Source: Aquificales bacterium (GTDB taxonomy: Bacteria > Aquificota > Aquificia > Aquificales > Aquificaceae). From it: 43,023 nt of DNA. The notes under the pieces are model-generated. The model saw only the letters and a program-made list of their open reading frames with translations. It was not told the origin of the DNA and did no database searches. This document shows, in pieces, positions 1 through 43,023 of the stretch. The first letter of the stretch is position 1, and every line of letters begins with the position of its first letter. Both the position numbers and the translations under genes were made by a program. The stretch spans positions 1-43,023 of the forward strand of contig JALWBR010000003.1 in the NCBI GenBank assembly GCA_027037055.1. The letters are read 5' to 3'.

Positions 1-137
1 CTTTTCTCACCGCTGTATAGCATCTTGAAATAGGCGTAATCTTCAAGTTCCAATGCCTTCTTAATAATCCCCAAAATGATGCTTCTGTAGTAAATAGGGA
101 CCTCCCGTGGTGTTTTTAGATACGCTACTATTCTCAT
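1..137 (-). CDS. cas6: Cas6-like CRISPR RNA endonuclease, N-terminal part only (runs off left edge)
   Basis: Reading the minus strand from the ATG at 137 gives 45 codons that stay open to the window edge. The protein starts MRIVAYLKTP, then VPIYYRSIILG, then an alpha-helical stretch ending KMLYSGEK. Cas6 endoribonucleases typically start with a short beta strand, a 'P-x-x-Y' segment and a helix followed by a 'Y..LH' type element, which is the pattern here. Cas6 cuts the pre-crRNA within each repeat. A purine-rich GAGGGGGA site lies about 9 bases before the ATG. The gene is divergent from the encapsulin gene with a 76-base gap. The only CRISPR array in the window is about 19 kb away, so Cas6 would have to act in trans. 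The identification rests on 45 residues and is tentative. Confidence 0.55.
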   Translation of the reverse strand, partial: MRIVAYLKTPREVPIYYRSIILGIIKKALELEDYAYFKMLYSGEK

Positions 138-213
138 AACACTTTCCCCCTCTGTAAATTTTTCACCCTATAATCTAATTTTAACTTTAAAATTTTCTAT
201 GTGGAGGTAGAAA

Positions 214-1065
214 ATGAACTATCTCGGGAAGGAAGAATCACCCCTTACCGCGGAAGAGTGGCAAACCCTGGAAGAGGCAGCAATAAAAAGTGCTAAGGAA
301 GTCCTTGTAGGCAGGAGATTTATAAGCGTTGTCGGTCCCATAGGTGCGGGACATCAAACCGTTTCATACGATGTGGTTTACGGAACGGAACCTGGCAGTT
401 GTGAGGTAAAGCCTGGTCAAGAGTACGAGATATGCGATCCCGTAAGGGTCGGTGTAAGGAAGCATGTTGTTCTGCCGACAATATTCAAAGATTTTATAAT
501 CAGCTGGAGGGACCTTGAATATTACAGACAGTTTAATCTTCCCATTGATACAACCCAAGCGGTTACCGCAGCGGTATCCACAGCACTCGCTGAGGACATG
601 CTTATATTCCACGGTAACAAGAATATGGGCATTGAAGGGCTTCTTACCGTTGAAGGTTCCAACAAGCTCTCCATGAGTGACTGGGAAGTTACTGGCAATG
701 CCTTTAATGATGTAATGACAGGTATTTCAAAGCTGACGGAAGAGGGATTTTACGGACCTTACTATCTTATACTTAATCCTAAGGATTATATCACCCTCAA
801 CAGGATATATCACAATACGAGCCTTTTAGAGATTGAACAGATTGAAAAGGTTGTCAACAAGGTTTTTACCACACCCGTTGTTCCCCAAGGGAAGGTGCTT
901 CTTATATCTGGAGGAATGCAGAACATGGATATAGTAATAGCTCAAGATATGAGAATGGCTTATGTTGAATCTTCAAACATGAACCATAAGTTCAGAATCT
1001 TTGAGATTTTAACCCTCAGGATAAAAAGACCCGCTTCCATACTTCTTATAAAGAAGGGAAGATAA
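214..1065 (+). CDS. Family 1 encapsulin nanocompartment shell protein
   Basis: This 283-residue protein has the family 1 encapsulin layout. The N-terminal helix region contains PLTAEEWQTL, matching the PLT-x-x-x-W segment that binds cargo peptides inside the shell. An 'LVGRRFI.V.GP.G' segment follows, and near the end are 'IAQDMRMAYVE' and 'FRIFEILTLRIKRPASILL', which match the conserved HK97-fold C-terminal region. Family members self-assemble into icosahedral shells of 60 or more subunits that hold an enzyme such as a ferritin-like protein or a DyP peroxidase. The ATG follows GGAGG at 203-207. No cargo gene or obvious cargo-targeting tail is seen nearby. ligA begins one base after this stop codon, so the two are probably co-translated. 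The shell assignment is strong; the cargo is unknown. Confidence 0.9.
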   Translation: MNYLGKEESPLTAEEWQTLEEAAIKSAKEVLVGRRFISVVGPIGAGHQTVSYDVVYGTEPGSCEVKPGQEYEICDPVRVGVRKHVVLPTIFKDFIISWRDLEYYRQFNLPIDTTQAVTAAVSTALAEDMLIFHGNKNMGIEGLLTVEGSNKLSMSDWEVTGNAFNDVMTGISKLTEEGFYGPYYLILNPKDYITLNRIYHNTSLLEIEQIEKVVNKVFTTPVVPQGKVLLISGGMQNMDIVIAQDMRMAYVESSNMNHKFRIFEILTLRIKRPASILLIKKGR

Positions 1066-1066
1066 T

Positions 1067-3211
1067 ATGTACACGCAGGAAAGGGAAAGGGAACTCATAG
1101 AACTTACAAGAAGTCTTCTTAAAGAACTCGGTACTATAAAAAAGGCGGATTTTGAAAAGGCAAAGACCTATGCGGAAAAGCTAAGGGAAGTAATAAGATA
1201 TCATGATTACAAGTATTATGTACAAGCATCACCCGTTATATCAGACTACGAGTACGATCAGCTTTTCAGGGCATTGAGGGATCTTGAAAAGAAATATCCC
1301 GCCCTCATAACGCCCGATTCTCCCACCCAGAGGATACCTTCTGAGATTACGGGGAAGTTTCCCGTTGTGGAACACCTCTCCCCCATGCTCTCCCTTGATA
1401 ATGCCTACTCCGAAGATGAACTTAGGGAATTTGACAGAAGGGTTAAAGAGGCTGTAGGCACCGATAAAGTTGAGTACAGCGTTGAACCTAAGTATGACGG
1501 TGCGGGTATTGCCCTCGTTTATGAGGATGATATCTTCAGAAGGGGTTCAACGAGGGGTGATGGAGAGAGGGGTGAAGAGATAACAAACAATTTAAAAACC
1601 ATAAAAACCATACCCTTAAGGGCGGATTTTTCCGCCTTCGGTATAAGGCTTATTGAAATAAGGGGGGAGGTTTTGATAAGTAAAGAAGAATTTAGAAAAA
1701 TAAATGAAGAGAGAATGGAGGAAGGCTTACCTCCCTTTGCAAATCCGAGGAATGCTTCAGCGGGTTCCATAAGGTTACAGAATCCGAGGGAGGTTGCAAG
1801 CAGAAAACTTGATGCGGTGGTATATCAGGTATCTTATGTGGAACCCGAAGAAAAGGCACCTAAAACCCACTACGAAGCTGTGAGGATGCTTCATATCCTC
1901 GGATTCAAAACACCCTTTCCCGATATGAGGGTGTTCAGTAGCATTGAGGAGGTTATATCCTACTGCAGGGAGTGGGAAGAAAAGAGGGATATGTACCCTT
2001 ATGAGATTGACGGTATGGTTGTAAAGGTTAACAACAGGGAATTTTACGAAGCCCTCGGATTTACCTCCCATCATCCCCGATGGGCAATAGCCTTCAAGTT
2101 TAAAGCAAGACAGGCAACAACACGCATACTCAGTGTCGTATTTCAAGTGGGAAGGGTAGGTACCATAACACCCGTTGCAAAACTTGAACCCGTCCAGGTG
2201 GGTGGTGTTACCGTATCATCTGTATCCCTGTTTAACGAAGACTTTATAAAGGAAAAAGATATAAGGGTGGGAGATACGGTTCTTATTGAAAGGGCGGGAG
2301 AGGTCATACCCTATGTTGTTTCCGTTGTAAAAGAGGCAAGAAAGGGAGATGAAAAGCCCATAGTATTTCCGGAAACCTGTCCCTCCTGCGGTTCAAAGCT
2401 GGTGAAACTGCCTGGGGAAGTTGCATGGAGATGTATAAACATATCGTGTCCCGCCCAGGTTATGCAAAGGATAAGACACTGGGCATCAAGGGAAGCCATG
2501 GATATAAAGGGACTCGGAGAGGCAACAGTAAAAGCACTTTATAAAAGGGGTTTGGTAAAGGATGTGGGAGATCTTTACTACCTTAAGGCTAAGGATATAA
2601 TGACCATACCCGGTTTCGCATACAAGTCAGCTATGAATCTTATAAGTGCTATTGAGGATTCAAAAGACAGGGGTCTTGACAGGGTACTTTACGGTCTCGG
2701 TATCCGCTATGTGGGTCTTACAACAGCCAAGAGGCTTGTAAAGAAGGTAAAAAGTATATGGGACTTTAAAAATATAACAATGGAAGAGCTAACAAGGATA
2801 GAGGATATAGGTCCGATAGTTGCAAGAAGCATAAAGGAATTTTTCTCAAGGGAAGAGAATTGGAAGGTTATAGAAAAACTGCACAAGGCGGGGGTAAAGC
2901 TTGAAGTTGAAGAAATAGAAAGGGAAGGACCTTTAAAAGGAAAGGTGTTTGTGTTTACTGGTACCTTAAGATGCTGTTCAAGGGAGAAGGCGGGTGAAAT
3001 AGTTGAAAAACTCGGCGGTATTTTTTCAAATACGGTTACATCAAAGACCACATACCTTGTTGTGGGTGAGGATCCCGGAGCTACAAAGATGAGGAGGGCG
3101 GATCAGCTGGGAATTAAGAAGATTTCCGAAGAGGAATTCCTTGAAATGATAAAGGATTACATTGATGTGGAGAAACTGGGCGAAGAAAGGAAGAAAACAA
3201 CCTTATTCTGA
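1067..3211 (+). CDS. ligA: NAD-dependent DNA ligase LigA
   Basis: LigA seals nicks with 5'-phosphate and 3'-hydroxyl ends using NAD as the adenylate donor, in replication and repair. The 714 residues carry the domains in normal order: domain Ia (YHDYKYYV, NAD binding), the nucleotidyltransferase core with the adenylated lysine in EPKYDG (Lys152), the OB fold, a Cys4 zinc finger (CPSCG...CINISCPAQ), helix-hairpin-helix repeats and a C-terminal BRCT domain starting near GKVFVFTGTL. The length is slightly above the usual 670 because of the N-terminus and a basic tail ending KKTTLF. The ATG is one base after the encapsulin stop, so translation is probably coupled. About 42 bases separate it from ispH. 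Confidence 0.97.
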   Translation: MYTQERERELIELTRSLLKELGTIKKADFEKAKTYAEKLREVIRYHDYKYYVQASPVISDYEYDQLFRALRDLEKKYPALITPDSPTQRIPSEITGKFPVVEHLSPMLSLDNAYSEDELREFDRRVKEAVGTDKVEYSVEPKYDGAGIALVYEDDIFRRGSTRGDGERGEEITNNLKTIKTIPLRADFSAFGIRLIEIRGEVLISKEEFRKINEERMEEGLPPFANPRNASAGSIRLQNPREVASRKLDAVVYQVSYVEPEEKAPKTHYEAVRMLHILGFKTPFPDMRVFSSIEEVISYCREWEEKRDMYPYEIDGMVVKVNNREFYEALGFTSHHPRWAIAFKFKARQATTRILSVVFQVGRVGTITPVAKLEPVQVGGVTVSSVSLFNEDFIKEKDIRVGDTVLIERAGEVIPYVVSVVKEARKGDEKPIVFPETCPSCGSKLVKLPGEVAWRCINISCPAQVMQRIRHWASREAMDIKGLGEATVKALYKRGLVKDVGDLYYLKAKDIMTIPGFAYKSAMNLISAIEDSKDRGLDRVLYGLGIRYVGLTTAKRLVKKVKSIWDFKNITMEELTRIEDIGPIVARSIKEFFSREENWKVIEKLHKAGVKLEVEEIEREGPLKGKVFVFTGTLRCCSREKAGEIVEKLGGIFSNTVTSKTTYLVVGEDPGATKMRRADQLGIKKISEEEFLEMIKDYIDVEKLGEERKKTTLF

Positions 3212-3240
3212 TCATAATATATATGGGATTATTGGTCTAA

Positions 3241-3246
3241 TATTTT
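3241..3246 (+). promoter_or_regulatory. -10-like box (TATTTT) 7 bases before the ispH start
   Basis: TATTTT ends exactly 7 bases before the ispH ATG. The intervening AGCAGGC gives only a weak ribosome site. No convincing -35 element is seen. The geometry matches the leaderless-type starts elsewhere in the window, but AT-richness makes a single case weak. Confidence 0.3.
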
Positions 3247-3253
3247 AGCAGGC

Positions 3254-4108
3254 ATGGAGATAATAATAGCCAAGCATGCGGGTTTTTGCTTTGGTGTGAG
3301 AAGGGCTGTAAATATTGCGGAGAGGGCTGTAGAAGATATAAAAAATGGTCCCATTTACACCGACGGACCCATAATCCACAACCCTCAAGAGGTAAACAGA
3401 CTTAGAGAAAAGGGAGTTATCCCCGGCACCTTTGAAGAGTTTAAAGAAGGTTCAACCGTTATAATAAGATCCCACGGCATACCCCCCGACAGGGAAAGGG
3501 CTTTAAAGGACAAGGGACTTAACATTATTGATGCTACTTGTCCTTATGTTAAAGCGGTTCACGAAGCGGTTACAAAGCTGGTAAGGGAAGGCTACTTTGT
3601 TGTTATAATTGGTGAAAAAAATCATCCCGAGGTTATAGGTGCCTACGGATATCTTAAGGATGCGGGGGGTGAAGGCGTAATTGTAGAAACCTATGAAGAT
3701 ATTGAATTGGTTAAAGACAAGGAAAAGGTGGGCGTGGTGTCTCAAACGACCCAGCATGAGGAGTTCTTTAAAAGGGTAGTGGGAGAGATATCCCTATGGG
3801 TAAAGGAACTTAAGGTTATAAACACAATATGTAATGCAACTTCAGAGAGACAAGAAGGTGTTTATGAATTAGCTCCTAAGGTGGATGTTATGATAGTGGT
3901 GGGGGGTAAAAACAGTGGTAACACAAGGCGTCTTTACAATATTGCGAAAAGTTTGAACGATAGGTCCTATCATATTGAAACCGCGGATGAATTGGAAGAA
4001 GAGTGGTTTAAAGGTGCAAAGAAGGTTGGTATAACTGCAGGGGCTTCTACACCCGATTGGATTATTGAATCAGTGAGGGAAAGAATAAGAAAAATATGCG
4101 GATATTAA
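3254..4108 (+). CDS. ispH: 4-hydroxy-3-methylbut-2-enyl diphosphate reductase (LytB/IspH)
   Basis: IspH performs the last step of the MEP isoprenoid pathway, reducing HMBPP to isopentenyl and dimethylallyl diphosphate with a 4Fe-4S cluster. The 284 residues contain the three cluster cysteines in their usual contexts: Cys12 (AGFCFGV), Cys96 (DATCPYV) and Cys193 (NTICNATSERQ). Substrate-binding histidines are seen at 42 (IIHN), 74 (RSHG) and 124 (NHPEV), and the proton-relay Glu at 126. The length is typical for the single-domain enzyme. The 3' end overlaps the next gene by 13 bases, so it shares a transcript with the thioredoxin-fold, kinase and phosphatase genes. Quinone and lipid precursor supply is the expected role. 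Confidence 0.97.
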   Translation: MEIIIAKHAGFCFGVRRAVNIAERAVEDIKNGPIYTDGPIIHNPQEVNRLREKGVIPGTFEEFKEGSTVIIRSHGIPPDRERALKDKGLNIIDATCPYVKAVHEAVTKLVREGYFVVIIGEKNHPEVIGAYGYLKDAGGEGVIVETYEDIELVKDKEKVGVVSQTTQHEEFFKRVVGEISLWVKELKVINTICNATSERQEGVYELAPKVDVMIVVGGKNSGNTRRLYNIAKSLNDRSYHIETADELEEEWFKGAKKVGITAGASTPDWIIESVRERIRKICGY

Positions 4109-4602
4109 TATTTGTATTCCTTATTTTTACAAGCCTTTCCGCGGGAGGGGATCTTTACAGAGAGTTTATCAAGGAAAAGGTAGGAGAAATTCCCTTGGAG
4201 AAGGCTATAATACTCGGTAAGGGAGAGAAGGAACTTATTGTGTTTATGAATCCCAACTGTCCACATTGCAGAAAGGAATGGAGAAAGTTAAGGAGATACT
4301 TGGACAGGATAAAAATTTATTTATTCTTGTATTCCTTTAAAAGGGATATGAGCAGTTATTGGAAGGCGGTTTACATAATGTGCAGTGAGGATAAATACAA
4401 GGCTGTTGACGAAATATTCGGACTCGGCATTGACAGATCCGACTACAGGGGATCGGTAAGATGCAGACTTAAGGTTGAAGATCACATATTGATAGCGGAA
4501 AAGTTCGGCGTAAGCAGTGTACCTTATAACATAATTCTTCCATCCTACGAGATAATTGAAGGCTTTTCGCCCCTTCTTCTCAAAAAGCTCGGTATTAGAT
4601 AG
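4096..4602 (+). CDS. Exported thioredoxin-fold protein with CPHC motif (DsbC/DsbG-like)
   Basis: The 168-residue protein starts with a short basic N-terminus and a hydrophobic stretch ending LSAGG, a likely signal peptide. It then shows a thioredoxin fold: 'ELIVFMNPNCPHCRKEW' with Cys55-Pro-His-Cys58, and a cis-proline loop 'VSSVPY'. A second cysteine pair, Cys98 in MCSED and one in VRCRL, is also present. CPHC is typical of periplasmic disulfide oxidases or isomerases of the DsbA/DsbC type, so disulfide handling in the periplasm is likely; the exact substrate is unknown. It overlaps ispH by 13 bases and its stop codon directly abuts the kinase start. Identity of the fold is firm and the specific function is open. 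Confidence 0.75.
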   Translation: MRILIFVFLIFTSLSAGGDLYREFIKEKVGEIPLEKAIILGKGEKELIVFMNPNCPHCRKEWRKLRRYLDRIKIYLFLYSFKRDMSSYWKAVYIMCSEDKYKAVDEIFGLGIDRSDYRGSVRCRLKVEDHILIAEKFGVSSVPYNIILPSYEIIEGFSPLLLKKLGIR

Positions 4603-5421
4603 ATGAAGGAGTTTTTTAAAAAGGGAGAAGTAATTCTCGGTATCTATGAAATACTTGATGTTATAGGAGAAGGGGATTTTGGTATAGTTTATAAAGTTAA
4701 AGGTATTAAGGGAAGGTATAAGGATAAAATACTTGCCCTTAAAGTTGCCAACAATCCCTACAGCATCCAGTACCTTTGGAAAGAGGCTCAAACCCTGATA
4801 CTGCTCAACCACCCTAATATAATTTCACTCCAAAGCTATCTTTACAAAAAGGACAAAAAAGAGCTTTATCTCGTTTACGAATTCATGGATGTGGGGGATC
4901 TTAAAGAGTATGTCCTTGTGAAAGGCGGTTTGGATGAGGGTGAAGCTCTGAAAATATTAAGGCATATAGTTAACGGTTTGTGTTTTTTACACAGCAGGGG
5001 ATATATTCACAGCGATATAAAACCGGAAAATATATTCGGTAAAAGGGTGCTTAACTCCGTAGTATGGAAGCTGGGCGACTTCGGATTTATCAAGATAAGA
5101 GGAAGTGTATCCGTTATAGATGTTAAGGGGACGGTGGGTTATATTGCACCCGAAGTGTTCAGGGGTGAGATTCACAGATCAAGTGATATATATTCCTTGG
5201 CGTGCCTCTTCCACTTTATGGTAACAAAAAAGGATCCCTTTGATGTGGAAGACAGAAAAACAAAGGTCAAATTAAACAAGGAGGGTGTAGTTAATATACC
5301 TTCCTTCCTCTCCGACAAAGTAAAACGACTTCTCAGTAGGATGTTTGAGGTTGATTATGGTAAAAGATTTAGAAACGCCATGGAGCTTAAGGAGTATATG
5401 GTAAAGGAGGGTCTTTATTGA
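4603..5421 (+). CDS. Cytosolic eukaryotic-type Ser/Thr protein kinase
   Basis: The 272-residue protein is a near-minimal Hanks-type kinase domain with no membrane segment. Visible motifs are the glycine loop GEGDFGIVY (from residue 22), the ATP lysine in ALKVA (Lys47), the helix-C Glu61, the catalytic loop HSDIKPEN (136-143, Asp138), the DFG triad (159-161) and APE (182-184). The catalytic loop has HSD where most kinases have HRD, so it is a 'non-RD' kinase. Such enzymes often do not need activation-loop phosphorylation. Its start codon directly follows the previous stop, and its last codons overlap the PP2C phosphatase gene by 4 bases, so kinase and phosphatase are made together. The substrates are unknown. 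Confidence 0.93.
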   Translation: MKEFFKKGEVILGIYEILDVIGEGDFGIVYKVKGIKGRYKDKILALKVANNPYSIQYLWKEAQTLILLNHPNIISLQSYLYKKDKKELYLVYEFMDVGDLKEYVLVKGGLDEGEALKILRHIVNGLCFLHSRGYIHSDIKPENIFGKRVLNSVVWKLGDFGFIKIRGSVSVIDVKGTVGYIAPEVFRGEIHRSSDIYSLACLFHFMVTKKDPFDVEDRKTKVKLNKEGVVNIPSFLSDKVKRLLSRMFEVDYGKRFRNAMELKEYMVKEGLY

Positions 5422-6050
5422 AGTATGTAAGCAAGGTGTTTTTCAGGGATGAACACTCTTATGCTGACAGGATCTTCTGTAAGGAAAACACCTTTGCGGT
5501 TGCGGACGGAATGGGGAAAAGGGGTACAGGTAAGATGGCGGCGGATATTGCAATTAATACCCTTGCGGAATTTTACCCTATTGAAGATACGGATAAACTC
5601 AGAGATATATTTAATGAAATAAACAGGAGGGTTATTGCGGAAATATCCAAGTTCGGCGACGATTTTCTTTGCGGTACTACATTAAGTGTTTTGATACTTA
5701 AAGAAGATAAATACATGGTGGGTCATGTGGGTGATTCCCGAATATATCTTCTGAGGGACGGGGAGATTGAGATGTTAACGGAAGATCAGGTAAGGTATAG
5801 GGGTAGGAAAAAGTATGTGTCCGCCCTCGGTACATCTTGGAATCTGGATGTACTTATAAGGGAAGGTGAGGTAAAAAGGGAAGATATATTCTTGCTTGTT
5901 TCAGACGGTATGGTTGATACCTTATCCGACGGAGAGATTCTTACCCTCGTGGGCAGTGGTGACATAGAAAGCGGGGCGGAACTTTTGATAAAAAGGTATG
6001 TTCAAACCCTCCCCAAAGAAGATCTGTCCTTTATAATCGTAAAGGTTTGA
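5418..6050 (+). CDS. PP2C-family Ser/Thr protein phosphatase
   Basis: The 210-residue protein carries PP2C (PPM) metal-binding motifs: Asp17 in SYADR, the VADGMG box (Asp30-Gly31), GTTL, GHVGDSRIY (Asp106), VSDGMVD (Asp163) and a final ED near 201-202. These coordinate the Mn or Mg pair used to remove phosphate from Ser/Thr residues. It is probably the off-switch for the kinase encoded just before it. The start is a TTG at 5418 overlapping the kinase TGA by 4 bases, with AAGGAGG at 5404-5410 as a strong ribosome site; no ATG fits better. It is compact, with no membrane anchor. Confidence 0.93.
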   Translation: MKYVSKVFFRDEHSYADRIFCKENTFAVADGMGKRGTGKMAADIAINTLAEFYPIEDTDKLRDIFNEINRRVIAEISKFGDDFLCGTTLSVLILKEDKYMVGHVGDSRIYLLRDGEIEMLTEDQVRYRGRKKYVSALGTSWNLDVLIREGEVKREDIFLLVSDGMVDTLSDGEILTLVGSGDIESGAELLIKRYVQTLPKEDLSFIIVKV

Positions 6051-6057
6051 AGTTTGA

Positions 6058-6075
6058 GGCAGGCAATTGCCTGCC
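6058..6075. terminator. 18-base perfect palindrome after the phosphatase gene
   Basis: GGCAGGCAATTGCCTGCC lies 8 bases after the phosphatase stop. As RNA it can form a 7-bp GC-rich stem with an AATT loop. No T-run follows on either strand, so it is not a textbook intrinsic terminator. It could be a protein-binding operator or a processing hairpin for the preceding operon. Confidence 0.4.
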
Positions 6076-6277
6076 CTCATTCCGTGCTTCTTACAACACA
6101 TACCCGTTACTTATGCTCCGTGGTGTAAGGGTCCGCACCGGAACTTAAACCTGTTATATCTGCAAGCTTTGTATAACAATGGTTTTACGCTTTATGTTTG
6201 TTTAACCTCTTGTATTCCAACACTTCACCTTTTTAGACCAAAAAGTTGAAAAATTTTTGAGGAGGCGGTGTGATAGG

Positions 6278-6532
6278 ATGAAAGTTATGGACGGGGAGGG
6301 ATTAAAGGAGCGAAAAGCTTACTATGAAAAGCTTATAGGTTGGTTGCTCACGGGATTCTTTGCTCTGATCGGAGGTCTTGCCGGGCTGGTTATCAGCGGT
6401 TTGGAAGGATTAAAGATCTTTCTCTTCGTTGTAGGTTTAATCGTTTCCTTGGTTCTGCTCGGAGCTATTTTGCGCTTGCATTTTTCTATCATGGATATTA
6501 TTAAAAAGATGGAGGAAGGAAATGGACCTTAA
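6278..6532 (+). CDS. Small two-helix membrane protein, function unknown
   Basis: I do not recognise this family. From the ATG at 6278 the protein has 84 residues: a charged N-terminus (LKERKAYYEK), two hydrophobic segments (about WLLTGFFALIGGLAGLVI and LFVVGLIVSLVLLGAIL), then a charged tail (IIKKMEEGNGP). The segments look like membrane helices joined by a short loop. AGGAGG at 6260-6265 is 12 bases upstream, rather far; a TTG at 6257 is a possible earlier start but would place that site inside the gene. The 3' end overlaps the 40-residue gene that follows by 11 bases, so the two are probably translated together. The block sits in an accessory patch with recombinase fragments. Confidence 0.6.
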   Translation: MKVMDGEGLKERKAYYEKLIGWLLTGFFALIGGLAGLVISGLEGLKIFLFVVGLIVSLVLLGAILRLHFSIMDIIKKMEEGNGP

Positions 6533-6644
6533 GGATGTCATAGCAGTTGCGGGCATACTTGTTATGGGTGCTTCTCTGATCTATTTGTTCTGGACCATCA
6601 GTTCATCCGTGAAAGAGGAAAGAAAAAAAATGTCCCGCAGCTAA
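6522..6644 (+). CDS. 40-residue single-helix membrane peptide, function unknown
   Basis: ATG at 6522 to TAA at 6642-6644 encodes 40 residues: MDLKDVIAVAGILVMGASL, one hydrophobic helix through IYLFWTI, then a basic tail (EERKKMSRS). GGAGGAAGG sits directly upstream at 6511-6519 as a strong ribosome site. It overlaps the preceding two-helix gene by 11 bases. The ribosome site, the overlap and the clear helix-plus-charged-tail design support a real gene. No known family was recognised. A role as a partner subunit of the upstream membrane protein is a guess based only on the overlap. Confidence 0.55.
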   Translation: MDLKDVIAVAGILVMGASLIYLFWTISSSVKEERKKMSRS

Positions 6645-6660
6645 ACATGAAACCTGACCG

Positions 6661-6891
6661 ATGGACCGGTTGATAAATATTTATATTGGGGAACTTTCCA
6701 AGATACGGGACAAAAAGACCGTAGATACCAAAAAGTATCTTCTTAGGTACCTGACTGATTACACTTACGATCTTACGGACTTTGATAGGAGCGAGCTTAT
6801 CAGATTTTATGAATACCTCAAGGGGAAAAACCTCAAGGAGAGTACTCTCACGGTAAGACAGTTCTACAGGTGGCTCCGGCAAAGGGGATAA
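6661..6891 (+). pseudogene. Truncated tyrosine-recombinase N-terminal (SAM-like) domain
   Basis: The 76-residue product resembles the core-binding domain of XerC/XerD recombinases: an INIYIGEL helix, a 'K.TVDTKKYLLRYL' helix like the usual 'S.nTl.aY.rdl', 'LIRFYEYLKGKNLKEST' and 'VRQFYRWLRQRG', the motif that normally leads into the linker. The catalytic domain with its Arg-His-Arg-Tyr residues is absent, so it cannot recombine DNA. The stop falls exactly where the linker should begin. Reading on in the -1 frame gives IREIEAGNIDPFN, which looks like a different protein (ScpA-like). Most likely it is the remains of a rearranged xer/scpA region, although a stand-alone DNA-binding domain is possible. 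Confidence 0.5.
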
Positions 6892-7160
6892 GGGAAATAG
6901 AGGCAGGGAATATTGATCCTTTCAACGTAAACATTGAGTACATGATTGAATTGTTCAGAAAAGAAGCGGAAAACCTGAAAGAGTGGGAGTATTTTGAGGA
7001 AGCGGGAAGATTTCTTGAGGCATCTGCAAAGCTGGTGAACCTCTCCTTCCAGAGGTTCACATTCACCAGCCCACATTTAGATACACCAGGTGTCTCCTGC
7101 TTCCGAATTGGAAGGCGGTACCTCCCATTTCCTCAGCGTATGTTGTGTAAGCAAGGGTGA
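6870..7160 (+). pseudogene. ScpA-like N-terminal fragment
   Basis: An open frame with a GTG at 6870 reads AGNIDPFNVNIEYMIELF, then LKEWEYFEEAGRFLEASAKLVNLS. ScpA (the kleisin of the SMC condensin complex) starts with a very similar pattern: a 'g.iDpwnvdi..l...yl' strand, then '...dl..ag.fLl.AA.Ll.lKs'. The match stops at about base 7040, at an inverted repeat, and the rest of the frame is antisense to the barrel gene. So only about 55 ScpA-like residues remain and no functional kleisin can be made. It overlaps the recombinase fragment by 22 bases in a different frame. The ScpA identification is from pattern memory and needs a profile search. Confidence 0.4.
7035..7060. repeat. 10-bp inverted repeat at a gene-fragment junction
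   Basis: GTGAACCTCT (7035-7044) and AGAGGTTCAC (7051-7060) are exact reverse complements around a CCTTCC loop. The hairpin lies between the broken ScpA-like frame and the stop codon of the convergent barrel gene. No T-run follows on either strand. It may be a bidirectional terminator or a rearrangement scar. Confidence 0.5.
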
Positions 7161-8160
7161 ATACGAGAAAATTAAATTCAACGCCCGCGGTAAGCTGACC
7201 GCCGTATATCCCACCTCTGACTGTTATATAACCCTTACTGCCCGATAGGATCTTGCCTTCAGCTCCTATTCTTATCCTCTTAAGAATATCCTTATCCCTG
7301 TACGCCATAAATAAATCAACATAATCAACTCCTACGGTCCATTCCCTGAATACCCATAGCTTATTTTGTGAGTTCATTGCAAAACCGACATTAGCTGTCA
7401 TAGGTATGGTTATAACACCCGGCACGCGTATATCGGTTATGTTCATAAGTGAAAAACCTACGCGCGGATTATACTCCTCCTTCCTTTTAAACCTGTAAAT
7501 CAAACCCAAATCTAAGGAAAAGTCGGAACCGTACTTAATGTAGTTTGCGGGATCAAAATCAGGTGCGGTAACCTCGCTTATTCTGAATGTATCGTTAATA
7601 CCGCCCGCATAAAGATACTTTATTGAACCGCCAAAGGACCATCTGTTTCTATCATAAGAAAGTCCAATAAGGGGACCGCCGTAGGCGATATTTTGGACCT
7701 CATACAGTCCCTCGGTACCACCCCCGTGGTGTAAAATGCCGTTGAGATTCGTTCCTATCAAAAGACCTGCTCCGAAACCTACCTTTCCTTTTTTAATGGC
7801 AACTGAGGGTAAAATGGATGCGTATCCGTGAATCACTTCTCCCCTGTACTTCTTTATGGTATTAAAGATAACTATATCATCCTTTGATTCAAGAGCCCTC
7901 CTTATGTCTTCCGCAACACTGAATACATTGGTGCTGACAGAGAGGGTCACGGGAAGGAGATTAACATAGAAACCTTCTTCCTCTTTGAGATTAGACAGAC
8001 CAGCTGGGTTGTAAAATACTGCGGAAAAGGAACCGCCCACCGCATTATACACATTTCCCATTCCCAACGCTCTGTAATCCCTGTAAAGATAGGGATATTC
8101 AAATCCTACCGCTAAGACAAAACCGGTAAGGGATAGAAATAAAATCAAGATTTTTAACAT
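7063..8160 (-). CDS. Outer-membrane beta-barrel protein (PorV/FadL/TraF-like)
   Basis: The 365-residue protein has a signal peptide (MLKILILFLSLTGFVLA), then 'ALGMGNVYNAVGGSFSAVFYNPAGLSNL', the N-terminal motif shared by FadL-related and PorV/UPF0164-type barrels. Alternating amphipathic strands follow. It ends with an aromatic residue in VYLNVGW, the C-terminal signal for insertion by the Bam machinery. It should form an outer-membrane barrel; whether it is a transporter or a secretion scaffold cannot be told. GGAGG lies 7 bases upstream of the ATG, inside the end of the lipoprotein gene, so the two are one operon. It converges on the accessory patch at 6661-7060. Confidence 0.75.
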   Translation of the reverse strand: MLKILILFLSLTGFVLAVGFEYPYLYRDYRALGMGNVYNAVGGSFSAVFYNPAGLSNLKEEEGFYVNLLPVTLSVSTNVFSVAEDIRRALESKDDIVIFNTIKKYRGEVIHGYASILPSVAIKKGKVGFGAGLLIGTNLNGILHHGGGTEGLYEVQNIAYGGPLIGLSYDRNRWSFGGSIKYLYAGGINDTFRISEVTAPDFDPANYIKYGSDFSLDLGLIYRFKRKEEYNPRVGFSLMNITDIRVPGVITIPMTANVGFAMNSQNKLWVFREWTVGVDYVDLFMAYRDKDILKRIRIGAEGKILSGSKGYITVRGGIYGGQLTAGVEFNFLVFTLAYTTYAEEMGGTAFQFGSRRHLVYLNVGW

Positions 8161-8162
8161 CT

Positions 8163-9233
8163 TTAACCTCCGTACAGATAATTACCTATTTCCGCTTCCG
8201 AACAGCCGTCTGGTCCGCAGTTAGTGTTTATGAAATTGTTGATAGCATCCCTTGTTTCTTGATCAACCGCCATATCTACCGCGTCGTTTATTGTGTTTGC
8301 AATTGTATTTTCAACCGTTGCAGGTGTTATATTTCCGTTTTGATCTTCGGTGAAGACGGGACACGGTATGCATGTTTGACCGTCAACCTCACTTTCCGTA
8401 CATTTATTATTTATATCAGAAGGACTGCAATAGCCGTCCGTTACAACAAGGCTCTTTGTACCGTCACCTTTTATATAGAGAAGTTTATGGATGGTTTTAT
8501 CCGGATAAGCCGGGCATTTTGAAGCGTTGGCATTTATAATAACAGGTACATATTCAAAGTTGAAGCCTCTTACCGTAAGATTTGGATTTATCCTTCCTTG
8601 GTCTATAACAACACCGTTTTGGCAGTTTGTGGTACCGTTAACCGCATACTTTATGGCACATCCTGATGCATCCCCCGTATCAAGATTGTTATTCCTGTTA
8701 ACATCCGTATTACAGTCAAGTTTTGAAGGATCCACCCATAATCCCACATTTTCAATAAGCAGGTTAAAAGATGCCCCTACCACCGCAAAACTTATAACAC
8801 TACCGTAGAAACAGGCATCTTTTGTAAGTTCATCATCAAGGGTAGGTTGGCACACATTAAAGTTGTTGTTTATAGCCTTTTTATAGCTTGAAGCTGATTT
8901 TCTCATGTAAAAAAGCCCCGTACCCGTTGCTTTATCGGAAAGTAGTTTCATAACCACCTTTTCGGCGTCCTGCCCCGTTCTCGCGGAGTTTATCATTTCC
9001 CTTGCTATATCAAGGGGATCCAGTCCAGCCTTTCCCGCATACGCAGCTCCCAAGTTTATGTATCTCTCCTTGTCCGAATAACCACAGCTTCTCTTTTCCA
9101 GTCTTTTTATAACCTCATCGTAGTTTCCCTTATCAAGTGCCCTCGTCACCGCAAATTGGCAAGCATCATTTGTCTCACCACATCCTACAAGGAATATAAT
9201 GGCAATCGTTAATATAAACATAGCAGGTACCAT
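8163..9233 (-). CDS. Cys-rich exported lipoprotein, function unknown
   Basis: The 356-residue protein begins with a lipoprotein signal: hydrophobic FILTIAIIFLVGC with the lipobox cysteine at 18. A helical segment follows ('LDKGNYDEVIKRLEKR...YINLGAAYAGKAG') that resembles one TPR-like repeat. The middle is rich in Asn, Asp and Cys (for example CNTDVNRNNNLDTGD, which resembles a Ca-binding loop), with more than ten cysteines likely to pair outside the cell. I do not recognise a named family. GGAGGTG lies 5 bases before the ATG. Only 2 bases separate the stop from the barrel gene, so an outer-membrane complex of lipoprotein and barrel is likely. Confidence 0.7.
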   Translation of the reverse strand: MVPAMFILTIAIIFLVGCGETNDACQFAVTRALDKGNYDEVIKRLEKRSCGYSDKERYINLGAAYAGKAGLDPLDIAREMINSARTGQDAEKVVMKLLSDKATGTGLFYMRKSASSYKKAINNNFNVCQPTLDDELTKDACFYGSVISFAVVGASFNLLIENVGLWVDPSKLDCNTDVNRNNNLDTGDASGCAIKYAVNGTTNCQNGVVIDQGRINPNLTVRGFNFEYVPVIINANASKCPAYPDKTIHKLLYIKGDGTKSLVVTDGYCSPSDINNKCTESEVDGQTCIPCPVFTEDQNGNITPATVENTIANTINDAVDMAVDQETRDAINNFINTNCGPDGCSEAEIGNYLYGG

Positions 9234-9305
9234 ACCACACCTCCATTACTTTTAAATTATCCGAGTTTTGCAACGAAAATTTAGTAAAAATTACCACAAG
9301 GAAGA

Positions 9306-9311
9306 TATAAT
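9306..9311 (+). promoter_or_regulatory. Consensus -10 box (TATAAT) 7 bases before the fabZ start
   Basis: TATAAT at 9306-9311 is followed by ATAAACA and then the ATG at 9319. Transcription normally starts about 7 bases after a -10 box, so the mRNA would begin at or next to the start codon. No Shine-Dalgarno sequence is present. No clear -35 is seen at the expected distance. Confidence 0.55.
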
Positions 9312-9318
9312 ATAAACA

Positions 9319-9765
9319 ATGGATATACATGAGATAATGTCCATACTGCCACACCGTTATCCCCTTCTCCTCGTTGATAAGATCATTGAATATGAAGAGG
9401 GTAAAAGGATAGTAGGAATAAAGAATGTATCAATAGGTGAACCTTATTTTCAGGGTCATTTTCCCGGCTTCCCCCTTATGCCCGGTGTTTACATACTTGA
9501 GGCTTTGGCTCAGGTCGGCGGTATTTTGATGATTAAATCCCTCCATCTTGAAATAGGTAAATATGCCATAGTGTTTGCGGGAATAGATGATGCCCGTTTT
9601 AAGAAGCCCGTTTTCCCGGGGGATCAATTGAGGTTAGAACTTGAGGTTATCTCACTGAAAAAGGTACTTTCAAAGATGAAAGGTGTAGCAAAGGTTGACG
9701 ATGAGGTGGTTGCGGAAGCAACCCTGCTCGCAGCCTCAAGGAGACTTGATGAGATAACAAGATAG
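9319..9765 (+). CDS. fabZ: 3-hydroxyacyl-ACP dehydratase FabZ
   Basis: FabZ removes water from 3-hydroxyacyl-ACP in type II fatty acid synthesis. The 148 residues start with '[15 protein letters not shown]', the usual FabZ opening. They contain the hot-dog-fold active site [20 protein letters not shown] with catalytic His47 and Glu61. The length is normal. It stands alone on the plus strand, divergent from the lipoprotein gene and stop-to-stop with ftsB with no bases between. The absence of a ribosome site and the -10 box 7 bases upstream suggest a leaderless mRNA. Confidence 0.96.
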
Positions 9766-11891
<2,126 letters not shown>

Positions 11892-11898
11892 TCTGTTT

Positions 11899-12882
11899 TC
11901 AGATTTCTCCCCTGTTTATAAGTTGTGCAACTTCCTTTGCAAAGTAGGTAAGAATTATATCAGCACCCGCCCTTTTTATTGAAAGAAGGGTCTCCATCAT
12001 TACCTTCTTTTCATCAATCCATCCCAGTTTACCCCCTGCCTTTATAATTGAGTATTCCCCGCTCACATTGTATGCTGCAACAGGCAATAAGGTAGCTTCC
12101 TTAACACCCCTTATTACATCAAGGTATGCAAGGGCTGGTTTAACCATAACTATGTCCGCACCCTCTTCCACATCAAGCAACACTTCCTTTATGGCTTCCC
12201 TGTAGTTTGCGGGATCCATCTGATAACTTCTCCTATCCCCAAAGGCTGGGGCTGATTCCGCAGCTTCCCTGAAGGGACCGTAGTAGGCTGAAGCAAACTT
12301 TGCGGAATACGCCATAATGGGTACATCTTTAAATCCTGCTGAGTCCAAGGCTTCACGAATTGCTTTAACCATTCCGTCCATCATGCCTGAAGGGGCAACC
12401 ATATCCGCACCGTTCTCCGCATGGGATACAACCTGCTTCTTGAGATTTTCAAGGGTCATGTCATTATCAACCGTGCCGTCCTTTAACACTCCACAGTGAC
12501 CGTGATCCGTGTATTCACAGAAACATACATCCGTTATAACATATATATCGGGAACCTCCCTTTTAACCCTTCTGAGGGTTCTCTGGATTATACCCTCATC
12601 GGACCATGTATCCGAACCTACACTGTCCTTTTTTGCGGGTATGCCGAAAAGTATAATTGCCTTTATACCCGAATCCCTGACCTCTTTAATCGCATCCACT
12701 ATTTTATCCGGTGAATATCTGTAAACTCCAGGCATTGAAGGAACTTCCTCAACCGTATTTGAACCATCAACAACGAACATGGGATATACAAGATCATCAA
12801 GGGTAAGGCGGGTCTCCCTTACGAGGGATCTTATAAGATCATTACTCCGCAATCTTCTCGGTCTTGTTAAAGGAAACTTCAT
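11899..12882 (-). CDS. hemB: Delta-aminolevulinic acid dehydratase (porphobilinogen synthase)
   Basis: HemB condenses two 5-aminolevulinate molecules to porphobilinogen in heme synthesis. The 327 residues contain the cysteine-rich metal site '[14 protein letters not shown]', indicating a zinc-type enzyme. Also present are the Schiff-base lysines in '[16 protein letters not shown]' and '[10 protein letters not shown]', and '[10 protein letters not shown]'. The length is normal. It lies 15 bases after the gcvT stop. A TATAAT box ends 7 bases before the ATG and there is no ribosome site, so it may have its own leaderless transcript in addition to readthrough from gcvT. Confidence 0.97.
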
Positions 12883-12889
12883 AGAAGTA

Positions 12890-12895
12890 ATTATA
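12890..12895 (-). promoter_or_regulatory. Consensus -10 box (TATAAT) 7 bases before the hemB start
   Basis: On the minus strand TATAAT is followed by TACTTCT and then ATG. The spacing fits an mRNA that begins at the start codon. The box lies in the short gap after gcvT. Confidence 0.5.
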
Positions 12896-12897
12896 AA

Positions 12898-13926
12898 TCA
12901 CCTTCTGCTCTTAATAAGATCCATAACCCTTCCTACAAATCTTATGGGGCTTTCCCTTCGCTGGTCCTTTACCCTTATCATATCTTCCTTTATATCATTT
13001 TTTATTACAAAAGCCATACCCACCCCTTTACGAAGAATAGGAGAAAAGGCACCGCTTGTAACTATCCCTATTTCACTATCTCCCTCATATATTTTGTATC
13101 CCTTCCTCGGGATAAGATTTCCCTCTACAACAAAGGACTTTAACTTTCTCCTTATTTCCCTTTTAAGCATGGCTTCTTTACCTAAGAAATCCTTATTAAA
13201 ATCAACAAATCTTTCAAGTCCCGCCTCAAAGGGTGTAATATCTTCATCTATTTCATTTCCGTAAAGGGGATATCCCGCCTCTATCCTTAATATATCCCTT
13301 GAAGCAAGACCGCACGGTACGGAGTGCTTAAGTATTTCTTCAAATATTTCTGTACCTTCCTTGATGGGAGCGTATATCTCGTAACCCTTTTCACCTGTAT
13401 AGCCCGTTCTTGAAACTATGATATTTCCGAATGTTTTAAATCTGTAATACTTTAAATCATCTATATCAAAGATTTTTTTGATTATCCTTTCACTTTCGGG
13501 ACCTTGAAGGGCTATTTGAACGGTATTGTCGGATATATCTACGGGATCCGTAAAGGCTCTTAGATGGGAAAATATCTTCTCCCTGTTGGATGCATTTACA
13601 CATATTAGATATTCATCGCTGTCAAGCATATAAACGGTTACATCATCCTTTATACCGCCCCTCTCATTGGTAAACAGACTATACTGCACCCTTCCAGGTT
13701 CAAGCCTTTCAAGGTTATTCGTAAGCAATCTTTGTAAGACACTCTTAACCCCTTTTCCCTTTACTATTAATCTTCCCATGTGAGAGACATCAAATACACC
13801 TGAATGTTCCCTTACGCTCAAAGCTTCTTCTATAGCGGATTTATAATAAAGGGGCATTCTCCAACCGTGGAATACTGTAAACTGGGCTTTTAGCTTTTCA
13901 TGAAAATTATGTAAAGGGCTTTTCAT
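12898..13926 (-). CDS. gcvT: Aminomethyltransferase (glycine cleavage T protein)
   Basis: GcvT transfers the aminomethyl carbon from the H protein to tetrahydrofolate, releasing ammonia. Sequence hallmarks are 'PLHNFHEKLKAQFTVFHGWRMPLYY', the catalytic 'GVFDVSHMGR', 'LQGPES', 'SRTGYTGEKGYEIY', 'CGLASRDILRIEAGYPLYGNEID' and 'VTSGAFSPILRKGVGMAFV'. I chose the ATG at 13926 (342 residues), which opens just before the conserved segment. A TTG at 13950 would make the consensus TATAAT at 13939-13944 part of the gene. The gene is divergent from lptF. No other glycine-cleavage subunit is in the window, which fits scattered pathway genes. Confidence 0.95.
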   Translation of the reverse strand: MKSPLHNFHEKLKAQFTVFHGWRMPLYYKSAIEEALSVREHSGVFDVSHMGRLIVKGKGVKSVLQRLLTNNLERLEPGRVQYSLFTNERGGIKDDVTVYMLDSDEYLICVNASNREKIFSHLRAFTDPVDISDNTVQIALQGPESERIIKKIFDIDDLKYYRFKTFGNIIVSRTGYTGEKGYEIYAPIKEGTEIFEEILKHSVPCGLASRDILRIEAGYPLYGNEIDEDITPFEAGLERFVDFNKDFLGKEAMLKREIRRKLKSFVVEGNLIPRKGYKIYEGDSEIGIVTSGAFSPILRKGVGMAFVIKNDIKEDMIRVKDQRRESPIRFVGRVMDLIKSRR

Positions 13927-13950
13927 GAAATTAAAATAATTATAGCCCAA

Positions 13951-15027
13951 ATGAAGTTGCTGTATAAGTATCTTCTTTTCTATTTTCTTAAGATTTTCGC
14001 AATAATAAACCTCGTTATATTTGTTATAACAGCTGTTTACGGACTTGCGGATCTTTTTCTGTCCTTTAAATCTCCTTCAGTATATGCGGGCTTTAAATAC
14101 ATATTATTATTAATACCTTTTGTTTTTTATTACCTTTCACCTCTCAGTTACACATCAGCAGGTCTTATTGTTCTCAAGCGATTGATGGACAAGAAGGTTG
14201 ATCTGACAGCCCAGAGTTTCGGCATATCACCTTACAATCTGATATTACCCCTTATTATATCCGTCATTATCCTTTCCTTGTTTCATATTGCTATGAACGA
14301 GAAGGTTTATCCAACCGTGTATAAAGAGATAAAGGGTATTGAAGAAAGATATAAAGGTAGGAAGAAGGTGTTGAAGAGGATCGCAAGGGATATATGGTTT
14401 TTGAAAAAGACAGGTGAGGATAGGGTTTATGTGTTTGTTAAAACCATAGAGATTGATACAGGCAAATTCTTTGATCTGATTATGATAAGGGTGGGCATGG
14501 ATGACAGGGTTAAGGAGATAACTGAAGGTAAGTACGGTGTATGGGAGGGAACCCTTTTAAAGGTGGGAGAGGGATTCAGATATAACTTTTTAATCTCAGA
14601 AAGGAATGAAAAGCTTAAAAATAAAAGCATTGATATAGGATTCTCCCTTAGGGAGATAAGTTTAATATCGGAAAGAATAGAATTTTTACCCTCGTCCTCA
14701 TTGATATTTTTGTTTTCAAAAGGAAAAGATATAGGTATAGATGTAAATCAGTACCTCGGGGAAATCATGTACAGACTGGGTGTTTCCCTCTTTCCCCTTT
14801 TTGTGTTTGTACCTGTTATATCTACACTGCTTTTGACCAGGAATATTAAAAAGAGTATGCTTACCTTCTTTATATTTGTTACTGGTGGTTGGTTTTTTAT
14901 AACCCTTTCCAAGATATTACCTTCAGAAGCAAAGACAAGCCCCTTATATGTGATTATTCCCTATACAATGTTGCTCTTATACTCCTTAAAAAGACTTTAC
15001 GATCTTAGAAAAGGAATCAGGGTCTAA
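13951..15027 (+). CDS. LptF/LptG-family lipopolysaccharide export permease
   Basis: The 358-residue protein has the YjgP/YjgQ layout: membrane helices near the N-terminus (YLLFYFLKIFAIINLVIFVITAVYG), 'YYLSPLSYTSAGLIVLKRLMDKKVDLTAQSFGISPYNL', and a central periplasmic beta domain (about residues 130-250). Three more helices follow near the C-terminus ('FPLFVFVPVISTLLL', 'TFFIFVTGGWFFITLSKILP', 'VIIPYTMLLLY'). LptF and LptG form the membrane part of the ABC transporter that extracts LPS. Which of the two this is cannot be decided. Its 3' end overlaps the convergent tpiA by 42 bases. Confidence 0.88.
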   Translation: MKLLYKYLLFYFLKIFAIINLVIFVITAVYGLADLFLSFKSPSVYAGFKYILLLIPFVFYYLSPLSYTSAGLIVLKRLMDKKVDLTAQSFGISPYNLILPLIISVIILSLFHIAMNEKVYPTVYKEIKGIEERYKGRKKVLKRIARDIWFLKKTGEDRVYVFVKTIEIDTGKFFDLIMIRVGMDDRVKEITEGKYGVWEGTLLKVGEGFRYNFLISERNEKLKNKSIDIGFSLREISLISERIEFLPSSSLIFLFSKGKDIGIDVNQYLGEIMYRLGVSLFPLFVFVPVISTLLLTRNIKKSMLTFFIFVTGGWFFITLSKILPSEAKTSPLYVIIPYTMLLLYSLKRLYDLRKGIRV

Positions 15028-15726
15028 GCTTGCTGTTCCGACAAGTAACCCGTTAATCTCTTCATACTTCATAAATTCACTTGCATTTTCCGGCTTAACA
15101 CTTCCACCGTAAAGTATCCTTGAGTCCCCCTTAGCATCCGGATTAAGCTTTTTTAACATTTCCCTTATAAAAGAATGAACCTCCTTTGCATCCTCTGGAG
15201 TTGCCGGGACTCCCGTACCTATAGCCCATACCGGCTCATAAGCTATATCAATTCTATCTATATATTCCTCAATACCTGAAAGGCCTATCTTAAGCTGGGT
15301 TTCAACAACCTTAAAGGTTATACCGCTGTTTCTCTCCTCAAGCTTTTCCCCCACACATAAGATAGGTCTTAAACCCGCTTCCAATACAGCTGTTACCTTT
15401 TTATTTATTAATTCATCATCCTCACCGAATATGTGTCTTCTTTCCGAATGCCCCACTATAACATAAGAAGCCCCCGTCTCCTTTATCATGTCAAGGGATA
15501 TCTCACCCGTAAAGGCTCCCTTTTTCTCATAAAAGCAGTTTTGAGCTCCCAGTTTAATATTTGTATCCTTTAAAAGTTCACCCGCAACTTGTAGGGATGT
15601 GAAAGGTGGACAAAGAAGTATCTCCCTGTCATTAATATCCTTAACAAGAGGTATGAAATTCTTAATGTACTCTTCCGTTTCGGAGATTGTTTTATTCATC
15701 TTCCAGTTTGCGGCGATGAGTCTCAT
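14986..15726 (-). CDS. tpiA: Triosephosphate isomerase
   Basis: TpiA interconverts dihydroxyacetone phosphate and glyceraldehyde 3-phosphate. From the ATG at 15726 the product is 246 residues. It contains 'AANWKMNKT' (catalytic Lys), 'VIVGHSERRHIFGE' (catalytic His), 'YEPVWAIGTG' (catalytic Glu), loop 6 'PAT' and 'ILYGGSVKPEN'. The family normally starts right at this (M)RxxxANWKMNK segment, so the ATG three codons upstream at 15735 is less likely. It is convergent with lptF, overlapping it by 42 bases, and divergent from the cyclotransferase-like gene. Confidence 0.97.
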   Translation of the reverse strand: MRLIAANWKMNKTISETEEYIKNFIPLVKDINDREILLCPPFTSLQVAGELLKDTNIKLGAQNCFYEKKGAFTGEISLDMIKETGASYVIVGHSERRHIFGEDDELINKKVTAVLEAGLRPILCVGEKLEERNSGITFKVVETQLKIGLSGIEEYIDRIDIAYEPVWAIGTGVPATPEDAKEVHSFIREMLKKLNPDAKGDSRILYGGSVKPENASEFMKYEEINGLLVGTASLDPDSFSKIVKSF

Positions 15727-15777
15727 AGCCACCATTATTATCCTATATGCACCTATTTATTTCAAGATTTACAAAGA

Positions 15778-15783
15778 TAAAAT
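15778..15783 (+). promoter_or_regulatory. -10-like box (TAAAAT) 7 bases before the cyclotransferase start
   Basis: TAAAAT at 15778-15783 is followed by AAGTTGA and ATG at 15791. There is no purine-rich ribosome site. The same 7-base spacing occurs at several other genes in the window. Confidence 0.45.
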
Positions 15784-15790
15784 AAGTTGA

Positions 15791-16174
15791 ATGAAAGGTC
15801 TAATAAACAGGATATTCGTCTACGGCACCTTAAAGGAAGGTTTTAGATTACATCATATAATAAAGCCTTTTATTGTTGAAAAGGAGGAAGCTTATATGAA
15901 GGGTTCTCTGTACGATACCCCCTACGGATACCCGGTAGTCTTTGAAGGGGAAGACAAGGTTTACGGAGAGGTTTATAAGGTCAAGAATACGAAAGAACTC
16001 TTAAAGATACTTGATGAGGTAGAGGGAGTACGGGAAGGAGCCTATATAAGAAAAGTTGTTAATGTTTATACTCCTTCGGGTATTAAAAAAGCATACGCTT
16101 ATATAGGAAACCCTAAGTATCCACCTTTCAGCAAGGAAAAACTTACTTATATACCTTCGGGTAGGTGGAAGTAA
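15791..16174 (+). CDS. Gamma-glutamylcyclotransferase-like (AIG2/GGCT fold) protein
   Basis: The 127-residue protein opens with 'RIFVYGTLKEGFRLHHII', the YGxL(R/K)xG substrate loop of the family. It continues 'GSLYDTPYGYPVVFEGEDKVYGEVYKV' and 'LLKILDEVEGVREGAYIRKVV', where the Glu in DEVEG corresponds to the conserved acidic catalytic residue. Members cyclise gamma-glutamyl amines to 5-oxoproline or act on similar isopeptide-like bonds. The substrate here is unknown. Its leaderless-type promoter makes it a separate unit, divergent from tpiA. It is the last housekeeping-like gene before the accessory island. Confidence 0.85.
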   Translation: MKGLINRIFVYGTLKEGFRLHHIIKPFIVEKEEAYMKGSLYDTPYGYPVVFEGEDKVYGEVYKVKNTKELLKILDEVEGVREGAYIRKVVNVYTPSGIKKAYAYIGNPKYPPFSKEKLTYIPSGRWK

Positions 16175-16226
16175 TAACGCAGTATTTTTGTGGAGCGCTT
16201 TTTATAAAAATATCAAAACCCTCTGC

Positions 16227-16841
16227 CTATTTATATTCCAGTAAATGTTTCATGTTATCCGGAAGAGGAAATTTCTTAGGCGTATTAATTTTTTTGTTGA
16301 TATATTCCTCTTCTAAACCTATGTGTCTTATCATAAAACCTTTAAGCTGCTGTATGTGATTATGTAATTCATTACAGGACTCCTTATAACTTTTACTTAG
16401 CATAGATATTACAGAAATAGTCTCTTTATCGCTGCAAGCTATACTGTGTATATACTTTGTTCTTTTATATTCCTCTATAATTAAGGCAAAAGCCCACTGG
16501 TTTTTCTCTTTTATTAATTCAGACTCTCTGTCCAAAATGTAATTCAAGGTATGTTTTGCATAACTTATTTGGAAAGACATTATTTCCATGCAACCTCTTA
16601 TATTTCCATATTCACAGCTGAGTGACATAAAGAACCTATATGCGTTAACAAAATCGCCAAAATCCACATCACCGTATCCTAAATCTTCCGCTGTTAAACC
16701 TACAATGAAATAAGCTTCGGCTATTTTTTTGCAAGCTTTAAACTTTTTTTGGGAAAGACATTTTTCAAGCAAAACAGAAGGGTTGTCCAAACTAAAAGAG
16801 AAATAAAAGACAATAGTTAATAATATAAAAAGCCCTTTCAT
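16227..16841 (-). CDS. Exported Cys-containing helical protein, unknown
   Basis: I do not recognise this gene. From the ATG at 16841 (GAGGTG about 10 bases upstream) it encodes 204 residues with a signal peptide (LFILLTIVFYFSFSL). Repeated helical segments follow with spaced cysteines: 'LLEKCLSQKKFKACKKIAEAYF', 'SLSCEYGNIRGCMEIMSF' and later 'SIACSDKE' and 'ESCNELHNHI'. The 'C..G...gC....' spacing resembles disulfide-linked Sel1/Hcp-type repeats, but the match is loose. It is more AT-rich than the housekeeping neighbours, which fits an acquired gene. A GTG at 16853 is an alternative start. Confidence 0.5.
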   Translation of the reverse strand: MKGLFILLTIVFYFSFSLDNPSVLLEKCLSQKKFKACKKIAEAYFIVGLTAEDLGYGDVDFGDFVNAYRFFMSLSCEYGNIRGCMEIMSFQISYAKHTLNYILDRESELIKEKNQWAFALIIEEYKRTKYIHSIACSDKETISVISMLSKSYKESCNELHNHIQQLKGFMIRHIGLEEEYINKKINTPKKFPLPDNMKHLLEYK

Positions 16842-17072
16842 ATTTTTAAACACCTCTAAGCATGCCCTATATAAATATTTCTTTTTTCTTTCTTTATTAT
16901 TATACTATAATACCTAAATTTTAGCTCCAAGCTATTTTTGCAGCAAAATACTCATAACCAAATTAATGCTTTAAACACACTTCTTAAAGATAAATCCTGC
17001 TGTGAAGAAAAAGTTCGAGGAAAGGATAAAAGAGGAATCTTATCCACAACCTTTAAAGGATAAGTAACTTAC

Positions 17073-17357
17073 TCATCTATGCCATCTGCGCCTATGCCAA
17101 TACCCGCCTGGTCCCCAATACCAATCATCATCATCAGAATGTAGTGACTTTTGTTTTTCAAGAAACTTTTCCCATTTACTTTTTCTGCTTTCAACAACCT
17201 TAAGTATCTTTTTTCTCATTTTTTCGGGATCATGTTCTTGCTTAACAATGGTTTCTATAATATCTAATCTTTCTGAATCACTAAGATTTTTCAATTTTTC
17301 TTCCCACCTATTCTTCCTTTTTATGACCCCGAGTTTCCTGAGTAGCTCCATAAACAT
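17073..17357 (-). CDS. Small charged protein with Trp/His/Arg-rich tail, unknown
   Basis: The 94-residue product is not a family I know. Residues 1-70 are highly charged helix (RWEEKLKNLSDSERLDII, DPEKMRKKILKVVESRKSKWEKFL). The last 20 residues switch to DDDDWYWGPGGYWHRRRWHR, an acidic patch followed by Trp, Tyr, Gly, His and Arg. Such a tail could bind metal or nucleic acid, but that is only a suggestion. AGAGA lies upstream of the ATG as a modest ribosome site, and a TATACTAT element about 35 bases upstream may be its -10. It lies alone in the accessory island. Confidence 0.5.
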   Translation of the reverse strand: MFMELLRKLGVIKRKNRWEEKLKNLSDSERLDIIETIVKQEHDPEKMRKKILKVVESRKSKWEKFLEKQKSLHSDDDDWYWGPGGYWHRRRWHR

Positions 17358-17536
17358 ATTTAATCTCTCTTTTTAGAAATATATAGTATAAACTTAAAGT
17401 AACCTTATTTAATCATTTCCTCAGAAGATAATGTAAGTCCAGAGCAAGAAGTAGTCGTTAGGAAAAAATTTGCGTCTAATCCTCTCCTTTTTATAGCTAA
17501 AACATAAGATACAAAAACCGAAGCAGAAAGTTGCCA

Positions 17537-17998
17537 TCAGGTTTGAGAAATCAGCTTAAGAAACTCTTCAGAAAGAGGATTGACAACTTTAATTTCCTTC
17601 CCTAAGAAACTTATCCTGTCGGGTGAAGGAACATCTTCGGATAATATAAGCCCTACGCCATTGTTGAAAGCAGAGGCTATTATTATGGCATCAAAATAAT
17701 CAAGATGTTTATAGCGTTTTCTGAGAGTCACGGCAGTCATAATGTCCTGAGGATTTTCCGTCAAAAATCTCACGCTTCCTGCAAAATCTTCAAGAATGTT
17801 CAGGACCTCGTTTTCTTCAAGTTTTTTCTTTTCAAGCAAAACTCTGCCCAGCTCCTTCATTACCTGAAGCGGAGCCAGAATCAGGAAGTCTTTTTCGCCC
17901 ATAGCAGAAAGCACCTCTCTCGCCTTATCCCCTTTCTCCGTATCGTCGGTCAACGCATATACCCATATGTTCGTATCAACCAAAACAGGGATAGCCAT
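17537..17998 (-). CDS. PIN-domain ribonuclease (VapC-like toxin), no antitoxin beside it
   Basis: The 153-residue protein is a PIN domain. 'VLVDTNIWVYAL' carries the first metal-binding Asp (Asp8), Glu49 lies in 'VMKELGRVLL', Asp103 in 'HLDYFDAIIIASA' and Asp122 in 'LILSEDV'. These acidic residues bind Mg for RNA cleavage. VapC toxins normally follow a small VapB antitoxin gene; none is visible in the 137 bases before it. A promoter-like TTGACA (18030-18035), 17-base gap, CACAAT (18007-18012) lies so close to the ATG that the message would be nearly leaderless. It could be an orphan toxin or a non-toxin PIN nuclease. Confidence 0.8.
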   Translation of the reverse strand: MAIPVLVDTNIWVYALTDDTEKGDKAREVLSAMGEKDFLILAPLQVMKELGRVLLEKKKLEENEVLNILEDFAGSVRFLTENPQDIMTAVTLRKRYKHLDYFDAIIIASAFNNGVGLILSEDVPSPDRISFLGKEIKVVNPLSEEFLKLISQT

Positions 17999-18006
17999 GG
18001 GTATTG

Positions 18007-18035
18007 ATTGTGATGTTAATCCGACTTAATGTCAA
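18007..18035 (-). promoter_or_regulatory. TTGACA-17-CACAAT promoter of the PIN gene
   Basis: On the minus strand a perfect -35 TTGACA (18035-18030) and a 4-of-6 -10 CACAAT (18012-18007) are 17 bases apart. The -10 ends 8 bases before the PIN start codon, with no ribosome site between, so transcription would start at or beside the ATG. Confidence 0.5.
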
Positions 18036-18088
18036 GACGTGGAAAACCCTAATGTTGACAAAGGGATTATTTATGTCAGACATATAGC

Positions 18089-18116
18089 TTGACTAATAAA
18101 AAGAAAAGTTTAAAAT
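18089..18116 (+). promoter_or_regulatory. TTGACT-16-TAAAAT promoter plus strong ribosome site
   Basis: TTGACT (18089-18094) and TAAAAT (18111-18116) are 16 bases apart and match the housekeeping sigma consensus well. TAAGGAGG follows at 18121-18128, 7 bases before the ATG at 18136. This is one of the clearest promoter/ribosome-site combinations in the window. Confidence 0.6.
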
Positions 18117-18135
18117 CAAATAAGGAGGTAGTTCT

Positions 18136-18645
18136 ATGGGACATGTTATACCCGTCAGGGAATCCAGGAAGGGTATAAGGTTTATCCTCGGAAGGGTTAT
18201 ATACCCCAAGGCCGATCCGGGAAGAGCTGAGGTAAAAGTTATAAAGCCGGGAGAGGCCAAGGTTATAGTTGGAAGGAAGGGAGTTTATGTCCTTGATGAT
18301 GCCCTTGCGGAAGGGGCAATAAGGGAAGCTTGGAAGGAGTATCTCGGGAAGTATAAGGAACCGGGCATCAGGTCCGGGAAAGACATCATAGACCGCCCCG
18401 TGGAAGTCACGGAGAGCTTTCTGAGAGAGTTTTTGAAAAGAAAGGGCGTAGGAGAGCTTCTCGTGAGAGGTTTTATATCCTTCGGTGTTGAAGGTAGTAA
18501 TATTAGGGAGGTTCTTGAACTTGCCGAAAGATTTAAACACATTGACAAGGTGAAAAACGGCCGTGAGGTAGAAGCTCTTTACTTCGGTGAAGAGAAGAAG
18601 TCACGTTCGGAGATAAAAGTTTCAAGAAAGTACACGGGGTCCTGA
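18136..18645 (+). CDS. Unrecognised 169-residue protein beside the CRISPR array
   Basis: I do not recognise this protein. The first ~55 residues look beta-rich (GHVIPVRESRKGIRFILGRV, AEVKVIKPGEAKVIVGRKGVYVL), like a small barrel. The rest is mainly helical and charged ('AIREAWKEYLGKYKEPG', 'VTESFLREFLKRKGVGELLVRGF', 'IREVLELAERFKHIDKVKNGREVEALYF') and ends in a basic tail. There is no signal peptide or membrane segment, so it should be cytosolic and possibly binds nucleic acid. It has a strong promoter and ribosome site, and its codon choice looks richer in G and C than the AT-rich genes to its left. It lies between a PIN nuclease and the CRISPR array; a link to either is speculation. Confidence 0.6.
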   Translation: MGHVIPVRESRKGIRFILGRVIYPKADPGRAEVKVIKPGEAKVIVGRKGVYVLDDALAEGAIREAWKEYLGKYKEPGIRSGKDIIDRPVEVTESFLREFLKRKGVGELLVRGFISFGVEGSNIREVLELAERFKHIDKVKNGREVEALYFGEEKKSRSEIKVSRKYTGS

Positions 18646-18767
18646 ACATCGGAAATTTCGTAAGTTTCTTCTATCAGTTTCTTGAGCTTCGGACCCTCTC
18701 TACCGTTCAATCTGACATTTGTTACCTTGAAGAATGCATAACTTGAGAAAGTTCTAAGAGCAATATC
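18579..18767 (-). pseudogene. Open-frame remnant, protein-like, no proper start
   Basis: On the minus strand a 62-codon frame without ATG reads FFKVTNVRLNGREGPKLKK, then LIEETYEISDVQDPVYFLETF. Its charged, well-mixed composition looks like true protein rather than an antisense artefact. About 120 of its 189 bases lie outside any gene; the rest overlaps the end of the plus-strand gene at 18136. It is in the same frame as the fragment at 18789-18951, with two stop codons between. The two may be parts of one decayed gene. No family was recognised. Confidence 0.25.
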
Positions 18768-18788
18768 TTAACCGGTACAACAACCACT

Positions 18789-18951
18789 TCAATACGGTTC
18801 TACCTTCCCCTCTTCCAGTTCTTTAAGAGCCTTTAAGGAGGACTCGGACAGCTCCGCATCTCTTACTTTCGCAAGCCTGCCCTCATAGGGATAGGGTGGA
18901 ACCGCACCTTCAATCTTGAGTTCAAAGGGTATGCCCCCGTTCCTTACCACA
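18789..18951 (-). pseudogene. C-terminal gene fragment abutting the CRISPR array
   Basis: Directly after the last CRISPR repeat on the minus strand, a frame reads VVRNGGIPFELKIEGAV, then PPYPYEGRLAKVRDAEL, then SESSLKALKELEEGKVEPY and stop. It looks like the C-terminus of a small protein; the final amphipathic helix is loosely antitoxin-like. The frame is open through the last repeat, where an in-repeat ATG (18978-18980) could serve as a start, but no ribosome site is seen. Best read as a gene whose front was replaced by the array, or as a short orphan frame. Confidence 0.3.
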
Positions 18952-19434
18952 GTCGCAATCCCTTCTCTTCCTAAGGGCATTTCAACAGATTAGATCTCCG
19001 CTCGGAGCAGGAGCAAGCTCAGACTGGTCGCAATCCCTTCTCTTCCTAAGGGCATTTCAACAAAACGGGAGGATTTAGGCATGAGTAAAAAGAACAAGCT
19101 CGTCGCAATCCCTTCTCTTCCTAAGGGCATTTCAACAGCTTCCAAGTCACATTAGGAAAGAGCTTCTGCTATATGGCTGTCGCAATCCCTTCTCTTCCTA
19201 AGGGCATTTCAACTGGCAAGATGATCTGACCTACGAGGATCTCAGGAAGGAGTCGCAATCCCTTCTCTTCCTAAGGGCATTTCAACAGTCATGAGGGAAC
19301 ACAGGTTTGAATTTGAATTAGGTGAGTCGCAATCCCTTCTCTTCCTAAGGGCATTTCAACCAGACCGACAGTCATATAGGCAAGAGATAGAAAAGTACAG
19401 TCGCAATCCCTTCTCTTCCTAAGGGCATTTCAAC
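18952..19434 (-). CRISPR. CRISPR array, 7 identical 35-bp repeats and 6 spacers
   Basis: Repeats lie at 18952-18986, 19027-19061, 19102-19136, 19179-19213, 19252-19286, 19326-19360 and 19400-19434, all identical. Spacers are 40, 40, 42, 38, 39 and 39 bases. On the minus strand the unit starts GTTGAAATGC and ends GGATTGCGAC. The last eight bases ATTGCGAC match the form of the 5' handle that Cas6 leaves on crRNAs (ATTGAAAC-like; the same ATTGCGAC is known from Thermus type III-associated repeats). CCCTT and AAGGG inside the unit form a 5-bp stem. This sets transcription to the minus strand, with the leader at 19435 onward. No cas operon adjoins it. The perfect repeat at the far end suggests little decay. 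Confidence 0.97.
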
Positions 19435-19691
19435 CCTTCATTTTTTATTATTTTATATCAAAAACTTACAACATAGGAATGTGCATTTTTAAACCCGAAT
19501 TTCGGGAAATGCTTGGGAATCAACAGTTAGCATAAAATCTTTGTGTATCAAGGGTTTCGTGCGAAAAAGCGTATTCTTAAAACAATGTGCCTATATCACC
19601 TTAACTTAAACCTTTGATGTATCAATATATTAAAGAAACGGTAAATTGTCTTTATATGATATTGGTCATAATTTTAATTTCCTAAGGTTTA
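19435..19691 (-). promoter_or_regulatory. CRISPR leader region
   Basis: This 257-base gene-free stretch between argH and the array is strongly AT-rich next to the repeats. On the minus strand TATAAAAT lies about 15 bases before the first repeat and is a probable -10 for pre-crRNA transcription. A near-palindrome CCCGAA-T-TTCGGG lies at 19494-19506 and could be a binding site used in spacer acquisition or promoter control. No open frame of note is present. Confidence 0.6.
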
Positions 19692-21074
19692 TCAAGGACT
19701 TATCCCTTCCTCCCTTTTTGCGATTTCAATGTAGTTGAGTATGCTTTCCTTTGATGTGCCTCCGAAGGAAGTTCTTCTATCCGCGACTTTTTGCGGAGAA
19801 AGTATCTCAAATATGTCTTCGGAGAATGCGGGAGAGAAATTCTTAAACTCTTCAAGGGAAAGCTCTTCAAGTCTTTTATGTTCCTTAATAACATACATGG
19901 CTATATTCCCTGCTATTGCGTGGGCTTCCCTGAAGGGGATTCCTTTACCGACGAGGTAGTTTGCCACATCGGTTATAAGCAAAAGGTTGCCCGCTTCCTT
20001 GCTTACCCTTTCTTCATTTATTTCCATTCCTTCAATTATCTTTATTACTGCAAAGATGGAGCTTTTTAATGTATCAGAGCTGTCAAAGAGGGGTTCTTTA
20101 TCTTCTTGCAAATCTCTGTTGTAGGCGGAAGGCAGACCTTTTAAAACCGTCATTAAATTCAAGAGGTTGCCGTAAAGCCTTCCTGTTTTTCCTCTCACAA
20201 GTTCAAGTACATCCGGATTCTTCTTTTGGGGCATTATTGAACTGCCCGTACATAATCTGTCCGGAAGATTTATAAAGGAAAACTCCTCCGATGCCCATAT
20301 AATCAGGTCTTCCGCAAGTCTTGATAAATGCATACCGGTTACCGCACATGCATAAAGGAAATCAAGTATAAAATCTCTGTCCGATGTCGCATACATTGAA
20401 TTCCTTGTTATTTTTGAAAAGTTAAGTTCATCAGCTGTAAGATAGCGATCTATAGGAAAATCAATACCGCTTACAGCTCCCGAGCCGAGGGGCATACTAT
20501 CGGATACCACATAGGCATTGGAGAATCTAAGAGAATCATATAAGAAAGCTTCTCTAAAGCTTAGAAAGTACAAGGAAACTCTTATAGGTTGGGCTTTTTG
20601 AAGATGCGTGTATGAAGGCATAACAACATCTACATATTTTTCCGCCTTTTTAATAAGCTCTATTCTCAACCTTCTTAAAAGGTCCTTTATTTCTTTTATA
20701 TTCTCTTTTATATAAAGCTTAACATCTGTTGCTACCTGATCATTTCTTGATCTTGCGGTATGTATCTTGCCCCCTGCCTTACCTATTCTATTTATAAGCT
20801 CCGCCTCTATATTCATGTGTACATCCTCATATTCCTTTTTCCAGTTAATCTTTCCTTCCTTTATATCTCTTTCTATCTCTTCCAAAGCTTTAAAGATATT
20901 TTTAAACTCTTCCTCCTTAAGTACACCCGCCTTATACAGCGCCTTTGCGTGGGCTTTGTTTTGTATGATATCGTAGATGGCGAGTCTTTTATCAAAGCTT
21001 ACGGATTCCGTAAACTCTTCAACAAATTTGTCAGTTTCCTCGGAAAATCTGCCTTCCCAAGCCTTCTTAAACAT
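19692..21074 (-). CDS. argH: Argininosuccinate lyase
   Basis: ArgH splits argininosuccinate into arginine and fumarate, the last step of arginine synthesis. The 460 residues contain 'WEGRFSEETDKFVEEFTESVSFD', 'EDVHMNIEAEL', 'TARSRNDQVATD', 'MPSYTHLQKAQPI', and the fumarase/aspartase superfamily signature GSSIMPQKKNPDVLELVRG with the catalytic Ser in its flexible loop. The length is normal. The start lies 21 bases after the copA stop. TATAAT ends 12 bases upstream of the ATG and there is no ribosome site. argB is about 9 kb away, so the pathway is not in an operon. Confidence 0.97.
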   Translation of the reverse strand: MFKKAWEGRFSEETDKFVEEFTESVSFDKRLAIYDIIQNKAHAKALYKAGVLKEEEFKNIFKALEEIERDIKEGKINWKKEYEDVHMNIEAELINRIGKAGGKIHTARSRNDQVATDVKLYIKENIKEIKDLLRRLRIELIKKAEKYVDVVMPSYTHLQKAQPIRVSLYFLSFREAFLYDSLRFSNAYVVSDSMPLGSGAVSGIDFPIDRYLTADELNFSKITRNSMYATSDRDFILDFLYACAVTGMHLSRLAEDLIIWASEEFSFINLPDRLCTGSSIMPQKKNPDVLELVRGKTGRLYGNLLNLMTVLKGLPSAYNRDLQEDKEPLFDSSDTLKSSIFAVIKIIEGMEINEERVSKEAGNLLLITDVANYLVGKGIPFREAHAIAGNIAMYVIKEHKRLEELSLEEFKNFSPAFSEDIFEILSPQKVADRRTSFGGTSKESILNYIEIAKREEGISP

Positions 21075-21095
21075 AGGACTGTAAGGATTATAACA

Positions 21096-23141
21096 TCACT
21101 TTCTTATAGAGTTTATAACAACGCTGAGGGATGACAAAGCCATCATCATACCTGCAATCTCTGGTTTTATCACAAGCCCCGCCCATGATAGAAATCCCCC
21201 AGCGAGGGGAATGGCAAGCACGTTATAAACAAAAGCCCACATAAGGTTTTGTTTTATCCTTGCGTAGGTTTTATCGGAGTGGGCAATAAGGTAAGGGATT
21301 GTTTTAATTCCCTCAAGTAAGATAACATCACCCACCCTTTTTGCTATATCTGCACCTTCGGCTACCGCTATTGAAACATCCGCCTTTGCAAGGGCGAGAG
21401 CATCATTTATACCATCACCCACCATTGCCACCTTATGACCCCTTCTCTGGAACAGCTCTGTTATCCTTAGTTTGTCTTCCGGTTTACTGTCAGCGTATAT
21501 TTCATCTATTCCCAGCTCCTTTCCCACCTTCATAGCTTGCACCCTTGAATCACCCGTTAAAAGGACCGTTTTTATACCCCTATTCTTTATAGAAGAGACA
21601 ACCTCCTTAGCTTCTTCTCTTATCTTATCTTTAAGATAAAAAATTACGAAAGGTTTTTCTTCGGTTCCTACACCCACGGTTATGTAGCCGTCCTTATTTT
21701 CAATACCCCACTTTGAAACACTCGTTGCTATATAATCTCCGCACTTTACTCCAAATCCCTTTATTTCTTTACAGTTTTTTAAAGGGGAAGCATCCTTAAC
21801 CCTTTCTTTGCAGAATTCATATATTGCTTTTGCAATGGGATGATTTGATGTGCTTTCTATTGAAAGGGCAATTCCGAGTCCCTTTTCATCAAATACATCA
21901 ACCTTTTCAACAGACATTTTACCCTCCGTTAAGGTTCCTGTTTTGTCAAATATGAATATGTCAACGAAGGGCATCTTTTCAAATACAGAGGTGTCTCTTA
22001 TAATCACACCCTTCTTAAGAGCCCTACTTACACCGGAAGTTATAGCAAGGGGTGTGGCTATACCAAGTGCACACGGACAAGAAACAACAAGTATTGATAG
22101 GGTAAACTGAATACTTTTGTATATATCACCTGATACTAAGAACCAGAACATAAATGTAAAGAAGGAGAACAGTATAACACCTTCCACGAAGTAGGTTGAT
22201 ACCTTGTCCACAAGCCTTTGAATTTTGGGTTTTTTTGAAAAGGTTGAAGCCACTGCCTTTGACAATTGAAAGGCATAACTTTCCTTAAAGGGCTTTTCAA
22301 CCTCTATAAGTACTTTACCTCCCTCCAATATAGAACCAGAAATTACTCTATCTCCCTTGCTTTTATGAACAGGTATTCCTTCACCTGTTACTATACTTTC
22401 ATTGATGTATGCATCACCTTCAACTATTACACCGTCCACAGGACAAAGATTCCCGCTTTTCAGTTCCAGGATATCTCCCTTTCTTATGCTGTTTATATTC
22501 ACATATTCCTCCTTCCCGTTTCTTATTACTTTGAAGTCCTCAACCGTAAGATGGGCTATGGAAAACAGATCTCTTAATGCCCTGTTTTTTATTTTTTCCT
22601 CAATAAACTTTCCGAGCTTTACAAAGGTGATTATGAAAACTGGCGTCTCAAAAAAGGGGGTACTTTCAATTATATGAAGGAAGGCAAGAATACTGTATAT
22701 ATAGGCACCTGTTGTACCTACGGATACAAGAACCTCCATATTGCCCACGCCTTCTTTAAGAGCTTTGAAGGCTTTGAGGTAAAATCCGTAACCGCCTATA
22801 ATTTGGACAAAGGTTGATAAGAGGAGCTGTATATACAAGGATCCAGGAAAGGACAGAAACATATCCGCTATAAAATAGGCGGATGCAATAATGCAAAAGA
22901 TAAGTATATACTCCTCTCTTATCCTGCTTTTTAAATCCCTCTTTACCCTATAGCCGAGCTTTTCTATCTCCCTTGTTATCTCCTCTTCACTGACAAGAAA
23001 CTCATTAAACTCTATCTCCGCCTGCTTCAGTGTAAAAGACACCTTTATATTCTCAACACCTTCAACCTTTGATATATGTTTCTCTATAACCTTCGCGCAG
23101 TTGACACATGTCATATCCTCTATCTTCAGAACCTTTCTCAT
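21096..23141 (-). CDS. copA: Copper-exporting P-type ATPase (P1B-1)
   Basis: The 681-residue protein has one N-terminal heavy-metal domain (MTCVNC, Cys12 and Cys15) and eight predicted membrane helices. It has the ion-binding CPC in 'VVSCPCALGIATPLAITSG', the phosphorylation site DKTGTLTEG, the nucleotide-domain 'SNHPIAKAI', and 'MVGDGINDALALAKADV'. The later helices carry the YN ('FVYNVLAIPLA') and MxxSS ('MMALSSLSVV') motifs that define Cu(I) pumps. It should expel Cu(I) from the cytoplasm. The length is shorter than two-domain CopA proteins but normal for the single-domain type. No CopZ chaperone gene is adjacent. Confidence 0.93.
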   Translation of the reverse strand: MRKVLKIEDMTCVNCAKVIEKHISKVEGVENIKVSFTLKQAEIEFNEFLVSEEEITREIEKLGYRVKRDLKSRIREEYILIFCIIASAYFIADMFLSFPGSLYIQLLLSTFVQIIGGYGFYLKAFKALKEGVGNMEVLVSVGTTGAYIYSILAFLHIIESTPFFETPVFIITFVKLGKFIEEKIKNRALRDLFSIAHLTVEDFKVIRNGKEEYVNINSIRKGDILELKSGNLCPVDGVIVEGDAYINESIVTGEGIPVHKSKGDRVISGSILEGGKVLIEVEKPFKESYAFQLSKAVASTFSKKPKIQRLVDKVSTYFVEGVILFSFFTFMFWFLVSGDIYKSIQFTLSILVVSCPCALGIATPLAITSGVSRALKKGVIIRDTSVFEKMPFVDIFIFDKTGTLTEGKMSVEKVDVFDEKGLGIALSIESTSNHPIAKAIYEFCKERVKDASPLKNCKEIKGFGVKCGDYIATSVSKWGIENKDGYITVGVGTEEKPFVIFYLKDKIREEAKEVVSSIKNRGIKTVLLTGDSRVQAMKVGKELGIDEIYADSKPEDKLRITELFQRRGHKVAMVGDGINDALALAKADVSIAVAEGADIAKRVGDVILLEGIKTIPYLIAHSDKTYARIKQNLMWAFVYNVLAIPLAGGFLSWAGLVIKPEIAGMMMALSSLSVVINSIRK

Positions 23142-23195
23142 ATTCCAATATTTACTGCATAAGCGATGTTAAAACAATATTTAATTTGAAATGTT

Positions 23196-24083
23196 TTACA
23201 AAACAAATAAACGTGCATCTTTTGTTTGAAATTCAGTATCCTTTTCAAGGGCTTTAACATTTATATAACCGAGCGCTAGGGGTGATAAAGGACTTACGGA
23301 AGTTATTATTCCCACCTTCTCACCGTTATATAATATGTCCTCATTTTCCGTTACCCTTCCCTCCGTTCTAAGTAATACAAGTTTACGGGGCAGTCTTCCT
23401 TTGTAATAAACCCGTGCTATAGCCTCCTGTCCTGTATAACACCCCTTAGTAAAGCTTATGGCATATTTTTCAACACCTGCCTCAAGGGGTGAAAAGCCTT
23501 CTCTTAACTCCTTATGTATAGCAGGAATCCTTCTTTTTATCCTTATATCTTCGTATTCTTCTTGCGTTACCCTATCACCTTTTATATCTTTCTCTTCTAT
23601 CTTTCCTATGATATCAAAACCTATCTCCCTTAACCTAATGGTGTTATTAGCTACCACAATATTGTCTTTAACTACAAAGGTACCCTCTTCCGGAACCGTA
23701 CCTACAAGTTCGCGGACTAACTCCTCTGCACCTTCTCCCCAGACAAAATAGTGATTGTTGGATTCGGTAACATCTTCAAAGATTACACGCATTGAAAGTT
23801 TTAATTTGTTCAACAATTCAATAATCTTATTAGCGGAACAATCGGAATCAAGAAGATAACCGTTACCCATATTGAAGACGAAGAACTCTTCCATCGGTGT
23901 GCCATTTTGTTTAAGCATCAGATTGTAGTTAAAATGTCCCTCCTTAAGATTTAATATGTCGTTGGTCAATATGCCGTTTAGGAAGGCGGTGTCCTCCCTA
24001 TTTCCCTTCATACCCTTCAGCTTTATCCTCAGCTCCTCACCTTTTACCAGTATCTTGGATCTGTTAAGCTTTAAAAATTTCAT
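23196..24083 (-). CDS. ygfZ: YgfZ/GcvT-family folate-binding protein (Fe-S cluster assembly)
   Basis: The 295-residue protein has the YgfZ signature KGCYTGQEAIARVYYKGRLPR with its conserved cysteine, plus 'GFDIIG' and 'GVITS'-like C-terminal elements ('VGIITSVSPLSPLALGYI'). YgfZ uses folate to help repair or mature certain Fe-S enzymes. It lacks the glycine-cleavage features of the true GcvT at 12898-13926. The ATG at 24083 is preceded by TATACT ending 7 bases upstream, with no ribosome site. It is divergent from the NtrC-type regulator. Confidence 0.9.
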   Translation of the reverse strand: MKFLKLNRSKILVKGEELRIKLKGMKGNREDTAFLNGILTNDILNLKEGHFNYNLMLKQNGTPMEEFFVFNMGNGYLLDSDCSANKIIELLNKLKLSMRVIFEDVTESNNHYFVWGEGAEELVRELVGTVPEEGTFVVKDNIVVANNTIRLREIGFDIIGKIEEKDIKGDRVTQEEYEDIRIKRRIPAIHKELREGFSPLEAGVEKYAISFTKGCYTGQEAIARVYYKGRLPRKLVLLRTEGRVTENEDILYNGEKVGIITSVSPLSPLALGYINVKALEKDTEFQTKDARLFVL

Positions 24084-24090
24084 CGCGTGC

Positions 24091-24096
24091 AGTATA
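24091..24096 (-). promoter_or_regulatory. -10 box (TATACT) 7 bases before the ygfZ start
   Basis: On the minus strand TATACT is followed by GCACGCG and ATG. A weak TTGCAC lies 17 bases upstream of the box as a possible -35. No ribosome site is present, so a leaderless message is expected. Confidence 0.5.
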
Positions 24097-24136
24097 AGTT
24101 ATAAGGGGTTAAGGTGCAATATTCTAAATCATAAGG

Positions 24137-24142
24137 TATTTT
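24137..24142 (+). promoter_or_regulatory. -10-like box (TATTTT) 7 bases before the NtrC-type gene
   Basis: TATTTT at 24137-24142 is followed by ATAAATT and ATG at 24150. No ribosome site is present. It lies back to back with the ygfZ promoter in a 66-base divergent gap. Confidence 0.35.
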
Positions 24143-24149
24143 ATAAATT

Positions 24150-25487
24150 ATGTCGGGAAGGGTACTTATAGTTGACGATGAAGAAGGTATAAGGGCTTCA
24201 CTCAAGGAGATACTTGAAGAGGAAGATTTTAAGTCCTCCTTTGCATCAACACTTAAAGAGGCGGAAGAGAAGCTTAAGAATGAAAACTTTCATGTTGTTC
24301 TTCTTGATGTATGGATGCCAGACGGTGACGGTATAGAGTTTATTGATAAAGTAAAGAGTTTGTCTCCTTATTCAGCGATAGTTACCATAACAGGACATGG
24401 TAATGTTGATATGGCTGTAAAGGCAATAAAAAAGGGGGCTTATGATTTTATAGAAAAACCTTTTTCTGTTGACAGAATATTGTTAACAATCAAACACGCC
24501 TATGAGGATACTCTCAGGAAAAGGAAGGATTATGCGGAAAGGGAAAAGTATGAACTAATAGGCAACAGTAAAAAGATTCTTGAGATCAAAAAATTAATAC
24601 CCGTTGTTGCCAAAACGGATGCACCCGTTCTTATACTCGGTGAAAGCGGTACTGGTAAGGAGCTTGTTGCAAGACTTATTCACCTTTACTCAAATAGAAA
24701 GGACGGACCCTTCGTTGATGTTAACTGTGCATCCATACCCGATGATCTTGTTGAATCGGAACTCTTCGGTTATGAAAGGGGTGCTTTTACGGGGGCGGTA
24801 TCAAGAAAGATAGGAAAATTTGAGCTTGCGGATAAGGGTACCCTCTTCTTAGATGAGATAGGTGATATGAGTATGAAGGCTCAGGCAAAACTGCTTAGGG
24901 CTATTGAAACAAAGACATTTACAAGACTCGGTGGTACCCAAACGGTTGAGGTTGACATAAGGCTTATATCCGCATCAAACAAGGATTTAAGAAACGCCTC
25001 AAACTTTAGGGAAGATCTGTTTTATAGAATTTCCGTGGTAACCATAGAGTTACCGCCTTTAAGGGAAAGGGGAGAAGACATATTACTTCTTGCCCAGCAT
25101 TTCTTGGATAAATACTGCACAGAGTACAAAAAACCGCCTAAGTATCTCTCGGAAGAGGTTAAGGATATGTTCTTAAAACATTCTTGGAAAGGAAATGTAA
25201 GGGAACTTAAAAATCTTATTGAAAGGCTTGTAATTCTTGTTGATGATGAGGAAATAAAGCCGGAACATATAAGTACAGCTGGAAGGGATGTAACAACCGT
25301 TGAACATCTATTTGAGATAAATAATTTGAAAGAGGCAAAAAAGGAATTTGAAAAGGAATATATCTTGTATCATCTTTCAAAAAACAATTATGATATAAGA
25401 AAAACCGCTGAAAAGCTGGGTATAGATTTATCAAATCTTTATAAGAAGATTAAAAGCTATGGCATTAAGATAAAAGGGAAAGATTAG
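24150..25487 (+). CDS. NtrC-family sigma-54-dependent response regulator
   Basis: The 445-residue protein has three parts. The receiver domain (1-120) has the phospho-acceptor Asp53 (LLDVWMPDGDG) and the lysine in IEKPF. The AAA+ domain has Walker A GESGTGKE (164-171), the sigma-54 contact loop GAFTGA (211-216), Walker B LFLDEIGD and the arginine finger region. The C-terminal Fis-type helix-turn-helix is 'NYDIRKTAEKLGIDLSNLYKKIKSYGI'. It should activate sigma-54 promoters when phosphorylated; the closest known layout is NtrX/NtrC. No partner histidine kinase is adjacent, so the signal is unknown. Its end overlaps the convergent rsmE by 23 bases. Confidence 0.95.
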   Translation: MSGRVLIVDDEEGIRASLKEILEEEDFKSSFASTLKEAEEKLKNENFHVVLLDVWMPDGDGIEFIDKVKSLSPYSAIVTITGHGNVDMAVKAIKKGAYDFIEKPFSVDRILLTIKHAYEDTLRKRKDYAEREKYELIGNSKKILEIKKLIPVVAKTDAPVLILGESGTGKELVARLIHLYSNRKDGPFVDVNCASIPDDLVESELFGYERGAFTGAVSRKIGKFELADKGTLFLDEIGDMSMKAQAKLLRAIETKTFTRLGGTQTVEVDIRLISASNKDLRNASNFREDLFYRISVVTIELPPLRERGEDILLLAQHFLDKYCTEYKKPPKYLSEEVKDMFLKHSWKGNVRELKNLIERLVILVDDEEIKPEHISTAGRDVTTVEHLFEINNLKEAKKEFEKEYILYHLSKNNYDIRKTAEKLGIDLSNLYKKIKSYGIKIKGKD

Positions 25488-26160
25488 AGAAAATTCCTCC
25501 TGCAACTGCAACAGCTGTTTCAACCCTGAAGATATAAGGTTTCAATTTTATGGGGGTAAATCCCTTTTCCTTCAGTATTTTAATCTCCTCCTCAGAAAAG
25601 CCCCCCTCTGGACCTATGGCAACGGTAAATTCGTTAAAATCTTTAAAGTCTCTGAGTGACACAGGTATGCCCCTGCTGTCCATAACTATACCTTTACCCT
25701 TAACTTCAGCAGTATATATATCAACGGGATCCAGTATCTCAAGGGGGACAGGTCTTCCCGCCTGCTTGGAAGACTCTTTTACAATATTTTTCCACCTTTC
25801 CCTTTTCCTCTCAATAATATTCTTGTTATGAAAGCTCCTTGAGGTAATAACTGGTCTGAGTGTTGAAAAGCCTGTTTCATTGGCAAATCTTAGGATATCA
25901 TCCATTACTCCTATATCCACTGGAACAGCTACAAGTAAATGGAGTATGCAAGTGCTTTCCTTCGTTTTCAGCTCTTCCAAGATTTTGACAAGTATATTAC
26001 CCTTTTCCTCTTTGTAGAATTGACATTTGTATGCCTTGCTGTTGTAGAATACGATAAATTCCTCTTTCTTTTGAATTCTCCGAACCTTATAATGCTTGAC
26101 TTCCTTTCCAGATAAGATTAATATATTTCCTATACGATCGGAAGCAAAAAAAGAATACAT
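25465..26160 (-). CDS. rsmE: 16S rRNA m3U1498 methyltransferase RsmE
   Basis: RsmE methylates N3 of U1498 in 16S rRNA using SAM. The 231 residues have an N-terminal PUA-like part (MYSFFASD...GKEVKHYKVRRIQKKEEFIVF) and a SPOUT-knot C-terminus with 'AIGPEGGFSEEEI' and 'LKPYIFRVETAVAVAGGI', matching the family's 'LGPRILRaETA' signature. The length is normal. The start codon lies only 7 bases after a GC hairpin downstream of hup and has no ribosome site, so its expression probably depends on readthrough of that hairpin. Confidence 0.93.
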   Translation of the reverse strand: MYSFFASDRIGNILILSGKEVKHYKVRRIQKKEEFIVFYNSKAYKCQFYKEEKGNILVKILEELKTKESTCILHLLVAVPVDIGVMDDILRFANETGFSTLRPVITSRSFHNKNIIERKRERWKNIVKESSKQAGRPVPLEILDPVDIYTAEVKGKGIVMDSRGIPVSLRDFKDFNEFTVAIGPEGGFSEEEIKILKEKGFTPIKLKPYIFRVETAVAVAGGIFSNLSLLS

Positions 26161-26167
26161 AAATAGA

Positions 26168-26184
26168 GGGGGGAATTTCCCCCC
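26168..26184 (-). terminator. G6/C6 hairpin between hup and rsmE
   Basis: On the minus strand GGGGGG-AAATT-CCCCCC forms a 6-bp GC stem 8 bases after the hup stop, followed by TCTATTTAT. The T-run is interrupted, so termination is probably partial. The rsmE ATG starts 7 bases after the stem, so the hairpin could also mask that start. Confidence 0.65.
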
Positions 26185-26192
26185 AGAGGTGC

Positions 26193-26465
26193 TTACTTGA
26201 TGGAATCGCGAAGCTCCTTGGCGGGCCTGAAGGTTACAACTTTACGGGCAGGGATCTGGATGACATCGCCTGTTCTGGGGTTCCTTCCTTTACGGGCTGC
26301 CCGCTTTTTGACGGAGAATATGCCGAGGCCCGGTATAGCTACCCTTTCGCCCTTCTTAAGGGCGCTTGCTATGGCAGAAACTCCGGACTTCAGGGCAGCA
26401 TCAGCCTGCTTTTTGGTGATGCCTGCCCCTTTGGCTATGGCAGAAACAAGCTCAGCTTTCGTCAT
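26193..26465 (-). CDS. hup: HU-family DNA-binding protein
   Basis: The 90-residue protein is a standard HU: 'MTKAELVSAIAKGAGITKKQADAAL' for the dimer helices, 'ALKKGERVAIPGLGIFSVKKRAARKGRNPRTGD' with the GRNPxTG DNA-intercalating arm, and 'PARKVVTFRPAKELRDSI' at the end. HU bends and compacts DNA. GGGAGGG lies upstream as a strong ribosome site and TATTAT about 45 bases upstream is a possible -10. The gene is divergent from ileS. Codons are noticeably GC-richer than in its neighbours, as expected for a highly expressed gene. Confidence 0.97.
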   Translation of the reverse strand: MTKAELVSAIAKGAGITKKQADAALKSGVSAIASALKKGERVAIPGLGIFSVKKRAARKGRNPRTGDVIQIPARKVVTFRPAKELRDSIK

Positions 26466-26589
26466 GGCACATGCCCTCCCAAAAAGGATTACAGTTATTG
26501 AATAATACAGTATTTTTTATTAAAATGCAAGTTTTTTCTTTGTTTTATAATTGAATATCAACTATGATAGATCCAGGAGGTTGCGGTTA

Positions 26590-29364
26590 ATGGATTATAA
26601 GAACACTCTTAACCTTCCGAGAACCAGCTTCCCTATGAAGGCGAATCTTCCCCAGAGGGAAACCATGATTCTCACAAAATGGACAAATTTATACAAAAAA
26701 ATCCAGCATGAATTTTCAAAAAAGGAAATTTTTATACTACATGATGGACCACCTTATGCAAACGGACATATTCACATGGGACACGCCCTTAATAAGGTCT
26801 TAAAGGATATAATAAACAAATTCAATCTTATAAAAGGTAAAAGGATCAACTATATACCCGGTTGGGACTGCCACGGCTTGCCTATAGAACAACAGGTTGA
26901 AAAAAATTTGAAGAAAGAGAATAAGAGGAAGGAAGATATAGGAAAGGTTCTCTTCAGGAAGATGTGCAGGGAGTATGCTAAGAAATTTGTTGAGATACAA
27001 AAGGAAGAGTTTATAAGGATAGGTATTCTGGGAGATTGGGAGAACCCTTATATAACTATGGATCCCAAGTATCAGGCTATTGAGATAAAAGAACTTGGGA
27101 AGTTTTTTAAGAAAAACTTAATAGTAAAAAGTAAAAAACCCGTTTACTGGTGTATATATGACAAAACCGCGGAGGCGGAAGCGGAGGTTGAATACAGAGA
27201 AAAAACAGATCCGAGTATATATGTGAAATTCCCCCTTAAGGATGAAGATAATACTTTCCTCGTAATATGGACAACCACACCTTGGACCCTACCCGCAAAT
27301 CTCGGTGTTATGGTCGGAGAAGATTATGAATACTCTTTTATAAAAACGGGCAACGGGGATGTGTTCATTATAGCCAGGGAGCTTCTTGACTCAGTCAAGG
27401 AGAAAACGGGCATTAATGGTGAGATCATTAAAACGGTCAAGGGTAGAGATTTGGTTGACCTTGAATATGAACACCCCTTTATAGACAGAACCGGCATTGT
27501 TTATCCTTCCGAATTTGTAACCCTTACTTCAGGAACGGGTCTTGTACACATGGCTCCCGGTCACGGTATAGAGGACTATACGGTCGGTCAAAGATACGGT
27601 CTTGAACCCTTTTCCCCAGTTGATGATGAAGGCAGATTTACGGATGAGGCTCCATCTTTCCTCAGAGGTATAAACATATTTAAGGCAAATGAGCTTATAA
27701 TAGAAAAGCTAAAAGAGAAAAATCTGCTTTTATTTGAAGAGAAGATAACCCACTCCTATCCCCACTGTTGGAGATGTAAGAATCCCGTAATATTTAGGGC
27801 TACACCTCAGTGGTTCATCAGGATGGAATCGGAGGTTAACGGTAAAACCTTGAGGGAAAAAGCCCTTGAAGAGATAGAAAGGGTAAAGTGGATACCCCGT
27901 TACGGCAAAAATAGGATAAAAAGTATGGTTGAACAGAGACCAGATTGGTGTATATCAAGACAAAGGTATTGGGGGGTTCCCGTTACCGTATTCTATTGCG
28001 AAGGTTGCGGAACTGTTATAGCGGATGAGGAGGTGTTTGAACATATAGCGGACATTGTTGAGAACCACCCCGAGGGAGCGGATATATGGTTCAAGGCGGA
28101 GCCAGAAGAGTTACTTCCTAAGGGTTATGTATGTCCTAAATGTGGGGGAAACAAATTCAAAAAGGAAGAGGATATACTTGATGTGTGGTTTGATTCCGGA
28201 TGTTCCCATGCGGGTGTTATAAGACCCTTAGGAGTAAAGAAGGCGGATCTTTACTTAGAGGGTTCTGATCAGCACAGGGGATGGTTTCAGGCTTCCCTAC
28301 TTGAGTCGGTTGGCTCTTACGGAGAAGCCCCCTATAAAGCGGTGCTTACTCACGGCTTTGTTGTTGATGAAGAAGGCAAAAAGATGTCCAAATCAGAGGG
28401 AAATGTAATATCTCCTCAGGAGATTATAAATCAATACGGAGCGGATATACTCAGGCTGTGGGTAGTATCGGAAGATTATACGGAGGATATAAAGATAGGT
28501 CAAAACATCATTAAGATGATAGTTGAAGACTACAGGAAAATAAGAAACACTATGAGGTTCATGCTATCCAATCTATATGACTTTGATCCCTCTTCCCAAA
28601 GTGTGCCTTACGATGAAATGTTTCACTTTGATAAGTGGATACTTTCAAGGCTTGGAAGAGTAGTCAACGAGGTTATAAGCGGTTACGAAAATTATAAGTT
28701 TCATCTTGTTTATCACACGATGAGGAACTTTGCATCAAAGGATCTATCTTCCATATACTTTGATGTAGTAAAGGATCGCCTGTATGTTTATAAACCTGAC
28801 TCCTTTGAAAGAAGATCAAGCCAGACAGCCCTTTATAATATACTCTTAGTAACCACTGTTCTACTATCTCCTATCCTCAGTTTTACTTGTGAAGAGGTAT
28901 GGGAGCATATCAGGGAGATTGACAAAACCCTTCCAGAAAGTGTGTTTCTGGCTAATGTAGAAGTGAAAAAGCTTGCACCCATAAACGAAGATATTGAAAG
29001 GGATTACGGTATTCTGTTAAAACTTAGGGAACATGTTATGAAGGTTTTGGAAGAAGCAAGAAGGCAAGGATTTATAAAACATCCCTATGAAGCTAAGGTT
29101 TTTATAAGTGGAGATGGAGAGATTACAAGTGTTGCTCGAAAATATGAAGATTACATAAATTTCTTCCTCACTGTCAGTCAAGTTGATTTTGAAGATGGCG
29201 GTAACATATTCTTGAAGGAGGAAGGTCTTAAAATAGGTGTAGATAGGGCGGAAGGTAAAAAATGTCCGAGGTGTTGGGTATATTTTAAAGAAGAAGATTT
29301 CAAAGGGGATGTGTGTACAAGGTGTGCGGAGGTGCTTAAGGAAATGGGGGTACACTCTAATTGA
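26590..29364 (+). CDS. ileS: Isoleucyl-tRNA synthetase
   Basis: IleS charges tRNA-Ile and edits misactivated valine. From the ATG at 26590 (AGGAGG at 26575-26580) the protein has 924 residues. It shows the class I HIGH motif as PYANGHIHMGH (around 60-65), the editing (CP1) domain with 'WTTTPWTLPANLG', 'DWCISRQRYWGVP', KMSKS at 598-602, the anticodon-binding domain, and a C-terminal zinc finger with Cys892, 895, 909 and 912 (CPRCW...CTRC). This is the bacterial short form. An upstream in-frame start at 26551 would include the ribosome site and is rejected. TATAAT at 26546-26551 is a probable -10. Confidence 0.98.
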   Translation: MDYKNTLNLPRTSFPMKANLPQRETMILTKWTNLYKKIQHEFSKKEIFILHDGPPYANGHIHMGHALNKVLKDIINKFNLIKGKRINYIPGWDCHGLPIEQQVEKNLKKENKRKEDIGKVLFRKMCREYAKKFVEIQKEEFIRIGILGDWENPYITMDPKYQAIEIKELGKFFKKNLIVKSKKPVYWCIYDKTAEAEAEVEYREKTDPSIYVKFPLKDEDNTFLVIWTTTPWTLPANLGVMVGEDYEYSFIKTGNGDVFIIARELLDSVKEKTGINGEIIKTVKGRDLVDLEYEHPFIDRTGIVYPSEFVTLTSGTGLVHMAPGHGIEDYTVGQRYGLEPFSPVDDEGRFTDEAPSFLRGINIFKANELIIEKLKEKNLLLFEEKITHSYPHCWRCKNPVIFRATPQWFIRMESEVNGKTLREKALEEIERVKWIPRYGKNRIKSMVEQRPDWCISRQRYWGVPVTVFYCEGCGTVIADEEVFEHIADIVENHPEGADIWFKAEPEELLPKGYVCPKCGGNKFKKEEDILDVWFDSGCSHAGVIRPLGVKKADLYLEGSDQHRGWFQASLLESVGSYGEAPYKAVLTHGFVVDEEGKKMSKSEGNVISPQEIINQYGADILRLWVVSEDYTEDIKIGQNIIKMIVEDYRKIRNTMRFMLSNLYDFDPSSQSVPYDEMFHFDKWILSRLGRVVNEVISGYENYKFHLVYHTMRNFASKDLSSIYFDVVKDRLYVYKPDSFERRSSQTALYNILLVTTVLLSPILSFTCEEVWEHIREIDKTLPESVFLANVEVKKLAPINEDIERDYGILLKLREHVMKVLEEARRQGFIKHPYEAKVFISGDGEITSVARKYEDYINFFLTVSQVDFEDGGNIFLKEEGLKIGVDRAEGKKCPRCWVYFKEEDFKGDVCTRCAEVLKEMGVHSN

Positions 29365-29409
29365 AAATTATTTGCAAAAGAAATAAATTATCTCTAATGG
29401 AGGACTGTT

Positions 29410-30390
29410 ATGAAGGTTGAAGGAGTCCCTATAGTTGATTATCTGAGGGAGCATAAAGGTTCTATAATTATACTGCCCCATGAAAATCCGGATGGGGATG
29501 CTTTCGGTAGTGCTCTTGCCCTGTATCTGTTTTTGAAGAAAAAGGGTAAGGAAGTTTACATAGGTTGTAAAGATAGTGTTCCCCATTTTCTTGATTTCCT
29601 GCCCCACATTGATGAAGTTATAAGGATACCTAACGGTAAAGTTTATGACACCGGTATTATAGTTGATTCCGCGGATTTCAGCAGAATAGGAACAGAGATA
29701 AAGGTTTTGAGGAAGATAAGGATTGATCACCACCTTGGGGGAGAGTATTACGGTCCTTACGATTATATAGATACAACAGCCCCTTCAACCACAGCTATAG
29801 TTTATGAAATAATTGCCAGCTGGGATGAAAGTGCAATAGATAAGGATATAGCTACATGCATATATACGGGTCTTGCAACGGATACAGGTTTCTTTAAATA
29901 CACAAATACCAATGAGTATGCCTTTGATCTTGCAAAGAAACTTGTCCACTACGGTGCGGATCCTAACTTTGTTTACAGAATGTTCAGCGAGAGGGAATCC
30001 TTTAATAAGATGAAGCTTATCGCAAAAGCTCTTGAAACCCTTACCCTTTACGAGGACGGTTTGGTAGCGGGTATAACCCTATTTGACAGATTCTTCAAGG
30101 AGACAAACACAACCTATACGGACAGCGAGGGTCTTGTAAACTTTCCGAGGTTCATTGAAAGTGTTGAGGTAGCCTTTGCAATAATTGAGAAACCTGACGA
30201 GCAGGTATGGAAGGTTTCCCTTAGGAGTAAGACAAGGGCGAATGTTGCTAAGATAGCATCATCCCTGGGTGGAGGAGGACACAAGTATGCTGCTGGTTGT
30301 AAGATAAAGGCATCTTCGTATGAAGAAGCTTTAGAAAGGGTGCTTAATGCAATAAAGGAAGAGCTTAAAAGAGTTTATGTCAGTGCATAA
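29410..30390 (+). CDS. nrnA: DHH/DHHA1 phosphoesterase, NrnA-like
   Basis: The 326-residue protein has the DHH-family motifs: 'LPHENPDGDAFGSALAL', 'GIIVDSADFSRIG', 'IRIDHHLGG' (the DHH box), 'YTGLATDTGFFKYTNT', and the DHHA1 substrate-binding 'SLGGGGHKYAAGCKI'. NrnA enzymes hydrolyse short RNA oligomers and pAp; relatives cleave pApA or c-di-AMP. Since a c-di-AMP cyclase gene (cdaA) lies 6 kb downstream, a role in clearing its breakdown product is plausible but unproven. GGAGG lies 8 bases before the ATG. It overlaps argB by 14 bases. Confidence 0.9.
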   Translation: MKVEGVPIVDYLREHKGSIIILPHENPDGDAFGSALALYLFLKKKGKEVYIGCKDSVPHFLDFLPHIDEVIRIPNGKVYDTGIIVDSADFSRIGTEIKVLRKIRIDHHLGGEYYGPYDYIDTTAPSTTAIVYEIIASWDESAIDKDIATCIYTGLATDTGFFKYTNTNEYAFDLAKKLVHYGADPNFVYRMFSERESFNKMKLIAKALETLTLYEDGLVAGITLFDRFFKETNTTYTDSEGLVNFPRFIESVEVAFAIIEKPDEQVWKVSLRSKTRANVAKIASSLGGGGHKYAAGCKIKASSYEEALERVLNAIKEELKRVYVSA

Positions 30391-31282
30391 TATAGAGGAT
30401 CTGATAATAAAGGCAAAGATACTTCAGGAAGCCCTCCCCTATATAAGGTATTTTCACGGTAAAACCTTTGTCATAAAGTACGGCGGATCCGCCATGAAAG
30501 ATGAGCATCTTAGGGAGAGTTTTGCAAAGGATGTGGTATTGCTTAAATATGTGGGAATAAATGTTATCGTTGTACATGGGGGCGGACCTCAGATAAACGA
30601 AATGCTCTCAAAACTCGGTATAAAACAGAAGTTTGTAGGAGGTATAAGAAAGACGGATGAAGAGACAATGCATATAGTAGAGATGGTTTTATCCGGTGAT
30701 ATAAATAAGGATATAGTCGCCCTTATAAATAAACACAGCGGTGAGAACATATATGCGGTTGGGTTGTCCGGAAGGGACGGCAGACTTATAAGGGCAAGGA
30801 AAATGAAAGAAGATTTTCTTAAAGAGATAGGAATTGAAATTGAAGAAGATATAGGATATGTGGGAGAGGTGGTAAGTGTAAACGTTGACTTGCTAAATTC
30901 AATAACGGAGAAAAACTATATACCTGTAATAGCACCTGTAGGCGTGGGAGAGAAAGGTGAGGCGTACAATATAAATGCGGATCTTGTAGCGAGTGAAATA
31001 GCCATAAGTATGAATGCTGAAAAGCTTATATTTTTGACGGATACGGAAGGGGTAAAAGATGAAAATGGAGATGTTATATCTTCAATAACTGAAAGGGATA
31101 CCCAACTTTTGATAAAAAAAGGGATTGTTAAAGGTGGAATGATACCTAAGGTTAAGTTTGCCCTTAAGGCGGTTAATAACGGAGTAAAAAAGGTTCACAT
31201 TATTGACGGCAGGGTGGAACATTCCCTACTTCTTGAGATATTTACAAGGGAAGGTATAGGAACGGAAGTTGTTTCTAATTAA
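30377..31282 (+). CDS. argB: Acetylglutamate kinase
   Basis: ArgB phosphorylates N-acetylglutamate, the second step of arginine synthesis. The 301 residues contain 'FVIKYGGSAM' and 'VIVVHGGGPQINEML' (ATP and substrate loops), 'GLSGRDGRLIRA' and 'YNINADLVASEIA'. A 'GGMIPKVKFALKAVNNGVKKVHIIDGR' C-terminus follows, typical of the arginine-inhibited hexameric type, which has an N-terminal helix; one is seen here (IEDLIIKAKILQEALPYI). It is translated from inside the 3' end of nrnA and converges on tldD with an 8-base overlap. Confidence 0.97.
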   Translation: MSVHNIEDLIIKAKILQEALPYIRYFHGKTFVIKYGGSAMKDEHLRESFAKDVVLLKYVGINVIVVHGGGPQINEMLSKLGIKQKFVGGIRKTDEETMHIVEMVLSGDINKDIVALINKHSGENIYAVGLSGRDGRLIRARKMKEDFLKEIGIEIEEDIGYVGEVVSVNVDLLNSITEKNYIPVIAPVGVGEKGEAYNINADLVASEIAISMNAEKLIFLTDTEGVKDENGDVISSITERDTQLLIKKGIVKGGMIPKVKFALKAVNNGVKKVHIIDGRVEHSLLLEIFTREGIGTEVVSN

Positions 31283-32669
31283 CCTGTGATCCTCCTAGTA
31301 TTAAATTGCCCATTCTTATTATAGGCTGTCCGTCACTGACAGGAACTCCCTGTCCGTTCTTACCGCATGTGCCTATTGCCCAGCCTACCTCTTTACCCAC
31401 AGCATCTATGTTTTGGAGCGCTTTGGGACCGTTCCCTATGAGCGTTGCACCTCTTATAGGGTATGTAATTTCTCCGTTCTCTATAAGATATCCTTCCATT
31501 ATCTCAAAAACAAAATCTCCCGTTACCGTATTTACCTCACCTCCGCCCATCTTCACTACATAAACACCCTTTTTTGTATCCCTGATTATATCCTCACCTT
31601 CATCCTTGCCTGGTGCTATAAATGTGTTTGTCATCCTTACTATCGGTATATGTGCGTAACTTTGCCTTCTGCCGTTACCCGTTGAGCTTACCCCATCCTT
31701 CATTGCCCTCAATCTATCATACATATAACCTTCCAAAATACCGTCCTTTATAAGTACCTTACGCTGAGCAGGTACACCCTCATCATCAACTGTAAAAGAT
31801 CCGTTGTAACCGGAAATTGTAGCATCGTCTATAACAGTTACAAGTTCAGATGCCACCTTTTTACCCAGTTTCCCTGCGTAAACAGAAAGACCCTGTTGAA
31901 CAAGATCCGCTTCAAGACCATGCCCTACAGCTTCATGGATCATAGTCCCCCCAGCCTCAGAGGACATCACAACGGTAAACCTGCCGGCTACGGCGGGTTT
32001 AGCCTTTAAGCCAAGGAGGGCTCTTTCCGCAGCCTTACCTGCTACATATTCGGGAGGTGTATTTTCAAAGATTTCAAATCCCATCATCCCTCCTACTGAT
32101 TCATAACCCCTTTGCATTATATTGCCGTCAGATGATACAACATCAACAAAGAAAACAACCCTTTTTTGTGTGTCTTCCGCGGTTTCCCCGAGGTTGTTCA
32201 TTATAAAAATATCCCGTGTTTTATCAACCAGGACGGAAGTAACCTGCTTTATCTTATCACCATAGCTTCTTGCCTTATCCTCAGCCCTTTTAAGAATTTC
32301 AATCCTATATGAAATATCAACTTCATCCGGATCAATCTTTACCTCCGTATTACCCTTTATATATCTTTTACCAAGGGCAAGAACATAACCATCTCCGTTG
32401 CTTCTTGCGAGGGACTTGGCTATCTCAAGTAGATTTTCCAAAGTTATGTCATTCGTGTAACCGTAGTATGTTTTACCGTTCTTTATAAGTCTGAGGCCTA
32501 CACCTTCTTGCATACCATGGCTTACATTATCAACCTTTCTATCTTCATACTTTATTTTTGTAGTTCTTGACTTTTCATAGAATATATCCGCAAACTCACC
32601 TCCCCCTTCAAGCATCTGCTTTATTATCAACCCCCCTTTCTCTTTCAAAAGCTCCTTTATCCTACTCAT
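31275..32669 (-). CDS. tldD: TldD-family metalloprotease
   Basis: TldD with its partner TldE (PmbA) digests unfolded leader peptides and helps clear toxins. The 464-residue protein has the metal-binding HEAVGHGLEADLV motif (HExxxH, about residues 244-249), 'YTNDITLENLLEIAKSLA', 'GDFVFEIMEGYLIENGEITYPIRGATLIGNG' and 'CGKNGQGVPVSDGQPIIRM'. I chose the ATG at 32669 because GGAGGTGAT lies just before it; an ATG at 32681 would contain that site. The gene overlaps or abuts the DUF4911 gene upstream. No TldE gene is seen in the window. Confidence 0.95.
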   Translation of the reverse strand: MSRIKELLKEKGGLIIKQMLEGGGEFADIFYEKSRTTKIKYEDRKVDNVSHGMQEGVGLRLIKNGKTYYGYTNDITLENLLEIAKSLARSNGDGYVLALGKRYIKGNTEVKIDPDEVDISYRIEILKRAEDKARSYGDKIKQVTSVLVDKTRDIFIMNNLGETAEDTQKRVVFFVDVVSSDGNIMQRGYESVGGMMGFEIFENTPPEYVAGKAAERALLGLKAKPAVAGRFTVVMSSEAGGTMIHEAVGHGLEADLVQQGLSVYAGKLGKKVASELVTVIDDATISGYNGSFTVDDEGVPAQRKVLIKDGILEGYMYDRLRAMKDGVSSTGNGRRQSYAHIPIVRMTNTFIAPGKDEGEDIIRDTKKGVYVVKMGGGEVNTVTGDFVFEIMEGYLIENGEITYPIRGATLIGNGPKALQNIDAVGKEVGWAIGTCGKNGQGVPVSDGQPIIRMGNLILGGSQVN

Positions 32670-32671
32670 TA

Positions 32672-32935
32672 TCACCTCCACATATCTTCCTTATTATCCC
32701 AATCCAATTCATCTATGATCTCAATACCACCAAGAAAAGCAGATATACGCTTTACGACTGATTTAAGCTCCTCAAAAACATCGGGTGTAGAAAGTATATC
32801 AACTATACCTTCCTTGTTACTCCTTGTCCTGCATATCCCGAGCCTGCCCGCACCGTCCACGAGGGAATTAAACAAACCTATCTTTTCCTTATCCATTTTT
32901 ACCACCAGTATCTTTGTTTTTATCCCTTTTCTCAT
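32672..32935 (-). CDS. DUF4911-like small protein
   Basis: The 87-residue protein reads 'TKILVVKMDKEKIGLFNSLVDGAGRLGICRTR', then 'EGIVDILSTPDVFEELKSVVKRI'. This beta-alpha-beta pattern with 'ylkfileg..glg.vrT....g.v.i...p' matches small DUF4911 proteins of unknown function. It resembles an ACT/ferredoxin-like fold. It is sandwiched between dnaX and tldD; its first codons overlap the -1-frame tail of dnaX described below, and its stop overlaps the tldD ribosome site. Start at 32935 is chosen because the first strand (ILVVKM) needs it; an internal ATG at 32896 is an alternative. Confidence 0.55.
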   Translation of the reverse strand: MRKGIKTKILVVKMDKEKIGLFNSLVDGAGRLGICRTRSNKEGIVDILSTPDVFEELKSVVKRISAFLGGIEIIDELDWDNKEDMWR

Positions 32936-32971
32936 ATCTCACCACCTTGGCTTCAAATAAATCCAACATTT

Positions 32972-34321
32972 TCAAAACAGCGTCGCTGTACTTTTGTTCC
33001 CTTTTTTTTTATCCTTCTCCTTTATTCTGAATTCCACATTTCCCCTTTTCTTTTTGTACTCCTCAAGTTTATCCTCAAAAGCCTTGTATATATTTTCTTC
33101 TATCTCATAAATTATCTTTTCTCCTTCCTTCTTTGCTTCAAGCTCACTTATTAACCTTTCAATGGTCTCATCCCTTTCGGATTTCTCTTCCGAAGATACG
33201 GACATGACCGCCTTCCCAAAAATCACCTTTGATAAAGGAACTATTTCCTTTACTATGATTGCTTTAATTATGGCTATCCTGAATGCATCAAAAGTTCCCT
33301 TATACCTCGTTTCCGCCAAAGCCCTTGTAAATATACTTTCAAGATAAAGAAAGGCTTCAACGGGTTTGTCATTGAATTTTTGATAAAACTCATCATAGTG
33401 TTCAATAATCTTTTCTGGTTCTTCTAATGTTTTGGAAAGGATTATATTCCTTATCTCAGCGGTCATATTTTCCCATAACCTTATAAGATTTATTCCCCTT
33501 AGATAATAATCTTTCAAAAGCTCTAAGGATCTTTGAATGTCCCCTTCAATTATAAGGTTAAGAAACTCCCGTGTCTTTCCCATGCTGAGAATACCAAGCA
33601 GGCTTTCCAATCCTTCCTTTGTTACTTTGTTTTCACCAAAGGATGAAGCCTGATCGAGTAAGGAAGCTGCGTCCCTTAAACATCCGTCGGAGGCAATGGC
33701 TATCTCCTCAAGGGCTTCCCTTTCAAAATCAATTCCCTCCCTCTTAGAAATCATCTCAAGATAGCTAATTATCTCTTCCTTTTTAACCCTTGAAAACATC
33801 AGCCTTTGACAACGCGAGGCTATGGTGGGAGGAATCTTATCTCCCTCGGTAGTACACAGGACAAATATGGTTGAGGGCGGAGGCTCTTCCAAGGTTTTGA
33901 GAAGGGCGTTAAATGCTTCTTTGGTTAACATGTGTGCTTCGTCAAGTATGTATATCTTAAACTTGCCTTTCATGGGGGTGTAATTAACTGATTCCCTCAA
34001 GCTTCTTATGTCATCTATACCTCTGTTGGATGCCGCGTCAATTTCAATAAGATCTGGGAATATCCCCCTGTCTATAAGGGAACAATTTTCACAAGCACCA
34101 CACGGCTCTCCTTCCGAGGGATTCAGACAGTTAACAGCCTTTGCAAGTATCCTTGCAACCGTAGTCTTACCCACACCCCTCGGACCGAAGAACATATAGG
34201 CATGAGAAATTTTATTGAGCTTTACAGCATTTTTGAGTATCCTCACAGGTACCTCTTGACCGACAACCTCTTTAAAGAACTTAGGTCTGTATTTCCTTGC
34301 GAAGGGTATATATTTTTCCAT
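32972..34321 (-). CDS. dnaX: DNA polymerase III subunit gamma/tau
   Basis: DnaX is the clamp-loader ATPase that places the sliding clamp on DNA. The 449-residue zero-frame product has 'ARKYRPKFFKEVVGQE', Walker A GPRGVGKTT, a Cys4 zinc module (CLNPSEGEPCGACENC), 'ILDEAHMLTKEAFNALLKTLEEPPP', the SRC arginine finger in 'IASRCQRLMF', and the collar domain. It ends STATLF shortly after a run of nine A (33002-33010). In the -1 frame the protein would continue for 37 residues to a stop at 32889-32891. That alternative contains VLKMLDLFEAKVV, which resembles the usual DnaX C-terminus. TTCACA-17-TAAAAT lies just before the ATG. Confidence 0.97.
   Translation of the reverse strand: MEKYIPFARKYRPKFFKEVVGQEVPVRILKNAVKLNKISHAYMFFGPRGVGKTTVARILAKAVNCLNPSEGEPCGACENCSLIDRGIFPDLIEIDAASNRGIDDIRSLRESVNYTPMKGKFKIYILDEAHMLTKEAFNALLKTLEEPPPSTIFVLCTTEGDKIPPTIASRCQRLMFSRVKKEEIISYLEMISKREGIDFEREALEEIAIASDGCLRDAASLLDQASSFGENKVTKEGLESLLGILSMGKTREFLNLIIEGDIQRSLELLKDYYLRGINLIRLWENMTAEIRNIILSKTLEEPEKIIEHYDEFYQKFNDKPVEAFLYLESIFTRALAETRYKGTFDAFRIAIIKAIIVKEIVPLSKVIFGKAVMSVSSEEKSERDETIERLISELEAKKEGEKIIYEIEENIYKAFEDKLEEYKKKRGNVEFRIKEKDKKKGNKSTATLF
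33002..33010 (-). promoter_or_regulatory. A9 slippage site in dnaX
   Basis: On the minus strand GAT is followed by nine A and GGG. Zero frame reads Asp-Lys-Lys-Lys-Gly and stops 9 residues later. One extra A in the transcript, or a -1 ribosomal slip, reads on as REQKYSDAVLKMLDLFEA and beyond. A9 runs are known to cause transcriptional slippage in the dnaX gene of Thermus thermophilus. Confidence 0.6.
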
Positions 34322-34330
34322 TACAACACT

Positions 34331-34358
34331 ATTTTATCAGTATAATCTTTTATTGTGA
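34331..34358 (-). promoter_or_regulatory. dnaX promoter TTCACA-17-TAAAAT
   Basis: On the minus strand TTCACA (5 of 6 of the -35 consensus) and TAAAAT are 17 bases apart. The -10 ends 9 bases before the dnaX ATG, so the leader would be 0-3 bases. It overlaps the divergent promoter at 34341-34346. Confidence 0.6.
34341..34346 (+). promoter_or_regulatory. Consensus -10 box (TATAAT) 8 bases before the flavin reductase start
   Basis: TATAAT is followed by CTTTTATT and the GTG start at 34355. No ribosome site is present. It interleaves with the dnaX promoter on the other strand, so the two may compete for polymerase. Confidence 0.5.
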
Positions 34359-34951
34359 AAAGAAGCTACCATGTAAACCAAATAAATGAGGACTTTTTAT
34401 ATAAATTGGTGTTGGGTCTTATTGTACCCAGACCCATCGGATGGATATCTACGGTAAGCAAAGAAGGTATATATAACATAGCCCCCTTTAGCTTCTTTAA
34501 TGCGGTGTGCGATGAGCCTCCGGTTTTTATCATTTCCGCAAGTGATAGGGATGACGGAAGTATGAAGGACACAGTAAAAAACATTCTTGAAACTAAGGAA
34601 TTTGCAGTTAACCTTGTTACAGAAGAACTTTTACTTCCTATGAAAAAAACGGGAGAAGAATTCCCGCCTCATGTTGATGAGTTTAAGGAAGCAGGTCTTA
34701 CACCATCGGAAGGGTTGAATATAAAGGTACCTCTAATAAAGGAATCACCGGTAAATGTTGAATGTAAGCTACTTGATTATAAAAAAATTTACGATATGCA
34801 CATTCTTTTCGGCGAGGCTATATGCTTTCATATTGAAAACGGAATAATAGATGATAAATTCAGGGTTGACTACAGTAGATTAAGGCCTGTAGGAAGAATA
34901 GTAGGAGATCTGTATGTAAAGGTCTTCGGAGAATCGTTAATAAAGATATGA
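34355..34951 (+). CDS. Flavin reductase-like FMN-binding protein
   Basis: The 198-residue protein has the flavin-reductase-like split-barrel pattern: 'LGLIVPRPIGWISTVSKEGIYNIAPFSFFNAVCDEPPVFIISAS', where the RPI.W.ST and N.APFS..n segments bind FMN. 'DTVKNILETKEFAVNLVTEELLLPM' follows. Members reduce flavin with NAD(P)H or act as FMN proteins of unknown substrate. The start is GTG at 34355; the conserved region begins close after it, so no later start fits. Translation overlaps folP by 4 bases (ATGA). Confidence 0.85.
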   Translation: MKRSYHVNQINEDFLYKLVLGLIVPRPIGWISTVSKEGIYNIAPFSFFNAVCDEPPVFIISASDRDDGSMKDTVKNILETKEFAVNLVTEELLLPMKKTGEEFPPHVDEFKEAGLTPSEGLNIKVPLIKESPVNVECKLLDYKKIYDMHILFGEAICFHIENGIIDDKFRVDYSRLRPVGRIVGDLYVKVFGESLIKI

Positions 34952-36147
34952 TCATAAAGCATTTTTATGACAGAGAGGAAGTTTACAGATTCCTTAAAGA
35001 GAAAATAGGGATATTCTTTAAAGAAGCAGAGGAGAGATCTGGAGAGGGTATTTATCACTGTATATATTTTAAAGATGAATCCGTACCGCCGGACATTGTT
35101 TTTCGCAACGGAAGAAAGGTGGGTGTGAGGGTTTTTTCCGAAAAGGGTAAATATGCAGTATTCGGACTTGAATCGCAGATAAAGGATTTTTGCGGTTTGC
35201 TTGCTAAGGAGAAGGAAGGGAAAAACCTTGCATTGTCCATATTGGAATCCTTGGTGAGATACAGCAGGAAATACTTCAAGATTGTTCATAACAGAAAGAT
35301 ACTTAACCTCGGTTTGAAAACTGCAATAATGGGAATACTTAATGTCACTCCAGACTCCTTTTACGACGGTGGTATGTATCTTAAACCCGAAGATGCCATA
35401 AGGAGAGTGGAGAAACTTATAGAAGAGGGCGCGGATATCATTGACATAGGTGGAGAATCTACACGACCAGGTTCTGAGAGGATTTCTGCGGATGAGGAAA
35501 TAAAAAGGGTTTTACCTATTCTCAGGGAAGTAAGGAAAAGGTTTCAAGATGTATGGATATCCGTTGATACATATAAGTCTTCCGTGGCGGAAGCATGCCT
35601 TGAGGAAGGAGCTGATATTATAAACGATATAAGCGGAGGAACCTTTGACCCCAACATATACAAGGTAGTTTCAAAATACAGATGCCCTTACATTATAAAT
35701 CACATAAAGGGCAAACCGGAAACATGGAAGAAGGAACCCATCATATATGAAGATGCGGTGTGGGAGATAAAAGAATGGTTGGAAGACAAGATATATAAAT
35801 TAAAGGAGAACGGCTATAGGAACGAGGAAAATATAATAATAGATCCGGGTATAGGATTCGGTAAAAACCCCGAGGATAATCTGGAAATAATAAAGAGGCT
35901 TGATGAATTTAAAATATTGGGAAAACCAATACTCGTTGGCATTTCAAGAAAGTCTTTTATAGGCGTAGTTCTTGAGCTGTTGCTTGCTGATAAAGAATAC
36001 CCACCGGAAGAAAGACTTTATGGTACAATAGGTGCAACCGCCGTAGCGGTTCTTAAGGGTGCAAATATAATAAGAACGCACGATGTAAAAGAAACAAGGG
36101 AAGCTATCGCCCTTGTTGATGCTATAAGGACTTTCCGCAATGACTGA
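34948..36147 (+). CDS. folP: Dihydropteroate synthase with extra N-terminal domain
   Basis: FolP joins p-aminobenzoate to dihydropterin diphosphate in folate synthesis. The DHPS barrel occupies about residues 124-399: 'MGILNVTPDSFYDGG', 'IDIGGESTRPGS', 'NDISGG', 'IIDPGIGFGKN', 'VGISRKSFIG' and 'IIRTHDV'. Before it are about 120 residues not found in standard 270-residue bacterial DHPS, beginning FYDREEVYRFLKEKIGIFF and including 'AKEKEGKNLALSILESLVRY'. Its function is unknown; it could help dimerise or bind a partner. The 5' end overlaps the flavin reductase by 4 bases and the 3' end overlaps cdaA by 8 bases. Confidence 0.95.
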   Translation: MIIKHFYDREEVYRFLKEKIGIFFKEAEERSGEGIYHCIYFKDESVPPDIVFRNGRKVGVRVFSEKGKYAVFGLESQIKDFCGLLAKEKEGKNLALSILESLVRYSRKYFKIVHNRKILNLGLKTAIMGILNVTPDSFYDGGMYLKPEDAIRRVEKLIEEGADIIDIGGESTRPGSERISADEEIKRVLPILREVRKRFQDVWISVDTYKSSVAEACLEEGADIINDISGGTFDPNIYKVVSKYRCPYIINHIKGKPETWKKEPIIYEDAVWEIKEWLEDKIYKLKENGYRNEENIIIDPGIGFGKNPEDNLEIIKRLDEFKILGKPILVGISRKSFIGVVLELLLADKEYPPEERLYGTIGATAVAVLKGANIIRTHDVKETREAIALVDAIRTFRND

Positions 36148-36904
36148 GATTTTGCAGATTTTTACTATAAGAGATCTTTTTGATATACTTGCGGTAGCCC
36201 TCTTTATCTACGGGATAATTTACTTTCTTGTTGTTACAAGGGGACTTCAAATACTTCAAGGTTTAATGCTCATAGGTTTATTCTGGCTTCTCGCGGAGGT
36301 CCTTCAGTTTAATACCCTATCGTGGATATTTGAGAAACTGTGGACAGTGGGTTTATTTTCAATAGTCGTTATCTTCCAGCCAGAGATAAGGAAAGCCCTT
36401 GCAAGAATAAGCGAGCAAACTAAAATGCTGAGAATTTTTACCTCAGAGGAGATGCTTATAGATAAGATAGTCAGAGCGTGCAGATTCATGTCTGACAGGC
36501 AGATAGGTGCCTTGATTGTTATAGAGAGGAACACATCCCTTGACAACATTGTGGAAGGCTGTGTAAATATAGATGCTCAGGTAACCGTTGAACTTCTGAT
36601 AACCATCTTTTATCCTATGACACCCCTCCACGATGGTGCTGTTGTTATAAGAAATGACAGGGTTGTTTATGCTTCCTGCGTTTTACCTTTATCAAGGCAT
36701 GTTGAATTGCCTAAGAAGTACGGTACAAGACACAGGGCTGCTATAGGTATAACGGAAGAGAGTGATGCGATAGCCATCGTTGTTTCAGAGGAAACAGGGG
36801 AGATATCCGTGGCAAAGGACGGGAATCTTGAAAGAAATCTTGACCCAGAGATACTAAGGGATATACTGATGAAGGAACTCGGAGTCAAATATGAAAAGGA
36901 TTGA
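36140..36904 (+). CDS. cdaA: Membrane diadenylate cyclase CdaA
   Basis: CdaA makes the second messenger c-di-AMP from two ATP. The 254 residues have three N-terminal membrane helices (about residues 14-34, 36-55, 66-80) and the DisA_N domain with catalytic 'LHDGAVVIRNDRVVYASCVLPLS' (DGA at 165-167), 'GTRHRAAIGI' (RHR at 197-199) and 'ESDAIAIVVSEETGEISVA'. All active-site motifs are intact. It overlaps folP (8 bases) and the ybbR gene (14 bases), so it is made together with its usual regulator. In other bacteria c-di-AMP controls potassium uptake and envelope stress. Confidence 0.96.
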   Translation: MTEILQIFTIRDLFDILAVALFIYGIIYFLVVTRGLQILQGLMLIGLFWLLAEVLQFNTLSWIFEKLWTVGLFSIVVIFQPEIRKALARISEQTKMLRIFTSEEMLIDKIVRACRFMSDRQIGALIVIERNTSLDNIVEGCVNIDAQVTVELLITIFYPMTPLHDGAVVIRNDRVVYASCVLPLSRHVELPKKYGTRHRAAIGITEESDAIAIVVSEETGEISVAKDGNLERNLDPEILRDILMKELGVKYEKD

Positions 36905-37295
36905 GTATATATTTTACAAGGATTGGAAATATAAAATAATATCACTTTTCATAGCCTTAATACTGTGGGCTATAGTGAATTTGGGAAACAGAACAGATAT
37001 CACCATAGAGAGGGATGTGAAAGTAGTAAATGTAAAAGGAGAATACACCTATGTTGTTAAACCCTCAAGGGTGAAAATAAAATTGAATCTTATAGAAAGG
37101 TTAAATAAAGCAGGTGTAATCTCAGAGGTAAGGGCATTCGTAGATGCGAAAAAGATAAGGGAGGAAAATCAAAGGGCTGAAGTAGAGGTTTATGTCCCCT
37201 TCAGCCCCTTTATAAGGGTTGACTCGGTTGATCCTCCGTTCGTGGAAATTAATTTTAGCAAGAGAACGAATTACCGCATCCGCATGAACCGGTAA
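36891..37295 (+). CDS. Single-domain YbbR/CdaR-like membrane protein
   Basis: The 134-residue protein has one N-terminal membrane helix (KIISLFIALILWAIVNLG) and one YbbR repeat: 'RDVKVVNVKGEYTYVVKPSRVKIKLNLIERL', then 'VRAFVDAKKI', and 'VEVYVPFSPFIRVDSVDPPFVEINF'. In firmicutes, CdaR has several such repeats outside the cell and tunes CdaA. A single repeat may be the minimal form. It overlaps cdaA by 14 bases and runs 41 bases into the convergent A-type carrier gene. Confidence 0.85.
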   Translation: MKRIEYIFYKDWKYKIISLFIALILWAIVNLGNRTDITIERDVKVVNVKGEYTYVVKPSRVKIKLNLIERLNKAGVISEVRAFVDAKKIREENQRAEVEVYVPFSPFIRVDSVDPPFVEINFSKRTNYRIRMNR

Positions 37296-37581
37296 CATTA
37301 GGATTTCTTATGGTAAATCCTCCACCCATAAAATCAACGACGAAGTCAAGCTCCGCACCGTTAACATAGGGCATGGAGAATTGATCTATAACCACCTTTA
37401 TATTGTCATATTCAAAAACATTGTCCGTTTCCTCCACCGTGTCATCAAATCCCATGGCATACTGAAATCCCGAGCATCCGCCCGGTACAACCCTTATTCT
37501 GAGAATGGCATTATCAATATTGTTTTCTTGGGCAATCCTTTTAATTTCTTCCACAGCCTTCTCTGTTACTTTAAAAACCAT
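37255..37581 (-). CDS. A-type iron-sulfur carrier (IscA/ErpA family)
   Basis: The 108-residue protein is a typical A-type carrier: 'FKVTEKAVEEIKRIAQE', 'IRVVPGGCSGFQYAMGFDD' with the first ligand cysteine (Cys35), and 'NPNVTGSCGCGNSFSC' with the C-x-C pair. It accepts clusters from a scaffold and passes them to target proteins such as the radical-SAM enzyme MqnC and IspH. Whether it is IscA or ErpA in the strict sense cannot be decided. AGGAGG lies upstream of the ATG. An 8-bp inverted repeat lies 24-50 bases upstream. Confidence 0.92.
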   Translation of the reverse strand: MVFKVTEKAVEEIKRIAQENNIDNAILRIRVVPGGCSGFQYAMGFDDTVEETDNVFEYDNIKVVIDQFSMPYVNGAELDFVVDFMGGGFTIRNPNVTGSCGCGNSFSC

Positions 37582-37604
37582 ATCAAAACCTCCTTTTATT
37601 TTGC

Positions 37605-37631
37605 ACTCTTAAGATACTCTTTGTTAAGAGT
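37605..37631. repeat. 8-bp inverted repeat upstream of the A-type carrier gene
   Basis: ACTCTTAA (37605-37612) and TTAAGAGT (37624-37631) are exact reverse complements with an 11-base spacer. They lie between the Wzz stop and the A-type carrier start, both on the minus strand. Without a T-run it is a poor terminator; the geometry suits a dimeric repressor site. Function is unproven. Confidence 0.45.
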
Positions 37632-37648
37632 TTAATGTATGACTTATA

Positions 37649-38530
37649 TCACTCAGAGAATACTTCCCTGTGCTTCCTTTTTGCGTTCTGGAACCACTCA
37701 ACAAATAAAGCGATAAACATACCTAAGAACAGGGAGGATATAAATGAAACACCTATTATAAGCAAAGCTTTAGGACTGTGAGGCTTCGTAGGTATAACAG
37801 GTTCAACCGCAATCTCAAAGCCCTTAAGTGTTGCGAGTCTTGTCTTTGTATCTTCCAATCTCATCTTCAGATCCATTATTACCTTTTCCATTTCAAGGGG
37901 ATTGAATCCGTAGTCCTTTACCTTGCCTTCTTTTAAATTCTTTTCAAGAACCCTCCTCATACTGTCCATACTTTTTATCTTGGCTTCTATTTCCCTTTTA
38001 AGATTAAACAGCTTCATCCTTTCCATATTTATCCTCTCTTGCACAAAGGGGTTGTTGTTAAGATAACCTATTATTGCATTTTTGAATTTTTCAATAATAC
38101 CAGGATTGTAAACAATTAAGGACACCTCAAGAAAATGTTCCTTACCCCTTTTCACGGAAGGGTTTATACTTTTGACAAGCTTTACATCCGACAGGTGTAA
38201 GTTAAGCAATCCCGCAAGTTCCTCATATCTTTTTTGCTTTAAAAACATATTTAAATTGTCTATGTTTGTTTTAGCTTCTTCTACGGAAAATATATATTTA
38301 TCACCCCCCACCGAGGGCATTCTCACTATGAAACTTGACTTATAGGTTGGAGTAGCAAAAAGTACATAAGCGATGGAAAGGGCTGTAGCAAGAAATACAA
38401 CAAAACCTATTAATCTGATATGCTTTTTCAATATGAGAAGTATCTCATAAAGATCTATCTCATCATCGGAATATAGATATTCCCTCTCATCCCTTTTGCC
38501 TTCATATAATAACCTTTTATCCTCCTTCAA
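37649..38530 (-). CDS. Wzz-type polysaccharide co-polymerase / chain-length determinant
   Basis: The 293-residue protein has a cytoplasmic N-terminus, a first membrane helix ('HIRLIGFVVFLATALSIAYVLF'), a periplasmic coiled-coil domain ('RINMERMKLFNLKREIEAKIKSMDSMRRVL', 'EMEKVIMDLKMRLEDTKTRLATL'), the Pro-rich 'VEPVIPTKPHSPKALL' and a second helix. This is the Wzz layout that sets the length of O-antigen or capsule chains. I chose TTG at 38530, 12 bases after the start of AGGAGGTG, because a start at 38614 would lie inside the upstream gene. No polymerase or flippase gene is adjacent. Confidence 0.85.
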   Translation of the reverse strand: MKEDKRLLYEGKRDEREYLYSDDEIDLYEILLILKKHIRLIGFVVFLATALSIAYVLFATPTYKSSFIVRMPSVGGDKYIFSVEEAKTNIDNLNMFLKQKRYEELAGLLNLHLSDVKLVKSINPSVKRGKEHFLEVSLIVYNPGIIEKFKNAIIGYLNNNPFVQERINMERMKLFNLKREIEAKIKSMDSMRRVLEKNLKEGKVKDYGFNPLEMEKVIMDLKMRLEDTKTRLATLKGFEIAVEPVIPTKPHSPKALLIIGVSFISSLFLGMFIALFVEWFQNAKRKHREVFSE

Positions 38531-38546
38531 TCTCCACCTCCTATGA

Positions 38547-39368
38547 TTAAAAATTATACACCCTTCTAAATACTTCCACCCTTTCTCCATCGGAAATAAA
38601 TAAAACAGTTCCATCCCTGTAGGTTATGTAGGTTTTTACCTTCATGTCCTTCAGAAGTTTAAGGGTCTTATCGGAAGGAAACCCCCTTATATTATGATTA
38701 TTAATTGATATAACGGCGTAAGAAGGTCTAACCATCTTTAAAAACTCCTTGGATGTGGAATCGGAGGCACCGTGATGACCCACCTTTAAAACATCTGATT
38801 TTAAACTTTCCCCGTACCTTTCTATTAGCTTCCTTTCAGTTGTTATATCGGCATCTCCCGTGAAAAGGAAGGAAACCTTTTTGTATGTCATCTTTATAAC
38901 AAGGGAGTTTGTGTTCCAATCTCCCCCATAGTCAAAGGGGTTCAGTATATGGAATTCAACACCGCCCATTTTGAGGATATCCCCGCCTTTAAGTACACAA
39001 TAATTACCCCTTCTGAAAATTTCCTCATACCATCTGTACAGATCGTTGTTATTCCTATTAATGGGCTGACCGTTATCACACCATCTTTTAACCTTTATTG
39101 CCTGCAGGAGCAAAAATACCCCGCCCATGTGATCAGGGTGCGGATGTGTAACTATGAGCATATCTATTTCTTCAATACCCTTACTTTTTATAAACTGGTA
39201 AACCCTATAACCTGTTATAAGGTTACCCGTGTCAATTATTATCCTTTTGTCATCCGGAGTTTCTATCAAAACAGATTCACCCTCTCCCACATCCAAAAAA
39301 TATACCCTTAATTCACCGCCCCATAGGAAAGCCATCAGCGATAGTAAAAATAGATATAACCTACCCAT
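38547..39368 (-). CDS. Exported ComEC-like metallo-beta-lactamase-fold hydrolase
   Basis: The 273-residue protein begins with a signal-like segment (MGRLYLFLLSLMAFLWG) and then the ComEC/Rec2-type hydrolase domain: 'VYFLDVGEGESVLIETPDDKRIIIDTG', the metal motif 'VTHPHPDHMGGV', 'SLVIKMTYKKVSFLFTGDADITTERKL' and 'VLKVGHHGASDSTSKEFL'. ComEC's membrane channel domain is missing, so this is a free-standing exported hydrolase, possibly a nuclease or phosphodiesterase. It overlaps the VanZ-like gene by 34 bases and is 16 bases ahead of the Wzz-like gene. Confidence 0.85.
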   Translation of the reverse strand: MGRLYLFLLSLMAFLWGGELRVYFLDVGEGESVLIETPDDKRIIIDTGNLITGYRVYQFIKSKGIEEIDMLIVTHPHPDHMGGVFLLLQAIKVKRWCDNGQPINRNNNDLYRWYEEIFRRGNYCVLKGGDILKMGGVEFHILNPFDYGGDWNTNSLVIKMTYKKVSFLFTGDADITTERKLIERYGESLKSDVLKVGHHGASDSTSKEFLKMVRPSYAVISINNHNIRGFPSDKTLKLLKDMKVKTYITYRDGTVLFISDGERVEVFRRVYNF

Positions 39369-39859
39369 AACCCCAATAACCCGCCGAGAAAATTGAAGGC
39401 AACATCCCTTATGTCGCCCACCCTGTTAGGTAAAAAATACTGAATTATCTCATCTATTGCACCTGCAAGGAACAGTATAAGTACGGAGATGAACAATATG
39501 ATCAATGAAAAACCCTTGAACACTTTAAACATAAGAAATCCGAGAAGTCCGTATTGGAGAAAGTGTATCCTCTCTTCGGGTCTTTCCATATCGGAAGCAA
39601 ATAGGAAAGCTATGAGCAAAACGGTAACAGTAAGTATTATTGCCTTAATTCCCTTTTTAAAAAGCTTATACCCTGTATAGAAAATAAATATGAAAAGTAA
39701 AATATTCACGGACAAACTTAATACATCCTTTCCTACGGAAGCGTAGAGATGGTTGAGTATGGTCCTCGCAAAAGGCAGTGAAATATATATGGACATTATA
39801 TAAAAGACTATAAAAATAAGCCACGGTTTAGAAACTCCAGTACCCATAATCGGGCTCAT
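39335..39859 (-). CDS. VanZ-like membrane protein
   Basis: The 174-residue protein has about five membrane helices and the VanZ-like motif 'DMERPEERIHFLQYGLLGFLMF' together with 'GAIDEIIQYFLPNRVGDIRDVAFNFLGGLLG', where the acidic and Asn residues are conserved. VanZ-like proteins are of unclear function and often occur near envelope polysaccharide genes. GGAG lies 6 bases before the ATG at 39859; an ATG at 39847 is also possible. The gene leads the VanZ-hydrolase-Wzz operon and is divergent from mqnC. Confidence 0.82.
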   Translation of the reverse strand: MSPIMGTGVSKPWLIFIVFYIMSIYISLPFARTILNHLYASVGKDVLSLSVNILLFIFIFYTGYKLFKKGIKAIILTVTVLLIAFLFASDMERPEERIHFLQYGLLGFLMFKVFKGFSLIILFISVLILFLAGAIDEIIQYFLPNRVGDIRDVAFNFLGGLLGLWVGYIYFYYR

Positions 39860-39897
39860 ATTTTACTCCATAGTAACTGATAAAATTTATTAGCATA

Positions 39898-40953
39898 ATG
39901 TTAAAACTCAGTAAGAGAATATCCCCCCAAGAAGCTATAAATCTTTTCAACAGCTGTGACTTAAACACACTCGGTCTCTTGGCAAACGAAGTAAGAAAAG
40001 CAAAGCATCCCGATAACATAGTGACATTTGTAATAGACAGGAATGTAAACTACACAAATATATGTATATCTGGTTGTAAATTCTGTGCCTTCTACAGAAA
40101 GAAGGGTGATGAGGATGCATACATACTGAGTATTGATGAAATCCTTAAGAAGGTGGAGGAACTTGTTAGCTGGGGAGGAACAACCTTATTAATGCAGGGG
40201 GGAATAAATCCGGACCTTCCCCTTTCCTTTTATGAAGACATGATCTCCTCCATAAAGGAGAGATTCCCTCAGGTCCAGATTCATTGCTTTTCCGCACCGG
40301 AGATAGTTTTCATTGCAAAGAGGGAAAAGCTAAGTATAAGGGAAGTTCTTGAAAGGCTCAAAAGTGCGGGACTTATGTCCGTACCAGGAGGAGGGGCTGA
40401 GATACTTTCACCCGAAGTGAGGAGGGAGATAAGCCCTGGTAAATGTACGGTTGAGGAATGGGAAGAGGTTCACAGAACCGCCCATACACTCGGTATGAAA
40501 ACTACCGCTACCATGATGTTCGGTCATGTGGAAAGGATTGAGCATATTGTTGAACATCTTGAAAGGATAAGAAGGATACAAGATGAGACGGGGGGCTTTA
40601 CAGCTTTTATACCGTGGACCTTTCAAAAGGGAAATACCGCAATGGACCATGTTGAAACCGCAGGTAGTGTATATTACCTTAAGGTTCTTGCCCTATCACG
40701 CATCTACCTTGACAACATAGATAATATACAAACCTCCCATGTTACCCAAACCATAAGGATAGGACAGATAGGGCTTCATTACGGTGCAAATGATATGGGC
40801 AGTGTTATGATAGAAGAGAATGTGATCTCCTCAACAAATTTTAAGGTTAAGATACCGAAAGTAGAAGAAATGATAAATGCAATCAGGGAAGCGGGATTCA
40901 CTCCCGCCCAAAGGGACACCTACTACAACATAGTCAGGATATTTGATCCTTAA
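39898..40953 (+). CDS. mqnC: Cyclic dehypoxanthinyl futalosine synthase (radical SAM)
   Basis: MqnC closes the ring of dehypoxanthine futalosine in the futalosine route to menaquinone. The 351 residues have the radical-SAM cluster motif CISGCKFC (Cys56, 60, 63), 'LLMQGGINPDLPL', 'HCFSAPEI', 'GLMSVPGGGAEILSPEVRREISPGK' and 'TTATMMFGHVE'. The C-terminal 'GFTPAQRDTYYNIV' is the usual MqnC/MqnE tail. The 'SVPGGGAEIL' form and the length favour MqnC over MqnE. It relies on Fe-S supply. TAAAAT ends 11 bases before the ATG, and no ribosome site is seen. Confidence 0.93.
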   Translation: MLKLSKRISPQEAINLFNSCDLNTLGLLANEVRKAKHPDNIVTFVIDRNVNYTNICISGCKFCAFYRKKGDEDAYILSIDEILKKVEELVSWGGTTLLMQGGINPDLPLSFYEDMISSIKERFPQVQIHCFSAPEIVFIAKREKLSIREVLERLKSAGLMSVPGGGAEILSPEVRREISPGKCTVEEWEEVHRTAHTLGMKTTATMMFGHVERIEHIVEHLERIRRIQDETGGFTAFIPWTFQKGNTAMDHVETAGSVYYLKVLALSRIYLDNIDNIQTSHVTQTIRIGQIGLHYGANDMGSVMIEENVISSTNFKVKIPKVEEMINAIREAGFTPAQRDTYYNIVRIFDP

Positions 40954-41032
40954 GATTGTTAGTACTTTAAGCGGGAAATATATTTAATATTAAGTTATCC
41001 TTATATTAATTTAGCTTATAGCGGGGGAGAGT

Positions 41033-43023
41033 ATGGATATATACAGATATATATTTATAATCCTTGCTTGTGCTGGCTTGACCTTCGCCTCAACCTATTA
41101 TGTAGCACCCACTCCTCAAGGCACCGCGGATTGCTCGTCACCAGCAAACGCCTGCGATTTCCAAACCGCCTTGAACAATGCACAAGCTGACGGTACAGAC
41201 TCGGTTATATATCTTCTTCCTGGCACATATAACATAAGCTCCACTTTAACTTATACAACGCCCGACGGAGACGGTAAGCTCACCATACTGGCACAAGATC
41301 CGAATAATAAACCTGTACTTAACGGAAACAATTCAGTTCAAATGCTGAACATAAACAATGATAGTGACAATGATAGAGACCAGGATGGGGGTGCGGATAT
41401 AACAATTCAAGATGTTATTTTTACGGGCGGTAACATATCGGGTAACGGGGGCGCCCTGTTTATAAATGCGGGTTTAGCGAATGTGAATGTTGAAAACTGT
41501 GAGTTTACATCCAATCAGGCAACCAACGGGGGAGGCATCTATATATATACCTTCGGGGGTACAATAACCCTGAGCGGTAACTCTTTTTCAAACAACTCCG
41601 CAAGTTTCAACGGCGGAGGAGTTTATTTGGGGGTTGGTACAGGCTCAACAAATTTGAACGGAAATGCCTTTTCAAATAACTCTTCTTCAAATAACTCTTC
41701 TTCATCAAACGGGGGAGGTGCTTTCATTTCTGGTGGCGGTATATCATCCCATACTCTTCAGAATAATATATTTGATACCAACTCAGCCAACACGAACGGA
41801 GGGGGTCTTTATATAAGGGGCGGAGAAGTAACATTTACAGGAAACACATTTAAAAACAACACATCATCCAACGGCAATGGAGGAGGTGTTTACATACCTC
41901 CGGATTATTCTTCTACCATAACTTTTTCAAATAACATATTTGCGGGTAATTCTGGATACAATGGTGGTGGTATATATGTAGCGCGTAACTTTACAAGTAC
42001 GGTAATTCTTACAAACAATACTTTATACAACAACACAGCTACTACAAACGGCGGAGGTGTTTATATATTTGCGTGGCCAGAGCAGGTAACCTTAAGGATA
42101 TATAACAACATAATTTGGGGGAATACAGCAAACGGGGGAGGTAACGACGGTGATGATCTATTCATTAATCCGGACGGCAATGGTGATAATACTGGTGCAA
42201 CGGTTGAGGTGTTTAACAATAATCTCGGAGTAAACAGTGATTTGAATACCGCAAACTCTGAAGATTTTGTTATAACAGTTACGGATAACTATACGCACGG
42301 CAACAATATAACAAGTGATCCCTTGTTTGTTGATCCTATGGGCGGTGACCTTCATATACAACCTACTTCGCCTTGCGTTGATGCGGGAGACAACAATGCA
42401 CCCGCCCTCCCTGCAGTGGATATGGATGGGGAGATAAGGATAATAGGAGGTGTGGTTGATATAGGAGCGGATGAATACAATCCACCCAACACTTCACCCG
42501 TTATAAACTCGTTTAATGCAAATCCTTCATCCGGCTATGCTCCCCTTACCGTTACCTTCTCGTGGAATGTTTCCGATGCGGACGGAGATCCCCTTATATG
42601 CTATCTTGACATAGACAATGACGGCGCAAATGAATACACGATAAATGATTGTGCTAACAACAATTCCAAGCAACACACATACACATCGGAGGGCAACTAC
42701 ACCGCAAAACTAACGGTAGAAGACGGAAGGGGAGGAAGTGATACGGGAACTGTTAATATAACCGTTGACCCCACGCCCTACTTTACACTGAATGTAACAA
42801 AGAACGGGGACGGTGAAGGTACGGTTGTCAGCAATCCTACGGGTATTGATTGCGGTAATGTTTGTTCCGCCCAATTTCTGTATATGACAAGAGTGACCCT
42901 TACCGTAACACCTTCCTCTGATTCTTTGTTCGCGGGCTGGGGAGGTGATTGTACACCGTGCGGAACAAATACATCCTGTGATATAGATATTGACTCGGAT
43001 AAAAATTGCACCGCAACAATTAA
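41033..43023 (+). CDS. Exported right-handed beta-helix protein with PKD and InlB-like repeats (3' end missing)
   Basis: The frame from ATG 41033 (GGGGGAG just upstream) stays open to the edge, 663 codons. The product has a signal peptide (YIFIILACAGLTFAS) and then about 15 turns of a parallel beta helix with repeated 'NGGGvYi...' and 'F.NNsas' units (for example TNGGGIYIY, FNGGGVYLG, TNGGGLYIR, YNGGGIYVA). This resembles Chlamydia-type polymorphic outer-membrane and pectate-lyase-like repeats. A PKD domain follows at about residues 485-580 (YAPLTVTFSW, YTAKLTVEDGRGGSDTGTV), then a divergent InlB B-type repeat (GTVVSNPTGIDCG, TPSSDSLFAGWGGDC). It is probably a secreted or surface adhesin or polysaccharide-binding protein. 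The TAA at 43021 is out of frame. Confidence 0.85.
   Translation, partial: MDIYRYIFIILACAGLTFASTYYVAPTPQGTADCSSPANACDFQTALNNAQADGTDSVIYLLPGTYNISSTLTYTTPDGDGKLTILAQDPNNKPVLNGNNSVQMLNINNDSDNDRDQDGGADITIQDVIFTGGNISGNGGALFINAGLANVNVENCEFTSNQATNGGGIYIYTFGGTITLSGNSFSNNSASFNGGGVYLGVGTGSTNLNGNAFSNNSSSNNSSSSNGGGAFISGGGISSHTLQNNIFDTNSANTNGGGLYIRGGEVTFTGNTFKNNTSSNGNGGGVYIPPDYSSTITFSNNIFAGNSGYNGGGIYVARNFTSTVILTNNTLYNNTATTNGGGVYIFAWPEQVTLRIYNNIIWGNTANGGGNDGDDLFINPDGNGDNTGATVEVFNNNLGVNSDLNTANSEDFVITVTDNYTHGNNITSDPLFVDPMGGDLHIQPTSPCVDAGDNNAPALPAVDMDGEIRIIGGVVDIGADEYNPPNTSPVINSFNANPSSGYAPLTVTFSWNVSDADGDPLICYLDIDNDGANEYTINDCANNNSKQHTYTSEGNYTAKLTVEDGRGGSDTGTVNITVDPTPYFTLNVTKNGDGEGTVVSNPTGIDCGNVCSAQFLYMTRVTLTVTPSSDSLFAGWGGDCTPCGTNTSCDIDIDSDKNCTATI

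Follow-up and report, generated by a model that had tools for sequence, protein, structure and literature searches.

The gene of no known family at 18136-18645 (+) in the window, by which we mean the whole 43,023-nt stretch of Aquificales DNA analyzed here, most likely encodes the antitoxin of a small, mobile toxin-antitoxin pair found among Aquifex-like bacteria. Comparisons of sequence and gene order make it probable that this gene and the PIN-domain gene at 17537-17998 (-) are the two halves of one small mobile module in which the antitoxin has been replaced. We lean slightly towards a narrower reading as well, namely that the pair may be an undescribed variant in which a VapC-like PIN toxin is held by an approximately 150-aa antitoxin of unrecognised fold that replaces a small one, and in which head-to-head copies are driven from two outward promoters, not from one operon.

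The open reading frame (ORF) at 18136-18645 (+) consists of 169 codons, begins with ATG and carries a ribosome site, AAGGAGGT. A promoter-like sequence, TTGACT-16-TAAAAT, was located by a consensus scan at 18089-18116 (+) with 10/12 matches. An alignment with the two nearest relatives, G018 and G010, shows this promoter-like sequence and the ribosome site conserved in both. The dN/dS value between the window and the closest relative, G018, was 0.17 for the first 133 codons. The 169-codon gene is real and under purifying selection. The first-pass annotation of this DNA had called it a real gene with a promoter and a ribosome site, and this description held, since the ORF is intact and both sites recur in relatives. 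The same annotation spoke of a protein of 169 residues, which is right for the frame and needs correction for the family. The DNA similarity to G018 covers 17536-18533 at 89% identity and ends at 18533. Thus, only about residues 1-133 belong to the family (native part, 18136-18533), and the last approximately 36 residues come from foreign DNA (3′ tail, 18534-18645); this division is based on the family matches, the end of the G018 similarity and dN/dS. The G018 partner has 143 aa, with its stop about ten residues past the similarity break. The window gene therefore has a hybrid 3′ end, and this foreign C-terminus counts against the main reading. In AlphaFold2 models, residues 1-100 formed a confident core (pLDDT block means of 82-95 for the window protein and 73-95 for that of G046) with strands and one long helix, and the C-terminal part was poorly predicted.

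The neighbor that proved relevant, a PIN gene on the opposite strand across a gap of 137 bp, lay outside the interval to which the first-pass annotation had confined itself. This gene (17537-17998, -) encodes a putative toxin of 153 aa, which matches Pfam PIN with 59.8 bits against a cut-off of 23.6. Four acidic residues, D8, E49, D103 and D122, which we take to be the catalytic positions, are invariant across 10 aligned PIN relatives. The dN/dS value of the PIN gene was 0.11 between the window and G018. Between G082 and G088, the values were 0.12 for the partner and 0.09 for PIN; between G037 and G046, the partner gave 0.24, and one PIN gene of that pair is broken. The divergent gap of 137 bp (17999-18135) carries two outward promoter-like sites in the consensus scan, the partner site at 18089-18116 (+) and a PIN site at 18035-18007 (-). 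The gap shares 85% identity with its G018 counterpart, and both sites are conserved in the alignment of G018 and G010. When inverted repeats were sought as operators, no pattern common to all six divergent gaps was found.

Across 136 genomes of the phylum, both a protein search and profile A1 detected the partner family in 12, at 14 places in all; the E-values are per genome, and the genomes in the sample are few. The profile and alignment A1 were built from 12 of the 14 places; G023, where the partner is a fragment, and G005, where it lies at a contig edge, were left out. In a sample of 293 relatives, the same 12 genomes carried the family. A search of one other phylum gave a match in 0 of 30 genomes, an empty answer that shows nothing. 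Full-length homologues have 138-157 aa, and G010 carries three separate copies in a single genome. The closest pairs (window and G018, G082 and G088, G037 and G046) are not independent.

The first-pass annotation had placed the protein in no known family, and the searches agree with it. No credible model match was obtained in Pfam, NCBIfam or PADLOC. The best PHROGs match had an E-value of 0.00025, to a nameless PHROG over 33 positions in 3 of 12 members, and the best PADLOC match had an E-value of 0.0079, to a nameless family in 1 of 12 members. A sequence match in the PDB to 4mkm, a putative surface anchored protein (E 0.00031, columns 41-133 of 148), was judged to be chance. The two structure models gave no PDB match at E 0.001; the best Z scores were 3.2 and 3.5, and known antitoxin folds were absent from the lists. 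Against viral structures, no match was found at E 0.001. Among viral contigs, five candidates were picked up by pattern and none was confirmed; a search of plasmids with the G088 query gave no match, and one scan of genome contigs returned the G018 contig as the sole match. No description of the family was found in the literature, including the available portions of PMC2701414, PMC12669027, PMC13153721, PMC2374986, PMC4803016, PMC10440598 and PMC2446400. Pfam, NCBIfam and the structure searches of the two models thus linked the partner to no known DNA-binding domain or antitoxin fold, which is a point against the main reading, although the structure searches exclude no such fold. The protein might instead be a working subunit of a two-part nuclease or of an RNA-directed defence complex, not an antitoxin. 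Its size, which exceeds that of ordinary antitoxins, and a weak structural likeness to restriction and homing endonucleases, among them PvuII (Z 3.2) and I-Ssp6803I (Z 2.9), would fit such a role. However, these Z scores are within noise by the structure tool's own note, the partner alignment contains eight invariant columns with one acidic residue among them and no obvious catalytic set, and the partner is found where related modules have an ORF of antitoxin size, as described below. We therefore regard a subunit role as quite improbable.

The partner is conserved next to PIN genes. An intact PIN gene adjoins it at 10 of the 14 places and a truncated one at a further place, with a chance of PIN adjacency of approximately 0.6% per place by our own estimate (5 PIN matches among about 1,700 genes). 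Six intact pairs are head-to-head, with 135-159 bp between the likely starts (the window, G018, two of the three G010 copies, G001 and G046). The other four, in G082, G088, G095 and the third G010 copy, are co-directional and 0-18 bp apart. That 6 of 10 intact pairs are divergent is unusual for type II modules and weighs against the main reading. So does the partner of G127, which has no adjacent PIN gene: no match to the PIN profile was found within 17 kb. The surrounding chromosomal genes vary between the places; only the closely related G082 and G088 have them in common. In Aquifex aeolicus VF5 (G001), which is assigned to the same family as the genome of the window, the pair is carried on the plasmid ece1 and annotated as 'PIN domain-containing protein' and 'hypothetical protein'. 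Over the 10 pairs, PIN distances and partner distances are correlated (r 0.93, permutation p 5e-5), and shared history may be part of the cause.

In G037, the PIN gene is cut off after about 60 residues. This truncated gene overlaps, in antisense, an 89-aa ORF (L022 7909-8178). The 89-aa ORF may correspond to the start of a Panacea/SocA-type antitoxin, and the overlap would then be another sign of shuffling among toxin-antitoxin modules.

Related PIN genes lacking the partner served as a control. A PIN profile (A2) built from the 10 intact partner-linked PINs detected 46 places at E 1e-10, distributed over 33 of the 136 genomes. We fetched 27 partner-less PIN genes, 23 from other genomes and four further ones from the window's own genome, and used 22 of them (21 from other genomes and the own-genome PIN on contig C30). 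L092 and L094 have PIN frames interrupted by a stop and entered neither the tree nor the upstream-ORF count; the distant own-genome PINs L097-L099, which show no upstream ORF of the type described next, are outside the tree and the 22. A same-strand ORF of 55-86 aa ends at or overlaps the PIN start in 20 of the 22 controls, and in the remaining two none was found. These small ORFs are unrelated in sequence to the approximately 150-aa family, and the partner profile had no match in the flanks of the 27 control PINs. In the PIN tree, 21 of 22 control PINs form one clade with support of 100/99, and all 10 partner-linked PINs fall outside it; the C30 PIN, which has an AbrB-like neighbor, sits on a very long branch, and its placement is unsure. 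In the co-directional pairs, the approximately 150-aa gene occupies the exact slot of the 55-86-aa antitoxin-like ORF. Since the small ORF lies upstream in 20 of 22 controls and the partner profile is absent there, the approximately 150-aa protein takes the position of the antitoxin and is no additional component.

The first-pass annotation had proposed the protein as a new CRISPR-associated or defence-linked factor, and had suggested asking whether homologues sit beside arrays or PIN genes. The PIN genes were found (10 intact and one truncated at the 14 places) and the arrays were not: of the 13 other places, just one has an array within its fetched flank (4.8-18 kb), at a distance of 8.4 kb from the gene. 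The CRISPR link was rejected on this count, and the link to defence is plausible in the wide, toxin-antitoxin sense. The array of the window (18952-19434, -) has seven identical repeats and six spacers, as taken from the listing of repeats and the comparison of its flank with G061. As the flank from 19435 recurs beside two G061 arrays, the leader would be on the 19435 side and the repeat at 18952 the oldest. The spacers, compared with the fetched loci, matched only the window's own copies apart from one match of 14 bases. No Cas9-sized ORF was found in the window, where the longest ORF (937 aa) reads as isoleucyl-tRNA synthetase. The protein might be associated with CRISPR or linked to arrays, and the PIN protein might assist it in the manner of PcrIIC1. 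In favor of such a role, the gene is 0.3 kb from the array in the window, and the PIN protein has its nearest relative of solved structure in PcrIIC1, reportedly the subject of Zhang et al. 2024. However, besides the near absence of arrays from the other fetched flanks, the side of the array varies between same-genus genomes, and PcrIIC1 is far closer to a PIN protein of the small-antitoxin clade, that of G082 with a small upstream ORF (L079 889-1311; E 3.7e-15), than to the window PIN (E 0.00047). This stronger match means that the likeness is no argument for a CRISPR role of the window PIN, and we consider such a role highly improbable. From these sequence matches there are hints that PcrIIC1 may be kin to toxin-antitoxin PIN proteins.

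Near the array of G061, a 526-aa ORF (L067 672-2252) with a Cas12f1-like TNB domain (PF07282, E 4.4e-11) lies approximately 3.5 kb away. It is probably an IS605-family TnpB, and among the matches listed there was no alignment of this ORF to the window.

Two frames, 18579-18767 and 18789-18951, lie next to the array on the minus strand. The first-pass annotation had noticed that they share a frame with stops between them and that the frame runs into the terminal repeat, which is correct, and had read them as one decayed gene, which is not; its picture of a gene and frames packed against the array was thus confirmed in part. The frame at 18789-18951 (-), 54 codons and a stop, represents the 3′ end of a relB/dinJ antitoxin gene whose 5′ part is missing. 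The DNA at 18785-18952 matches locus L034 of G023 at 94% identity, over the 3′ portion of a relB/dinJ gene, and the 54 residues share 90.7% identity with the C-terminal end of the protein encoded there. The intact L034 gene passes the cut-offs of TIGR02384 and Pfam RelB, and the remnant alone matched no NCBIfam model. The remnant lacks the intact N-terminal ribbon-helix-helix part and has a CRISPR repeat in its place. Since its homologues stop at the same position (EPY*), 18789 is the true C-terminus and 18579-18767 is not a continuation. The frame 18579-18767 had no Pfam match at E 0.1. It lies, with the tail of the partner ORF, in a stretch (18534-18784) with hardly any relatives; in the DNA of 18530-18800, matches of only 31 and 24 bases were found, in one of 136 genomes. 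The natural stop at 18789 in homologues and the lack of joint matches across 18530-18800 rule out a single decayed gene.

An ATG at 18978-18980, inside the repeat on the minus strand, is in frame with the relB remnant and gives a 63-aa ORF (18980-18789), for which no ribosome site was seen. At 17073-17357, 1.4 kb from the remnant, the window has a 94-aa gene of no known family, which in G023 (L034 7367-7711) directly follows relB. Among 64 genomes of the taxonomic family, four carry this gene, that of the window included.

The module lies in an island. The segments 17006-17450 and 19251-21109 align to contig C5 of the same-genus genome G061 at 95-96%, and nothing from 17451 to the repeat aligns; the interval 17451-18951 is thus unlike G061 between conserved flanks. 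At the junction 18951/18952, the oldest repeat meets the relB 3′ part exactly at the repeat edge. In G061 (L067 5797/5798), the oldest repeat likewise gives way, precisely at its edge, to roughly the final 78 codons of a traH-type gene, whose G060 relative is a 463-aa TraH (PF06122, E 3.6e-37). Two same-genus arrays at one locus therefore end in different decapitated genes of the mobile-element kind, relB in the window and traH in G061. Three more ORFs on the G018 contig match ece1 at the protein level, and the partner gene of that contig adjoins the end of a gene whose G060 relative is traH. The carriage on ece1, the ece1-like ORFs of G018 and the traH-like end make a plasmid or conjugative-element origin likely.

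The break of similarity at 18533, followed by unassigned DNA and a broken relB, and the truncated copies elsewhere (the G037 PIN gene and the G023 partner) could also mean that the module, though toxin-antitoxin by origin, is decaying in the window, the hybrid C-terminus having disabled the partner. We consider this rather unlikely. Both frames are intact and the promoter and ribosome sites are kept, an intact PIN toxin with no working antitoxin should be costly, and the lost part amounts to only about ten residues within the C-terminal region of low confidence.

With a functional toxin-antitoxin module as the preferred reading, the PIN protein would be the toxin, by its family a metal-dependent RNase of the VapC type. 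The approximately 150-aa putative antitoxin would bind and silence it, and would probably repress both back-to-back promoters in the 137-bp gap. In the partner lineage, this unrelated protein holds the slot of the 55-86-aa ORF, and the pair also takes a head-to-head form. The pair likely moves by plasmid or conjugative element. Its island, which also holds the broken relB, would adjoin the old end of the array through an accident of insertion, not as part of CRISPR. If this is true, there is a new antitoxin family in a deep-branching thermophilic phylum, on a plasmid of the reference organism Aquifex aeolicus VF5. Related PIN toxins with unrelated partners would then provide a natural comparison, by which it becomes testable how a toxin changes its antitoxin without killing the cell. 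Since the head-to-head layout is outside the one-operon rule of usual searches, similar pairs may have been overlooked.

The relB remnant resembles RelB/DinJ in that 18789-18951 encodes the C-terminal part; it differs in that the N-terminal part is missing and the frame is joined to the CRISPR repeat. PcrIIC1 is described in the available text of PMC12669027 as a predicted PIN nuclease and pro-CRISPR factor of some II-C Cas9 loci. By profile it is a PIN relative of the window PIN protein (E 1.5e-13), whereas no Cas9-sized ORF, as a II-C cas9 locus would have, was found in the 43-kb window, and the likeness is stronger to the small-antitoxin clade. In the accessible portion of Makarova et al. 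2009 (PMC2701414), the predicted antitoxins adjacent to PIN are RHH, AbrB, PHD, DUF433, UPF0175, MerR, DUF104 and DUF217, and the survey retained co-directed neighbors within 100 bp that were seen at least 20 times. By this selection rule, as given there, a rare divergent pair would be passed over. As in our analysis, antitoxins were predicted from adjacency to PIN; by Pfam scan, none of the families named in that portion is the approximately 150-aa family. With type II VapBC, the pair shares a PIN-domain protein with a recurrent neighboring partner, a compact, scattered and plasmid-borne occurrence and, in the co-directional form, a partner directly upstream of PIN. However, the partner has 138-157 aa and no RHH, AbrB, Phd or other Pfam antitoxin match, and 6 of 10 intact pairs, that of the window included, are head-to-head. 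As the partner is not a small co-directional antitoxin, we do not file the pair as a classical VapBC member, although by analogy we think that it may work like one. The closest PIN relatives in the phylum are those of the other Aquificota PIN modules, which differ from the pair in their 55-86-aa upstream ORF (20 of 22).
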